From positions 1-43,929 of IMG/VR virus record IMGVR_UViG_3300037486_000239: a stretch of 43,929 bases of DNA. One strand, written 5' to 3'. This document shows positions 1 to 43,929 of the stretch, one piece after another. A program made the position numbers and the translations under genes. The stretch's first letter is position 1. Each line of letters begins with the position of its first letter. This stretch comes from a virus. The notes under the pieces were generated by a model. That model did no database searches. It saw only the letters and a list, made by a program, of their open reading frames with translations, and was not told where the DNA came from.

Positions 1-100
1 CCTGCGCAAGGCGGACCTGAGCTGGTCGGACCTGAGCGGGTCGAACCTGCGCAAGGCGGACCTGAGCGGGTCGAACCTGAGCGAGGCGAACCTGAGCGGG
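1..100. repeat. 100-bp direct terminal repeat (left copy)
   Basis: Bases 1-100 are identical to bases 43830-43929, checked base by base. The reading frame is preserved when the ends are merged, which fits a circular or terminally redundant molecule. The same sequence also occurs as a 105-bp tandem repeat beginning at 43725, so an assembler could produce this overlap from repeat collapse alone. Confidence 0.9.
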
Positions 101-199
101 GCGAACCTGCGCAAGGCGGACCTGAGCGGGTCGAACCTGAGCGAGGCGAACCTGAGCTGGGCGGACCTGTGCGGGGCCATCGGAATCCCGCCCGCCTAA
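1..199 (+). CDS. Pentapeptide-repeat protein, C-terminal part (5' partial)
   Basis: Reading from base 2, this frame gives uninterrupted A(D/N)LSG-type pentapeptides (for example ADLSG, SNLSE, ANLSG) and ends IGIPPA-stop at 197-199. There is no start because the gene begins at the other end of the window (43348). After removing the 100-bp terminal duplication, base 101 continues exactly in frame from base 43929, giving a protein of about 226 aa. Pentapeptide repeats fold as a right-handed quadrilateral beta-helix, and some family members mimic DNA and bind gyrase. The role here is unknown. The number of repeats is uncertain because the DNA repeats are almost identical. Confidence 0.85.
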   Translation, partial: LRKADLSWSDLSGSNLRKADLSGSNLSEANLSGANLRKADLSGSNLSEANLSWADLCGAIGIPPA

Positions 200-219
200 A
201 TCTTTTTGGAGGATGAAAG

Positions 220-612
220 ATGGTATCTGCTCAAAAACTTAAATTTTTCAATGAACGTCTTGACAGGATCGTTCATGAAAAACTTACACAGATTGATAGA
301 GACCTTCCGGAGATTAAAACCGATTACCAGACCCTGATTTTCCATGGCAAAGGTAAGATGGTGCCAGAATCCAGAATCCGGGAAATCGTCGGAGATCTGC
401 GGCATAGTTGCCCGCTCATGATATCCGTTGATCAACTATTCATTTTCGCAGATGAAAAACGGGAATCTGAGAAGGCAGCAAAAACAAGACAGGAAAAGAT
501 AGATTTCGCGAGAACCATTGTACGGAAAAAAGAAAAGGCAGCGCGGGACTTGGTATATTTCGGAAAAGACGCGGAGCTGATGGCCGCTCTTCATGAGCTA
601 GAAGAAAATTAA
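220..612 (+). CDS. Conserved-looking small protein, function unknown (130 aa)
   Basis: This 130-aa charged protein follows the pentapeptide gene by 20 bp. A strong ribosome binding site (GGAGG, 7 nt before the ATG) fixes the start. No signal peptide or membrane segment is visible. The second half is rich in Lys, Glu and Arg and is probably helical or coiled (about residues 78-112). I do not recognise the family. It is the last gene of the plus-strand transcript that starts near 42.8 kb and crosses the ends, followed at once by a T-run terminator. Co-transcription with the putative DNA-binding protein and the pentapeptide gene suggests an early or DNA-related role, but this is inference. Confidence 0.75.
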   Translation: MVSAQKLKFFNERLDRIVHEKLTQIDRDLPEIKTDYQTLIFHGKGKMVPESRIREIVGDLRHSCPLMISVDQLFIFADEKRESEKAAKTRQEKIDFARTIVRKKEKAARDLVYFGKDAELMAALHELEEN

Positions 613-614
613 TC

Positions 615-622
615 TTTTTTTT
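615..622 (+). terminator. T8 terminator of the plus-strand transcript
   Basis: A run of eight T follows the stop codon at 612 by two bases, with no preceding hairpin. Oligo-T runs of this kind terminate archaeal transcription. Confidence 0.6.
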
Positions 623-660
623 GTCTCTCCTAAAATAACAATTGTTAATAACATTTCCAG

Positions 661-668
661 AAAAAAAA
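661..668 (-). terminator. T8 terminator of the small-gene operon
   Basis: Read on the minus strand this is a run of eight T just after the stop of the last small gene (671). It faces the plus-strand T8 at 615-622, so the two convergent transcripts end within about 50 bp of each other. Confidence 0.6.
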
Positions 669-670
669 GC

Positions 671-781
671 CTAAATCCACCTTACGCCGTCCTGGCCGCC
701 ACGCCAAAAATAGAAAGGCTCCGGACCATGAATCTCCAGGAGCCCGCTCGGCGTGATCCGGCAGAAGTAGGCGGGCCTCAT
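671..781 (-). CDS. Tiny protein, function unknown (36 aa)
   Basis: Last gene of the small-gene operon. Its ATG (781-779) overlaps the stop of the upstream HTH-like gene as ATGA, the same coupling used through the cassette, which is the main reason to accept an ORF this short. The product (starting MRPAYFCRITPSG) contains a SGLLEIHG stretch and many aromatic residues, resembling one small beta-sheet. No family recognised. The operon's T8 terminator follows the stop. Confidence 0.55.
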   Translation of the reverse strand: MRPAYFCRITPSGLLEIHGPEPFYFWRGGQDGVRWI

Positions 782-968
782 CCCGGCACCGCCACGTAAA
801 GCCGCGCCCGCCCGCGCTTCTTCTTCGCCGTCACCCGCTTATCCTTTTTCAGGTGCTGCAAATCCTGAAAAACGGATGCTATGCTCAACTTAGTGCCCGC
901 CTGAATCTCCAGATACGTAGCCGGGCCATGCGCCCGGGGGGGTAGTCGAGCGTCTCATCCTGGCTCAT
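778..968 (-). pseudogene. HTH-like small protein, frameshifted at a C7 run
   Basis: From the ATG at 968, coupled by ATGA to the upstream gene, the frame reads MSQDETLDYPP and then stops early after a run of seven C (G7 on the plus strand, 936-942). Adding one C restores a 63-aa product through the ATGA junction at 781: it continues RAHGPATYLEIQ and ends RARLYVAVPG. The restored part looks like a winged helix with helices near residues 22-43 and a basic hairpin (KKKRGRARLYV). The 191-nt length is one base short of a whole number of codons. It is either a homopolymer sequencing error, a real mutation, or slippage/phase variation. Confidence 0.65.
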
Positions 969-1183
969 ATGCCCGCCCCCGAGTGCGGCAGCCTGCGATT
1001 AGCCGCCCATATCATAGCCTGCTTCCAGCTCCATTTCGGCCTCGTGGCCAGCTTTTGGGCCAATACGAGATGCCTGATCTTATCCTCGCGGTGAATCGCA
1101 TAGTGGCTCCCGAAAACTTGCGCCCACAAATACCTTCTTTCCCACGTTGTGCGATACGCCCCGCCCACCAAAGAGCAGCTCAT
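965..1183 (-). CDS. Small basic protein, function unknown (72 aa)
   Basis: ATGA overlaps at both ends (start 1183 with the 65-aa gene, stop 965 with the HTH-like gene) define this frame; a longer in-frame extension upstream is only the shadow of other genes. The product is rich in Trp, Arg and His (TTWERRYLWAQVFGSHY, then KWSWKQAMIWAANRR) and basic overall. That is compatible with a small helical nucleic-acid or protein-binding domain, but no family is recognised. Confidence 0.65.
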   Translation of the reverse strand: MSCSLVGGAYRTTWERRYLWAQVFGSHYAIHREDKIRHLVLAQKLATRPKWSWKQAMIWAANRRLPHSGAGI

Positions 1184-1377
1184 CTGCTCATCCTCCCGAT
1201 CACGACGCCTAACGCTAACGCCTTCTGCTCGACATCCGAGAGCCCTGCTAGGAGCGATACCAGAATGGCCGCCGCCTGATCCTCGGACCCTGCCGCGCCC
1301 TCGGCTGCCCGCTCGTAGCGGCCTTCCACGTCCTCCCAATCCCGCTCGGAGAGGGAGAAGGCATCCAGGGCGCTCAT
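1180..1377 (-). CDS. Small acidic helical protein, function unknown (65 aa)
   Basis: ATG at 1377 overlaps the stop of the preceding gene as ATGA, and the stop at 1180 overlaps the next start the same way. The product starts MSALDAFSLSERDWED, is Ala- and Glu-rich and probably all helical, with a moderately hydrophobic C-terminal half (ILVSLLAGLSDVEQKALALG). No motif recognised. It belongs to the translationally coupled run 2869-671. Confidence 0.65.
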   Translation of the reverse strand: MSALDAFSLSERDWEDVEGRYERAAEGAAGSEDQAAAILVSLLAGLSDVEQKALALGVVIGRMSR

Positions 1378-1505
1378 GCCATCGCCCTCGACATGCTCTC
1401 AATCAGTCCGATTGCCACGGCCCGGAACTTCCGGAGCTGGTAGATCTCCTCAAGCATCCGGTCACGATCAGCCAAAAGTTCTCTGCATACTTCAGTTTCC
1501 GTCAT
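1374..1505 (-). CDS. Tiny helical protein, function unknown (43 aa)
   Basis: The start MTETEVCRELLADRD at 1505 is chosen because it overlaps the upstream stop (1502) as ATGA; the longer in-frame version would run through the neighbouring gene. The product is charged and predicted to be helical or coiled-coil (RDRMLEEIYQLRKFRAVAIG). No family recognised. Confidence 0.6.
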   Translation of the reverse strand: MTETEVCRELLADRDRMLEEIYQLRKFRAVAIGLIESMSRAMA

Positions 1506-1657
1506 GCATACCTCCGAAGATTCGGCACCCGATAGCATATATCTGGTATCTCCAGGAGAGCTGAATATATCGCCCTCTGCCGGAGATGGACGGCCTGCCA
1601 TTGCTTTTCTGCCGCCTTTCTGCGATCCCTGGTCCTCTTCCCCTTACCAGCGCTCAT
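1502..1657 (-). CDS. Tiny very basic protein, function unknown (51 aa)
   Basis: The start MSAGKGKRTRDRRKAAE at 1657 overlaps the upstream stop as ATGA. The N-terminal half is strongly basic and the C-terminal half is helical (HLRQRAIYSALLEI), which suggests binding to nucleic acid or to an acidic partner. Nothing more specific can be said. Confidence 0.6.
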   Translation of the reverse strand: MSAGKGKRTRDRRKAAEKQWQAVHLRQRAIYSALLEIPDICYRVPNLRRYA

Positions 1658-1965
1658 GCCTCGCCCCCCAACAGGAGCACTTGTCCGATTGTGGGGTGTC
1701 GCTCCCACATAGCACCGTCGCGTTTCCTGCCATGTATTGAGATCCTGAGGCGACTTGGCCCGCCCTGGTCTATCTCCACCCGGATGCACTTCTCATGAGC
1801 GAGCAGCACCAGCCGGGTCAAGCCGTCGTTGTCGAATGTGGACAGGCCGCCAAAATGGCTCATTGCCCATCCCTCGCCGAAGGGCTTCATCGCTGCTGGA
1901 AAATGATGCTCGCCCCGATAGAAGACGGAAAAAAATGCCTTCGCCTCTTCCTCAGATAGTTTCAT
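1654..1965 (-). CDS. Small soluble protein, function unknown (103 aa)
   Basis: One of the larger products of the cassette, starting MKLSEEEAKAFFSVFYRGEHH. Mixed alpha/beta composition with Gly-rich turns (GEGWAMSHFGGLSTFDNDG) and an alternating strand-like stretch (CIRVEIDQGGPSRLRISIHG). Start 1965 and stop 1654 both sit in ATGA overlaps. I do not recognise the family. The size and composition would suit a small inhibitor or accessory protein, which is speculation. Confidence 0.7.
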   Translation of the reverse strand: MKLSEEEAKAFFSVFYRGEHHFPAAMKPFGEGWAMSHFGGLSTFDNDGLTRLVLLAHEKCIRVEIDQGGPSRLRISIHGRKRDGAMWERHPTIGQVLLLGGEA

Positions 1966-2192
1966 GTCATTGCCTCCAGGGTCACGTTCCAGCCCTGCCA
2001 GGAGCCGTTCTGCAGGATGCTTACATTCAGGGCATCACCGCAAAAGGTCAAGTTCTGTAGCCCCTGGCCGGTGCTCTGGCCGACTATGGACAGCTCGACG
2101 GCCTGCCCGACGGAGAGCATGGCCAGGCAAAGAATGATGCCCGACCAGAACGCCAGGAACCCCCACCAAATATGAAGAGGATCGGGCCTCAT
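1962..2192 (-). CDS. Small exported or membrane-anchored protein (76 aa)
   Basis: The N-terminus has a hydrophobic segment (about residues 9-31, WWGFLAFWSGIILCLAMLSV) after a short polar start, acting as a signal peptide or membrane anchor. The rest is a Ser/Thr/Asn-rich, strand-like tail with three N-x-S/T sites (NLT, NVS, NVT), suggesting it faces outside the cell. The start at 2192 is coupled by ATGA to the wHTH gene. It is the only membrane protein of this cassette. A role at the cell surface, such as exclusion of other viruses, is possible but not shown. Confidence 0.65.
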   Translation of the reverse strand: MRPDPLHIWWGFLAFWSGIILCLAMLSVGQAVELSIVGQSTGQGLQNLTFCGDALNVSILQNGSWQGWNVTLEAMT

Positions 2193-2443
2193 TGCGGTGG
2201 CCTCCTGATCAGCTCAGAGATTTCCGTTATGCTGACCAGGGCCTTTCTTCCGTCCGGCGTAATCGAGTATGCCCGCCCGAGACGCTCCACCAGGCCGGCC
2301 CGGACCAGATCATTGAGCAGAATGCCAGCCGTCCGAAAATTGAGATTGTTCTGGTAGACGATTTCCGTCTTATTGTGGGGCTCCTTCTCGATGTAGGCGA
2401 GCACCTGGCAGACAATATCCAAATGAGAGCGGTGGGAAGTCAT
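2189..2443 (-). CDS. Winged helix-turn-helix regulator, HTH_45-like (84 aa)
   Basis: The start MTSHRSHLDIV (2443) is chosen for its ATGA overlap with the upstream stop. The protein matches the archaeal HTH_45 pattern: an initial helix (DIVCQVLAYIEK), a KTEIVYQNNLNF recognition region, a second helix ending in VRAGLVERLG, and a wing plus ITPDGRKAL segment. Proteins of this type are short DNA-binding regulators found mainly in archaea, which supports an archaeal host. It lies in the small-gene operon and may regulate that operon or host genes. The operator is unknown. Confidence 0.8.
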   Translation of the reverse strand: MTSHRSHLDIVCQVLAYIEKEPHNKTEIVYQNNLNFRTAGILLNDLVRAGLVERLGRAYSITPDGRKALVSITEISELIRRPPQ

Positions 2444-2643
2444 TGACCTGCCCCCCATGTCGCCTTGAGGGCGGCGTCTGCCGCTTGTAGCTGCGTCAGG
2501 ATCTCTGGCAGGCTCGCGCTGGCGCAAGATATCTCCCATCCATAGCTATCCTTCTGCCCTTTCACGAGCTTGATTTTCAGCGGCTCTGCGTTTCGGTGGA
2601 TGTGCTCCACCGACGTCGCTTCGATAACTGTAATATCTGCCAT
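2440..2643 (-). CDS. Small protein, function unknown (67 aa)
   Basis: The second gene of the operon. It starts one base after the stop of the first gene and ends in an ATGA overlap with the wHTH gene. The product begins with strands (ADITVIEATSVEHIHR, then IKLVKGQKDSYGWEISC) and ends with a helix (LPEILTQLQAADAALKA), a beta-beta-alpha layout. No family recognised. Confidence 0.65.
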   Translation of the reverse strand: MADITVIEATSVEHIHRNAEPLKIKLVKGQKDSYGWEISCASASLPEILTQLQAADAALKATWGAGQ

Positions 2644-2644
2644 C

Positions 2645-2869
2645 TCAGTTCACCATCCTCTGCAGCTCCATGAGATCACAATACCCGCCACGAATCTCCA
2701 GAATCATGCTCCTGTCCTGGCTCGCAGCTCCAGCCGCATGCGGGAAATTCACGTCGAATGGAAAGCCCAGGGCTTCCTCTGTCGCACTTACCCGGAGCTC
2801 GAGGCCCCGCAGCCTGCGCGCCGCGTCCTCGATTGGGAGGATGCGCTCACTTATCTTTACTTGTGCCAT
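2645..2869 (-). CDS. Small protein, first gene of the operon, function unknown (74 aa)
   Basis: This gene opens the eleven-gene coupled operon. Its ATG at 2869 lies about 28 bp from the centre of a TATTAATA element (2893-2902), so the mRNA is probably leaderless or nearly so; no ribosome binding site precedes it. The protein has a helical N-terminal half (ERILPIEDAARRLRG) and a segment with His and Gly residues. No function recognised. Confidence 0.65.
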   Translation of the reverse strand: MAQVKISERILPIEDAARRLRGLELRVSATEEALGFPFDVNFPHAAGAASQDRSMILEIRGGYCDLMELQRMVN

Positions 2870-2892
2870 GATACTTACTTATGAATCAGAAA

Positions 2893-2910
2893 CTATTAAT
2901 AGCTTACGCT
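2893..2910 (-). promoter_or_regulatory. Promoter of the small-gene operon
   Basis: On the minus strand AGCGTAAGCTAT is followed by the palindrome CTATTAATAG, whose centre lies about 28 bp before the ATG at 2869. The 12-mer AGCGTAAGCTAT also stands directly upstream of the TATA element of the RHH gene (42758-42769), so it may be a shared BRE-like or regulator-binding element. Confidence 0.55.
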
Positions 2911-2953
2911 CGCAAAATCGCGACACCTCCGGCCATGCATGAAAAGAATTCAT

Positions 2954-2979
2954 AAAAAAAGTTTTCGCGAAGTTCGCGA
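2954..2979 (-). terminator. Hairpin plus T7 terminator of the tail operon
   Basis: On the minus strand TCGCGAA-C-TTCGCGA forms a 7-bp inverted repeat with almost no loop, followed by AAAC and seven T. It lies just after the tail-spike stop (2989) and ends the late transcript before the small-gene operon promoter. Confidence 0.6.
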
Positions 2980-2988
2980 CAGGACGCC

Positions 2989-4212
2989 CTAAAGATTTCC
3001 GATGCTAACCCAGGTGCCGGGCGAGCCCGCCACGGTACATATCCATCCCTTCGGCTGGCCCGATGCAGCCGCCGCATTCCAGCAGACATCCCCAACCAGA
3101 AAATTGCCTGTTGCCGGGACTACTATCTGAGATGTTTGAATGTTTACGACATTTCGGGTTCCACCATCTGTTATGACGCCTGCATATGTCCGATGCCTCT
3201 TGATTATGTTTTCTTCGGAACTCGCCGCAAACGTGATCGCAGGAGAGCCCGCCGCCCCTCCGGTGACTTCAATTTCGTTGTAATATGATGTGCCATCCAC
3301 GGTTATTGTTTTCGCGTGTGTCGAAGTATCGGCATAGATCCCATATACCTTACAGTAATTTGCTCCAACAAATGCAATAGGCACATCGCAGAGCGGTTCG
3401 CACCACAGATTTTGTATTATGTGGCCCTTTCCAGTTACCTGTAAGGCGGTTCCGGCGTCGCCGCCATCGCAATTCAGTACTGAATATCCGATGCTCCCGG
3501 AATGTATCAACATTCCGACAGAAGTTGCCTCCGCTCCAGTCGGGATACTATACCCGGAAAATATATTTTCATATATATTGTGATATCCAGCCGTATCTAT
3601 CCCATAAAGACATCCGGTAAACCTAAGATCTCGGAAATGCGCTGCGTAAACCGGATTTGTGTAGCCCTCGATGCCTAATTGGTAATATGATATATGCAGG
3701 TCGTGTATTCGAGGGATTATCGAACTACTGAAATATATACCATATTTTCCCCTGTCGGCATACGCCGGTCCCTTCGCGTGGATATAGAAATGATCAAGTT
3801 CGATTCCATTACTCCCGATGTTTCCGATGGGAAGGCCGTCGGTAGCCGCTGGTCCTGCTGGTGTCACTATTTCCGTCCCGCCGATTTCAGTAAACCCCGC
3901 GCCAGAGATTCGCAATGAGGCAGTCGCATAATCCGCGTGGGCGAGTGTCGGTATAGCAGCGTCACTGCTATCTATTTTACAGGGCCCTATTAGTATTGTG
4001 CCGCCCCGATTTCCAGATCGGATCATCAAAAGATCCAAAGCGTCCTGGAAAACGTGTCCCTCTTCCGTCCCTGCCGGATCTACTACTATGTCATACTGAT
4101 TCCCATACCCAACTGTCACCCACGGAAGCTTCAGATTCAGGATAGAGTTTCCGTTCAGATCAAAGTTTCCGGTTGCTTTTCCGGCTGGATAATATTTCGG
4201 AATTACTACCAT
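2989..4212 (-). CDS. Tail spike / fibre with right-handed beta-helix (407 aa)
   Basis: The last gene of the tail operon. After a short N-terminal anchor region (GNFDLNGNSILNLKLPW) and a pectate-lyase-like opening with Gly-rich turns (GGTILIGPCKIDSS), the central 250 residues show the short strand-turn pattern of a parallel beta-helix (GIYFSSSIIPRIHDLHIS and GYHNIYENIFSG). The C-terminus ends with GDVCWN, GQPKGWICT and GTWVSIG, a tip motif common in phage spike proteins. The likely role is host surface recognition or polymer degradation. No catalytic residues could be assigned. The start at 4212 follows the upstream stop by three bases. Confidence 0.8.
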   Translation of the reverse strand: MVVIPKYYPAGKATGNFDLNGNSILNLKLPWVTVGYGNQYDIVVDPAGTEEGHVFQDALDLLMIRSGNRGGTILIGPCKIDSSDAAIPTLAHADYATASLRISGAGFTEIGGTEIVTPAGPAATDGLPIGNIGSNGIELDHFYIHAKGPAYADRGKYGIYFSSSIIPRIHDLHISYYQLGIEGYTNPVYAAHFRDLRFTGCLYGIDTAGYHNIYENIFSGYSIPTGAEATSVGMLIHSGSIGYSVLNCDGGDAGTALQVTGKGHIIQNLWCEPLCDVPIAFVGANYCKVYGIYADTSTHAKTITVDGTSYYNEIEVTGGAAGSPAITFAASSEENIIKRHRTYAGVITDGGTRNVVNIQTSQIVVPATGNFLVGDVCWNAAAASGQPKGWICTVAGSPGTWVSIGNL

Positions 4213-4214
4213 TT

Positions 4215-5018
4215 TTAGCCCACCAACGTAATTCTAAATTGCACGTTCCACTTTCCGGCTGTACCTGCTGTCGTAATCGTTGCCCGCAGTGCCTTGGCTG
4301 CCGCATAATATTGTTTTCCAATAGGTCCTTCAACCGGCGCATCTGTCGTCGCTGTCGGCATTAATGCATCAGTGCAATGCGAATCCACATCATCCTCATC
4401 ACCGATAGTAAGCACGCAGCCGCTTTCGTTTTCCGTGCATAGGATAATAGGCTCTACAATACTGCAGGCTGGCGCGGTGCAGATCGCGAAGGGCGATGTT
4501 GCGGCGTGGTCCACTTCCACGGGCGCAGTCACAAATTCTTTTTTCCGCAAAATAGATCCAAGCATCCTGATATTTGCATCGACTATTGACGTTGCGCCGG
4601 CAGGGACTACAATTTCAGCCAGGATCAAGCCGGGTGTGCTGCTCGCGTCCGCTGGATATGGATCTTCATATTTTCGCCATGTGGTTTCACCAGTCGGCTT
4701 GACCGCCCTGGCAGTGCCCTTCAGAATCGCGATAGTCCCGCTCGCATTGATATACAGCACATCAATCCGTGGATTAGTCGCGTCTGCTGCATCTATTACC
4801 ACGTTGGTGGTGCTCGATTTTACGCCGGGCAACCATCCCAAAAGATACGGAATTGCAGCGACATCAACGGACATGTTTGCGCCCGCGCCGCGCTGCGTGA
4901 CCTGGCCGCCAGAGATGACGAAATAGCCCGCATCCCTCCGCTCCTCTACGGTTCGGTGAATGGCTCGATAGGTATGGTCCCTGAGAACGGTAGTCTCCAT
5001 CGTCGCGATATCCGTCAT
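4215..5018 (-). CDS. Tail fibre / baseplate-associated protein (267 aa)
   Basis: It lies directly upstream of the spike and is coupled to the 89-aa gene by ATGA. The N-terminal half (VLRDHTYRAIHRTVEERRDAG, later NPRIDVLYINASGTI and ILAEIVVPAGATSI) resembles the strand-rich N-terminal modules of structural phage tail proteins that precede receptor-binding parts. The C-terminal half holds Cys residues (CTAPACS, CTENESGC, HCTD). A structural role at the tail tip is likely from content and position; the family name is not certain. Confidence 0.7.
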   Translation of the reverse strand: MTDIATMETTVLRDHTYRAIHRTVEERRDAGYFVISGGQVTQRGAGANMSVDVAAIPYLLGWLPGVKSSTTNVVIDAADATNPRIDVLYINASGTIAILKGTARAVKPTGETTWRKYEDPYPADASSTPGLILAEIVVPAGATSIVDANIRMLGSILRKKEFVTAPVEVDHAATSPFAICTAPACSIVEPIILCTENESGCVLTIGDEDDVDSHCTDALMPTATTDAPVEGPIGKQYYAAAKALRATITTAGTAGKWNVQFRITLVG

Positions 5019-5284
5019 TGTTTCTTCTCCTTTGGCTTCAGAATTCCTTTTCGCTTCAGCACTTCGATCAGGCTCATGGCTCTTGCCCGAAGATCGATCT
5101 TCCCGGCGTTAATATCGGCTTGCAGCGCTGTACAATTGGCGATAGCCTCCTCCAGAATATCCGGAGCCATAGGCAGCCGCAAAGCCTGGATGTCAAACAT
5201 GGCCTCTTGGAACATAGCCTGCCGGAATAGTTCGGCTCGGACATCCGGGAAAAGCCAATCGAGAAGCCTATTTCTGTCTAGCAT
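5015..5284 (-). CDS. Small helical tail-module protein (89 aa)
   Basis: A mostly helical protein (LDRNRLLDWLFPDVRAELFRQ, then DILEEAIANCTALQADINAG) ending in a basic tail KRKGILKPKEKKQ. It overlaps the upstream gene by 17 bp and the downstream fibre by ATGA. Small proteins of this kind between tail-tip genes can be adaptors or chaperones. No family assigned. Confidence 0.65.
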   Translation of the reverse strand: MLDRNRLLDWLFPDVRAELFRQAMFQEAMFDIQALRLPMAPDILEEAIANCTALQADINAGKIDLRARAMSLIEVLKRKGILKPKEKKQ

Positions 5285-5798
5285 CGATTACCTTCCTGGC
5301 GGTATTTGGAGAATAGAGCAGCGGAATATGGGCCTTGATGGAGCTGGTCAACTTAGGATCTTTCTTGGCCATCCTCTCCTGTCGCTCAGCTTCCAGCTTG
5401 CAGGCCTTGAGATGCTTCTCGGCCTGTGCCAGGGTCTGCAATGGGGTAGCGTCTATTTCGTTGCCATTGGATGCCCTATATGCCGCCCTTTCTGGCCTGT
5501 ATTTCGCGATCAATACCCGGCCATCCGGGTCCGAAGGATCAAGATCATAGACGGAAATCACGGTATAGACGCCTATCTTATCGTTCTGCCCTTCTCCGGC
5601 AGTAATCCAGTAGCGGTTCCTGCCTCTGTATTTCTCCGGGATTTCCTCACCGGTGTCTGATTCGTATTTTTTCCAGAGGCGGCAGTCCTTATTGTACGCC
5701 TCGGCATCTTCTATTATCTGCTTCAGGCGGTGCGGATTAATGCCGATTTCATCCACGTCAGGGACGAATTTTCTTTCGGGAAGATCGAATTTAACCAT
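5268..5798 (-). CDS. Tail-module protein, function unknown (176 aa)
   Basis: Starts MVKFDLPERKFVPDVDEIG with GAGGT 11 nt before the ATG. The protein is charged, with a central strand-rich part (RNRYWITAGEGQNDKIGVYT, VISVYDLDPSDPDGRVLIAK) and helices at the end (TLAQAEKHLKACKLEAERQE). The position between the tail-tip protein and the small fibre genes implies a tail or host-recognition role. No family recognised. Confidence 0.65.
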   Translation of the reverse strand: MVKFDLPERKFVPDVDEIGINPHRLKQIIEDAEAYNKDCRLWKKYESDTGEEIPEKYRGRNRYWITAGEGQNDKIGVYTVISVYDLDPSDPDGRVLIAKYRPERAAYRASNGNEIDATPLQTLAQAEKHLKACKLEAERQERMAKKDPKLTSSIKAHIPLLYSPNTARKVIDARQK

Positions 5799-5817
5799 GC
5801 TTTTATACCTCGTAAGT

Positions 5818-5825
5818 CTTATAAG
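5818..5825 (+). promoter_or_regulatory. TATA-like element CTTATAAG before the 148-aa secreted protein
   Basis: CTTATAAG is a perfect palindrome whose centre lies 26-27 bp before the ATG at 5848, the distance expected for a leaderless archaeal mRNA. Because the box is symmetric it could also fire leftward toward the 176-aa gene, whose ATG is about 24 bp away on the other side. Confidence 0.5.
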
Positions 5826-5847
5826 TTAGAACGTGCTCTTTCTAATT

Positions 5848-6294
5848 ATGATAAAATTCCTGGTCCTGGCCTTTCTCCTGATGCCCGCGATGGCCGAGAT
5901 GCCGGACCCATATTATTACTACGTGCAACAGGAAAATACCACCCCGGAAGCCATTTGCTCCGCATTGGAAGAAATAAATTATAGTGCTCTATATAGTGAT
6001 ACCTTCGACTGCACTCAGATATCAGCCCATGCAGAACGGAAGCTAGAAAACATGGGCATAGATACTAATCTAATTATAAATTTTGAAATGTCTCACTGCT
6101 ATATCCAGGCCCTAACCTCGGAAGGATGGCTAATGTTCGAGGCATGCACTGACACCGGGGAAGTATTCGCCCTAAGAGACATATCGAGCGAATACTACTC
6201 TGAAAACGTCACCGTCTACCGAAATATCTATGAACTTCTATCTGACGGAAACGGTTTTCAAGATGTCAACTGGTGGGATACCCTAGAAAGCTGA
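5848..6294 (+). CDS. Secreted small protein inserted in the tail operon (148 aa)
   Basis: A lone plus-strand gene between two minus-strand tail genes; its end overlaps the end of the tail-tip gene by 12 bp. The start MIKFLVLAFLLMPAMAEMPD gives a clear signal peptide with probable cleavage near residue 16, and it fits the leaderless promoter at 5818. A GTG at 5833 is an alternative. The mature part is acidic, Tyr-rich (PYYYYVQQENT) with four Cys (residues about 39, 56, 85 and 101) and N-x-S/T sites, so it is probably exported and perhaps disulfide-bonded. It resembles a moron: own promoter, opposite strand. Function unknown. Confidence 0.75.
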   Translation: MIKFLVLAFLLMPAMAEMPDPYYYYVQQENTTPEAICSALEEINYSALYSDTFDCTQISAHAERKLENMGIDTNLIINFEMSHCYIQALTSEGWLMFEACTDTGEVFALRDISSEYYSENVTVYRNIYELLSDGNGFQDVNWWDTLES

Positions 6295-8487
6295 GATCAC
6301 GGCAGACACATTTACATTTCCACTGATAGCACATTTCACGGTGCCGCTTCCCCCATACTCGCTTAGGCTTATTGTCAGTGAGCTTTTTCCCCCGACCGTC
6401 ACCAGGCCCGATAGGTCGATAGCATCCAGCGAATCCCCAATATATAGGCCACCCGAGCCGGAAAATGGAGAGCCTGGTACATGCGAACCATTACAGAGCA
6501 CGGCCAACGTGAGTAGGGCAGGCGAGCCGGTGGATAGCTCATTTACGAGATAGTCCATCCCGGCATCTTCTTGGATTACCTGATCGGAATGCTGAGAAGA
6601 TCCGGCGCGAGTTTTTGCGGTATCGGTTCCTCCGGTGTGTGATTGATCCGCGGCAGCCGCGGTATTGTGGATCGGCACGGCATGCGTGTGTGATTCTGGA
6701 TTCATGTACTGAGTACTGCCACCCGGACCCCTTGTGATACTCAATTGTCCAGTACCGTTTTCTATGTAGCAATCGCCCCAGCAGTCCCCATAATCAGGAT
6801 CACACGACCCATAAAATTCGCCGACGCCATCAATATCTATTACGGAATCGGGTGCGCCCGTGTGCGTGTGACTGACTCCGGCGATTATTTCCCTCCCACC
6901 AGACGCAGCCGCCGTTTGTGCCGGAACGCTGTGCGCCGTCATTGCCTCCGAGCTTGTAGCCTTCCCACCATAGCCTGCATGTGATCCTACCGAGCTATGA
7001 GACGGCCCGCTCACGGTTGCCGATTTAACAGAGGACTTATACCAGTCTATCTTAATATTTAGCAGAACTTGGTATGGGAAGTTAGGATCTATTTCGCCGT
7101 TCTCCTCGGAATCCTTCAGCTCAAATTCTAGTTGCAACGGCGTAGAATTGTCTAAGTTCTGGCTGTCTATTGACCAGCTCCAGGCGTTCTTTGTGTGGCT
7201 GCCGTAGAAGCTGGATAGGACTTGCTGTACCTCATCCCCGGCCTTCAGAAGTTCTTGCAGGGTCCGCAATCTTTGGCCGACCTCCAGAGTCATAGCGCCG
7301 CTTTTCATGCCGATATGCTTGATGCGCTTATATACCGGCTGATGCCCCTTTCGGATTACGCCCACATAATTCCCGACCGCCTGACTCCAATCCTGATCTA
7401 TGCAGCGGATATTGTAGATCGTGGGATCCTGGCAGTCCGCAAAAACTTTTGTCGTGGCCTCCCTGAGCATTGTACCGAATAGCCCGCCCGCCTGGTAGAT
7501 GCCTTCCCGCCAGGTGCCAGGTGTGGTAAAGTCGATTGCAGCGGCGCACTGTTGAGTCAGGCCCGACCCCGCCCCCTGGCCTAATAGAGCCTGCAAATGC
7601 CCATAGCCGTCTATCTGATCTATCGAAATTTCGGCGTTCTTGTCCTCGATGTAGGTGGCCACCGGCTCCGACGCACTGCCCAGGCCGACGACCACCGAGC
7701 CATCCAGATAAGCATAGCCGTCCTTTTCGTACCTGACGGAATATTCCAGGCCACCCGCCAGGATAAGGCTCTTGATGGGGCTGGAAAGCTTGCTTGCGCC
7801 TACCTCATAGCAGACTGCGAAAGTGCTTGAGCCGGTTGAGATTGTGCCGAGCCTGAGCAGGGTATCCTTGAAATTCGGTGATATGATGAGATGCCCGTCG
7901 GGGCTCGCACTGTCAGAACACCAGATATAGAGATCTGTTGAGGATTGATACCAACTTGAGGCGACTACGGGGATGGCAGTTCTTTTCGTGAGCAGGGTAG
8001 TATCCTGGTAGATCTGAGTCAGAGTTCCGAACCGGGAAGATGTACCGGCCCCGACAATCTTGTAGACGCTGCCCGAATGCAATACCCATGAGCCGCGCGG
8101 GATCAGGCCGTTTGCCATTGCGAGCAATCCCACGACAGAGCCGCCCATTGAGCTGGCCAGCATGGAATTGATCGAGGTTCCAGCGGGATACCTGTAGAAC
8201 TGGCCGATCCGCTCATCCAGCAAGGCCTCGGCAGAATCGATTGTCAGTGTATCATATTCAGATTTGCTCTGATCCAGCTTTTTCACATGGCCCAATAAAA
8301 GGATCTTGCCCCGCCTGGTTGCCTTCGCGGTGCCTTGCGGATCGAGGCCTGATGCCTTTTCGATCTTGGCCGCGATCCGCCGGGGCTTGTCTAAGTATTC
8401 GTCGTAGGCTGGCGGCTCAGTTAGGACGGGCTTAACGGGTTGCCCGTCCGGGTTGGTTATCTCTATCTCGCTCATTGAGGTTGCCAC
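6283..8487 (-). CDS. Tail-tip / tail-associated receptor protein, His-rich (734 aa)
   Basis: It follows the distal-tail protein, where siphoviruses carry the tail-associated (Tal) protein. The first 450 residues are mixed alpha/beta with a long tail-hub-like region (VRYEKDGYAYLDGS through VYKRIKHIGMKSG). From about residue 480 it becomes Gly/Ser/Thr-rich with His motifs (HTHTG, SHTHAVPIH, QSHTGG), like HxH motifs that bind metal in tail-tip fibres. A Cys cluster (CDPDYGDCWGDC) sits between them. The C-terminus is strand-rich. Role: tail tip and receptor contact. The assignment rests on gene order and composition. It overlaps the upstream gene by 16 bp. Confidence 0.7.
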   Translation of the reverse strand: MATSMSEIEITNPDGQPVKPVLTEPPAYDEYLDKPRRIAAKIEKASGLDPQGTAKATRRGKILLLGHVKKLDQSKSEYDTLTIDSAEALLDERIGQFYRYPAGTSINSMLASSMGGSVVGLLAMANGLIPRGSWVLHSGSVYKIVGAGTSSRFGTLTQIYQDTTLLTKRTAIPVVASSWYQSSTDLYIWCSDSASPDGHLIISPNFKDTLLRLGTISTGSSTFAVCYEVGASKLSSPIKSLILAGGLEYSVRYEKDGYAYLDGSVVVGLGSASEPVATYIEDKNAEISIDQIDGYGHLQALLGQGAGSGLTQQCAAAIDFTTPGTWREGIYQAGGLFGTMLREATTKVFADCQDPTIYNIRCIDQDWSQAVGNYVGVIRKGHQPVYKRIKHIGMKSGAMTLEVGQRLRTLQELLKAGDEVQQVLSSFYGSHTKNAWSWSIDSQNLDNSTPLQLEFELKDSEENGEIDPNFPYQVLLNIKIDWYKSSVKSATVSGPSHSSVGSHAGYGGKATSSEAMTAHSVPAQTAAASGGREIIAGVSHTHTGAPDSVIDIDGVGEFYGSCDPDYGDCWGDCYIENGTGQLSITRGPGGSTQYMNPESHTHAVPIHNTAAAADQSHTGGTDTAKTRAGSSQHSDQVIQEDAGMDYLVNELSTGSPALLTLAVLCNGSHVPGSPFSGSGGLYIGDSLDAIDLSGLVTVGGKSSLTISLSEYGGSGTVKCAISGNVNVSAVISAF

Positions 8488-10229
8488 CTCGCCCTAAACG
8501 TGGTGCTGATCTTTGCCTTCGTACTGCCGCTGCCAGTGACTCGGATTACCCTGGTCTCGCCCGCCGGACAAGAGGGCATCTGGAGATATTGCGCCGAAAC
8601 ATCCCGCTCCATCTCAAAAGAAACGTCTTGGACGGTCATTGAGGAGCCAACCGGGGAATAGAAGCGCACGTAAACCGTGCTCCTTTTTTCGGTGCCGGTC
8701 AGGTAGTATGTGGTCTGCACGCCGCTGATAATTTCGGTTGCAGCGAGCGCTGTAGTCCACGTTATCCCATCAGTTGAGTATTGCACGATAGGCGAACCTG
8801 TGGCGGTGATCGTGGCCAGAAGCTTGATATCATCCTTCAGGGGGTAGCCCTGAAATTTGTAGTAGAACCACCCACCGGAGGGCACGGATACCTGACCGCC
8901 TGCCAGAGAGCAGAGGCTATGTACTGCGTCATACTGCCAATAATTATTGTTGCTGTATAGGTCGGTATAAGTATGCGTCAGGAAATACTTATGCCAGCCG
9001 TCCGGGGTTAGCTCTGCATACTCATTCGAGAGCAGCCCCGGCCCGAGGGCAAGGCTGGTTTCCTCTGTCGATCCGTCCACACATTTTACGAAAGGCAAAG
9101 TCAACTGGCCAGAGTTGTACTGCCCGCCGATCCTGAAAAGGAAAGGCGCAAGGGCGGTGCCAAAGTTATATTTGCTGGTGCCGTCCTGGGGCAACGAGCA
9201 GGCCCCCAGGTCTACTCCCTGGTCGAAAGCGTGATACATGCAGGGATCTTCCATCCAGCATGTGACCTTCTGCACCGGCCCCATTGCGGTCTTGACTTTT
9301 TCGGGCTCTGTGGCAATCTTCTTTATGAAATAGAATCTGTCAGATCTGCCTATGTGGAGCCGGTAGTCTTCCGCGTCGTTGTTGATGCTGGCCTGAAATG
9401 CTAAGCGCTCGGCGTCGGTCTGGAAGTAAACATGGAAGGTATATTCGCCTCCCTCCAGGCCCGTATCCTGCAAGGACACACGCCTCGCGCCCTCCAGTCG
9501 TTGCTTCTTGACGACGGTGCCAAATCCTTTAGGGTCCGGATCGGCGACTTTTCCGGAAAGGTCGATCAATGCTCCATCCGGCCCGAGCGCCCAGTAATGC
9601 CTATCCACCAGATAGGCGCTGCCCTGTAATGATGGTACAGTGGTCTGCACTATGAGTTGGGCATTTCCGGGAAGACTGCTCATGCTGATCCTTTCCCCGA
9701 GCAGGCCGTTTCCGGTCATCGCATCCATAGCGATCTGATAACATATATGAGCATTTCCGGTTAGGGATGTCATTAGATTTCTTTGGCTCAAGAGCCCGTT
9801 CCCGGTCAGAGATGCCATATAATATACTAATCGCAGTATGGCGTTTCCGGGCAAGCTCAGGTTGATCCGCTCAGAGAGAAGCCCGTTTCCTGGAAGGCTG
9901 CTCATGCTGATCCTCTCGGAGAGGAGAGCATTGCCGAGAAGGGCATCAGCGGTTATTTGGGCCATCAGGTTCGCGTTGCCGTGCAGAATTATGGCCGTGA
10001 AAATATCGGCATTTCCAGTCAGGGCGGCCATAGTGGTGCGTGCCGAGAGCAAGCCATTTCCCGGCAAGCTGCTCATGAGCGTCCGTTCGGAGAGAAGCCC
10101 ATTTCCGGTTATGGCGTCCATCAGAATGCGAGCTGTCAGTGTCGCGTTTCCGGTGAGGGCTAGCCACTCCGGCCAGCTCCTCATCCCGATCCTGGCCGGA
10201 TGCCCTATCATGGATTTGCCTATTATCAT
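8472..10229 (-). CDS. Distal tail (Dit-like) protein with repeated N-terminal extension (585 aa)
   Basis: Residues from about 205 on look like a siphovirus distal-tail family protein: a strand-rich domain with GGEYTFHVYFQTDAERLAF and later galectin-like strands, ending FRARWQP. It sits between the tape measure side of the operon and the tail-tip gene, as Dit does. The first 213 residues are unusual: 13 imperfect 13-15-residue repeats with consensus (T/P)GNGLLSERxxMSSL. The repeat may form an extended rod or solenoid displayed on the tail. The ATG at 10229 opens the reading frame and keeps all repeats. Confidence 0.7.
   Translation of the reverse strand: MIIGKSMIGHPARIGMRSWPEWLALTGNATLTARILMDAITGNGLLSERTLMSSLPGNGLLSARTTMAALTGNADIFTAIILHGNANLMAQITADALLGNALLSERISMSSLPGNGLLSERINLSLPGNAILRLVYYMASLTGNGLLSQRNLMTSLTGNAHICYQIAMDAMTGNGLLGERISMSSLPGNAQLIVQTTVPSLQGSAYLVDRHYWALGPDGALIDLSGKVADPDPKGFGTVVKKQRLEGARRVSLQDTGLEGGEYTFHVYFQTDAERLAFQASINNDAEDYRLHIGRSDRFYFIKKIATEPEKVKTAMGPVQKVTCWMEDPCMYHAFDQGVDLGACSLPQDGTSKYNFGTALAPFLFRIGGQYNSGQLTLPFVKCVDGSTEETSLALGPGLLSNEYAELTPDGWHKYFLTHTYTDLYSNNNYWQYDAVHSLCSLAGGQVSVPSGGWFYYKFQGYPLKDDIKLLATITATGSPIVQYSTDGITWTTALAATEIISGVQTTYYLTGTEKRSTVYVRFYSPVGSSMTVQDVSFEMERDVSAQYLQMPSCPAGETRVIRVTGSGSTKAKISTTFRARWQPQ
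9591..10154 (-). repeat. 13 diverged ~45-bp coding repeats in the Dit-like gene
   Basis: The translated units are about 15 residues, (T/P)GN(G/A)LLSER followed by a hydrophobic Met-Ser-Ser-Leu stretch. Copies 2, 3, 6, 7, 9 and 11 are closest to the consensus; the others keep only the GN pair and the hydrophobic pattern. Residues 26-213 of the protein are covered. Confidence 0.8.
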
Positions 10230-10253
10230 TTAATCACACCTAAAAAATATTCT

Positions 10254-10805
10254 TCAAGCTAGGTCGTATTGACCCACTATGGAATAGTTCGCCAAAGCGC
10301 CGTGCGTGGCCGTGATCGTCACCCGCATCTGGAAGAAAATATATTTCGTGACGCGCCCGACGCCAATAATGGACGCGACGCCTCCTGCCAAGGCAATCGC
10401 CTTTTTGTTGCCGCTCGTGTAGGTGGCCAAAAAGTCAGTCTTTGATGTCACCTGACTATGATTATCTACAATCTCCAGCCCGGTCTCGGATTCGGTGCCA
10501 GTGGCCTGTATGTATGTATCGGACTGCTCATCTCCGATATGCAGGATAACGCCAGTATATCCGCTCGGCACGCCGCCGCCGTAAATTTTGAAATTGGAAA
10601 GTACTTCAGACAAAGCCGTAGCATAGGCGTATATCGTCTCCCAAAAGCTGTAATTATACAGGGCCGACGGAATAGGGATACTGTAGTTAGTATCGTTTGT
10701 TGCCTCATCCTTTGTTTTATTTTTTAGATGAGTAATAGTTGTGCCTGTCGTTGGATCTGTGCCGGATGCTGCCCCGGTGCCACGCCGCCATTCAATTGTA
10801 GCCAT
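10254..10805 (-). CDS. Tail-module virion protein (183 aa)
   Basis: Starts MATIEWRRGTGAASGTDP with GAGGTCA 5 nt before the ATG. It is a strand-rich protein with Thr/Ser-rich N-terminus (TTGTTITHLKNKTKDEATND) and a jelly-roll-like body (FKIYGGGVPSGYTGVILHIG and YIFFQMRVTITATHG). Its position between the 145-aa tail protein and Dit suggests a tail completion or tail-hub protein. Family not recognised. Confidence 0.65.
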   Translation of the reverse strand: MATIEWRRGTGAASGTDPTTGTTITHLKNKTKDEATNDTNYSIPIPSALYNYSFWETIYAYATALSEVLSNFKIYGGGVPSGYTGVILHIGDEQSDTYIQATGTESETGLEIVDNHSQVTSKTDFLATYTSGNKKAIALAGGVASIIGVGRVTKYIFFQMRVTITATHGALANYSIVGQYDLA

Positions 10806-10806
10806 T

Positions 10807-11244
10807 TTATGACCTCACAAATGCATATTTATTTATGCCATTTTCCAAAGATGTGATGAAAGTGAAATTTGCAGAGCTTTCAAAATCGACCTCCCCCGTT
10901 AGGTCGAGCTTCGCCCGGAAGCCGTCCACTATCGGGAAGTCGTCTATATCGATTGCGGCGGCGTCCTTTGCCGTCCATTTGCCCCGCTCCAGGGCCAGGA
11001 TATATTCCACGCCAATAATCTGCCCGCCCATAATCTCATGAAAACGGTGCCTGAAGAAAAGCGTATATCCTGGAGGCTTCGCCGCTTCCAGGATCGCCTG
11101 AAATGCGGTCGGTGATAGCGGTTCAATCCTGAGTATATCGACCTCAGAAAATTTGGGGTCGGCGGTGGTGGCTAGATCTTCCTGAGAGATCCAGCCGCCA
11201 GGCGTCCGGCCTATCCAGTAGTGCGTGTCGTTTTCATGTAGCAT
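10807..11244 (-). CDS. Tail-module protein (145 aa)
   Basis: The start MLHENDTHYWIGRTPGG at 11244 is preferred over the ATG at 11289 because GAGGTAAT stands directly before it and the longer version overlaps the tape-measure gene. The protein is mixed alpha/beta (VDILRIEPLSPTAFQAILEA, IIGVEYILALERGKWT). It follows the tape measure and precedes the Dit-like gene, so a tail-tip role is likely. No family recognised. Confidence 0.65.
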   Translation of the reverse strand: MLHENDTHYWIGRTPGGWISQEDLATTADPKFSEVDILRIEPLSPTAFQAILEAAKPPGYTLFFRHRFHEIMGGQIIGVEYILALERGKWTAKDAAAIDIDDFPIVDGFRAKLDLTGEVDFESSANFTFITSLENGINKYAFVRS

Positions 11245-11260
11245 ATTACCTCTGAAAATA

Positions 11261-14200
11261 TTAAGCCAGTGCTTTTCTAATCGCTGCATCTACAGCGGCC
11301 TGAATCTCTCCAGCGTAGGCATCCACGGACACCTGCACCCGCATTACCGGATTGGCCTGGATAATGTAGGTCAGGAGCTTATTTACCTCGCCCATTGCTG
11401 CCGAAGTCTCGATCTGCAGGCTCATCTGTGGCTTGGCCTCGGCTATGGCAGTTTCAAACTTGAGCTTGGCCGCTTCTGCCGGGCTGGTGTCGGCGTCTAT
11501 CTTGATTTGCTTTGATGGTGCTTCGTATCGCTGGCCCAGGACCGCGCCGCCCATGCTCTCCATAGCGGCCTGCGTCTCGGCCACAGCGGCGATCTGCTGA
11601 GTCTTCCAGTCTATGTACTCCTGGCCGCCCTTGCCGATATAGGAGCCCTGGAAAAGGTCGTCTTGCGACTCTTGCCACTGCCCGAACTCGGACATGGCGC
11701 ACTCTGGACAGTCTCCGAGCGTCTTTTTCAGGTTGTCATAGCCGACCGTCTGATCTTTGACTTTTTTGGTGTTCTCTTCTGCCTTCTTGGTCATCTCATC
11801 GAGCAGCCCGAGATACTCATCTATCGATATCTCCTGGTTGCCAAACATGGCATTCAGCCGTTCGGCCCACGCCGGAAGATAATCGGCGTACTGCTCCAGA
11901 GGCTTGATCAAGTCCTCATAAACCTGATCCTGCGTGATCTGGCCGGAGTCAAAGGCGGCCTTGGCGTTCTCCATGCCGTTCTTGATGCCCGGAACTATCG
12001 TACCGTCAAAGAATTTGTTTATGTCTGTGGCTGCGTTCTGAACGGCGGCTGGGTCCGCGATCAGCTCAGCAAATGATTTTGTATCGAAGGTTCCCCATCC
12101 GCTTGCTATTTGGGTGCTGATCAGACTCCCCACGCCCGCCCAATCTTGTCTTTTGATCGCTTGGATCAGGGCATTAGATACATCCCCGCCAGCCGCTTCA
12201 AAGTCTTTCACGAGTTCTTGCAGCATATCGCGTTCTGCTGATTTCAGGATACCATCTTTCAGGGCAGATCCGGCTTTCTCTCCCAACTCTTCCAACCTGG
12301 TTTTTATCGCCGCTTCTTGATCTACAATCTCATCGAAGTCTATCCATTTACTTACGGCAGAAATTTTTCCAAGTCCCAAAGTTTCCGACCAACTACGATC
12401 AGAGAGAAGATCATTAGTCATCCTCAGTTGGGCGGATTGCCGGACTAACTCATCATTGGATTTCTGCCTCAGTTCGTAGGTCAGGGTTTCGTTTCTAGCA
12501 ATCGTGCGAAGGATGTACTCTTGCTCTCCGAGCCTTACGTTTTCTTCGGTGATTATTTCGGGAACGGCGGATGCCTGTGATGTCCACGTTCCATAATCGG
12601 TGTCAAAGGTCATGCCGGCTTCGTACCGTGACCCATTCTCGGCTATCCATTGCTTCTGTGCCTTCATCTGGTCTTCAAAAGCAGTTGACAGCCCCTCTGA
12701 GGCGGCGTCTTCAATGGTTTTGCTCACGCCGTCTTGTGCATTATCCGCCCCGGCCTCCATGCCCTCTTCGGTGCCTTCCTCGGTCGTCTCGGCGAGGGTT
12801 GTTTTGTAGTCGGCGGCATCGAAGCCGAGCAAGCCCTCCATGCCGCCCATGAGATCACCGGACAGGACTTGCCCAATCTCGCCCAGGGCTTCGCCAGAGG
12901 TGATGGAGTCATAGGCGTTGCTGACTCCTGCTCCGAAGTCCATTGCGGCCTGTACGCCGCCCGTCAGGGCATCCACGACATCAGTCAGGACCGGCAGAAA
13001 TACCGTGCCGAGCTTCTGGCCGGCAACATCCAGGGAGGCCCCGAGACGATCCATTGAGGCGTTGAAGGTATCCTGAGATTTGCCATAGGCTTCGGCCAGG
13101 CTCGCGCCATTCTTCCAGCCTTCATTAGCGGTATCAAGGGCCTTGCCAAATTTGTCGAACTTGCCGGTGGACTTGTCTAGATCGCCCATGAGCAGAGCTA
13201 TGGCTTTGGAGCCAGTGCTGCCGAAAGAGGCCAGCGCCTCGCCCTGCTCCTCAAGCGGCAGGGCCGCTATGGCCTCGGCTGCCTCTTGCATTACCTCCGG
13301 GGCATTAGTGCGAAGATCGAGCTGCAGTTGCTCGCTCGACTTGCCCAGGAGCCCGGAGATCGCCCCTTTGGCGTCCTTCGTGGCATACATCAAGGCGTCC
13401 TGGATGGCCTCGCCTGCCTGATCTCCGGCGAGCCCCAAGCTCTGCACGGTGGCCACCATCGCGGTCCATGCCGGGATAGTGTCGGCTGGAGGCTTGAGCA
13501 GGCCCATCACGGCGCCCAGGTGCTTCATACCCGTTAGGATTTCGGCCTCGCTGGTTGCCATCGAGTCGGCCAGATCGTTGACCGTGGACCCGGCCTTAGT
13601 GGCGAATTCCGTCCAAGACATCTCGGCAGGCTTGACCACGTTACCGATTTTGCCCATTGCCTCCGAAGCGGATTCGGCGCTCATGGAGAAGGCCGAGCCC
13701 ATCTGCATAGCTACTTCAGTGAATCCGGCCAGCTCTGCTGTAGGTATGCCGATAGATCCGGCAGTGGTGACGGCGCTTGCGATGCCTTCTGCCGTGGCTC
13801 CGGTCTCTGTCCGGATCTGCTGGAGGTCTGCAGAAAGCTGATCCAGGCCGGAGCCTTCGACGCCCGTCGTCTTGCTGACGCCTGCCATGAGGCTTTCCCA
13901 ATTGGCGGCGGTGTTGATCGAAGCCGCGCCGAGAGCCCCGAGCGCAGCCACGCCTGCGATGCTGGCCGTAGCCGCCAGCCCGAGCCCGCCGGTGACGCCG
14001 GATATGGCCGATCCGAGCGGGCCCATGCCAGAAGTGATACCCTGGATGGAGCCCTGCAGGCCAGAACCAAAGCCCTGCTTGAAACCGCTTTCTATTCCGG
14101 CCACTGATGTAGTAGCGTGGCTCCTGGCCTGGTTGAGCGCGCTCGTGAGCTGGGAGATATCCCCATCTATGATTGCGGTTATGCGTCCGGCGTCGGTCAT
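11261..14200 (-). CDS. Tail tape measure protein (979 aa)
   Basis: The longest ORF. The N-terminus (MTDAGRITAIIDGDISQLT) leads into a hydrophobic Gly/Ala-rich region at about 55-95, then a TP901-type tape-measure core beginning near NWESLMAGVSKTTGV, with repeated Ala/Gly/Ser helices (TTAGSIGIPTAELAGF, DLADSMATSEAEILTG). The second half is helical and coiled. Tape measures set tail length at roughly 0.15 nm per residue, so a tail of about 150 nm is expected. It follows the tail chaperone pair, the normal order. Start 14200 has GGAG 9 nt upstream. Confidence 0.9.
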   Translation of the reverse strand: MTDAGRITAIIDGDISQLTSALNQARSHATTSVAGIESGFKQGFGSGLQGSIQGITSGMGPLGSAISGVTGGLGLAATASIAGVAALGALGAASINTAANWESLMAGVSKTTGVEGSGLDQLSADLQQIRTETGATAEGIASAVTTAGSIGIPTAELAGFTEVAMQMGSAFSMSAESASEAMGKIGNVVKPAEMSWTEFATKAGSTVNDLADSMATSEAEILTGMKHLGAVMGLLKPPADTIPAWTAMVATVQSLGLAGDQAGEAIQDALMYATKDAKGAISGLLGKSSEQLQLDLRTNAPEVMQEAAEAIAALPLEEQGEALASFGSTGSKAIALLMGDLDKSTGKFDKFGKALDTANEGWKNGASLAEAYGKSQDTFNASMDRLGASLDVAGQKLGTVFLPVLTDVVDALTGGVQAAMDFGAGVSNAYDSITSGEALGEIGQVLSGDLMGGMEGLLGFDAADYKTTLAETTEEGTEEGMEAGADNAQDGVSKTIEDAASEGLSTAFEDQMKAQKQWIAENGSRYEAGMTFDTDYGTWTSQASAVPEIITEENVRLGEQEYILRTIARNETLTYELRQKSNDELVRQSAQLRMTNDLLSDRSWSETLGLGKISAVSKWIDFDEIVDQEAAIKTRLEELGEKAGSALKDGILKSAERDMLQELVKDFEAAGGDVSNALIQAIKRQDWAGVGSLISTQIASGWGTFDTKSFAELIADPAAVQNAATDINKFFDGTIVPGIKNGMENAKAAFDSGQITQDQVYEDLIKPLEQYADYLPAWAERLNAMFGNQEISIDEYLGLLDEMTKKAEENTKKVKDQTVGYDNLKKTLGDCPECAMSEFGQWQESQDDLFQGSYIGKGGQEYIDWKTQQIAAVAETQAAMESMGGAVLGQRYEAPSKQIKIDADTSPAEAAKLKFETAIAEAKPQMSLQIETSAAMGEVNKLLTYIIQANPVMRVQVSVDAYAGEIQAAVDAAIRKALA

Positions 14201-14240
14201 GTAGTAGCTCCGCTAAGTTATTATCACTATGAAAAAAAGT

Positions 14241-14474
14241 TTACTGCCAGCTTTCGTATCTGGATATGTATTCTTCGGATGTGTACTCTTTTTTGGGCGG
14301 CTCTTCGGAAGGAACGAAATAGAAGTCCCTGAAATCTCCAAGTTCTCCCTTCCAGGCCAGGGCAAAAGCCGCCCCGGCACAATAGCCGGAAAAGGCCGCG
14401 TTCTCTCGCGCTTCTGCCCGTTGCCTGGTCCGGTGCTCCAGGAAGGCCCGGAGTTCGTTTGCCGTCAGCCCCAT
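14241..14474 (-). CDS. Tail assembly chaperone, C-terminal extension (gpT-like)
   Basis: From the first in-frame ATG this ORF encodes 77 aa, but the coding signal begins upstream in the same frame: EETFWQSVYRIGYIELG and LPPSQLMGLTANELRAF lie before and across the ATG. The frame is -1 relative to the chaperone gene 14501-15043, whose last 15 codons overlap it. This is the layout of the gpG/gpGT pairs, in which a -1 ribosomal frameshift fuses the extension to the chaperone. I see no classical X XXY YYZ heptamer. The most likely slip region is the A-rich stretch at about 14536-14548. Confidence 0.65.
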   Translation of the reverse strand: MGLTANELRAFLEHRTRQRAEARENAAFSGYCAGAAFALAWKGELGDFRDFYFVPSEEPPKKEYTSEEYISRYESWQ

Positions 14475-14500
14475 GAGCTGGCTGGGCGGAAGGCCCAGTT

Positions 14501-15043
14501 CTATGTAGCCGATGCGGTAGACGGATTGCCAGAAAGTTTCTTCATCCTCTCGATCCTGGCCAGATCCTCGGCCAGCTCCAGCCGTGCAACTTCCATCTTG
14601 GCTTCCTGCTTCTCCCTGTTGATCCTGGTTGCCTCTTCGTTCCTGGCTATATTTTCCTGCCAGGTCACGATAGAAGAAGGGTCCGTGGCTACCAGATATG
14701 CTCTGTAGACTTCGTTTTGCAGGGTCTCAAGATTACCGCCGCGCTCTATGTAGCCCTCAATGGCCGCGCTGGCCTCGGACGGTTCGCCCTTCTTGCCCTC
14801 CAGGCCCGATAAGCCGGTTGCAGCGGCTACGGCAGCCTCCAGAACTTCGGCGATTCTCAGGAAGCCGCTGAGTATGTAGCCGGCGTGCATCGGCGATGTG
14901 GCTATAGACTGACCCTTCTCGTTCTTCAGGTCGAGCCGCTTCAGGATCTCCCTGCCGCGCTTCTCGAAATTCTTGATTGCGTTGAACGTCCACTTGATTT
15001 CTCTTGTCTCGTCCATGTCCAAAATCACTGCATTTTCGCTCAT
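14501..15043 (-). CDS. Tail assembly chaperone (gpG-like, 180 aa)
   Basis: Starts MSENAVILDMDETREIKWTF with GAGAGG 8 nt before the ATG. The N-terminal half, a DETREIKWTFNAIKNFEKRG pattern followed by helices, is typical of siphovirus tail chaperones that bind tail-tube and tape-measure proteins. The last part is a long helix (ATRINREKQEAKMEVARLE). It lies between the tail tube and the tape measure, as expected. The protein stops at 14501, but a -1 frameshift would extend it by about 80-100 residues. A TATA-like box (15066-15073) is 26 bp before the ATG. Confidence 0.75.
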   Translation of the reverse strand: MSENAVILDMDETREIKWTFNAIKNFEKRGREILKRLDLKNEKGQSIATSPMHAGYILSGFLRIAEVLEAAVAAATGLSGLEGKKGEPSEASAAIEGYIERGGNLETLQNEVYRAYLVATDPSSIVTWQENIARNEEATRINREKQEAKMEVARLELAEDLARIERMKKLSGNPSTASAT

Positions 15044-15065
15044 CTATTATTCCTCTCATTATGAA

Positions 15066-15073
15066 AATATATA
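15066..15073 (-). promoter_or_regulatory. Possible internal promoter before the tail chaperone
   Basis: TATATATT on the minus strand is centred 26 bp before the ATG of the chaperone gene, the same spacing as at the other leaderless candidates. The gene also has a ribosome binding site, so this may be chance or a secondary promoter. Confidence 0.3.
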
Positions 15074-15093
15074 ATTGCCGGAGGTTCGCCCGG

Positions 15094-16035
15094 CTACTCA
15101 AGATACAGTTCGCCCGCGCCCTTAACGACGACATCCTGCTTTTGAGCGTCATTGGCGTTAGCGATCAAGTTGGTCATGCTCTGGATTGCCCCTTTTCCGA
15201 TAGCCCACGGCACCGTGGCCAGCACGGAATAGAACTTCCAATAATACTGTACGGCCAGGGCGGCCAACGGAATAGAGCCATTGTAGTAGAACGCCCCGGC
15301 GCTGATCTCCCAGGATCGCGAGCCGATGATAGAAGAGCCCCATCCGGAATCATCGACTGAAGAGGTGTCTATATCCTTGCCATCGATTTTGCATTTTCCA
15401 TCAAAGAGCCCTACCACTTTCTGGAAGGCCAATTCTGAGCGGCGCACGCCGGTTACTCTAACCAGATCATCCGAGTTCAAGGCTACTGCCGTGGTAATCT
15501 TGCCCTGGATCAGATTTATGGTGCTCGTGGAGGTGATGTCCACCCACCCACCCGCGCCGTGTACCTGTTTCTCGATCAGAGAGCAAGAAGACCAGTAGCG
15601 ATATCCAGAGGCAGCCTGCCAGATGGTATGATCTCCAGAGTCCACCATAGACATCTGAGTGAACGCCACGCCATCCACCCCATGCGAGTGTGCCAGCGCG
15701 CCCGTCACGCCCGCGCCCGCGCTCCCTGGAGGAAGCCTGGCAGTCCAAAGGACTGCGGCCTCGGCGTCTGCGTTCACGGCAGCTACAATCTGGGCGGCGG
15801 TGCTGGTCGCATTTCCGGAGCCATCGGTGGCGCTGTTTACGGTGATGTCACTGCCCGAATCGGTCACCGACAGAGCCGTGTCATTCCCGCTCACCACGAT
15901 TTCGATAGACGGCGTGGTATTATTTTTTGAGACAAAGCATATGTCCCTAGCCGATCCGAGGTTGGCCGTGACGACATACTCCTCCGTCTCATCCCGATAG
16001 AGAGCGGCGGATAGGCCGCTCACGGCTGAAGTCAT
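15094..16035 (-). CDS. Major tail (tube) protein, long paralogue with inserted domain (313 aa)
   Basis: The start MTSAVSGLSAALYRDE at 16035 matches the start of the neighbouring paralogue (MTSAISG). The C-terminal part repeats the paralogue's signature: KIDGKDIDTSSVDDSGWGSS followed by SRSWEISAG, a TP901-type tail-tube pattern. Between them are about 170 extra residues with a strand-rich module (IEIVVSGNDTALSVTDSGSD, then DGSGNATSTAAQIVAAVNAD), as found in other phage structural proteins and likely displayed on the tube surface. It directly follows the short paralogue, two bases after that stop, so this is a gene duplication plus domain insertion. Confidence 0.75.
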   Translation of the reverse strand: MTSAVSGLSAALYRDETEEYVVTANLGSARDICFVSKNNTTPSIEIVVSGNDTALSVTDSGSDITVNSATDGSGNATSTAAQIVAAVNADAEAAVLWTARLPPGSAGAGVTGALAHSHGVDGVAFTQMSMVDSGDHTIWQAASGYRYWSSCSLIEKQVHGAGGWVDITSTSTINLIQGKITTAVALNSDDLVRVTGVRRSELAFQKVVGLFDGKCKIDGKDIDTSSVDDSGWGSSIIGSRSWEISAGAFYYNGSIPLAALAVQYYWKFYSVLATVPWAIGKGAIQSMTNLIANANDAQKQDVVVKGAGELYLE

Positions 16036-16037
16036 GC

Positions 16038-16463
16038 TTAGGTCAACTCGCTCAGAGCGCCCCGGCTCTTGATGGTCCAATCGGCCTTCTGTTGGGTGGA
16101 TGTTCCGGCCAGAACGATATTGCCGGACGTGACGCCTCCCTTCCCGGAAAAGCCCTTCGGGGTTGCCGTGGGAGTGCCGGAGGTCAGGGCCTTGATGAAG
16201 AGATCCGAGCCGGCTATGATGGCAGCCTTGACAAGCACGTAGGCAGCATCCAGGATGATCAGGTTGTGGGTTGTGGTGATCTCCCAGGATCTTGCGCCGG
16301 AGATGGAGCTACCCCATCCAGAATCATCCACGTTGGAAGTGTCGATGTCCTTCGCATCAATTTTTAATTTCAGATCGGACAATTCGGCGAGCTTGACGTA
16401 TGTGCCGTCAACTGTCGCACAGCACCACAGAGTGCCGGTCATGCCAGAGATTGCAGATGTCAT
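16038..16463 (-). CDS. Major tail (tube) protein, short paralogue (141 aa)
   Basis: A compact tail-tube protein: MTSAISGMTGTLW, strands, then KIDAKDIDTSNVDDSGWGSS and ARSWEITTTHN, a helix (AAYVLVKAAIIAGSDLFIK) and a strand-rich end. The family builds hexameric rings that stack into the tail tube. GGAG stands 11 nt before the ATG. The AT-rich 78-bp gap upstream holds a 6-bp hairpin (16492-16515) and TTTAAA-like elements and may carry its own promoter. Which of the two paralogues forms the bulk of the tube is not known; the short one has the usual family length. Confidence 0.8.
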   Translation of the reverse strand: MTSAISGMTGTLWCCATVDGTYVKLAELSDLKLKIDAKDIDTSNVDDSGWGSSISGARSWEITTTHNLIILDAAYVLVKAAIIAGSDLFIKALTSGTPTATPKGFSGKGGVTSGNIVLAGTSTQQKADWTIKSRGALSELT

Positions 16464-16541
16464 CTTTTAATCATCTCCTTGTAGAATCATCAAGGCCGCG
16501 AAAAATCATGGCCTTAAAAACGATTTAAAAATTTAATCCGA

Positions 16542-16748
16542 TTATCGAGATTTAAATTTGGGATAGCTATTGGCATTCTTCCCCATATATCCAAAAACGC
16601 CGCCCGCCAATTTTCGATGTACTGTCGAAATGACGGGATCGCTTGAAATAACAGGCGGATCTGGCTTGGCGCTGGACACCGCTAATTTAGCCAAGAAAAT
16701 GCGGGCGTTGGCTAAATCAACTAAATCAATAGCGTGAGCTGCATCCAT
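16542..16748 (-). CDS. Small protein, function unknown (68 aa)
   Basis: Starts MDAAHAIDLVDLANARIFLA with AGGTG 8 nt before the ATG. Helical N-terminus, Pro-rich middle (KPDPPVISSDPVIST) and basic C-terminus. It stands between the Gp12-like connector and the tail-tube genes, flanked by AT-rich gaps with T-runs on both sides. No family recognised; the ribosome binding site and isolation support it as a real gene. Confidence 0.55.
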   Translation of the reverse strand: MDAAHAIDLVDLANARIFLAKLAVSSAKPDPPVISSDPVISTVHRKLAGGVFGYMGKNANSYPKFKSR

Positions 16749-16814
16749 AATATAAACACCTTCGTTTAATAATGTAGAAAAACTATTATTAGAAAAAATT
16801 ATATCTGTATAAAA

Positions 16815-17207
16815 TTAAGCCCCTTTCACGATCTCAAAATTCTGGTAGAATATCGTCCTATTCCTTCCGTCTACTTCCAGCTTGCAGGGCACGCCCCGGC
16901 CCCGGATCGTGAGGTACTGATGGCCCGACAGGGCTATGTCATGCTGAGCGTGCAGAGCCGTATCAACGGCCTCGGCCTTCGTCTGCGCGGCGCTGTAGGT
17001 CGCTGCCCTGACCTCTACATGCAGGTCGGGATATTGAATGTCACAATACAGCTCCTTGCTTCGCCCTGGCCTGGCATAGAGACATAAAACCGCATCCGGG
17101 GCATCCGGCATTTCTCCGAGATAAATTGTCCTGGTCGAGCTGGTGCCGGGGTAGACGCCGACGCCTGCCGTATTGAGTTGGACTGCTATGTCTTCCAAGA
17201 ATGACAT
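16815..17207 (-). CDS. Minor capsid / tail-completion protein, Gp12-like (130 aa)
   Basis: MSFLEDIAVQLNTAGVGVYP, followed by AVLCLYARPGRSKELYCDIQ and the helix TYSAAQTKAEAVDTALHAQH, matches the pattern of the phage minor capsid Gp12 / tail terminator family: a helix, strands, a DLHVEVRA strand and a long helix. These proteins join the tail to the head-tail interface. It follows the 52-aa gene with a TGATG one-base overlap. In related siphoviruses it normally stands next to the Gp10 and Gp11 equivalents, which here lie 4.3 kb upstream. Confidence 0.75.
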   Translation of the reverse strand: MSFLEDIAVQLNTAGVGVYPGTSSTRTIYLGEMPDAPDAVLCLYARPGRSKELYCDIQYPDLHVEVRAATYSAAQTKAEAVDTALHAQHDIALSGHQYLTIRGRGVPCKLEVDGRNRTIFYQNFEIVKGA

Positions 17208-17365
17208 CAGGCCACGACCTCGACTAAATTTAAGTTCGTATATCGGATCTCAAAAGAAATTATGGAGTCTATTGCCGTCATCATGAGCCATTGCTCGCTT
17301 CGGAGGACTACGTAGATCATTCTCCCCTTCGCCGATTTCAAGAAGTCGTCGAGAATGCGGCTCAT
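17207..17365 (-). CDS. Small protein next to the Gp12-like gene (52 aa)
   Basis: MSRILDDFLKSAKGRMIYVV then LRSEQWLMMTAIDSIISFEI, ending NLNLVEVVA. It overlaps the Gp12-like start by one base (TGATG) and begins one base after the stop of the upstream membrane-protein gene, so it is tightly coupled on both sides. The mix of strands and a helix resembles a small structural subunit. Function unknown. Confidence 0.65.
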   Translation of the reverse strand: MSRILDDFLKSAKGRMIYVVLRSEQWLMMTAIDSIISFEIRYTNLNLVEVVA

Positions 17366-17366
17366 A

Positions 17367-17753
17367 TCAGAACACCGTCAGATTGCTGCTATTGTTCAGG
17401 AAGGCCAACGCGTTCGCCCTCCATGCATTCTCCTCATCGGAGCATGCTGGGCAAAGGGCCTGAGCTATTGCGTCGGATGCCTTCTCCATCGGGCCGGGGA
17501 ATACCACCGGGCCAGGAGACGCGCCCGGAAGGTCGAATATTGGAGCCTGCTCTTCTTCTTGCGCTGCACAAGGCCACAGCACTGTGATTATAGCAATTAT
17601 TATTAAGATCCTCATTACCATCTTGTTAACCTCCTCCTGCGCTTGATTTGCTCGCAATTTGTTAATAGAGTACAATATTGCTAGATTCAAGCAACAAGAA
17701 AACATGGAGAAGACAAGTGCAAGTTTTCCTATGCACTCATCTGAGAATATCAT
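17367..17753 (-). CDS. Membrane protein with possible internal second start (128 or 84 aa)
   Basis: The ATG at 17753 forms an ATGA overlap with the BhlA-like gene and gives MIFSDECIGKLALVFSMFSC, a first membrane segment (about residues 8-33). A second hydrophobic segment (MRILIIIAIITVLWPCAAQ, about 47-65) starts at an internal ATG (17621) with a perfect AGGAGG 9 nt upstream, which alone would give an 84-aa secreted or lipid-anchored product with its Cys at the end of the segment. The mature tail is acidic with a CPAC pair. Two starts from one gene recall holin/antiholin pairs. It ends the lysis-like group. Confidence 0.6.
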   Translation of the reverse strand: MIFSDECIGKLALVFSMFSCCLNLAILYSINKLRANQAQEEVNKMVMRILIIIAIITVLWPCAAQEEEQAPIFDLPGASPGPVVFPGPMEKASDAIAQALCPACSDEENAWRANALAFLNNSSNLTVF

Positions 17754-18049
17754 GATTTTCCGTTGTTGGCGCATGGCCTCTTTTCCAGGTTATCTTCCAT
17801 GCGCTCATTGAGCCGCAGTATTTCCTTGGCCTGCCGGTCATGCTCCTGATAGCATTTTGTCAGCTCTTTTTGACTTTCCATTATTTCGCACAATTTCGTC
17901 ACTATGCGGTCAGTCGAAGCCTCCCATTCTCGGGGCATCCTGTAAACTAGCCATGAGCAGAGCCCTAAAACGAACATGAAGAGCAGGCCGAAGAGGGTAA
18001 GAAAAAAGTCCCCCCCGGCGCTCTCTAAAACGGTCTGAGTTGGGTCCAT
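17750..18049 (-). CDS. BhlA/UviB-like holin candidate: one membrane segment plus coiled coil (99 aa)
   Basis: The start MDPTQTVLESAGGDFFLTLF at 18049 overlaps the protease stop by one base (TGATG). One membrane segment (about residues 14-36) is followed by a polar coiled coil (REWEASTDRIVTKLCEIMES, then QEHDRQAKEILRLNERMED), the layout of BhlA/UviB small holin-type proteins. Coupling to the caspase-like gene implies equal production. The assignment is by architecture only. Confidence 0.6.
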   Translation of the reverse strand: MDPTQTVLESAGGDFFLTLFGLLFMFVLGLCSWLVYRMPREWEASTDRIVTKLCEIMESQKELTKCYQEHDRQAKEILRLNERMEDNLEKRPCANNGKS

Positions 18050-18795
18050 CAGAAAGGCACCGCCTGCAGATTGCTCCCCTCTAGTTGTGGATGCTGGCCG
18101 GGAATGTAGCCCGTCACATATCCGGCAACGATATTCATTATCTCGGTTGCCGTTTTCGTGGGATATGCTCGGAGAGCCCAACAGAGATAGAGCGAGAAGA
18201 TACTATGGGCGAGCCCGCCAGACATGCCGGAATAGGACAGCTCGCCCTCGGCACATGCCGCCCAAAGCCTATGATTCAGGCTGGCCGGCACAATGGCCCG
18301 CTCGGCTTTCGGCTTACGCTTCTCGGGCTTAAACTGAATTGCCTCAGACGGCCAGGCAGGATCAAGCTGAGGCGCACCGTCTGGCCGCTTCTCCCTGGTG
18401 GATGTGCCGGCATAGCACATGTCCGTCACGATATCAATCTTAGAACCGCTTGCAGCAGAGGCGAGAACCGCGCCAATCCAGTCGTCGGTAATGGGCAGGA
18501 GATCAGAGCTGGCGAAAGCCTCATCGTAGCCATCTGCCTCATCGCCTGAGGTATCGGCTACCCGTCCACCATGCCCGAGGAGCACGATGGCCGCCGAATC
18601 TCCGGAGGCCAGGCCGAAGACGAACGCCTGCATGGCGGCCAGGATCTGCGCCCTGGATTGCGCCCCCCGCAGGATCGTTCGCAGAGGGAAGCCGCGAATA
18701 TTCAGCGTATTATTCCAGTTGGCGATATTGTTAGGGGTAGCGTCCAGGGCGTACGGCGCCGGGTAAGTCGGGCCGATGATCAGAGCCTTTTTCAT
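18049..18795 (-). CDS. Caspase-like (metacaspase, clan CD) protease (248 aa)
   Basis: A full-length caspase-fold p20-type domain. It opens KKALIIGPTYP; a helix after RGAQSRAQILAAMQAF leads to the strand AIVLLGHGG with the catalytic His (about H75); the metacaspase acidic segment DGYDEAFASSD...ITDDW follows (89-106); then IVTDMCYAGT with the catalytic Cys (about C127). The later IWAACAEGELSYSG-type region forms the substrate side. Metacaspases are Cys proteases that usually cut after Arg or Lys. No signal peptide, so release would need a holin. It sits between a two-segment membrane protein (upstream) and a BhlA-like protein (downstream), the place of an endolysin. No other lysis enzyme is visible. 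Alternatives: virion maturation protease, or an anti-host factor. Confidence 0.85.
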   Translation of the reverse strand: MKKALIIGPTYPAPYALDATPNNIANWNNTLNIRGFPLRTILRGAQSRAQILAAMQAFVFGLASGDSAAIVLLGHGGRVADTSGDEADGYDEAFASSDLLPITDDWIGAVLASAASGSKIDIVTDMCYAGTSTREKRPDGAPQLDPAWPSEAIQFKPEKRKPKAERAIVPASLNHRLWAACAEGELSYSGMSGGLAHSIFSLYLCWALRAYPTKTATEIMNIVAGYVTGYIPGQHPQLEGSNLQAVPF

Positions 18796-19004
18796 GCTTT
18801 CTTCCCGGTGAACACGCCCACCAAATTAGATGCAATCGTTCCCAGGATGGCGATATAGGCCATGTCGACTTTCAGAAAAACAGCAGCTAGAAGGCCCATG
18901 AGCACCACCGCCGTAAGCGAATAGAGCCGAAAGCCCTTCGTCTTCAGGCCGAATATTTCCATTTCACCTTCGGCCATGCGCACGGTGAGATCTTCCTCGA
19001 CCAC
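18792..19004 (-). CDS. Holin candidate with two membrane segments (70 aa)
   Basis: The start is GTG at 19004, five bases after a GAGGTGA site and next to the upstream stop. A charged N-terminus (VEEDLTVRMAEGEMEIFG) is followed by two hydrophobic segments (SLTAVVLMGLLAAVFL and MAYIAILGTIASNLVGVF) and a basic tail TGKKA. This is the size and topology of class II holins. It ends in an ATGA overlap with the protease gene. An ATG at 18977 is an alternative start that would keep both segments. Confidence 0.65.
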   Translation of the reverse strand: MVEEDLTVRMAEGEMEIFGLKTKGFRLYSLTAVVLMGLLAAVFLKVDMAYIAILGTIASNLVGVFTGKKA

Positions 19005-19157
19005 CTATGTCACCTCTTCGGCTATGCCCATTTCGATCAGCTTCTTAGCTTCCCGCTCAGTTACCCCTCGATCATCCGGGCCGACCGTCTGGATGGTCGA
19101 GCCCGCCCGGAGAATCCTATCTCCGAACGGCCAGCGTTTCAGTATGCGCAGCTTCAT
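19005..19157 (-). CDS. Small protein, function unknown (50 aa)
   Basis: MKLRILKRWPFGDRILRAGS then TIQTVGPDDRGVTEREAKKL, preceded by GAGGTAAAT. The layout, a short strand-rich start with an acidic Ser/Thr loop and a C-terminal helix (EREAKKLIEMGIAEEV), is like the N-terminal part of the 70-aa head gene at 25319-25531, so the two may be related small virion proteins. It leads into the holin gene. Confidence 0.6.
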   Translation of the reverse strand: MKLRILKRWPFGDRILRAGSTIQTVGPDDRGVTEREAKKLIEMGIAEEVT

Positions 19158-19159
19158 AT

Positions 19160-19588
19160 TTACCTCAGAGTCGATGTATTGAACGGCGCGGCTTTGCCCC
19201 GGCCCATCTTCCGGAGGGCATTCTCGGGATCTATGCCATAGCGGGCCATGTAGAGCCGCTTTGGCAGGGCCGGACCGCCGCCACCTGGTCGATATACTTT
19301 CTTCCCGAGTTCGTCTGCCATGCCCGCAGGAATCCGGATCGCCTCATCGGAGAGCATCGGAACGCACATAGTATCCGCCACGGATGGCAGCCAGGCATCC
19401 AGAGCCGCGTCATCCTCGGGCGCGTCGGCGGGAAGCACGAGCACCCGGCTACAGTGCGGACAGGACACGAGCGCCTTGCCTCCGGTGCTGCCTTTGTGGC
19501 GCACGGCCAGCTTGATCTCCCTCGTGGAAATGACTATGTCTTCCTCGCAGACCGGGCAGATGATATCCAGGCCATCATCCTCAGCCAC
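19160..19588 (-). CDS. Zinc-ribbon protein (142 aa)
   Basis: The N-terminal 50 residues hold two Cys pairs, CPVCEEDI and CPHCSRVL, a zinc ribbon. The rest is Pro/Gly-rich with basic ends (KKVYRPGGGGPALPKRLYMA). Zinc ribbons like this bind nucleic acid or serve as adaptors. It starts inside the end of the 72-aa secreted protein gene (8-bp overlap) and is followed by the 50-aa and holin genes. Function not known. Confidence 0.6.
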   Translation of the reverse strand: MAEDDGLDIICPVCEEDIVISTREIKLAVRHKGSTGGKALVSCPHCSRVLVLPADAPEDDAALDAWLPSVADTMCVPMLSDEAIRIPAGMADELGKKVYRPGGGGPALPKRLYMARYGIDPENALRKMGRGKAAPFNTSTLR

Positions 19589-19799
19589 GGCGCACGCCTC
19601 CGATTACTGCTGTTCCGTTTTGCATCTCAACGGGATTCGGAAAGCTCACCGTATCCGAGAGCCATGGATCTATCCCGAAGATCTCAATGATTTCGCCGTC
19701 GCTGTTCACCATCAGCTCATCCTCGCCGGGATCGATTTGCGCCGCAAAAGCCACGCCAAGAAAGAGCATGGCCAGCAGCGCCAATATCTGTACTTTCAT
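19581..19799 (-). CDS. Small secreted protein (72 aa)
   Basis: MKVQILALLAMLFLGVAFAA is a clear signal peptide with cleavage near residue 20. The mature part is short and acidic (QIDPGEDELMVNSDGEII). GAGGACT stands 6 nt before the ATG. It starts the minus-strand part of the cassette, divergent from the plus-strand RHH operon. It could be a secreted lysis or envelope factor; no family is recognised. Confidence 0.65.
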   Translation of the reverse strand: MKVQILALLAMLFLGVAFAAQIDPGEDELMVNSDGEIIEIFGIDPWLSDTVSFPNPVEMQNGTAVIGGVRRG

Positions 19800-19861
19800 C
19801 TTTCAGTCCTCTTGTTTGCGAATTATTATTTGTGCTATATGTTAGCATGTGTCAGGATAAG

Positions 19862-19894
19862 TATTTATACTAATATAGATACTATAGTATCTAT
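19862..19894 (+). promoter_or_regulatory. Promoter and 20-bp palindromic operator of the RHH operon
   Basis: TATTTATA at 19862-19869 is centred 27 bp before the ATG at 19893, which points to a leaderless mRNA. The perfect 20-bp palindrome ATAGATACTATAGTATCTAT (19875-19894) spans the expected transcription start and the start codon, where a bound repressor would block transcription. The operon encodes an RHH-like protein, so autoregulation is likely. Confidence 0.65.
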
Positions 19895-20033
19895 GGCAAA
19901 AATGACTGAGCAAGAAATCGCAACGATCATAGAATCTGTGGCAGATGGGAAAGCAACCTTTGATGAGGGATACGTTCTTGGATTATATTCAGCTTCCGAA
20001 ATGGAGGCTTATCTCGCGTGGGTGGTGGCCTGA
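19893..20033 (+). CDS. Tiny protein before the RHH gene (46 aa)
   Basis: MAKMTEQEIATIIESVADGK then TFDEGYVLGLYSASEMEAYL. It begins with the palindromic operator and ends one base before the next start. Mainly helical and acidic. No family recognised; paired with the following gene, perhaps as the partner of a toxin-antitoxin-like or regulator pair (inference). Confidence 0.6.
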   Translation: MAKMTEQEIATIIESVADGKATFDEGYVLGLYSASEMEAYLAWVVA

Positions 20034-20034
20034 A

Positions 20035-20262
20035 ATGGAAGGCATCACCACCATACAGGTCAGCCGCGACGCGAGAGACCGCCTCGCCAAATTCGGCGAG
20101 GCCGGAGAGAGCCTAAATACGGCCCTTCTCCATGTTTTAAACATTGCGGAAGAGTCGCTTTGTGTGGCAGCCACGACTTGCGCCATTTGCGGGAAGACTA
20201 TGCCCTCTTCAGAATATGAAGAGAAGGGCTGCGTCTATTGCGGCGCGGATTCGGAGGCCTAA
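20035..20262 (+). CDS. RHH-like DNA-binding protein with C-terminal zinc ribbon (75 aa)
   Basis: The start MEGITTIQVSRDARDRLAKF follows the previous stop by one base; a longer in-frame ORF lacks support. ITTIQVSRDARDRLAKFGE is a ribbon-helix-helix strand-helix start (antitoxin VapB/CopG-like), followed by a second helix (SLNTALLHVLNIAEESL). The C-terminal CAICGK and CVYCGA pairs are a zinc ribbon. The combination suggests a small repressor, and the 20-bp palindrome upstream would be its operator. It is convergent with the Gly-rich gene and overlaps its stop. Confidence 0.65.
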   Translation: MEGITTIQVSRDARDRLAKFGEAGESLNTALLHVLNIAEESLCVAATTCAICGKTMPSSEYEEKGCVYCGADSEA

Positions 20263-20618
20263 GTGGGCTTTCCTCTGCGAGCAACTATATTTTTTAATCT
20301 GGTTCTGATGATTGCTTTTTTGTTCATTCCGGTAATTATTGCCCTGGTTAGCTGGTTATTCAGCTCATGATTTCTTGATCCGGGGCCGGTCGGACCAGAT
20401 CTCTCAATCTCGGATTGTGTTTTCTCAAGGTTGCTTACACCAGTTTCTAATTTCTTATACTGCGATATGTTCTTTCCAAGTGCCTTCTTGAGCTGGTCAT
20501 TGGTTTTGGTTGATTGCGCTGCCCGGAACACCTCCCCGGGTTGTTGCGCATCCCGAGCACCACCGCCCCCGCCGCCTTTCCGGCCACCTTTCCCACCACC
20601 ACCTGAATTCCCGCCCAT
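20259..20618 (-). CDS. Gly-rich N-terminus, basic helical protein (119 aa)
   Basis: The first 20 residues are almost only Gly, Lys and Arg (GGNSGGGGKGGRKGGGGGG); the rest is helical and charged (DQLKKALGKNISQYKKLETG, SNLEKTQSEIERSG), ending basic. It starts directly after the DUF4417 stop, so it is its partner gene. The flexible Gly-rich tail and basic helix suggest nucleic-acid or capsid binding. Family unknown. Confidence 0.6.
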   Translation of the reverse strand: MGGNSGGGGKGGRKGGGGGGARDAQQPGEVFRAAQSTKTNDQLKKALGKNISQYKKLETGVSNLEKTQSEIERSGPTGPGSRNHELNNQLTRAIITGMNKKAIIRTRLKNIVARRGKPT

Positions 20619-21362
20619 TCAGCACCACCTTTCCAACGTCATAGGATGTTCGATTTTAACTTGTTTTTCCAACTGCTTAATACTTTTCTCGGGCCGCGTC
20701 TTTCCGCCGCCCACGTTCCTAAGATACGCTTGCTGATGAGCCGGAGTCCAAAGCCATCCTCGCTCCTGGCAAAGTTCCTGCATGTGGTCCTCGCCGCCGT
20801 ACACCCAAAAAAGCAAGCCTTCCGCTTCGGTTATGCCCGAATGCTTACATGCTTGATCATGCTGCCTGAAAATCCATTCATCGTCATAGCCGGTAATGTA
20901 AGTGTATGTAGCATAGGCTTTCCAGCCTTTAGGAACTCCGAGAAGCGCAATATCCGAATGCCTCTCGTTCATGGCAAGATCTGCCCAGATCTCTATCCCG
21001 TATGATTGCGCCCACCGGGCTATCCATCGCTTCGCATAGACATAACTGAGGGCAACCGCCTTCGGCATTTCGCCGTTGGTGCTGAAATTTGGCTCAACCA
21101 GCGCGCGGCATCCACTATTGACAAGCCATGACGGATCTTTGAAAAGGCCGTTAATTCTGTAATCGTCAGTGTAGCCATGTAATGTCTGCCCCTCCACCCG
21201 GCACTTGCGAGCCTTTGCGCCTATCCTATTCACCGGCAGCTCTAAGCCGCGCGGCTGCAAGGATGGTAGAAGATCGGGAATGCCATAATAATTTGAACTC
21301 GGAAAGATCCAATCGCCTATATCCTTTTTGGTAAGGATTTCAGGAAATAGTTCGCCGCTCAT
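20619..21362 (-). CDS. DUF4417-family protein (247 aa)
   Basis: The body matches DUF4417: PDLLPSLQPRGLELPVNRIG, a LHGYTDDYRINGLFKDP segment, EPNFSTNGEMPKAVALSYVY, and W-rich central part ending GWLWTPAHQQ. The domain is found in phages and mobile elements; its biochemical role is not established. It is preceded by AGGAG 5 nt before the ATG and coupled by ATGA to the 50-aa gene; the Gly-rich protein follows directly. Being inside the structural region it may be a moron. Residue-level function cannot be stated. Confidence 0.75.
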   Translation of the reverse strand: MSGELFPEILTKKDIGDWIFPSSNYYGIPDLLPSLQPRGLELPVNRIGAKARKCRVEGQTLHGYTDDYRINGLFKDPSWLVNSGCRALVEPNFSTNGEMPKAVALSYVYAKRWIARWAQSYGIEIWADLAMNERHSDIALLGVPKGWKAYATYTYITGYDDEWIFRQHDQACKHSGITEAEGLLFWVYGGEDHMQELCQERGWLWTPAHQQAYLRNVGGGKTRPEKSIKQLEKQVKIEHPMTLERWC

Positions 21363-21511
21363 AGCTCCTCTTTTCTGATTATTATTTTTCTAGCTATTAT
21401 CTCCGGATGCATCGAGGCCTTGCGCCTCGATATCCAGACCTCCAGCCATTCCAGAGTCGCCAGATCGAGCCCTAAGCAAAGCTCCTCCAGAAAGGCCAGG
21501 TCTGCGCTCAT
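21359..21511 (-). CDS. Tiny protein between the Gp11-like and DUF4417 genes (50 aa)
   Basis: MSADLAFLEELCLGLDLATL then LEVWISRRKASMHPEIIARK, ATGA overlaps at both ends (21508-21511 and 21359-21362). Helical, moderately hydrophobic. Coupled to the connector on one side and DUF4417 on the other. No family. Confidence 0.65.
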   Translation of the reverse strand: MSADLAFLEELCLGLDLATLEWLEVWISRRKASMHPEIIARKIIIRKEEL

Positions 21512-21846
21512 CCAAAAATCGCCTTCATCGCAGCTGCTACGTCTTTGTGATACTGATCTTCGTTATCTAGGAGCGGCTGCCGGAGGTAATTCGGGCCGGT
21601 GCCGGCGTGGCTGGGCGTGTATCCCTCGGACTCATGCAGCCAGGCGGCTTGAGGCGTGTTAAAGCTGATTTCTGCGCCCTTCTCCAGCTCTGTGACTGTG
21701 GCGGAATTGCGGGTTTGGGATGACTCCACCGGACAGAGGTTCACGGCTTCGCCTTTCACAATTTCCGCCGTCATCTGGGCAACCTCGTGTGCGGCCTGCT
21801 GAGCAGCGGCTATGAGCCTGTCGCCATTCCATTCTACCTTCGGAAT
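21508..21846 (-). CDS. Minor capsid protein, Gp11-like (112 aa), probable non-ATG start
   Basis: The clear ORF begins at the ATG 21774, but the family pattern starts earlier: PKVEWNGDRLIAAAQQAAHE and VAQ precede it, then TAEIVKGEAVNLCPVESSQ and FNTPQAAWLHESEGYTP, the minor-capsid Gp11 layout (helix, P-x-x-S-G strand, AxxLHE). Between the upstream stop (21856) and that ATG the only plausible start is ATT (21846-21844), 7 nt after GAGG; GTG or ATG are absent. So a 112-aa protein from ATT is proposed; an 88-aa product from ATG would lack the first helix. Confidence 0.65.
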   Translation of the reverse strand: MPKVEWNGDRLIAAAQQAAHEVAQMTAEIVKGEAVNLCPVESSQTRNSATVTELEKGAEISFNTPQAAWLHESEGYTPSHAGTGPNYLRQPLLDNEDQYHKDVAAAMKAIFG

Positions 21847-21855
21847 ATCGATCCC

Positions 21856-22170
21856 TCAAGCCTGATTCTTGGACAGATTCACGACCCGGAGAGACATGCC
21901 CATGTATCCGGTCGTCGTGGCCACATCCAGCACCGGCCAGGATACGCCGCCCCTGGTGAGGGCATCACCCTGAATCACCGTACTATCCTCAGTCAGGCAG
22001 AAGGCGTCGCAGAGAACATCTTCCCGGCCCTCGTTGTGGATTACTCGCTTCTGATCGAACCAGATCACGGTGATAGACGAATCGGTGTAAGTAGGATCAC
22101 CATATTGATCTATGCTCGTGAGGTGCCGGAGAGTCACCGTCTCGCCCAGGCCCGGAGGAAGGATGCTCAT
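21856..22170 (-). CDS. Minor capsid / head-tail connector protein, Gp10-like (104 aa)
   Basis: MSILPPGLGETVTLRHLTSI, then DPTYTDSSITVIWFDQKRVI and VIQGDALTRGGVSWPVLDVA: the pattern of a small beta-barrel phage head-closure protein (putative minor capsid 1/Gp10). It is coupled by ATGA (22167-22170) to the adaptor gene. Known homologues close the head under the connector and link it to the tail. Confidence 0.75.
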   Translation of the reverse strand: MSILPPGLGETVTLRHLTSIDQYGDPTYTDSSITVIWFDQKRVIHNEGREDVLCDAFCLTEDSTVIQGDALTRGGVSWPVLDVATTTGYMGMSLRVVNLSKNQA

Positions 22171-22733
22171 CTCGTTTCAGCTCCCATGTAGCGCCGCATA
22201 ATTCGCTTTGCAACGGCGCTAAGTAGGGGCGAGGCATTGCCGCCCGGCACAAAGGAATAGCTCAGCTTTCCGCCTATGCTCATACTCTGTACGCCCTGCT
22301 CCTGGAGATCTTTGAGGCCGCCGGAGGTTCCCGCTAGGTAGATCGCCAGAGCCTCTTCCATGCAGGCGTTCTTGACTGCATCCGGCACCACGGCAGTTCC
22401 GGAGGCATCGCCTACTATCTGCTCGTCGATGTAGCGCGGGAATTCTAGGGCTTGGTTGGCAACGGTGCCCGTATAGGACAGATCATATTTTTGCCCCCGG
22501 AGCACCAAGGCGTCTATGTTCCGGGTGGCCTCCTGAAGATACCAGGCAGTAGACGCCAACGCGAGGAAAGCCGTTGCTTTTGGGTTGTCTGCGAAATATG
22601 CCGCTGCCTCCGATTCAGTGACGTAGCTATTGGCTGGGGGGGCAACGGCTTCATCATATACTGGCCCTAGCTCGAAATCTAGATCTGATGGATCGGCGTC
22701 GTCCGTGTCGATCAGAACGTATCGTTTCGTCAT
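22167..22733 (-). CDS. Head-tail adaptor (188 aa)
   Basis: The start MTKRYVLIDTDDADPSDLDF at 22733 is chosen for its ATGA overlap with the upstream stop. The YVTESEAAAYFADN and ACMEEALAIYLAGT helices and the C-terminal basic helix (AVAKRIMRRYMGAE) match the DnaT-like/Gp6-type adaptor proteins that bind the underside of the portal. They form the first connector ring. Gene order (virion proteins, adaptor, head closure, Gp11) is as in siphoviruses. Confidence 0.7.
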   Translation of the reverse strand: MTKRYVLIDTDDADPSDLDFELGPVYDEAVAPPANSYVTESEAAAYFADNPKATAFLALASTAWYLQEATRNIDALVLRGQKYDLSYTGTVANQALEFPRYIDEQIVGDASGTAVVPDAVKNACMEEALAIYLAGTSGGLKDLQEQGVQSMSIGGKLSYSFVPGGNASPLLSAVAKRIMRRYMGAETR

Positions 22734-23401
22734 GGGCTGCACCAGATCGCAGGTAGAGCGTCAGTCTTGGCCTTGATGGCAGCTATTTCGGTGTCCAGGA
22801 AGTCGTCTATGGTGGTGACACTGGACTGGCTAGCCGCGGTTTTTGCAGCATCATACGCAGCGGCAAGCTCATAGCCGGTTTTTGCGGTGACGGAAGCAGC
22901 CACGACAGCGCCGCCGCCTACATTGTACGTTCCACCATCACAGGCGGCCTCCAGGTTGTCTGCCGCCGTCGCGTCGCCGGAGATCTGTTTCGCATTAACA
23001 TCCGGCGTCCCCGCTACCGCGGGCGTTAGCCATGCAGTGCCGAGGAGCTGGGCAACGTCCACCTCAAGCTTGTCGGTGCTGAAGAGAGTATCGTAGACGT
23101 TGGCAGTGATCACCATGAACTCTTGCCATACCGGGAGAGCCCCGGTCTTGTGGATCTTGACCTTCAGAGTTCCCAAAGTTCCGGTGTCTGTGGTGTCGAG
23201 GGGGATGTCGTACTCACCGTACTCGTCATGTGTCGCTCCTGCAGTGTTGTGGGTCTGGGCGTAGTCTCCGCCGTTCTTTGAAAGGCGAATATCCGCCTGT
23301 GCAATAGACAGCGCGGTTTCTGCTGTCTTGCCGTCCGTATCGTCGATGAAAGGCCCGGCCTTCCAGGTATAGGCAGTGGATTGTTTGAGCGGAATAGACA
23401 T
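22730..23401 (-). CDS. Virion structural protein (223 aa)
   Basis: MSIPLKQSTAYTWKAGPFID, DGKTAETALSIAQADIRLSK, then TTDTGTLGTLKVKIHKTGAL: a strand-rich module common in phage virion proteins, followed by a TPDVNAKQISGDATAADNLE region and a helical end. The usual context is among head or fibre genes. GAGGCGAAT stands before the ATG. Likely a fibre or head-decoration component. Confidence 0.65.
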   Translation of the reverse strand: MSIPLKQSTAYTWKAGPFIDDTDGKTAETALSIAQADIRLSKNGGDYAQTHNTAGATHDEYGEYDIPLDTTDTGTLGTLKVKIHKTGALPVWQEFMVITANVYDTLFSTDKLEVDVAQLLGTAWLTPAVAGTPDVNAKQISGDATAADNLEAACDGGTYNVGGGAVVAASVTAKTGYELAAAYDAAKTAASQSSVTTIDDFLDTEIAAIKAKTDALPAIWCSP

Positions 23402-23420
23402 ATTCGCCTCTATGCAAAAT

Positions 23421-23936
23421 TTATGTTACTGTTGTCTTGGACATCCAACCAACGGTTCCGGCTGACGCGATCAGGATCTCACCATTGTAAACGTCTTCTG
23501 TGGATACCCGACATATCTGAATGACGTTTCCGGCAATGGCCCCCAGCTCTACGAGGGTGGCTGAATTGATCTCCCCAGATTTCTTCAAAACGCCGTCCAC
23601 ATAGAACCGCATCTGATAGGGCGCTGTCGGTGCATTCACCGAAACGCTCCCGGTTGCTATGACTATGCCAGTGGGTTTGTCTGGCCTGGCGATTGGTGCT
23701 GGCAAGCTATCCCCACTCATGGCAGCCCACTCCAGTTTCTTGGTGCGTGTCAGATCGGCTATGAGCTGCTTGATCTGGCCGCTCGTGAGCTGCTGGATGC
23801 CCACCCAATCGCTGAGAATCCAGCATAGCATCTCTTCAGGCGGATTTCTAGGAAGCCATTTTCTGAGCTGTGCTGCTACGCCCTGAGATTCCAGAAACGG
23901 AATTAAATCATCGCGTGTAAATCTTTTTTCCGTCAA
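23421..23936 (-). CDS. Virion protein with C-terminal beta domain (171 aa), TTG start proposed
   Basis: The first ATG in this frame lies 80 bp inside the preceding gene, so a TTG at 23936, one base after that gene's stop and downstream of GGAG, is preferred; the product then starts TEKRFTRDDLIPFLESQGVA. The first 85 residues are helical with a Trp-rich part (MLCWILSDWVGIQQLTSGQI); the rest is a small strand-rich domain (MRFYVDGVLKKSGEIN). Function unknown; a structural or fibre-related protein is likely from position. Confidence 0.55.
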   Translation of the reverse strand: MTEKRFTRDDLIPFLESQGVAAQLRKWLPRNPPEEMLCWILSDWVGIQQLTSGQIKQLIADLTRTKKLEWAAMSGDSLPAPIARPDKPTGIVIATGSVSVNAPTAPYQMRFYVDGVLKKSGEINSATLVELGAIAGNVIQICRVSTEDVYNGEILIASAGTVGWMSKTTVT

Positions 23937-23937
23937 T

Positions 23938-24480
23938 TTATGCCACTCTCCTTCTGATGTAATTGCCCATAATCGCAGGCATGTTCGCTGATGAAGTCCC
24001 GGTGGTATAGTCCACAACTACCCATGCCTGATAGCATTTTACGTTGTTTCCACCGTCGCCCTTGCAGTAAACGCCTGCCTGGAGGGCCAAGATGTCGTCA
24101 TATGTCCAGGCGACGCCAGTGTTCGGGTTGGTCGTCATCTCCCAAGAGTATAGGGTATTCGATGTATCTGGCTGAAATGCGCCTTTATTATATCTAGTAG
24201 AGTTTATATAAACTCCAATATCGGAGTACATGGTATAAGGGCCGCTACGTTGGCTGTAGGCGTACACCGTGACGCTGTTTATCGTGTCTCCTGCGTCGAA
24301 GTCCGCTGGTGTGGGCAGTTCAAAAAAACACCATCCACCGGAAGCAGATATCAGCCAGACGTAATCTGATGTGCTTAATGTCACTTCATCGAGGCAGTCA
24401 TATCCAGCGTTGCCTGTAGGCACTTTCGCCAGGTTCATCAAGTAGCCCGCTGCAGAAGGACGGAGTATTTCGGTGGACAT
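23938..24480 (-). CDS. Virion beta-sandwich protein (180 aa)
   Basis: MSTEILRPSAAGYLMNLAKV, then the strand-rich GGWCFFELPTPADFDAGDTI and SVTVYAYSQRSGPYTMYSDI, ending CYQAWVVVDYTTG. Looks like a jelly-roll or carbohydrate-binding-like fold often used in decoration proteins and fibres. GAGGTATAA precedes the ATG. No family named. Confidence 0.65.
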   Translation of the reverse strand: MSTEILRPSAAGYLMNLAKVPTGNAGYDCLDEVTLSTSDYVWLISASGGWCFFELPTPADFDAGDTINSVTVYAYSQRSGPYTMYSDIGVYINSTRYNKGAFQPDTSNTLYSWEMTTNPNTGVAWTYDDILALQAGVYCKGDGGNNVKCYQAWVVVDYTTGTSSANMPAIMGNYIRRRVA

Positions 24481-24523
24481 TTATACCTCATTATCTGAAA
24501 ATTATTATCACAAAAAATATAAT

Positions 24524-24757
24524 TTAGAACACTTCGGCTTCCCACATGTAGGCCTTTCCGGTTGTCACTGTAAAAAGGATATTAGTGGCGGTGTGTGTAC
24601 CGAAGGCTATCACGGTCCCGGCAGGATCGGCGGTGGGCCACACCTTCACCCGGTTTGGCGTGGCGCCCAGACCGTGGACAATGGTCTGCTCTGACCCGGT
24701 GCCGGTGGACGTGCCCCGATTATATGCGGTATATGCTTTCACCGAGTGTACTGCCAT
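24524..24757 (-). CDS. Small virion beta protein (77 aa)
   Basis: MAVHSVKAYTAYNRGTSTGT then EQTIVHGLGATPNRVKVWPT. It has the H-x-L-G-x-x-P segment (HGLGATPNRV) seen in short strand-rich phage domains that precede fibre heads. GAGGATTCA lies before the ATG. Probably a virion or fibre subunit. Confidence 0.6.
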   Translation of the reverse strand: MAVHSVKAYTAYNRGTSTGTGSEQTIVHGLGATPNRVKVWPTADPAGTVIAFGTHTATNILFTVTTGKAYMWEAEVF

Positions 24758-24764
24758 TGAATCC

Positions 24765-25298
24765 TCAGATAGTTATCTCCACACAATGGGTCGTAGCGTT
24801 GTAGTTCACCGCACGATGGTTCGCTGCAGCATAGCCTGATAGAGAATTGTGCGCTATCGCAGAATCGTTTGATGCCAACGTAATGTCATCCGTGTTATTT
24901 GTTACCGATATACCCGTTCCGGCTTTGATAGTCCTGAACTGAAGGTCCACGCTTACTTTTTGTTTGTATACCTGGCCGGTGCCATCACCAAGATTGGAGG
25001 CGGTGTTGGTCTCGCCCGTTGCAGAGTCCGCCGACCAGGCCGACCCATTGTAGAACATCCTGGCATTACTGTCGATGTCGTAGACATACCATCCTTCAGC
25101 AGGAGTCGCGAAATCCCACCCAGGAGTGCTGTTATAGGTGGCAATGTGCCCGCCGTGCCCGACCCATGCACCTGTGGGGGACGTGTTGATCAAGTAGCGC
25201 TGCCCTTCGGTGGGCGCGCCGGGCGGATCGTTCAGAATATCGAGAACCGGTTGCTGCCAGCCCTGGTAGTCTCTGGGGACGACTGGATATAGAGCCAT
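24765..25298 (-). CDS. DUF2793-type fibre/virion protein (177 aa)
   Basis: The N-terminal 100 residues match DUF2793: WQQPVLDILNDPPGAPTEGQ, RYLINTSPTGAWVGHGGHIA, WDFATPAEGWYVYDIDSNAR with MFYNGSAW. The domain is common in phage tail fibres and in head-fibre proteins. The C-terminus is strand-rich (KVSVDLQFRTIKAGTGISVT). GAGGTGAAAC precedes the ATG. Its place near the capsid suggests a head fibre. Confidence 0.75.
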   Translation of the reverse strand: MALYPVVPRDYQGWQQPVLDILNDPPGAPTEGQRYLINTSPTGAWVGHGGHIATYNSTPGWDFATPAEGWYVYDIDSNARMFYNGSAWSADSATGETNTASNLGDGTGQVYKQKVSVDLQFRTIKAGTGISVTNNTDDITLASNDSAIAHNSLSGYAAANHRAVNYNATTHCVEITI

Positions 25299-25318
25299 GT
25301 TTCACCTCACAAAACCGT

Positions 25319-25531
25319 TTAGCCGGATTTCTCCGGCTTTTTGGACTTTTTCTCAGGTCCGGCGGGCTTCTCTTTGGGCGTTTCACGAGCCAGTTTCACT
25401 TCTTCGGTCTCGATGAAGCCTTGCCTCACGAGCCTTTCTACCAGCTCATCCGGGCCTAGTTCCATGCGAGTCTGAGACCGAACGACCGTTGCGCCTATCG
25501 GAAGGGGCCTTTTCGTGTAGACTATCGCCAC
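25319..25531 (-). CDS. Small protein with Lys/Pro-rich tail (70 aa)
   Basis: It starts with GTG at 25531, one base after the upstream stop. The first half (AIVYTKRPLPIGATVVRSQT, then LVERLVRQGFIETEEV) is a small beta/helix unit; the tail is a Lys/Glu/Pro stretch (KEKPAGPEKKSKKPEKSG), likely disordered. A similar first half occurs in the 50-aa gene at 19005. Function unknown. Confidence 0.65.
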   Translation of the reverse strand: MAIVYTKRPLPIGATVVRSQTRMELGPDELVERLVRQGFIETEEVKLARETPKEKPAGPEKKSKKPEKSG

Positions 25532-25532
25532 A

Positions 25533-26237
25533 TCACACCACCATCCAGACTTTTGTAATCGCGCCCCCCGGAGCCGAATTGGTGTCGATGGTGTTCTGTG
25601 AGAGCACCGTACTGGAAACGGTCACCGTCGGAGCAGTTGCCTCCCGGGTGCCACCCAGAGCACAGAAGATGACGGGATTGGTGGCGAACTTGGTATTCAG
25701 CCCGAGGAGATCCCCCACACCAACGATGAACTGAGCGGTATTGGTAGTGCAAGTCCCATCGACACGAGTGACCGTCTTGAATGCCTTCGTGGAGGCCTTC
25801 GCGCCCGTTTCAGCCACCCAAGTCAAATTCTCAGTGATCGCAGCACCAGAAATATCCGTTCCGGTGAGCTTCAGAGATCCGCTTGTGCTCGTATTCATCG
25901 TTCCGATGATATTACGAGGGACGTCCGGCTGTGCCAGAAACCTAGAACTCGAAGCACCCGAACTCGTGAGGACAAAATGAGTTGTGCTGTTGAACTCATT
26001 TACGGCAGCCGCTTTGAGCTGGTCCGTGTCGGTGGTTTCTGCAGCGGCTATCGTCTGGATAGCTATCTGGCCGAAACCGTTGGCGGTCGCATCGCTGGCC
26101 ACGTAATCCACGAACATGTACTTAGCATGTATGCCCCTGCCGGCGCCCGTGTAGGCAGGTGCGGACGGGGTGACAGCAGCAACCTCGCCTATGATGATCA
26201 TGGCCAGGAACATCAGTATCAGAATCTTGGTTTTCAT
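25533..26237 (-). CDS. Virion-type protein with an N-terminal signal peptide (234 aa)
   Basis: The start MKTKILILMFLAMIIIGEVA at 26237 has GAGGTGA 5 nt upstream and gives a clear signal peptide (cleavage near residue 22). The mature part is Thr/Ser/Ala-rich and resembles head-decoration proteins next to major capsid genes (GSLKLTGTDISGAAITENLT, WVAETGAKASTKAFKTVTRV). It lies directly downstream of the capsid gene, where decoration proteins are usual. A signal peptide on a protein that should assemble in the cytoplasm is unexpected: either it is exported on purpose or the hydrophobic start serves another role. Confidence 0.65.
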   Translation of the reverse strand: MKTKILILMFLAMIIIGEVAAVTPSAPAYTGAGRGIHAKYMFVDYVASDATANGFGQIAIQTIAAAETTDTDQLKAAAVNEFNSTTHFVLTSSGASSSRFLAQPDVPRNIIGTMNTSTSGSLKLTGTDISGAAITENLTWVAETGAKASTKAFKTVTRVDGTCTTNTAQFIVGVGDLLGLNTKFATNPVIFCALGGTREATAPTVTVSSTVLSQNTIDTNSAPGGAITKVWMVV

Positions 26238-26258
26238 CTTCGTCACCTCAAAAAAGGT

Positions 26259-27263
26259 TTAGATGAAGTTCCAGATTTGGCCGTGGAACTCTTCTGCCCC
26301 AATGTCTATGCTGACCTGGCCGTAGAGCTGTCCGAGATCTGCCGCGCCACTCATCGCGATTGGAGTGTAGAAGAAGTAGCCTCCAGGCCTCCCATTCTTC
26401 TCAGGGACGGGCAGGAATACCGGGCTGATCTTGGAAAAGTCCACGAATCCGAGAGTGGCGGCTGGCATCTGCTGTACTTCCACACATGGGAACTTTCCGG
26501 CCTCTGTGACGATGGTATCGATCATGCCGTTCACAGTGCCGATGTTATTTGTCGGAGCCGCGAAAGGCGATATGCCGTACAGATCGTAGAGCTTCTTCAG
26601 GGAAGAATACCGGCCCACGATAGTGAGGTTGTTGGTAGGGACCAACGAGGTCTCTTTCATGAGCAGCATCAGAGCATCCACGTCAGCCGTGCTCAGTGCG
26701 TCCCCACCAGCGTCTACATCGTTGGTACTGAGCGTAACGCCTGCGCCGCCTCCCTGTACCGTCCGGGAGAACATGCCCCTCATCTGGTAGGCGGTTGTAT
26801 CTGCGGCGGATGTCTGGTAGAGGCCGTTGAGCATGTGATATTCAATATCCTGAGCAGCCTGCTTCAGAGTCATATTCAGGTTAGAGACAAATGGATCATT
26901 TACATCCTCCAATTCACCCGTAATAGCTATGCCAGAGAGCTTCTGCAAGTCAGACTCCGAAGCAAAGCTAGCGCCTATGCCGTAGTGGAAGATCTGGCAG
27001 ACCTGAGTATCCTGACCCCGGCCGTAGACTCTGGGGGTGGGCGCGGTGAAAGATCCTTCTTCCGTGGTGGTCTTTTGGGAGCTGGCGTCGAGGGCATTGT
27101 GGCTATTCATCGCGAACGTCCAGCCGTTCGCCTTCTTTGCGCCGCCGCCTCCCAGTCCTCCGATACGAGAGAGGAAGCTGGTTATAGGGCTGCCCTGTGT
27201 GATGAGCTGCCCATGATACTGAGGCGTGATGAAAGTTGTCGCTATGTGACTTGAATTTGCCAT
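26259..27263 (-). CDS. Major capsid protein, HK97-like (SU10/DUF5309-type) (334 aa)
   Basis: MANSSHIATTFITPQYHGQL with GGAG 10 nt before the ATG. The pattern fits the SU10-like major head family: an early G-rich E-loop-like region (IGGLGGGGAKKANGWTF), the spine-helix region (AAQDIEYHMLNGLYQTSAA), the A-domain-like NNLTIVGRYSSLKKLYDLYG, and a strand-rich end. The family has the HK97 fold. It stands after the scaffold and before decoration-like genes. No cleavable delta domain is visible and no prohead protease is recognised next to it. Confidence 0.85.
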   Translation of the reverse strand: MANSSHIATTFITPQYHGQLITQGSPITSFLSRIGGLGGGGAKKANGWTFAMNSHNALDASSQKTTTEEGSFTAPTPRVYGRGQDTQVCQIFHYGIGASFASESDLQKLSGIAITGELEDVNDPFVSNLNMTLKQAAQDIEYHMLNGLYQTSAADTTAYQMRGMFSRTVQGGGAGVTLSTNDVDAGGDALSTADVDALMLLMKETSLVPTNNLTIVGRYSSLKKLYDLYGISPFAAPTNNIGTVNGMIDTIVTEAGKFPCVEVQQMPAATLGFVDFSKISPVFLPVPEKNGRPGGYFFYTPIAMSGAADLGQLYGQVSIDIGAEEFHGQIWNFI

Positions 27264-27277
27264 ATATCATTTCTCCT

Positions 27278-27883
27278 TTATTTGAATATTTCTCGCTGCT
27301 TGTCTAGTTTCAATTTTGTTACCAGATTCCAGTTGCCCGCCTTTTCGGCTGCAACTATCTGGTCGTCAATTGTGGGCTCGTTGGTTTTTGGTGCCAGCCC
27401 CGGATTGCCCGCGCCATTGGCCGCGCCCGGCGTCTTCGGTGCCAGGAGTCCGAGTGACTGAAGCTCTTTGACATCGGCCTCGATCTCTTCCGGGGTGCTG
27501 CCTACGACGCGCTTCATGAGGGAGTCGATCTTCTCAGGATCGGCTCCGACTTTGGCCAGAGCCCTGAGCTTCGCGGCCTCAAGCTTCGCGCCGGTTAGCT
27601 CGCCCTTGAGCGAATCCCGCTCTCCGGTGAGCTTCTCAAGCTCCGTCTTTTGGGCCTCATCGGACTCCTTTTTCGCCTTGATGATCGCCTTAACATCCTT
27701 GAGGGGCATCCCGAGGTCTTTTGCGAGTGCTTCCTCCCTGGATCGGCGATCCCGACCAAGCCGCTCTTCGATGATCTCATCGACCTGGGCTTGTGTGAGT
27801 GTCTTGCCCTGCTCTGCAGGTGGCTTGTTTCCGCCTTCTGGATTTTGTGCGGGAGGCGTGCCCGCTGGATTGTTTTCTGTCAT
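27278..27883 (-). CDS. Capsid scaffold protein (201 aa)
   Basis: The ATG at 27883 follows GGGAG; a longer TTG version has no support. The N-terminal part is Pro/Gly/Asn-rich (NPAGTPPAQNPEGGNKPP), the middle is a long Lys/Glu-rich coiled coil (AIIKAKKESDEAQKTELEKL and EKLTGERDSLKGELTG), and the end is a second Pro-rich stretch then a helix. This is the DUF4355-type scaffold layout. It lies directly upstream of the capsid gene. Scaffolds guide procapsid assembly and leave afterwards. Confidence 0.75.
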   Translation of the reverse strand: MTENNPAGTPPAQNPEGGNKPPAEQGKTLTQAQVDEIIEERLGRDRRSREEALAKDLGMPLKDVKAIIKAKKESDEAQKTELEKLTGERDSLKGELTGAKLEAAKLRALAKVGADPEKIDSLMKRVVGSTPEEIEADVKELQSLGLLAPKTPGAANGAGNPGLAPKTNEPTIDDQIVAAEKAGNWNLVTKLKLDKQREIFK

Positions 27884-27947
27884 AATGGAGATCTCCCGCC
27901 GCTTCAAGCCCGGCGTCGGCTGTGCTTGTGAAAAGATAATTATAATA

Positions 27948-28106
27948 TCATTCTACCAATTCGATATACCAAACAGCGCCCTTTGGAAATATTGCCACCA
28001 ATGACCCCGCTTTATAAATATGTAAATACTCAGGAGTAAATTCAATTTGATCGGCGCCAGGAAATTCTTTTGAATCATCTCTGACCAAATGTGCTATTGC
28101 TTTCAT
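27948..28106 (-). CDS. Small protein, function unknown (52 aa)
   Basis: MKAIAHLVRDDSKEFPGADQ then EFTPEYLHIYKAGSLVAIFP and AVWYIELVE; GGAGG stands 4 nt before the ATG at 28106. Alternating strands, acidic. The DNA is more AT-rich than its neighbours, which may mean recent arrival. It lies between the scaffold and the minor capsid gene. No family. Confidence 0.65.
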   Translation of the reverse strand: MKAIAHLVRDDSKEFPGADQIEFTPEYLHIYKAGSLVAIFPKGAVWYIELVE

Positions 28107-28116
28107 GCATCCTCCA

Positions 28117-29016
28117 TTAATTCTTCTGGCGAGCGGCGTATTTTGCAGCTAGCCGGTCGATCTCGGCTTGCCTTACGGCCTCACCCTCTTTACCCTGCAG
28201 TCTGCCCAGGAAACGGTCCTTTTCCTCGGGTGCCAGACTCAATACGTGTTTACAGGATACGTGAAAGACTCCTGCGGCCCTGGCCTCATCGACTGAAGGA
28301 TAGTCCGGGTCCGTGCCCGACAGGCTCATGGTCCGGCCTTGCCAGGGATCACATTTCGGGCAGCTTCCCGAGTGCGAGGAAAGACGAACCAAGTCGTGAC
28401 CTTTCTCTTGCAATCGATTGATAGTCCCTTGCCTAAAGGCCCCGTTGGTGGTTTCCTGCGCCAAAACCTTTGCATAGCGGCGCATATCCCAGGAATGGCC
28501 CGCCTTGTCCACAAAGCCAGTAATGCCGCGCTCAGCCAGATCCTCGCGTATGCGCTTCGCGGTCTGGCGTGTGGTCTGGTAGCCAATGACGCTCCCTTTG
28601 GCGTGCTCCAGGGCAACAGAGCGAATGATATCATCAGTCTGCCGGCCTACGACATGTACGACATTCTCCAGCCGGGAATAGGCATTATCGGCCAGGACTT
28701 CGACGGCCTGTTGGTGGATATTACCGAAGCCAGCTAATACCTTCTGGCCGGAAAGAGGATCGGCGTCGGCCCATGCCACGCCCTTCATGTAGCTGTCAGA
28801 GATCGCTTCGCCCGTCCAAGTCCGAGAGCCCTTCAGGAGATCGCCCTTGATCTGCTGGACCCGTTGCAGAAGCGTCTTTTGCCAGGCCAGACTATAGCTT
28901 TCGGGATTCTTGAGGAGAAGGCGATTAACTTCCTTCAGTATTTCCTTTTCAGCTTCGCCATAGAGCTGGATCAGGCGCTTGGCCTGGGCATCACTGAGCG
29001 GGCTCTTGTCCGGCAT
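28117..29016 (-). CDS. Phage minor capsid protein 2 / head morphogenesis (299 aa)
   Basis: MPDKSPLSDAQAKRLIQLYG, a helical first half, then the family signature: FVDKAGHSWDMRRYAKVLAQ, LVRLSSHSGSCPKCDPWQGR and FHVSCKHV. These motifs (K-A-G-x-x-W, H-x-G-x-C-P-x-C, C-x-H) define phage minor capsid protein 2, found inside the head beside the portal. Start 29016 is preferred (GAGGAAGAGA upstream); ATG 29028 is possible. It overlaps the portal gene end, as usual for this pair. Confidence 0.8.
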   Translation of the reverse strand: MPDKSPLSDAQAKRLIQLYGEAEKEILKEVNRLLLKNPESYSLAWQKTLLQRVQQIKGDLLKGSRTWTGEAISDSYMKGVAWADADPLSGQKVLAGFGNIHQQAVEVLADNAYSRLENVVHVVGRQTDDIIRSVALEHAKGSVIGYQTTRQTAKRIREDLAERGITGFVDKAGHSWDMRRYAKVLAQETTNGAFRQGTINRLQEKGHDLVRLSSHSGSCPKCDPWQGRTMSLSGTDPDYPSVDEARAAGVFHVSCKHVLSLAPEEKDRFLGRLQGKEGEAVRQAEIDRLAAKYAARQKN

Positions 29017-30469
29017 TCTCTTCCTCATTTATCGCGGACAGCTCGATCACAGGGGCAGCCGGGGCGGCTTGGCGGGCCTCTTCCTCTGCGCCCTTCAGCC
29101 TGGCCAGCTCCACATCAAACGCCTCTGTGCCTTCTTGCATTCCCTGCCAGACCAGCTTTCTCTCCAGGCTTATTGCGCTCATAGAATCCCACAATTGGGC
29201 CTCTGTGGCGGTCTCTATCGGGTCCTCGGGGATGCCATCCTGCAAAAGAACCTGTATATCCTTCTCGGCGATCTCCGGCCCGTTGAGCTGGCTCCAAAGA
29301 TGCAGCACTTTGGGTATGGCTTTCTCGGCGGCCCTGGCCAGCTTGCCGACCTTGGAGAGTGTCGGTATAAGCCTGATCCTGAGCGCTGTGCCGCTCTCGG
29401 CGGTGCCGGCGTCCTTGCCCGCCAGGAGCACCCTGGAGAGCTGGAGCATCTGCAGGAGCTGGTCCATGCTCTGTTCTATCGCGGCGTTCACGTTGGCGAG
29501 CTGGGCATCCCATACCATCAAAGACGGCGCAGAATCGCCCGCCTGCGTGATGATAGGCTGGCCGGGGCGATAGACCCATTCCTGGGTTTTGTGATCGAAC
29601 GTAGTTGCCGACTCGGGAATTACCGGCGTCGGGCTGGTGAATTTCGCCAGGACTTCGGCCCGCTGCGCAAAGAGCAGCTCCAGGGATTCGACCAGGGAGA
29701 GGACGGATGGCCTGTAGTCTGAGCGGCCATAATAGCGTTCTGAAGAGATCGCGTTGTGGACTTGGACTATGAGAATGTCATCCACGGCGGGCTTCTGGAT
29801 GCCCTGTGCATCGACCTCATGGGAGGCGAAGGCCGGGAAGTCCTTGAGCCGGAGCGGGCCTTTTAGGACTTTGCCGCCGCCCAGGATCTTCTCTATGCCC
29901 TGAACCTTAATCGGCGTGCTATCTGCGATCTGGTAGACTACGTGCTGGATCTGGCCAGCGGTGTGAATCGTGAATTTGACGAATTCGTTTTCTTCCGTTT
30001 TGCCATTTCTCTCTACAGTTTCCTTAAATGTGGTGAAAATAACATAGGCCACAACTTCACGGATATTACCCGGATTTACTACTAAGTATGTATTTTCGGG
30101 ATTTATAACCTGTATTCCAGTATCCGAAACTTCATACAACCCATGCCCGTAGCGAGAGACATCGATGAAAACTTCCTCATCGGGCCTGTCGGGCAGATCG
30201 TCTCGCGGGGCGGTAATCTCGACTTCTTCCCCGAAGAGCAGAGAAAGATAGCTGGTCGTGGCCATCTCCGGCCAGTCGAGAATGACCTTCTGCTTTTTGG
30301 GATCCTTGTCTGCATCGGCCAGATAGGCGATGTAGCGGGGAAAGATCTTCTCGTGGAGGCCGTTGTAGACCTGCCTCATGTAGGCGTGCTCTTTGAGCCT
30401 GGCGGCCTCCTCAGCATCGCGGGGCGGCCAGCTTTTGCCTTCGGCTATCCAGGAGAGATCGTTTAACAT
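28991..30469 (-). CDS. Portal protein (SPP1 Gp6-like, 492 aa)
   Basis: The size, gene order and content fit a phage portal: a helical N-terminus (SWIAEGKSWPPRDAEEAARL), crown-like strands (GLYEVSDTGIQVINPENTYL), the long-range YGRSDYRPSVLSLVESLELL stretch and a Glu/Ala-rich end. Portals form the dodecameric channel for DNA entry. It follows the terminase large subunit and methylase and overlaps minor capsid protein 2. No ribosome binding site is obvious at 30469; the start overlaps the methylase end by 7 bp. Confidence 0.75.
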   Translation of the reverse strand: MLNDLSWIAEGKSWPPRDAEEAARLKEHAYMRQVYNGLHEKIFPRYIAYLADADKDPKKQKVILDWPEMATTSYLSLLFGEEVEITAPRDDLPDRPDEEVFIDVSRYGHGLYEVSDTGIQVINPENTYLVVNPGNIREVVAYVIFTTFKETVERNGKTEENEFVKFTIHTAGQIQHVVYQIADSTPIKVQGIEKILGGGKVLKGPLRLKDFPAFASHEVDAQGIQKPAVDDILIVQVHNAISSERYYGRSDYRPSVLSLVESLELLFAQRAEVLAKFTSPTPVIPESATTFDHKTQEWVYRPGQPIITQAGDSAPSLMVWDAQLANVNAAIEQSMDQLLQMLQLSRVLLAGKDAGTAESGTALRIRLIPTLSKVGKLARAAEKAIPKVLHLWSQLNGPEIAEKDIQVLLQDGIPEDPIETATEAQLWDSMSAISLERKLVWQGMQEGTEAFDVELARLKGAEEEARQAAPAAPVIELSAINEEENAGQEPAQ

Positions 30470-31209
30470 GTTACCTTCTCTGCGAAATGTGACAGTGTCT
30501 TAGGGATCGCGGCTATGCGACGGCGGGCAATCTCGACATATTTCGGCTCTTTCTCAATGCCTATGAAATGCCTGCCAGTATTCAGAGCGGCTATGGCCGT
30601 TGTACCTGATCCAATGCAATTATCTAAGACCAAATCGCCTTCATTGGTGTAAGTCTTGATGAGGTATTCAAAGAGAGCGACGGGCTTTTGGGTGGGGTGT
30701 AGGCCCGTTTCATTTGAAAAGATTAAAACTGATGTGGGGAATCTATCGCCGCTATTATCTGTTATCCATCCAGCAACGGTTTGATCTTGCGTCGTCTCTC
30801 CTGCAGAAGAGCTTCTGCAGGAGTATGGCTTTCCTTTCGTTTTTTGCGGATAATACAAGGGCAATGATCCCGAAAAAACCAATATATTTTCGTGTCGCTT
30901 TAGAGGATATTTATTAGCGTTTAGAAATCCCCCGCCGTTGCTCTTCTGCCATATCCATTCGCACCTAAACCATTTCAAATTTGAAGTAATTAGCATTGAT
31001 GTAAACGGCTGGCTCGCCGTTAGCACAATCGCCCCATGATCCTTTATAAGCCTCTTATATTCCTTCCAAAGAGGCTCAAAAGGAATGACCTGATCCCACT
31101 TACAAGCGGTCGTGCCATATGGCAGATCGCAGAGGATCATATCAATGGACTTATCGGGGATGCCAGGCATGACCTCCAGGCAATCGCCCTGGATAACCGT
31201 GTCTATCAT
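30463..31209 (-). CDS. DNA adenine methyltransferase, beta class (248 aa)
   Basis: The start MIDTVIQGDCLEVMPGIPDK at 31209 is fixed by an ATGA overlap with the zinc-finger gene. Catalytic motif IV is DLPYGTTACKWD near residue 28, the SAM-binding motif I, DNCIGSGTTAIAA, is near residue 201; this order marks the beta class (N6-adenine or N4-cytosine), and DLPY favours adenine. It ends with GRHFIGIEKEPKYVEIARR as in complete enzymes. Solitary viral methylases protect DNA from host restriction. Its position between terminase and portal is unusual. Confidence 0.85.
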   Translation of the reverse strand: MIDTVIQGDCLEVMPGIPDKSIDMILCDLPYGTTACKWDQVIPFEPLWKEYKRLIKDHGAIVLTASQPFTSMLITSNLKWFRCEWIWQKSNGGGFLNANKYPLKRHENILVFSGSLPLYYPQKTKGKPYSCRSSSAGETTQDQTVAGWITDNSGDRFPTSVLIFSNETGLHPTQKPVALFEYLIKTYTNEGDLVLDNCIGSGTTAIAALNTGRHFIGIEKEPKYVEIARRRIAAIPKTLSHFAEKVTC

Positions 31210-31430
31210 TTCTGCTCTGGTATCCTTCCAGCTTCTTCTATCGCCTTGTAATCGTTTTCTTGAATTCGATGATAGCAGCCCTGGCAGCATAGGCGATCCT
31301 GCAGCACGGTAAGCCCGAGCTTGTTTGGCGTGATGCCCGGCACATGTGGCACAATTGGGGTGAACTCGATCCTGGCCACTGGCACCGGGAACTCCTGGCG
31401 GATGGGCTGGCCGCAAAATAAGCAGATCAT
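31206..31430 (-). CDS. Zinc-finger protein beside the terminase (74 aa)
   Basis: Four Cys (CLFCGQ near residue 3 and CCQGCYHR near residue 48) form a probable zinc site, and the middle is strand-rich (VPVARIEFTPIVPHV). It overlaps the terminase stop by ATGA and the methylase start by ATGA. Possible partner in packaging or a DNA-binding adaptor. No family name given. Confidence 0.65.
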   Translation of the reverse strand: MICLFCGQPIRQEFPVPVARIEFTPIVPHVPGITPNKLGLTVLQDRLCCQGCYHRIQENDYKAIEEAGRIPEQK

Positions 31431-32641
31431 GATATCCTCTGTTCGATAGCTCTCATGTACCCATACCGCAATGCATCCAGAGCGTGATCGCCCTGCTTAA
31501 CGGGCTTGTCTTCGCCGTTTTCTTGTGCTTTCGTGTCCCAAACATAGCCAGGGAACTCCTCGATAAGATGGGTGCAAGATTCGTGAATCATGAGTTTCCC
31601 TGTCGTCAGCCCTGTAGCCACTGAGCGGATGCCATCCAGAACGGAATTGTTTGCATCTGTTAAACCGTGCGTGCCTTGCTGCCTGAGCGTTGCCCGGAAC
31701 GAAGCCGCCGAGGGATCGACAAGCACGTTTGATGGATGGATGCCTTTTAGGAATTCCTGCATGTCCTTGGCATACTCGGCATCAGTCTTTTGCCGCCCTC
31801 TGGCAGCAGAATCATAATAATATTCCTTGAATGCTATCCAGCGCCGGGCCTTGAAGTCATAGCCCAAAGCAATGAAAGAGGTAGGGTTGACCGTACCATA
31901 ATCGACACCCACCACGATAGAAGCGAATTGAGGAAGATCGTGAACGATATGCCGCCCTTCATCAAACATATCGTAGATTGCGCCTTCGGCTGCGACCCAT
32001 AAGCCCAGGATATACCGCTTATAAAAGAGCCCGGTATATTGCCGTTTGAGCCTATCCTTGACCTTCTCCGAGAGGAAAGGATTGTCGTCTAAAACGAAAT
32101 GCCAATGCCTACCATCAACTTTATCCAGCCGATCCATGTAATCTTTTTTCAGGTAGTGGTTGGGCGGGCCAGGGTTGAACGTAGCCAGGACCTTGAACGA
32201 TTCGGCATCCGTTCTGGTGCCGAGCATCTGCCAGACTTCATGAGGATAGGTTTCGGCCTCATCGCAGTAAGCCCCTACAAAGCCCTTGCCCTGTAGCTTG
32301 GTAGCCGCCCTGATGTTATCAGCGCCGAATAGGTATATTGGCCGCCCGAAGAGGTATAAAGTGCTTGTACCGCGATTGAGGCGGGCCATTTGCGGGCCTA
32401 CCAGATCAGTCAACGGATAAAGGACGTTCTGGATAAGAGTTTCGCGGGTCTTTCCAAGCATGGCGAGCGGGCCAGGCGGTGCAATGTTCTCCACCCAATC
32501 AGCCCAGGCCAGGATGGAGCCGAAAGTCTTCGATGATCTGACAGCGCCCTCTAGGAGAAAATAGGTCGAATCCCGATCATAAATGAACTCATCCCATGCC
32601 TCAGCCGCTTTGCACGACTTCGGTAGGGGTTTCCATGCCAT
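31427..32641 (-). CDS. Terminase large subunit (404 aa)
   Basis: An ATPase-nuclease. The N-terminal ATPase has the Walker A variant EGAVRSSKT (31-39) and Walker B YCDEAE (D127, E128); ATLATFNPGPPN-type coupling residues follow (VLATFNPGPPNHYLK). The C-terminal RNase H-like nuclease begins VVGVDYGTVNPTSF (D247), with a second acid NVLVDPSAASFRA and a final GDHALDALRYG helix. The PBSX/T4-like terminase cuts DNA and drives packaging. The product is slightly short of the usual 420-450. It overlaps the end of the small subunit by 41 bp. Confidence 0.92.
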   Translation of the reverse strand: MAWKPLPKSCKAAEAWDEFIYDRDSTYFLLEGAVRSSKTFGSILAWADWVENIAPPGPLAMLGKTRETLIQNVLYPLTDLVGPQMARLNRGTSTLYLFGRPIYLFGADNIRAATKLQGKGFVGAYCDEAETYPHEVWQMLGTRTDAESFKVLATFNPGPPNHYLKKDYMDRLDKVDGRHWHFVLDDNPFLSEKVKDRLKRQYTGLFYKRYILGLWVAAEGAIYDMFDEGRHIVHDLPQFASIVVGVDYGTVNPTSFIALGYDFKARRWIAFKEYYYDSAARGRQKTDAEYAKDMQEFLKGIHPSNVLVDPSAASFRATLRQQGTHGLTDANNSVLDGIRSVATGLTTGKLMIHESCTHLIEEFPGYVWDTKAQENGEDKPVKQGDHALDALRYGYMRAIEQRIS

Positions 32642-33062
32642 TTTTTCGCTCTTCGTGGATGGCTTCTCTCATCTCGGCCAGCCCGGATTTTGTGCTATCG
32701 GTTTGCAGCGGCTCTAAATTTTTTCGCTTATCTTCCAGGATGCCATAAGAGATCATCAAATCCTTGTAGTCCTTCGGAGTCACCGGCCCGCCCAGGAACT
32801 CCTCCAGCCTGGCGAAGAGCTTGTCATTAAGGGCGAGCCGCCTTTCCCGGCCATAGGCTATACACGCAGCCGTGGCGTTTGCTGTCTGCGCTTTTTTTTG
32901 TTCGGGGCCGTTCGCGAACTGTTCGCTTTTCAGGATTTTATGGAGCCATTCGTTTATAGTAGACTTAGACCGACCAAGTTCTTTCGCAATCTGCCCCTGC
33001 GAAAGACCATTTCCATTATCATATAATTCTATAATCTTTTTAATTTCTTCTTCGGTTGGCAC
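32601..33062 (-). CDS. Terminase small subunit / HTH protein (153 aa)
   Basis: GTG start at 33062. The N-terminal helix-turn-helix (PTEEEIKKIIELYDNGNGLS, then GQIAKELGRSKSTINEWLHK) is of the kind used by small terminase subunits to recognise the packaging site; the C-terminal two-thirds is helical and charged, suiting oligomerisation. It overlaps the large subunit. The non-coding tract immediately upstream is a good candidate for the packaging site. Confidence 0.7.
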   Translation of the reverse strand: MPTEEEIKKIIELYDNGNGLSQGQIAKELGRSKSTINEWLHKILKSEQFANGPEQKKAQTANATAACIAYGRERRLALNDKLFARLEEFLGGPVTPKDYKDLMISYGILEDKRKNLEPLQTDSTKSGLAEMREAIHEERKNGMETPTEVVQSG

Positions 33063-33370
33063 ATAGAATCAATCCAGTTGTAAGTAAGTAGAAACGGGCT
33101 GGCCGGGCTTTCGCTTTAGGTGAGTGTAGGAGGAAAGTAACGAATCCCGATGGCTCAGGATATGGCCCGGCCAGGCCGGTTACGTAGGGGTAACAAGAAA
33201 GGAAGCCGCGTACGGCTTCCCGAAGCTGGCAGCATGCCAATGAGCTGACGGCTTGCATGAAGGGGGTAACGGGGAATGCCCAGGCGAAGGCGTTGGGCCT
33301 TCGGGAAACTCCGGGGACGTTGGGCCAGCCTTTGCCGGGCAGGACCGGAATGGAGGTTCTGATTGGATGA
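33063..33370. other. 308-bp non-coding, structured region; candidate packaging site or RNA
   Basis: No supported gene lies here; the ORFs that cross it are Pro-rich shadows. It is GC-rich and full of inverted repeats: a 10-bp pair CTGGCCGGGC / GCCCGGCCAG (33099-33108 and 33165-33174), a GTTAC/GTAAC hairpin (33179-33193), and an 8-bp stem GGAAGCCG-CGTA-CGGCTTCC (33201-33220). It lies directly before the terminase small subunit, where pac or cos sites occur. It could also encode a structured RNA. Confidence 0.5.
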
Positions 33371-33523
33371 TCAGGATTGCTTGAGCCAACCGCCCAGGAT
33401 TAGACAGAGTCGATCAAACTCTTTCGGCTCGCCCTCGATCCTTAGGCCCTGGCCGGTGACTGTGATCTTTGGAAGCTTCGCGGCAGCTCCGTCTTCCCAC
33501 AAATCAAGATCCACGGTGCGCAT
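33371..33523 (-). CDS. Small protein, function unknown (50 aa)
   Basis: The start MRTVDLDLWEDGAAAKLPKI at 33523 follows the upstream small gene, which it overlaps by 20 bp; a longer frame is a shadow. Strand-rich (ITVTGQGLRIEGEPKEFDRL) with a helical end. Last gene of the early transcript before the non-coding tract. No family. Confidence 0.6.
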   Translation of the reverse strand: MRTVDLDLWEDGAAAKLPKITVTGQGLRIEGEPKEFDRLCLILGGWLKQS

Positions 33524-33617
33524 CGTTCGGCCTCCGCGCTTCGTCTGCGTCGATATGATGCTTCTTGAATCGCCGGACCTCATCCGGCTCCGGATCGGTC
33601 AGGCATGGAAAATTCAT
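33504..33617 (-). CDS. Tiny protein, function unknown (37 aa)
   Basis: MNFPCLTDPEPDEVRRFKKH and HIDADEARRPNDAHRGS. GAGGT stands 7 nt before the ATG. Basic and acidic residues alternate, probably helical. It overlaps the next gene. A hairpin at 33643-33681 stands upstream in its leader. Confidence 0.5.
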   Translation of the reverse strand: MNFPCLTDPEPDEVRRFKKHHIDADEARRPNDAHRGS

Positions 33618-33642
33618 ATCAAAACCTCGGATAAAAGGGATG

Positions 33643-33681
33643 CCCCGGCGAAGGGAGTAATCCTTCTTTGAGCAACCGGGG
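33643..33681. other. Nested hairpin before the 37-aa gene
   Basis: Outer CCCCGG / CCGGGG arms (33643-33648 and 33676-33681) with an inner GAAGG / CCTTC pair (33650-33654 and 33662-33666). It lies between the zinc-ribbon gene end and the start at 33617 and may be an intergenic RNA structure or a leader. No T-run follows closely. Confidence 0.45.
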
Positions 33682-33690
33682 AATTATTAT

Positions 33691-34101
33691 TTATTTTAGT
33701 GCTTTTCGCCTTCGTAAGCTAGGGACTTCATCATCATCAAACAAATTATTTCCCCATTTAGCCCACGCGCGGTGGTTATGTTCTTCTCTATATTTCAGCG
33801 GTCTCTCCATCACCAATAAGCCACAGTGAGGACAACTACGAGATTGGCCTACCAACGTCGTACATTTTGGACAAATCCAGTCCGTTATATGCGGTTTTCC
33901 ATACTTTGAAGTTGATAAAATTGGTATCCATCCGCCCCGCACCGGAGAACCATGAAAAGTAGAGCGCCCATGCTCTAGCGGCTGCCGGCCTGGCCTAAAT
34001 GCTTCAGCATCCGGCGAAGTCGGAGAAGCTGCGATACCTTCTTTAGAAACAAACGTATTTATATCTTTCGTATGATCACCATCCACGTTTAGGCTGCTCA
34101 T
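33691..34101 (-). CDS. Zinc-ribbon protein (136 aa)
   Basis: The first 75 residues are polar and Pro/Ser-rich (disordered: IAASPTSPDAEAFRPGRQPL), followed by a zinc ribbon CPKCTTLVGQSRSCPHCG (about residues 77-94) and a basic tail ending VPSLRRRKALK. It may be a nucleic-acid-binding adaptor in the replication block. It overlaps the upstream wHTH gene by 26 bp. Confidence 0.65.
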   Translation of the reverse strand: MSSLNVDGDHTKDINTFVSKEGIAASPTSPDAEAFRPGRQPLEHGRSTFHGSPVRGGWIPILSTSKYGKPHITDWICPKCTTLVGQSRSCPHCGLLVMERPLKYREEHNHRAWAKWGNNLFDDDEVPSLRRRKALK

Positions 34102-34291
34102 TTCGCCCCCGGATCGCGTATATCATATATCGCTTTCCTGATTTCTTCCTGACCAGATCGCCATCCCGGAAGCACGCCAGAACATCCTTTCGCACGTTCT
34201 CGCGATCCTGGCCGACCCCCGCCGCGATCTCCCTCAGCTCGTGCCATCCATCGTGCCCTTTCGCCCAGGCCAGAACTTCCCTCTGGCCCAT
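34076..34291 (-). CDS. Winged-helix DNA-binding protein (71 aa)
   Basis: MGQREVLAWAKGHDGWHELR, EIAAGVGQDRENVRKDVLAC, then GDLVRKKSGKRYMIYAI: helix, recognition helix, and a basic wing. The start lies directly after the 38-aa gene stop. A small transcriptional regulator of viral or host genes is likely. No operator known. Confidence 0.7.
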   Translation of the reverse strand: MGQREVLAWAKGHDGWHELREIAAGVGQDRENVRKDVLACFRDGDLVRKKSGKRYMIYAIRGRNEQPKRGW

Positions 34292-34408
34292 CTATGCGCC
34301 CCCCAAAAGCCGCCTGATCTCGTATATCCGTTGAGCCGGCGTTAGGTTGGAATTGTGGCATAGATCATGTACTTGGATCAACAGCAATTCTCGCGAAATA
34401 TCATCCAT
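34292..34408 (-). CDS. Tiny protein (38 aa)
   Basis: MDDISRELLLIQVHDLCHNS then TPAQRIYEIRRLLGGA. Helical. It overlaps the glutaredoxin gene end by 8 bp and its stop touches the next ATG. No family recognised; accepted for the tight spacing. Confidence 0.55.
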   Translation of the reverse strand: MDDISRELLLIQVHDLCHNSNLTPAQRIYEIRRLLGGA

Positions 34409-34652
34409 GCAGGATTCCCTCCAAATCAAGCAGATTGTCTTTGCTGTCCACCAGATACGACCTCTGATAGAGCGTCTTGCCGACGCACATGGCCGGGCAG
34501 CTCGTAATGTAAACGTCGTGCGTAAGCATGAAAGTCCACCCCTCGGCGGTCGTCACATCTACCTCTTCATATGCGATGCCCTGCCCATCCAGGTGGGCCT
34601 TCAGTGCCTTGCAGCCGGGGCAGGCCGGGGTGGAGAAGATTATGATCCTCAT
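34401..34652 (-). CDS. Glutaredoxin-like protein (83 aa)
   Basis: MRIIIFSTPACPGCKALKAH carries the CPGC redox pair at residues 11-14 on a thioredoxin-fold start; SYLVDSKDNLLDLEGILHG ends the fold, and a SCPAMCVGKT segment holds the cis-Pro region. Such proteins reduce ribonucleotide reductase or other disulfides, often used by viruses for DNA precursor supply. No ribonucleotide reductase lies in this window. Coupled by ATGA to the 53-aa gene. Confidence 0.75.
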   Translation of the reverse strand: MRIIIFSTPACPGCKALKAHLDGQGIAYEEVDVTTAEGWTFMLTHDVYITSCPAMCVGKTLYQRSYLVDSKDNLLDLEGILHG

Positions 34653-34810
34653 TCCTCGCCCCCTTCATCATATGCGATATATCCTCTCATATCTCCCTTG
34701 AAATTCGTACATTCCCGGAAAAATGAAACGAATATCCTCAACAGCTTTTCGGCTTGCACCGTCCCATATCGCGATACATCCAATTCAATCACCGCTTTCA
34801 TGGCCTTCAT
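34649..34810 (-). CDS. Small protein next to the ERCC4 nuclease (53 aa)
   Basis: MKAMKAVIELDVSRYGTVQA, EKLLRIFVSFFRECTNF and a polar end. ATGA overlaps with the nuclease (34807-34810) and the glutaredoxin (34649-34652). Alpha-beta. No family; the coupling suggests it belongs to the repair/replication operon. Confidence 0.65.
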   Translation of the reverse strand: MKAMKAVIELDVSRYGTVQAEKLLRIFVSFFRECTNFKGDMRGYIAYDEGGEE

Positions 34811-35622
34811 TCCATCACCTCGATACTTTTCCTTATCTTCTCATCCAGCTTCGGCCCAATGCCCTTGCAGCCCGCCAGGCCGCCCGTAAAGCCATCTTTG
34901 GGCCTCAAGCATACATTGAACCTTTCCAGGACGCTCGCCGCCTTCTTGGGGCCCACACCGCGCCCTGCAATGATGCTCAGGCCCACTTCTAGCCTCTCTC
35001 CATTGGCCGGAGCCGGCGCAAATCCGCTCAGGTCTCCGCCCTCCAGGATCTTGCGGACCCGGAGGAGCATGCGCTTGTAGGAATCGGTCTTGAGCCGCCA
35101 GACATGGATATTCAGGGCTATACAGTTTGCCTCAAAGCCCTCTACCATCCGGAAATATTCCATAAGTTTTTCGGGATCTACCCGATGCCCCTGGTTGCCA
35201 TGCCCGGAGGCTTTCCTGATTGCCGCGCCAACGTCATTGTCATCGCCCAGGACCACGATGATAAGAGGCACCTGCAGCTCCCTGGCTACCAGGATCTGCT
35301 GCCAGAGATGGCCGTTTAGGATGGAGCCGAGGTAGTCGCTATTCCCGTCCTCTGAGAAGTCCTTGAGTTCGACGTGTAGCGATTTTATAGGCGTCCACTG
35401 ATTACAATTTAGAACCTTTCCAGATGCCTCTTTACACCCATCGAAAAACTGACATTTCGGCGGACAATCCCCGCCAGCTTGAAACTGCAGGTCGAACGGC
35501 GGCTCCTGGCCGCCTTCCACAAGCTTGAATCGTTCGTCCTCCGCAATCGCCTTCCTAACACGCTCGCCCCGCTGCCCCATATCCTCATTAAACGAGATCG
35601 AGACGGAGATGGGCGGGGTCAT
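34807..35622 (-). CDS. ERCC4/XPF-type nuclease with helix-hairpin-helix (271 aa)
   Basis: The first 165 residues look like an ERCC4 nuclease: PPFDLQF then SLHVELKDFSEDGNSDYLGS (E-x-K at 85-87) and GHLWQQILVARE. The C-terminal third carries two HhH motifs, IIAGRGVGPKKAASVL and LAGCKGIGPKLDEKI, for DNA binding. A Cys cluster (C53, C57, C63, C73) is inserted between the acidic strand and the E-x-K, possibly a metal site. Homologues cut branched or flap DNA. The usual GDxxERK motif is degenerate, so activity is not certain. Typical of archaeal lineages. Confidence 0.75.
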   Translation of the reverse strand: MTPPISVSISFNEDMGQRGERVRKAIAEDERFKLVEGGQEPPFDLQFQAGGDCPPKCQFFDGCKEASGKVLNCNQWTPIKSLHVELKDFSEDGNSDYLGSILNGHLWQQILVARELQVPLIIVVLGDDNDVGAAIRKASGHGNQGHRVDPEKLMEYFRMVEGFEANCIALNIHVWRLKTDSYKRMLLRVRKILEGGDLSGFAPAPANGERLEVGLSIIAGRGVGPKKAASVLERFNVCLRPKDGFTGGLAGCKGIGPKLDEKIRKSIEVME

Positions 35623-36197
35623 GCTTTGCCCTCCCCGAATATCTCAGGCATCTCACGGGAAAGCTGCTCGCGGGCTCTGTCTTTCCATGCATCCATGACG
35701 AACATCCCATTTCCGTACATGATATGATGCATATATTGGGCTTGCTTTTCCACCAGGGCGTCCTTAAGCGCCTGGTTGGCGGCTTCCATATCCAGCATCA
35801 TGCTATGCTGGTCGCTTGATAGCGCCCTTAGTAGCCCTGTCTCGGCTTCCAGCTCGGCTATGTGCTCGTCTTTTGCCGCCATTGTCGGAGAATTCCACGA
35901 CTTCGCAAATTTCTCAAGATGACATCCCACCGACAACACGAAAGCGATTTCGCCGCGCTCGTTTTCTGGCACATCGAGCAGCCGGGAAAGCTCCTGACAC
36001 CATGCAATCAGCTCAGGAGTCCCGAAGGATTCCACCGGCGCGCTGATGACCTTTTCCAGCCCATCGATCTCATCCAGGAGCACGGGCAGCATCGCCGCCT
36101 GGTCCACCAATATTTTCAGATCCTCATCTATCTCATTCCCGGTTAGGTGGAATGATGCTTTCCCGCACAGCCCGCGAGCCTTCGCTATGTCGATCAT
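35619..36197 (-). CDS. Helical protein, function unknown (192 aa)
   Basis: MIDIAKARGLCGKASFHLTG, EIDEDLKILVDQAAMLPVLL, then a long coil (AAKDEHIAELEAETGLLRAL, QHSMMLDMEAANQALKDALV). It ends EMPEIFGEGKA. Coupled by ATGA on both sides (151-aa gene and nuclease). Likely an oligomerising protein of the replication block. No family. Confidence 0.65.
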   Translation of the reverse strand: MIDIAKARGLCGKASFHLTGNEIDEDLKILVDQAAMLPVLLDEIDGLEKVISAPVESFGTPELIAWCQELSRLLDVPENERGEIAFVLSVGCHLEKFAKSWNSPTMAAKDEHIAELEAETGLLRALSSDQHSMMLDMEAANQALKDALVEKQAQYMHHIMYGNGMFVMDAWKDRAREQLSREMPEIFGEGKA

Positions 36198-36649
36198 TCC
36201 CGATCCCCCGCCAAGCGCACTTCCATCGTCGCGTTATTCTCTTTTAGGAATGCCTTCATCGCAGGCACTTCCGCAAAATCCTCCAGGCTCCTCTGCGTCT
36301 TGCCCGCCAGGATCTTCTCAGCTATCTCCTGTGAGCCCAACTTGCGAGCCGCCAGGCCCGCTTTTGCATACTCGACGATCTGCAGAAGCGCCGATTCGCA
36401 GATATGAATCTTCGATGCCCTGACGCCTTCCTCATCCTCATAAGATGGCATGTTTGTGGCTAGCCTATCCACGGCTGAATAGATCATATCCCGAGTCAGC
36501 GCCATAGCCGGCACAAAATCCGGCTCGTCCCGAAGATGCAGACACGCCTTTTCTATCAGCTCTCTCGCGTCCTCGATGCTATGCAGGCCCGAAGCGGTGT
36601 TTAATATCGCTATGGCCATCTCGACTTTTCCGTTGCTCATCCTTTTCAT
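36194..36649 (-). CDS. Helical protein after the primase gene (151 aa)
   Basis: MKRMSNGKVEMAIAILNTAS, DARELIEKACLHLRDEPDFV, with helices to the end (EIAEKILAGKTQRSLEDF). The start 36649 overlaps the primase stop as ATGA; an ATG at 36640 is also possible. Acidic and helical. No family. It may assist replication by its place. Confidence 0.65.
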   Translation of the reverse strand: MKRMSNGKVEMAIAILNTASGLHSIEDARELIEKACLHLRDEPDFVPAMALTRDMIYSAVDRLATNMPSYEDEEGVRASKIHICESALLQIVEYAKAGLAARKLGSQEIAEKILAGKTQRSLEDFAEVPAMKAFLKENNATMEVRLAGDRE

Positions 36650-39477
36650 TCCTCCGACATTCTAATCATAATCGCTATGCGCATGCCTTCCAGCTCGCGC
36701 GCTATCCCGCCAGGCAGCGCCGCCACGTCATCCTTCTTGTACTGATTGTAGCTCAGTAGAAAGCGGACGGGAACGAGTTCTTTTTTAGAAATCGCTATCG
36801 GTCCCGATGATTCAATTTCGGCCCCATTTTTTTCGCTACCAGGGACCATTAGATTTTTGCCATCGATATCAGGACCATTAATTGCTTTTTTGGGTAAACT
36901 CGGATTTTCTTTTTCTATATGTATATTTTTTCCAGTAGCATCTAAAATGTGCTCATTTAATGGTCCTAATGGTCCTGTTATTGATTTTAATGGTCTACTA
37001 ATGGTCTTATAATGGTCCAGTTGGGCCTGATATCGATTTGCATTAAATCGAAATCCTCGATAAATCCTTTTCTTATGATCGTCTACAGTTATCCGTTCGG
37101 GTGGATGGTTGTCGCACATCTTCTTAACCGCCGAGCCGAATCTTTTTTCATCCACCTTATCGCAGGTCTTAATTTCGCACCATGTCGTATAAGCCTCATA
37201 AACGGTATCAAGAAACACATCGTTTCCCGCGCCTCCCATCAAATCATAATCGCAAAACTCCTCCAAGAAAGTGCTTATGCTGTTGGACTGCTTTTTGTAC
37301 TCTGCAAACATCTCCTCGCCGGGCCTCTTGGTTATGGTCATGCTTTTAGAGATCTTGATAGTCCTCTCGATAATCAGATTCAGGATGCCCGATAGCTCTT
37401 CGTCTGTTGTGAGCTTTTCGAATAGATGAGGGTCTTTTTGTCTCTCCATTGGGTTATTTGGATCTGGATTATCGACATAATGAAAGGGCATATCCACTTT
37501 ACAAAATCTTTCAATCCACCCCTTCGACATATCGTCAATCAACGGCATATCATTAGAATCGATAGTTGTAGCGTGAAACGGCTTGAACTTTATCCGGCCT
37601 TTATTTTTCCGGTCAGAGTCGATTATGCCGTCTCCGGTCGCATTCTTCATGAAGCTTGTTGGGATTTTCCGCTTGCCCTTATGCTGCTCCTCGCCTGCCT
37701 CAGATACAATCTGCCCGCGCTTCCCGGCCAGCTCTGCGCCCGCGAACCGATTGTTCTTCAGGGTCAGCTCTTCCAGAGCCATCCCGCAAAAAGCATCCTC
37801 TCCATAGAAGCGCTTCATCACCCGCTCATAAATCCCCTTCCCGTTCCTGCCTAGGCCATTTAAGAACATGATATAAGGGAACATAACCTTGATCGCGTGA
37901 ATGGCAAACCAATCCACCAGCGTACACTGATCAATTTCGTTAGGCGCTACTTCCTTTACAAATTTTATGAATTTTGGGCAAGTTGCGTCCTTGACATAAG
38001 ATACGTGAATCTGATCGGTCATCAGATCTTCCGGAGAATAAGTCCGGTGCGCTCCGGTCCTTAGATCGACTACGCCGTTTTTTACTCCCAACAAAAACGG
38101 GTCATAGTCAAAGACGACTGCATAACTCAAAAGCAAATCGTGTAACCTGGTGACGGTCTCCTTTTTGTTTTTGATCGTGGCCAGGTCTCCGGCTGCTTTG
38201 TTAAGGATGTTATTAATGACTCTCTCACCATCTGGCACGAAAATTTGACCATTATAATAATAAATCGGGTCTCTCCCATCCCCTCCCTTCGCCTTCGCGA
38301 GCTTCAAGACTTTAAGTAACGCCGCTGTTGCCTTCGTCGGGCTGAATTTGTGAAAAGCCTTGTCTCCCTCGCCCTGGATAATCGATACATCGTTTAGGCT
38401 CAGAAATGCGGCAGTCGGAACGTGCGCCGGCACGTCATCGGGCTTGATAAGGCCCTTCTGCAGAGCATAGGCCAGCGTCTTGTCTCTGATCGCCGAATCT
38501 CTCAGGAGCCCTTCGCCGGGCATGTCCCACGGTGCCGCGCCGCACTCATGAGCCAGCCAGACCCATGCATCCCCGCCCACGTTAATACCATTATGCATCC
38601 AGCAATATTGTAATTCGTCTGCGGTTATGAGCACGTTATGCCCGCTCTGGCTGCCGTCCGGGTGACTGCCTGCCAGTTGCTCGCCCTCATAATGAAACTG
38701 CGACAAATCAAGAACGTCCCTCATGGTCAGCTTTGGGAATCGGTTTGCAGCGACGTTCTTTTCCATCTCAGAAACCCATCTAGGCATCTCCTGAAAAGGT
38801 TCTGTCGGGGCTGGTTGCTTCGGCGCGCCCTTTCCGTTTCTGACCTGCATCCCTACCAGAGCTGCCATAATAAGCCCTGATCTATCGGCTACCTCAGAAC
38901 ATTTCTGATCTATCCCGGTAATCGTAAGATGCCTGTCGGCCTCGTAGAGCTCTAACCCATTCCATCCAGACCGCACTTCTTTGGCTTTCAAGATCCTTTC
39001 TTTTGTCTCTTCTGGAAGGTCGTCTTGTGGCCCATTCGCAAAAAGGCTATTAACCCGATTGGGTAGGTGAGCGAGATAAAAAAACCTCATGCCGCATTTG
39101 GACGGGCTGACCTCGATATAGAAGGGCTTCGTCTCTTCCAGGAACTTAGCTGCCCATGCCCCGAGCTTTCCCGTCTCAGGATCGCGGCAAGCATCCAAGT
39201 CACCGCCTACAATCTGCCTGGCCGGGTCGTCTGCTCTTGCATTTAAATAGCCGATGCCTTCAACAATCCGATCCTCATAGCAGTCATCGTCTATCTTGTA
39301 GGCCACGGTCGCCGATTTAGCGACATACGAAACGGCCTCCGCGAACGTGAGCCACCCGTCTTTATTCTTCCATGACGGCGATAGCCTGCCATCCGCCCCC
39401 CCGACATAAGGCCGCTTCCCTACCCGACAGCAGAATTGCCGCAAATTCGCGAGTTCTGGCGGCAACAAAAACGTCAT
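36646..39477 (-). CDS. Primase-helicase: PrimPol + D5/SF3 helicase (943 aa)
   Basis: Residues 1-215 resemble an archaeo-eukaryotic primase: GGDLDACRD (D93, D95), IEVSPSKCGMRFF (124-133, the catalytic loop) and GLELYEADRHLTITG (about 174-188). Residues 290-700 form a D5_N/SF3 helicase: Walker A-like NGLGRNGKGIY (540-550) with Gly in place of the usual Ser/Thr, a QIVSEAGEEQHKGKRK region, and a TTIDSNDMPLIDDMSKGWIE sensor. The C-terminal 200 residues are polar with GP repeats. It replicates the viral DNA (priming and unwinding). Its 3' end carries iteron-like repeats. ATGA overlap with the 29-aa gene. Confidence 0.85.
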   Translation of the reverse strand: MTFLLPPELANLRQFCCRVGKRPYVGGADGRLSPSWKNKDGWLTFAEAVSYVAKSATVAYKIDDDCYEDRIVEGIGYLNARADDPARQIVGGDLDACRDPETGKLGAWAAKFLEETKPFYIEVSPSKCGMRFFYLAHLPNRVNSLFANGPQDDLPEETKERILKAKEVRSGWNGLELYEADRHLTITGIDQKCSEVADRSGLIMAALVGMQVRNGKGAPKQPAPTEPFQEMPRWVSEMEKNVAANRFPKLTMRDVLDLSQFHYEGEQLAGSHPDGSQSGHNVLITADELQYCWMHNGINVGGDAWVWLAHECGAAPWDMPGEGLLRDSAIRDKTLAYALQKGLIKPDDVPAHVPTAAFLSLNDVSIIQGEGDKAFHKFSPTKATAALLKVLKLAKAKGGDGRDPIYYYNGQIFVPDGERVINNILNKAAGDLATIKNKKETVTRLHDLLLSYAVVFDYDPFLLGVKNGVVDLRTGAHRTYSPEDLMTDQIHVSYVKDATCPKFIKFVKEVAPNEIDQCTLVDWFAIHAIKVMFPYIMFLNGLGRNGKGIYERVMKRFYGEDAFCGMALEELTLKNNRFAGAELAGKRGQIVSEAGEEQHKGKRKIPTSFMKNATGDGIIDSDRKNKGRIKFKPFHATTIDSNDMPLIDDMSKGWIERFCKVDMPFHYVDNPDPNNPMERQKDPHLFEKLTTDEELSGILNLIIERTIKISKSMTITKRPGEEMFAEYKKQSNSISTFLEEFCDYDLMGGAGNDVFLDTVYEAYTTWCEIKTCDKVDEKRFGSAVKKMCDNHPPERITVDDHKKRIYRGFRFNANRYQAQLDHYKTISRPLKSITGPLGPLNEHILDATGKNIHIEKENPSLPKKAINGPDIDGKNLMVPGSEKNGAEIESSGPIAISKKELVPVRFLLSYNQYKKDDVAALPGGIARELEGMRIAIMIRMSEE
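36843..37018. repeat. Iteron-like 9-mers TAATGGTC(C/T) inside the primase gene
   Basis: Five direct copies begin at 36958, 36967, 36988, 36999 and 37010 (spacings 9, 21, 11, 11 bp), and two inverted copies at 36843 and 36872 (GGACCATTA). The tract is markedly AT-rich compared with the flanks and encodes the GPL/GP-rich C-terminal part of the primase. Spacing of about one helical turn and AT-richness suit a replication origin. Confidence 0.55.
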
Positions 39478-39563
39478 GCCCGAACCCGCTCAACCTCAAA
39501 ATACTCTTCCCACGATCTTTCTTTTTTAGCGTCCTTGTGCTCCTGGAATTTCTCGTTACTCAT
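39474..39563 (-). CDS. Tiny basic leader peptide of the primase operon (29 aa)
   Basis: MSNEKFQEHKDAKKERSWEE then YFEVERVRA, ATGA overlap with the primase start (39474-39477). Charged and helical. The TATATAAA element at 39578-39585 is only 18 bp from the ATG, so whether the ATG is included in the mRNA is unclear. It may instead be a coupling leader for the primase. Confidence 0.5.
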   Translation of the reverse strand: MSNEKFQEHKDAKKERSWEEYFEVERVRA

Positions 39564-39577
39564 TCGCAGGAGCACGC

Positions 39578-39617
39578 TTTTATATAGATCTGACATGCTG
39601 CATAGCTATATAGCTAT
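39578..39617 (-). promoter_or_regulatory. Promoter and palindromic operator of the primase operon
   Basis: A strong TATATAAA (39578-39585) is preceded by a perfect 16-bp palindrome ATAGCTATATAGCTAT (39602-39617), where a regulator could sit just upstream of TBP. Spacing to the ATG at 39563 is shorter than in the other promoters. Confidence 0.55.
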
Positions 39618-39654
39618 TCCTATATCTACCTTTCGCCTCGTCCGCAGGCCGTCC

Positions 39655-40118
39655 CTATTCCACCGCCCATCTATCGAGCCTGGCCGGGATCGCGGCTATG
39701 CGACGGCGGGACATATCAATATATCCAGGATTCAATTCAATTCCTATGAAGCGCCTGCCTAGCTTTTTGGCTACCAGACCCGTCGTGCCCGCGCCGAAGA
39801 AGGGATCTAGGCAGATTCCACCCACCGGGCACCGGGTGGGCTGTTGGGATGATAATTGCCCCATGAACCTGCATAAGAATCTCCCAAATTCAGCCAAAGT
39901 GTCCCTTCATCCTTCAGCACCCGTCTTACTTCCCGGAAGACCTCCACCAGCCGGGCCACGTAGGCTTCGGGGCTCGCTTCGAGCCCTATCTGCCCAGGCA
40001 CTCCATAGTCCCTGAGGCCGAAGTAGGGCGGGCTCGTGATGCAACAGTCCACCGATTCAGCAGGAAGCTTTCGCATTTCCTCCAGCGCATCCCCGCAAAA
40101 AATCGTGTCTACCATCAT
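39655..40118 (-). pseudogene. Broken DNA methyltransferase (internal deletion and frameshift)
   Basis: The N-part (40118 down to 39807, 103 aa) has MVDTIFCGDALEEMRKLPAE, the catalytic motif TSPPYFGLRDYG and [11 protein letters not shown], then runs out after NSPPGARW. The C-part, in another frame (up to about 39850), has [18 protein letters not shown] and [20 protein letters not shown] beta-class enzyme needs about 150-200 residues of target recognition domain between these; they are absent, and the junction lies in a near-perfect inverted repeat (CCCACCCGG...CCGGTGGG, about 39820-39840). So this is not one sequencing error but a deletion remnant; partial products are unlikely to methylate. 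Confidence 0.7.
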
Positions 40119-41698
40119 GCCCCCCGCCTCCTGAGCGCCGCCTTAAACCAATCCTGGAACAGATTCCAATTTCTTCTATAGAACTGCTCGAAACTCGAAT
40201 CCATAATATACGTCTCCGAGAAGTCCCCCGGACCGCGCGTACACCGCCCCGCCGCCTGCTGGATGGCCGTCGCGACTCTGACATCTTCAAAATGCTGATC
40301 ATTGCTGAGCGGCTTATCCTTCGCTTCCCTGGCCAGCATCCAGTCATCCCCCCGGAAGCCAAAAGGAATTTTGGCTATGATATTGAGCGGATACTTTTCG
40401 CCTGCCAGGTCAAGTCCTTCCTCGCAGGCCACGGACATAAGGCAGGTATCTTCGCTCTCCATCCAGGCCTTGATAGAACCCTCACGATCCTTAGAGTCTA
40501 CCCACATACACCGGACCCCATCATCATAAATATAATTTCCAAGAGTGTCGGCTATAGGGTATGAATGCGCGTGAATTATAGTATTCCTATGGTGTACCTT
40601 GTGGAGCTCTGCGATCCGGACGGCCATTTTCTCCATAGTTGCCTCCCTGGAGGCGACATTCATCTTCCCCATTGGCTCAAAGTAAACCATGCGCCGCTCT
40701 ATGGGGATGGGGTGAGGGGCGATCACTTGGGCATAGCCCGGAGGCGCGAGGAGTTGCGTATTTGGCGTGCCGGAGGCCAAAATTACAACCTCAGTATTCA
40801 TGATAAGCTCCTGGAAGGCCTGGCGGCCAGACATCATACGGAAGGTGCGGTCCTTGGTTATGATAAAGCTGTCAGGTGCTTCCTCGGCCATCCTGAGCAC
40901 GCCGCGCGCCTTCTCGCAGATTCTATTCAATCGAACGAGATCCCTGGCAAGCTTCGTGGCGGCAGTCGTATCGAAAAATCCGGCTTCCTTTTCTACATGC
41001 TTCTTGAATTCGTCTGCCAGGGTCGTCTTCTTGATCTCGCGCGGCTTCTCGCAGAGCTGGCCGGCGAAGACCTTCTCCAGCTTCGTCTCGGCTCGCAGGA
41101 TCTCCATCTGGATATATCGGACCCAATCACGCGAGGACTCGACCAGGTTGTTGGTGTCCACGGTATCCGGAATCCCGATCTCTGACTGATCTATCAATTT
41201 TGATTCTAAATTCTGTGATTCATCAATGATCAGAATGGATGGTTTCGGTATACTGCGATCTACTAACAATTTGTCCAACGTCACACACGCCAATGGTGCC
41301 TGTAAAAAAGTGTCTTTGGCGGCCTGATAGGGACATCTCGGACATGATTTTCTTCTACTTTTTGAAGGGATAGGGCAATCTCCAGCCAACCCACTTTTCA
41401 CCCGTTCGCATGGATATCTATTTCTGCCCAATAATGATATCATCCCTAACCGCTTATCATTGGCTAGCTGATCGACCAGCATTTTTTGCGGTGTCGAGTA
41501 ATAACATTTTTCTGCGTTTCCATCTTCTAATAATGCTCTGCATACAACGGTTAGTATCCCGGATTTGCCCGTTGCTGTTGGTGAGTTTACTTCAATAATC
41601 TGGTGTCCTTCCTCGATTGCATTCAAAATATCTTGAATGCATTTTTTTTGTCCTGGTCTATAAGATTCAAACGGATTTAGCCTATCAATTTGATCCAT
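40115..41698 (-). CDS. Rad3/XPD-like DNA helicase with Fe-S cysteines (527 aa)
   Basis: The start MDQIDRLNPFESYRPGQKKC at 41698 overlaps the upstream stop by 14 bp. Motifs: Q-motif-like YRPGQ; Walker A NSPTATGKS (38-46); four cysteines C97, C108, C119, C122 as in XPD/DinG Fe-S domains (RYPCERV, GDCPIP, SCPRCPYQ); motif II IIDESQN (DESQ in place of DEAH); motif VI QQAAGRCTRG. These helicases unwind 5' to 3'. Fe-S helicases of this type are usual in archaea. Probably drives replication or recombination of viral DNA. Confidence 0.82.
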   Translation of the reverse strand: MDQIDRLNPFESYRPGQKKCIQDILNAIEEGHQIIEVNSPTATGKSGILTVVCRALLEDGNAEKCYYSTPQKMLVDQLANDKRLGMISLLGRNRYPCERVKSGLAGDCPIPSKSRRKSCPRCPYQAAKDTFLQAPLACVTLDKLLVDRSIPKPSILIIDESQNLESKLIDQSEIGIPDTVDTNNLVESSRDWVRYIQMEILRAETKLEKVFAGQLCEKPREIKKTTLADEFKKHVEKEAGFFDTTAATKLARDLVRLNRICEKARGVLRMAEEAPDSFIITKDRTFRMMSGRQAFQELIMNTEVVILASGTPNTQLLAPPGYAQVIAPHPIPIERRMVYFEPMGKMNVASREATMEKMAVRIAELHKVHHRNTIIHAHSYPIADTLGNYIYDDGVRCMWVDSKDREGSIKAWMESEDTCLMSVACEEGLDLAGEKYPLNIIAKIPFGFRGDDWMLAREAKDKPLSNDQHFEDVRVATAIQQAAGRCTRGPGDFSETYIMDSSFEQFYRRNWNLFQDWFKAALRRRGA

Positions 41699-42575
41699 TA
41701 TTATACATCTCCCAAAGCCAGGCAGTCCTATCCGGCCCTTCGAAAATATCCATTCCATGAAATGTAAGGTACTTATAGACCCAATAATCGCGAAGCAATG
41801 CAAACCAATACCAACGATTGAAATTAGTTTTCGAATGCCAGCTATGATCGAGTGGTAATAAGCTCCACCGTTGTCCTTGGCATCCCTGAGATTTTAGATA
41901 ATCACAGTGATGGACAGCATGTTTCTTTCCATTTTCTTCTTTGCCACTAATAAAACACCGTCTCCCAAATTTTGTGCGAATTTCTTCTTTTAGTTTTTTA
42001 TCAAATTTTGGACAATATGGCCACGACGAAATCCCTCCTTTCCATCCGGGGTGATTCTTACCAGATATTTTTGCTTTGTATTCATGGCTTGTCATAACAC
42101 TTATCATGTGGGATCGATAGTTTGGGTCTTTCCATTTTTCTTTTAGTCCGCTAGATTGCGCTTCTTTAAATTCTGGTTTTGTGTGTGCTTCTTTCAGAAC
42201 AATGCTCATATGTTGACGATATTCTAGGCTATCTCGTCGGAGGACATTTTGGTCGCGATGTGCGGAATTATACGATTGGTTATATATTTTTCTTTCATCT
42301 TTGTGTTGTTCACGATATGCTTGGATTTGTTCTCTGTGGTTTTTGTAATATTCTCGATTTCTTTTTAAAATTTCTTCGTGATGAGTTTTACGATATGCCG
42401 CGTCCTGTGCTCTCTTTTCATTTTTATGTTTTTTACTATATGTCTGATTATAAGTACGCGCGCTTTCGCGGTGATTATCACGATACATTTTTTCGCATTC
42501 TAAACGTTCTGCGCGATGTGCGTGATAATAAGCTCGACTATATGCTCGGTGTGCTTCAGGATCTTTAAGCGGCAT
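41685..42575 (-). CDS. HNH endonuclease with N-terminal His/Tyr/Arg repeats (296 aa)
   Basis: MPLKDPEAHRAYSRAYYHAH; residues 1-125 carry degenerate repeats of the kind Y(R/K)xxHRE seen in phage HNH proteins, then NUMOD3-like KEKWKDPNYRSHMISVM and SGKNHPGWKGG. The C-terminal HNH core has RRCFISGKEENGKKHAVHHC and LLPLDHSWHSKTNFNRW. A homing-type nuclease that spreads its own gene, or a DNA-processing nuclease. The DNA is clearly more AT-rich than the surroundings (much A/T at third positions), which points to recent transfer. No intron is evident next to it. Confidence 0.8.
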   Translation of the reverse strand: MPLKDPEAHRAYSRAYYHAHRAERLECEKMYRDNHRESARTYNQTYSKKHKNEKRAQDAAYRKTHHEEILKRNREYYKNHREQIQAYREQHKDERKIYNQSYNSAHRDQNVLRRDSLEYRQHMSIVLKEAHTKPEFKEAQSSGLKEKWKDPNYRSHMISVMTSHEYKAKISGKNHPGWKGGISSWPYCPKFDKKLKEEIRTKFGRRCFISGKEENGKKHAVHHCDYLKSQGCQGQRWSLLPLDHSWHSKTNFNRWYWFALLRDYWVYKYLTFHGMDIFEGPDRTAWLWEMYNNGSN

Positions 42576-42729
42576 CTTTTCTCGCTCTCCTCGCGACTTC
42601 TTTCGCAATACCGATCCTGGCAACCTCCGACATGGACATCTGCGCAGCGTTTGCGACCTCTTCCAATTCGGCTTTTTCTTTTTCAGTCATCGCGACGTTG
42701 ACTTGTGTCGTGTATCTATTTTGCTTCAC
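42565..42729 (-). CDS. Ribbon-helix-helix regulator (54 aa), GTG start
   Basis: GTG at 42729; product KQNRYTTQVNVAMTEKEKAE then LEEVANAAQMSMSEVARIGI: a strand TTQVNVAM, helix A and helix B of an RHH domain, then a basic helix. Helix positions suit a CopG/Arc-type dimer. The TATA-like box is centred about 26 bp before the GTG and is itself part of a palindrome, so the protein probably represses its own promoter and begins the leaderless replication operon. Confidence 0.75.
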   Translation of the reverse strand: MKQNRYTTQVNVAMTEKEKAELEEVANAAQMSMSEVARIGIAKEVARRARKDAA

Positions 42730-42745
42730 AGATTCGATATACGCT

Positions 42746-42769
42746 CTATATACTTATATAGCTTACGCT
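42746..42769 (-). promoter_or_regulatory. Promoter and palindromic operator of the RHH gene
   Basis: CTATATA-CT-TATATAG (42746-42761) is a 7-bp inverted repeat including the TATA-like box, with its centre 26 bp before GTG 42729. The 12-mer AGCGTAAGCTAT (42758-42769, minus strand) follows on the upstream side, identical to that before the small-gene operon at 2899-2910. Confidence 0.6.
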
Positions 42770-42784
42770 ATTCTCAATCGATAA

Positions 42785-42792
42785 CTATAAGT
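42785..42792 (+). promoter_or_regulatory. Possible promoter of the plus-strand segment
   Basis: CTATAAGT (42785-42792) is a TATA-like box; a start about 26 bp downstream (near 42815) would leave a short leader before ATG 42846. It is divergent from the RHH promoter within the same 120-bp gap. Confidence 0.35.
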
Positions 42793-42845
42793 ACCCAGAA
42801 GATAAGGGTAGGTTGTCGATGGCGTAGCCCGATGGGCATTGGCCT

Positions 42846-43337
42846 ATGACAGGATTGATAAAAATGGTAAACGAAACAGTAGCCCCGAAAACCGTTTGGG
42901 ATGAGCTTGAGGAAGAGAGCGAAAGCGGCAAATTCTGGTCGCCGGAGGAAGGTAAGCAGAACATCATAACCGTCATAACCGACCCTATCGTTGGTATGAC
43001 GAAATTTAAGAAGGCCGGAATAGCCGAGAAAAAGCAGTTCACCTTCATCATATCAACGGTGGAGAAGCCCAATGACCTCACCACATGGGGGATGTCTTCT
43101 AAGCCCGCTATGCGTGGACTGAGAAAAATGATGAAAGACAACAACCTTGTATCGGTGGTGGGCTGTACCTTCCAGGTCATACCAACGGGTGAAGGATTTG
43201 ACCGGAAATATACTATGATCCCCGTCGTCTTGCCCACGCCTGCCACCATTGCAGATGTCCAAGCAAAATTCCCGATAGCCAGAATCAAGACCGAATTCCC
43301 GGATCTCTTCGGCATGGGCGCAATCCTGCCCGCCTAA
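42846..43337 (+). CDS. Putative ssDNA-binding-like protein (163 aa)
   Basis: Starts MTGLIKMVNETVAPKTVWDE (ATG 42846; ATG 42864 is also possible). The body, KFWSPEEGKQNIITVITDPI, then KKQFTFIISTVEKPNDLTTW and SVVGCTFQVIPTGEGFDRKY, has the pattern of phage single-strand DNA-binding proteins: an acidic start, OB-like strands with W and aromatic residues, and a KYTMIPV end. It begins the plus-strand transcript. The assignment is by pattern only. Confidence 0.5.
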   Translation: MTGLIKMVNETVAPKTVWDELEEESESGKFWSPEEGKQNIITVITDPIVGMTKFKKAGIAEKKQFTFIISTVEKPNDLTTWGMSSKPAMRGLRKMMKDNNLVSVVGCTFQVIPTGEGFDRKYTMIPVVLPTPATIADVQAKFPIARIKTEFPDLFGMGAILPA

Positions 43338-43347
43338 TGAGGCGTTT

Positions 43348-43929
43348 ATGTGTGTCGGAATAGCGATTATTGTGGTAGCCCCTGAAGAGGGGCCATTACA
43401 AATTTTCGGGAAAGAAGGCAACAGTTCACACGACACGCTGTTGCATGAATACGTTCCTATAGAATTACATAACCGGAGCGGGAAGGTAGAATATACGTTT
43501 CCGAACTGCATCACGCTTGATGCTCCGGACGAAGAGTGCAAAAACCAGGCAGTGGCCTTCGGCGTGGCCGAAATTGTGTTCGGCGTGGCCAGGCTAAAAG
43601 AATCCGTGGCCGCTCAGATCATGGCATGGCTACAGACCAATCCGCTCCGGCATAACCTGAAAACTCTGCACCGAGCGAACCTGGTCGGGGCGGACCTGCG
43701 CGGGGCGAACCTGAGCAGGGCGGACCTGCGCAAGGCGGACCTGAGCTGGTCGGACCTGAGCGGGTCGAACCTGCGCAAGGCGGACCTGAGCGGGTCGAAC
43801 CTGAGCGAGGCGAACCTGAGCGGGGCGAACCTGCGCAAGGCGGACCTGAGCTGGTCGGACCTGAGCGGGTCGAACCTGCGCAAGGCGGACCTGAGCGGGT
43901 CGAACCTGAGCGAGGCGAACCTGAGCGGG
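43348..43929 (+). CDS. Pentapeptide-repeat protein, N-terminal part (3' partial)
   Basis: GAGG stands 5 nt before the ATG at 43348. The first 105 residues form a separate domain (MCVGIAIIVVAPEEGPLQIF, HDTLLHEYVPIELHNRSGKV, FGVARLKESVAAQIMAWL), then pentapeptides follow: AN/ADLS units to the end of the window. It continues at base 101 of the window and ends at 199, in total about 226 aa. The repeats fold into a rod that can mimic DNA. The N-domain is not recognised. The repeat count is provisional. Confidence 0.85.
   Translation, partial: MCVGIAIIVVAPEEGPLQIFGKEGNSSHDTLLHEYVPIELHNRSGKVEYTFPNCITLDAPDEECKNQAVAFGVAEIVFGVARLKESVAAQIMAWLQTNPLRHNLKTLHRANLVGADLRGANLSRADLRKADLSWSDLSGSNLRKADLSGSNLSEANLSGANLRKADLSWSDLSGSNLRKADLSGSNLSEANLSG
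43725..43929. repeat. 105-bp tandem repeat in the pentapeptide gene and right terminal copy
   Basis: The unit (seven pentapeptides, 105 bp) starts at 43725 and again at 43830; the second copy is the right 100-bp terminal repeat. In the joined molecule two full units and a 60-bp partial unit (106-165) follow one another with almost no base differences. Confidence 0.85.

Follow-up and report, generated by a model that had tools for sequence, protein, structure and literature searches.

Results

The window, i.e. the whole IMG/VR virus record of 43,929 bases analysed here, encodes a predicted caspase-fold cysteine protease that probably belongs to a lysis module. The protease gene is one of four coupled genes on the minus strand at 17367-19004, which encode a 70-aa protein, the 248-aa protease, a 99-aa and a 135-aa protein. 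We put at about even the chances that cutting the cell envelope is the main action of this protease, which would then do the work of an endolysin. The features used in the argument are as follows; related contigs and loci are cited by L numbers.

5833-6294, plus strand: 153-aa secreted protein of unknown type, no family match
16815..17207, minus strand: tail terminator (PF12691, 7.7e-16), downstream bound of the slot
17367..17774, minus strand: 135-aa protein, hydrophobic at 19-37 and 52-70, its tail acidic, from hydropathy
17750..18049, minus strand: 99-aa protein with an N-terminal TM segment (17-35) and a coiled-coil-like tail, TGATG-coupled to the protease
18049..18795, minus strand: putative C14 / metacaspase-type cysteine protease, 248 aa, from Pfam, model, Foldseek and predicted dyad
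18792..19004, minus strand: 70-aa hydrophobic, holin-like protein with a GTG start, from hydropathy, no family match
19005..19157, minus strand: 50-aa ORF separating the zinc-ribbon gene from that of the 70-aa protein, ORF only, no Pfam match
19160..19588, minus strand: zinc-ribbon protein, a conserved marker directly upstream of the cassette, from sequence matches
19581..19799, minus strand: 72-aa ORF with a signal-peptide-like N terminus, from hydropathy
21508..21774, minus strand: head-tail connector-like protein, upstream bound of the slot, from its match to vir515

Predicted fold and catalytic residues of the protease

The 248-aa protein is, judging from its sequence and its structural model, a genuine caspase-fold protease (C14, metacaspase-type), and it would be proteolytically active. 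It matches Peptidase_C14 (PF00656) over residues 2-243 with E=1.2e-15 in the Pfam scan, and a profile of 15 viral relatives finds solved metacaspases with a best E-value of 5.6e-45. The AlphaFold model, built with 15 sequences, has a pLDDT of 80.9 and a pTM of 0.80; the top Foldseek match is 3bij (1.1e-13), followed by Arabidopsis metacaspases. An earlier sequence-only reading of this DNA had made its case depend on a caspase-type fold, and the model bears it out. The viral structure library returned as significant named matches nearly exclusively caspases of eukaryotic giant viruses, with no prokaryotic-virus protein among the top ones. Residues 132-171 form a low-confidence linker in the model, the place where caspases and metacaspases usually get processed, so the window protease may be processed there as well. 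Hydropathy gives neither a signal peptide nor a membrane segment.

The motifs which the sequence-only reading had named are all present on the minus strand, i.e. H75 in LLGHGG (codon 18571-18573), C127 in DMCYAGT (codon 18415-18417) and the metacaspase acidic stretch, which reads DTSGDEADGYDEAFASSD. H75 and C127 are invariant across 15 aligned relatives, as are D81, D85, E86, D88, D91 and E92 of the acidic stretch and the DD pair at 104-105 in the same alignment. The protein satisfies the C14 pattern (His before Cys, HG, D-x-C-x-x-G) and has the DxxGDExDGxDE stretch after the His. The N-terminal GINxY...L.GC.ND motif, which is typical and not catalytic, is retained in the L032 and L033 caspases and missing from the window protease, which reads GPTYPAPYALDATPNN. 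The window caspase is thus a divergent one, with no GCxND and a long branch in the tree.

Membrane proteins coupled to the protease

Small membrane proteins are coupled to the protease on both sides. The sequence-only reading had described the upstream one as a two-segment protein coupled through ATGA. The 70-aa ORF does overlap the protease gene in this way (junction AAGCATGAAAAAG), while a 19-residue hydropathy scan passes a single stretch, 33-51, and a second crossing of the membrane by the hydrophobic region is possible by eye. Pfam and PHROG give no family match for this protein; small membrane proteins hold the same position in L032 and vir515, as compared by position.

The downstream 99-aa protein had been called BhlA-like with a TGATG start. 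The start is as described, and the best lysis match, holin phrog_1296 at E=0.073, is not significant. More generally, none of the small TM proteins in the window significantly matches a holin family in Pfam or PHROG. The relatives search with the 99-aa protein returned L033 only, where the protein at 6764-7117 is 52% identical (9e-39) and likewise follows a caspase. The reading frames of the 99-aa and 135-aa proteins overlap, and the acidic tail of the latter is probably exported. The architecture of the 135-aa protein recurs in L032 (5877-6263) and L098 (2232-2621), which are homologues of each other (1.5e-6); the homology of the window copy to these counterparts is not significant (0.52).

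The virus and its host

The window appears to be the genome of a tailed virus of archaea, an archaeal host having been implied by the sequence-only reading. Its 100-bp identical ends lie in a pentapeptide-type repeat frame (1-175, 43675-43929) that apparently runs across the join, and hence the record is probably a circular assembly. The genome carries TerL, portal, minor head, scaffold, MCP, tail tube and tape measure genes, together with a D5-type primase, a Rad3-like helicase and an HTH_45 regulator; no tRNA genes were found in the window. The primase shows 49% identity (8e-116) to its counterpart in Caudoviricetes sp. vir515, a circular bioreactor virus whose host is recorded as Methanosarcinales; the next among the matches listed are no better than 5e-17. 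Portal, minor head (42%), connector, tail terminator, major tail (34%) and TerL (32%) are also in common with vir515. The Rad3-like helicase has its best listed E-values with haloarchaeal viruses, at 5e-32 versus 2e-25 for Serratia phages. The HTH_45 family was matched in each of the four archaeal control genomes and also in a single bacterium (Thermotoga), and it is absent from the other caspase loci, which are partial contigs. An N6_N4 DNA methylase fragment was observed at 39807-40118, besides the full gene at 30463-31416.

The genome is mosaic, since its TerL is closer to actinobacterial prophages (40-48%) than to vir515 and its MCP has distant actinophage kin. Strong mosaicism is also seen among the window (26259-27263), L051 and L052, whose MCPs are 73-81% identical though their TerL proteins are only 38-39% identical. 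The MCP scan of GTDB contigs found no provirus, and the TerL scan of genomes returned mostly actinobacterial loci and two Methanobrevibacter prophage loci, with no Methanosarcinales-type provirus. A DNA search for the host in 152 genomes, of another archaeal group, gave two marginal 45-bit matches, which were disregarded. We therefore base the host assignment on gene kinship rather than on a spacer or a provirus, and on this basis the host is probably an archaeon of the Methanosarcinales type. Such archaea have protein S-layers; to our knowledge their walls contain neither murein nor pseudomurein, the latter not being a wall polymer of the Methanosarcinales. The host could be sheathed, although nothing indicates this, because the current NCBI taxonomy does not list Methanotrichaceae under Methanosarcinales.

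The slot in related viruses

The cassette lies in a slot that is conserved between the window and vir515, in the order of zinc ribbon, small TM protein, protease with TM partners where present, and tail terminator; L032, L033, L098, L052 and L059 give partial views of this order. The slot of vir515 runs from the connector (14514-14861; 27% identical to that of the window, 3e-7) to the tail terminator (15638-16009; 26%, 1e-7) and has a zinc ribbon and a 61-aa small membrane protein, with no protease and no further annotated gene. Both flanking genes recur in the window, with extra small genes in between. Its zinc ribbon is 34% identical to that of L032 (3243-3629, 2e-9) and matches that of L059 (3342-3644, 1e-4); the L032 copy in turn matches vir515 14866-15156 (1e-4) and so links the window and vir515 copies. 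The protease is not universal, being missing from the vir515 slot.

The sequence-only reading had suggested a survey of related viruses for the same gene trio. Parts of the cassette do recur in L032, L033 and L098; vir515 has only the membrane protein, and L052 and L059 have a papain-type protease. L032 has a zinc ribbon, an 84-aa two-pass protein, a caspase, a 120-aa protein with a C-terminal TM segment and a 128-aa two-segment protein. In L098 the caspase is followed by homologues of these 120-aa and 128-aa proteins (3e-29 and 1.5e-6), and in L033 by the homologue of the 99-aa protein, after which the contig breaks off just inside the gene of a further membrane protein. The caspases of the window, L032, L033 and L098 form one group, together with one additional long-branched row, in a quick tree (support 99).

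Two unrelated cysteine protease families occupy this one slot with similar partners, as far as gene order and family matches indicate. The MCP of L052 is 73% identical to that of the window and the next gene 76%, and no caspase is found on the 30-kb L052 contig. Instead, L052 has between its head and tail genes a papain-type C1A protease (PF00112, 1.7e-11 and 5.2e-10); the start signal of its gene overlaps a TM protein's stop, and two further TM proteins come after it. L059 has a C1A protease 84% identical to that of L052, a zinc-ribbon relative of the window's, a 128-aa protein with a C-terminal TM segment, and a protein related to the two-pass protein of L032 (2e-5). In L060 the C1A gene is present without such membrane partners. 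The alternation of C14 and C1A families in one slot argues more strongly than anything else here for proteolysis itself being the function. No sheath-like protein was recognized on either contig: L052 has a signal-peptide protein with no Pfam family, and that of L059 matches no relevant solved structure. Near the C1A cassette of L052 we also observed by eye a reverse-transcriptase-like ORF (15944-17038, YGDDG), possibly a diversity-generating element.

Related caspases in phages

Related caspases are found next to endolysins in bacterial phages. We collected 75 caspase loci by IMG/VR scans, which fall into 61 clusters at 60% identity. The annotated phage genomes have no match for the window protease, and other viral caspases occur there only in an unannotated phage of 485 kb and in a Salmonella assembly contig. 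At about 20 phage loci a related caspase adjoins endolysins of about six unrelated families, i.e. GH25, CHAP, N-acetylmuramidase, Amidase_2, M15 and GH24-like, on the same strand and within ~0.8 kb of the caspase. Pfam confirms GH25 (L002, L036, L043), CHAP (L006), N-acetylmuramidase (L004), Amidase_2 (L046) and DUF5675 (L042, L049). By reading, supported by Pfam counts, we add Amidase_2-like lysins in L092, L122 and L152, with L116 slightly further off, M15-like ones in L050, L109, L136 and L154, and a GH24-like one in L127. The start and stop signals overlap or abut in L006, L043, L122, L127, L154 and L092. The caspases of L122, L127 and L136 belong to one cluster at 60% identity and have in the same place Amidase_2-like, GH24-like and M15-like lysins, respectively, suggesting that the lysin was swapped beside a kept protease.

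The association is statistically moderate and differs between caspase groups. Among 208 genes near the caspases, Pfam gives 8 wall hydrolases and 3 DUF5675 proteins, and among 150 far genes at least one wall hydrolase (M23), counted for the far set over the best 25 of 56 families. With the same restriction on the far set, the enrichment over all loci (11/208 versus at least 1/150) has p=0.013, and p=0.054 without DUF5675, again for the best 25 of 56 families. When the lysins were used as queries against the 2,436 ORFs that make up the 75 loci, every relative but one lay no further than 830 bp from the caspase; this test is biased, since the queries had themselves been taken from close neighbours. 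In the tree group adjoining the clade of the window, a lysin or DUF5675 was labelled by eye within 1 kb in 13 of 27 rows. At an assumed chance rate of 10% this has a probability of ~5e-7, the rows being related and the labels made by eye; nine rows are left when those with DUF5675 only are excluded (9e-4 at the same assumed 10%, for the same related, eye-labelled rows). Around 40 of the 61 clusters have no lysin nearby, some of their contigs being incomplete, and the jumbo-phage-type caspases (e.g. LR745208, L044), which fall outside the group next to the window's clade, lie mostly among unrelated genes.

Several features of these phage caspases are worth recording. DUF5675 recurs within 0.8 kb of the caspase in L042, L049, L107, L112 and L156, and we therefore suggest that it belongs to lysis cassettes. 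The caspases L049 5260-6126 and L050 5764-6570, 51% identical, have the His block (HGTQ...GDE...DEA...DD) at the C terminus behind DSCFSGT, which by its sequence would be a segment permutation of the caspase domain with the His block moved from the middle; the L050 model, for want of relatives, reaches a pLDDT of only 38. Ten of 58 phage caspases, i.e. L042, L049, L050, L101, L107, L109, L112, L113, L116 and L122, begin with Met-Cys and continue with basic or hydrophobic residues. Some are membrane-anchored, with a C-terminal TM segment in L003 and L043, which speaks for work at the membrane.

Search for other candidate lysis enzymes

No murein or pseudomurein hydrolase was recognized by Pfam and PHROG scans of nearly all window ORFs, in agreement with the sequence-only reading, and these scans identified no prohead protease in the window either. 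The 153-aa secreted protein stands out as a possible second envelope enzyme. By eye its Cys, His and Glu are spaced as in transglutaminase-type cysteine proteases, and it has no match in Pfam, PDB or phages. That the caspase takes the place of the endolysin, as the sequence-only reading had held, is suggested to us by the lack of a recognized lysin in the window together with the papain-type protease in the slot of L052 and L059; the caspases of bacterial phages weigh on the other side, since they accompany a full endolysin.

Discussion

We propose that this region serves as lysis slot in a tailed virus infecting a methanogenic archaeon. The caspase-fold protease would be made in the cytoplasm alongside the small holin-like membrane proteins. 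These proteins might open the membrane, by a holin-like action, and the protease could thereby reach the cell envelope, or be activated there, and cut an envelope protein, presumably of the S-layer, or of the sheath if the host has one. It would act at the time of lysis. A holin-dependent enzyme fits because the protease would be synthesized in the cytoplasm without an export signal and has membrane partners. Metacaspases, which typically cleave after Lys or Arg, are commonly calcium-activated, and we speculate that a calcium surge at membrane opening could switch the protease on. In bacterial phages with a lysin, the caspase may clear envelope proteins or act on lysis proteins. As it accompanies a full endolysin there, its role in general may be accessory or regulatory.

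An alternative hypothesis, which we consider less likely, is that the protease belongs to the lysis module but works inside the cell, where it would trim or trigger the holin-like partners or their inhibitor, or stop the host shortly before lysis through cleavage of cytoplasmic proteins, like the caspases acting on gasdermins, the wall being opened otherwise. The lack of an export signal and the membrane-anchored relatives count against envelope cutting and fit work at the inner face of the membrane; the intracellular reading is also favoured by the tight coupling to TM proteins and by the complete endolysins with which the bacterial-phage relatives often travel. There is also a precedent in gene transfer agents, in which lysis requires the peptidase-domain proteins LypA and LypC and no holin-endolysin pair is recognized (PMC13236601). 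Against it, no cleavage site or gasdermin-like partner was identified, and the papain-type protease of L052 and L059 is left unexplained, being easier to understand as a second way to degrade protein.

It is improbable that the protease serves host takeover or counter-defence and sits as cargo beside the lysis genes. About two thirds of the viral caspase clusters, jumbo-like contigs included, have no close lysin, and the gene is missing in vir515. However, the overlap with lysin reading frames recurs in several lineages, and similar membrane partners are retained in L032, L033 and L098. Still less probable is a head or tail maturation protease placed by chance between connector and tail genes: its position between head-completion and tail genes and the want of an identified prohead protease would suit it, but L052, with its closely similar MCP and no caspase on 30 kb, speaks against a capsid role, and the slot of vir515 has no protease, the relatives adjoin endolysins and the coupling is to membrane proteins. 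We retain a lysis module as the preferred reading.

The cassette resembles known systems in parts. Like metacaspases and orthocaspases (C14, clan CD), the window protease has the predicted fold, the His-Cys order, D-x-C, DxxGDExDGYDE, the DD pair and the flexible linker; unlike them it is virus-encoded in a lysis slot and has lost GCxND. Eukaryotic giant-virus metacaspases, which make up nearly all of the significant viral structure matches, belong to large eukaryotic viruses with an unrelated gene context. The holin-endolysin cassettes of tailed phages likewise combine small TM proteins with an enzyme in one short operon with overlapping start and stop signals, and relatives of the window protease sit inside such cassettes; here the enzyme is a predicted protease and no murein hydrolase was recognized. 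We know of no C14 protease that serves as an endolysin.

Other lytic proteases differ from it. The pseudomurein endoisopeptidases PeiW, PeiP and PeiR of methanogen viruses, described as lysing methanogens (PMC4592898, PMC6189367), are also cysteine peptidases, of a different family and with a different substrate. A survey of prokaryotic metacaspases reports four fused to Amidase_2 and eight phage-related operons in Clostridium (PMC3501461), so that a metacaspase is tied to a peptidoglycan amidase as in our phage loci; these metacaspases come from cellular genomes, and the portion of that paper available to us proposes no lysis-cassette role and no archaeal virus. A 2024 paper on sheathed archaea considers that virus proteases are possibly needed and, in its accessible part, names none (PMC11576556). 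The sequence-only reading had noted that caspase-fold proteases are not known as an established class among the lysis enzymes of archaeal viruses, and we found no caspase lysis enzyme of phages or archaeal viruses in the openly accessible literature.

What is new here is a lysis cassette with a protease as its candidate enzyme. Of the archaeal dsDNA viruses covered by a 2025 survey, only 10.9% had detectable lytic proteins (PMC12596118), and the exit of most tailed viruses from archaea lacking pseudomurein is an open question. We suggest tentatively, at somewhat less than even chances, that tailed viruses which infect protein-walled archaea use interchangeable C14 (caspase-type) and C1A (papain-type) cysteine proteases for lysis, their release depending on dedicated membrane proteins, and that caspase-fold proteases are widespread in phage lysis cassettes, where they have gone unrecognized. 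If true, the protease lysis cassette would be a concrete and testable answer to how archaeal viruses leave their hosts, and caspase-fold enzymes, best known from cell suicide, would enter virus-made lysis in prokaryotes.
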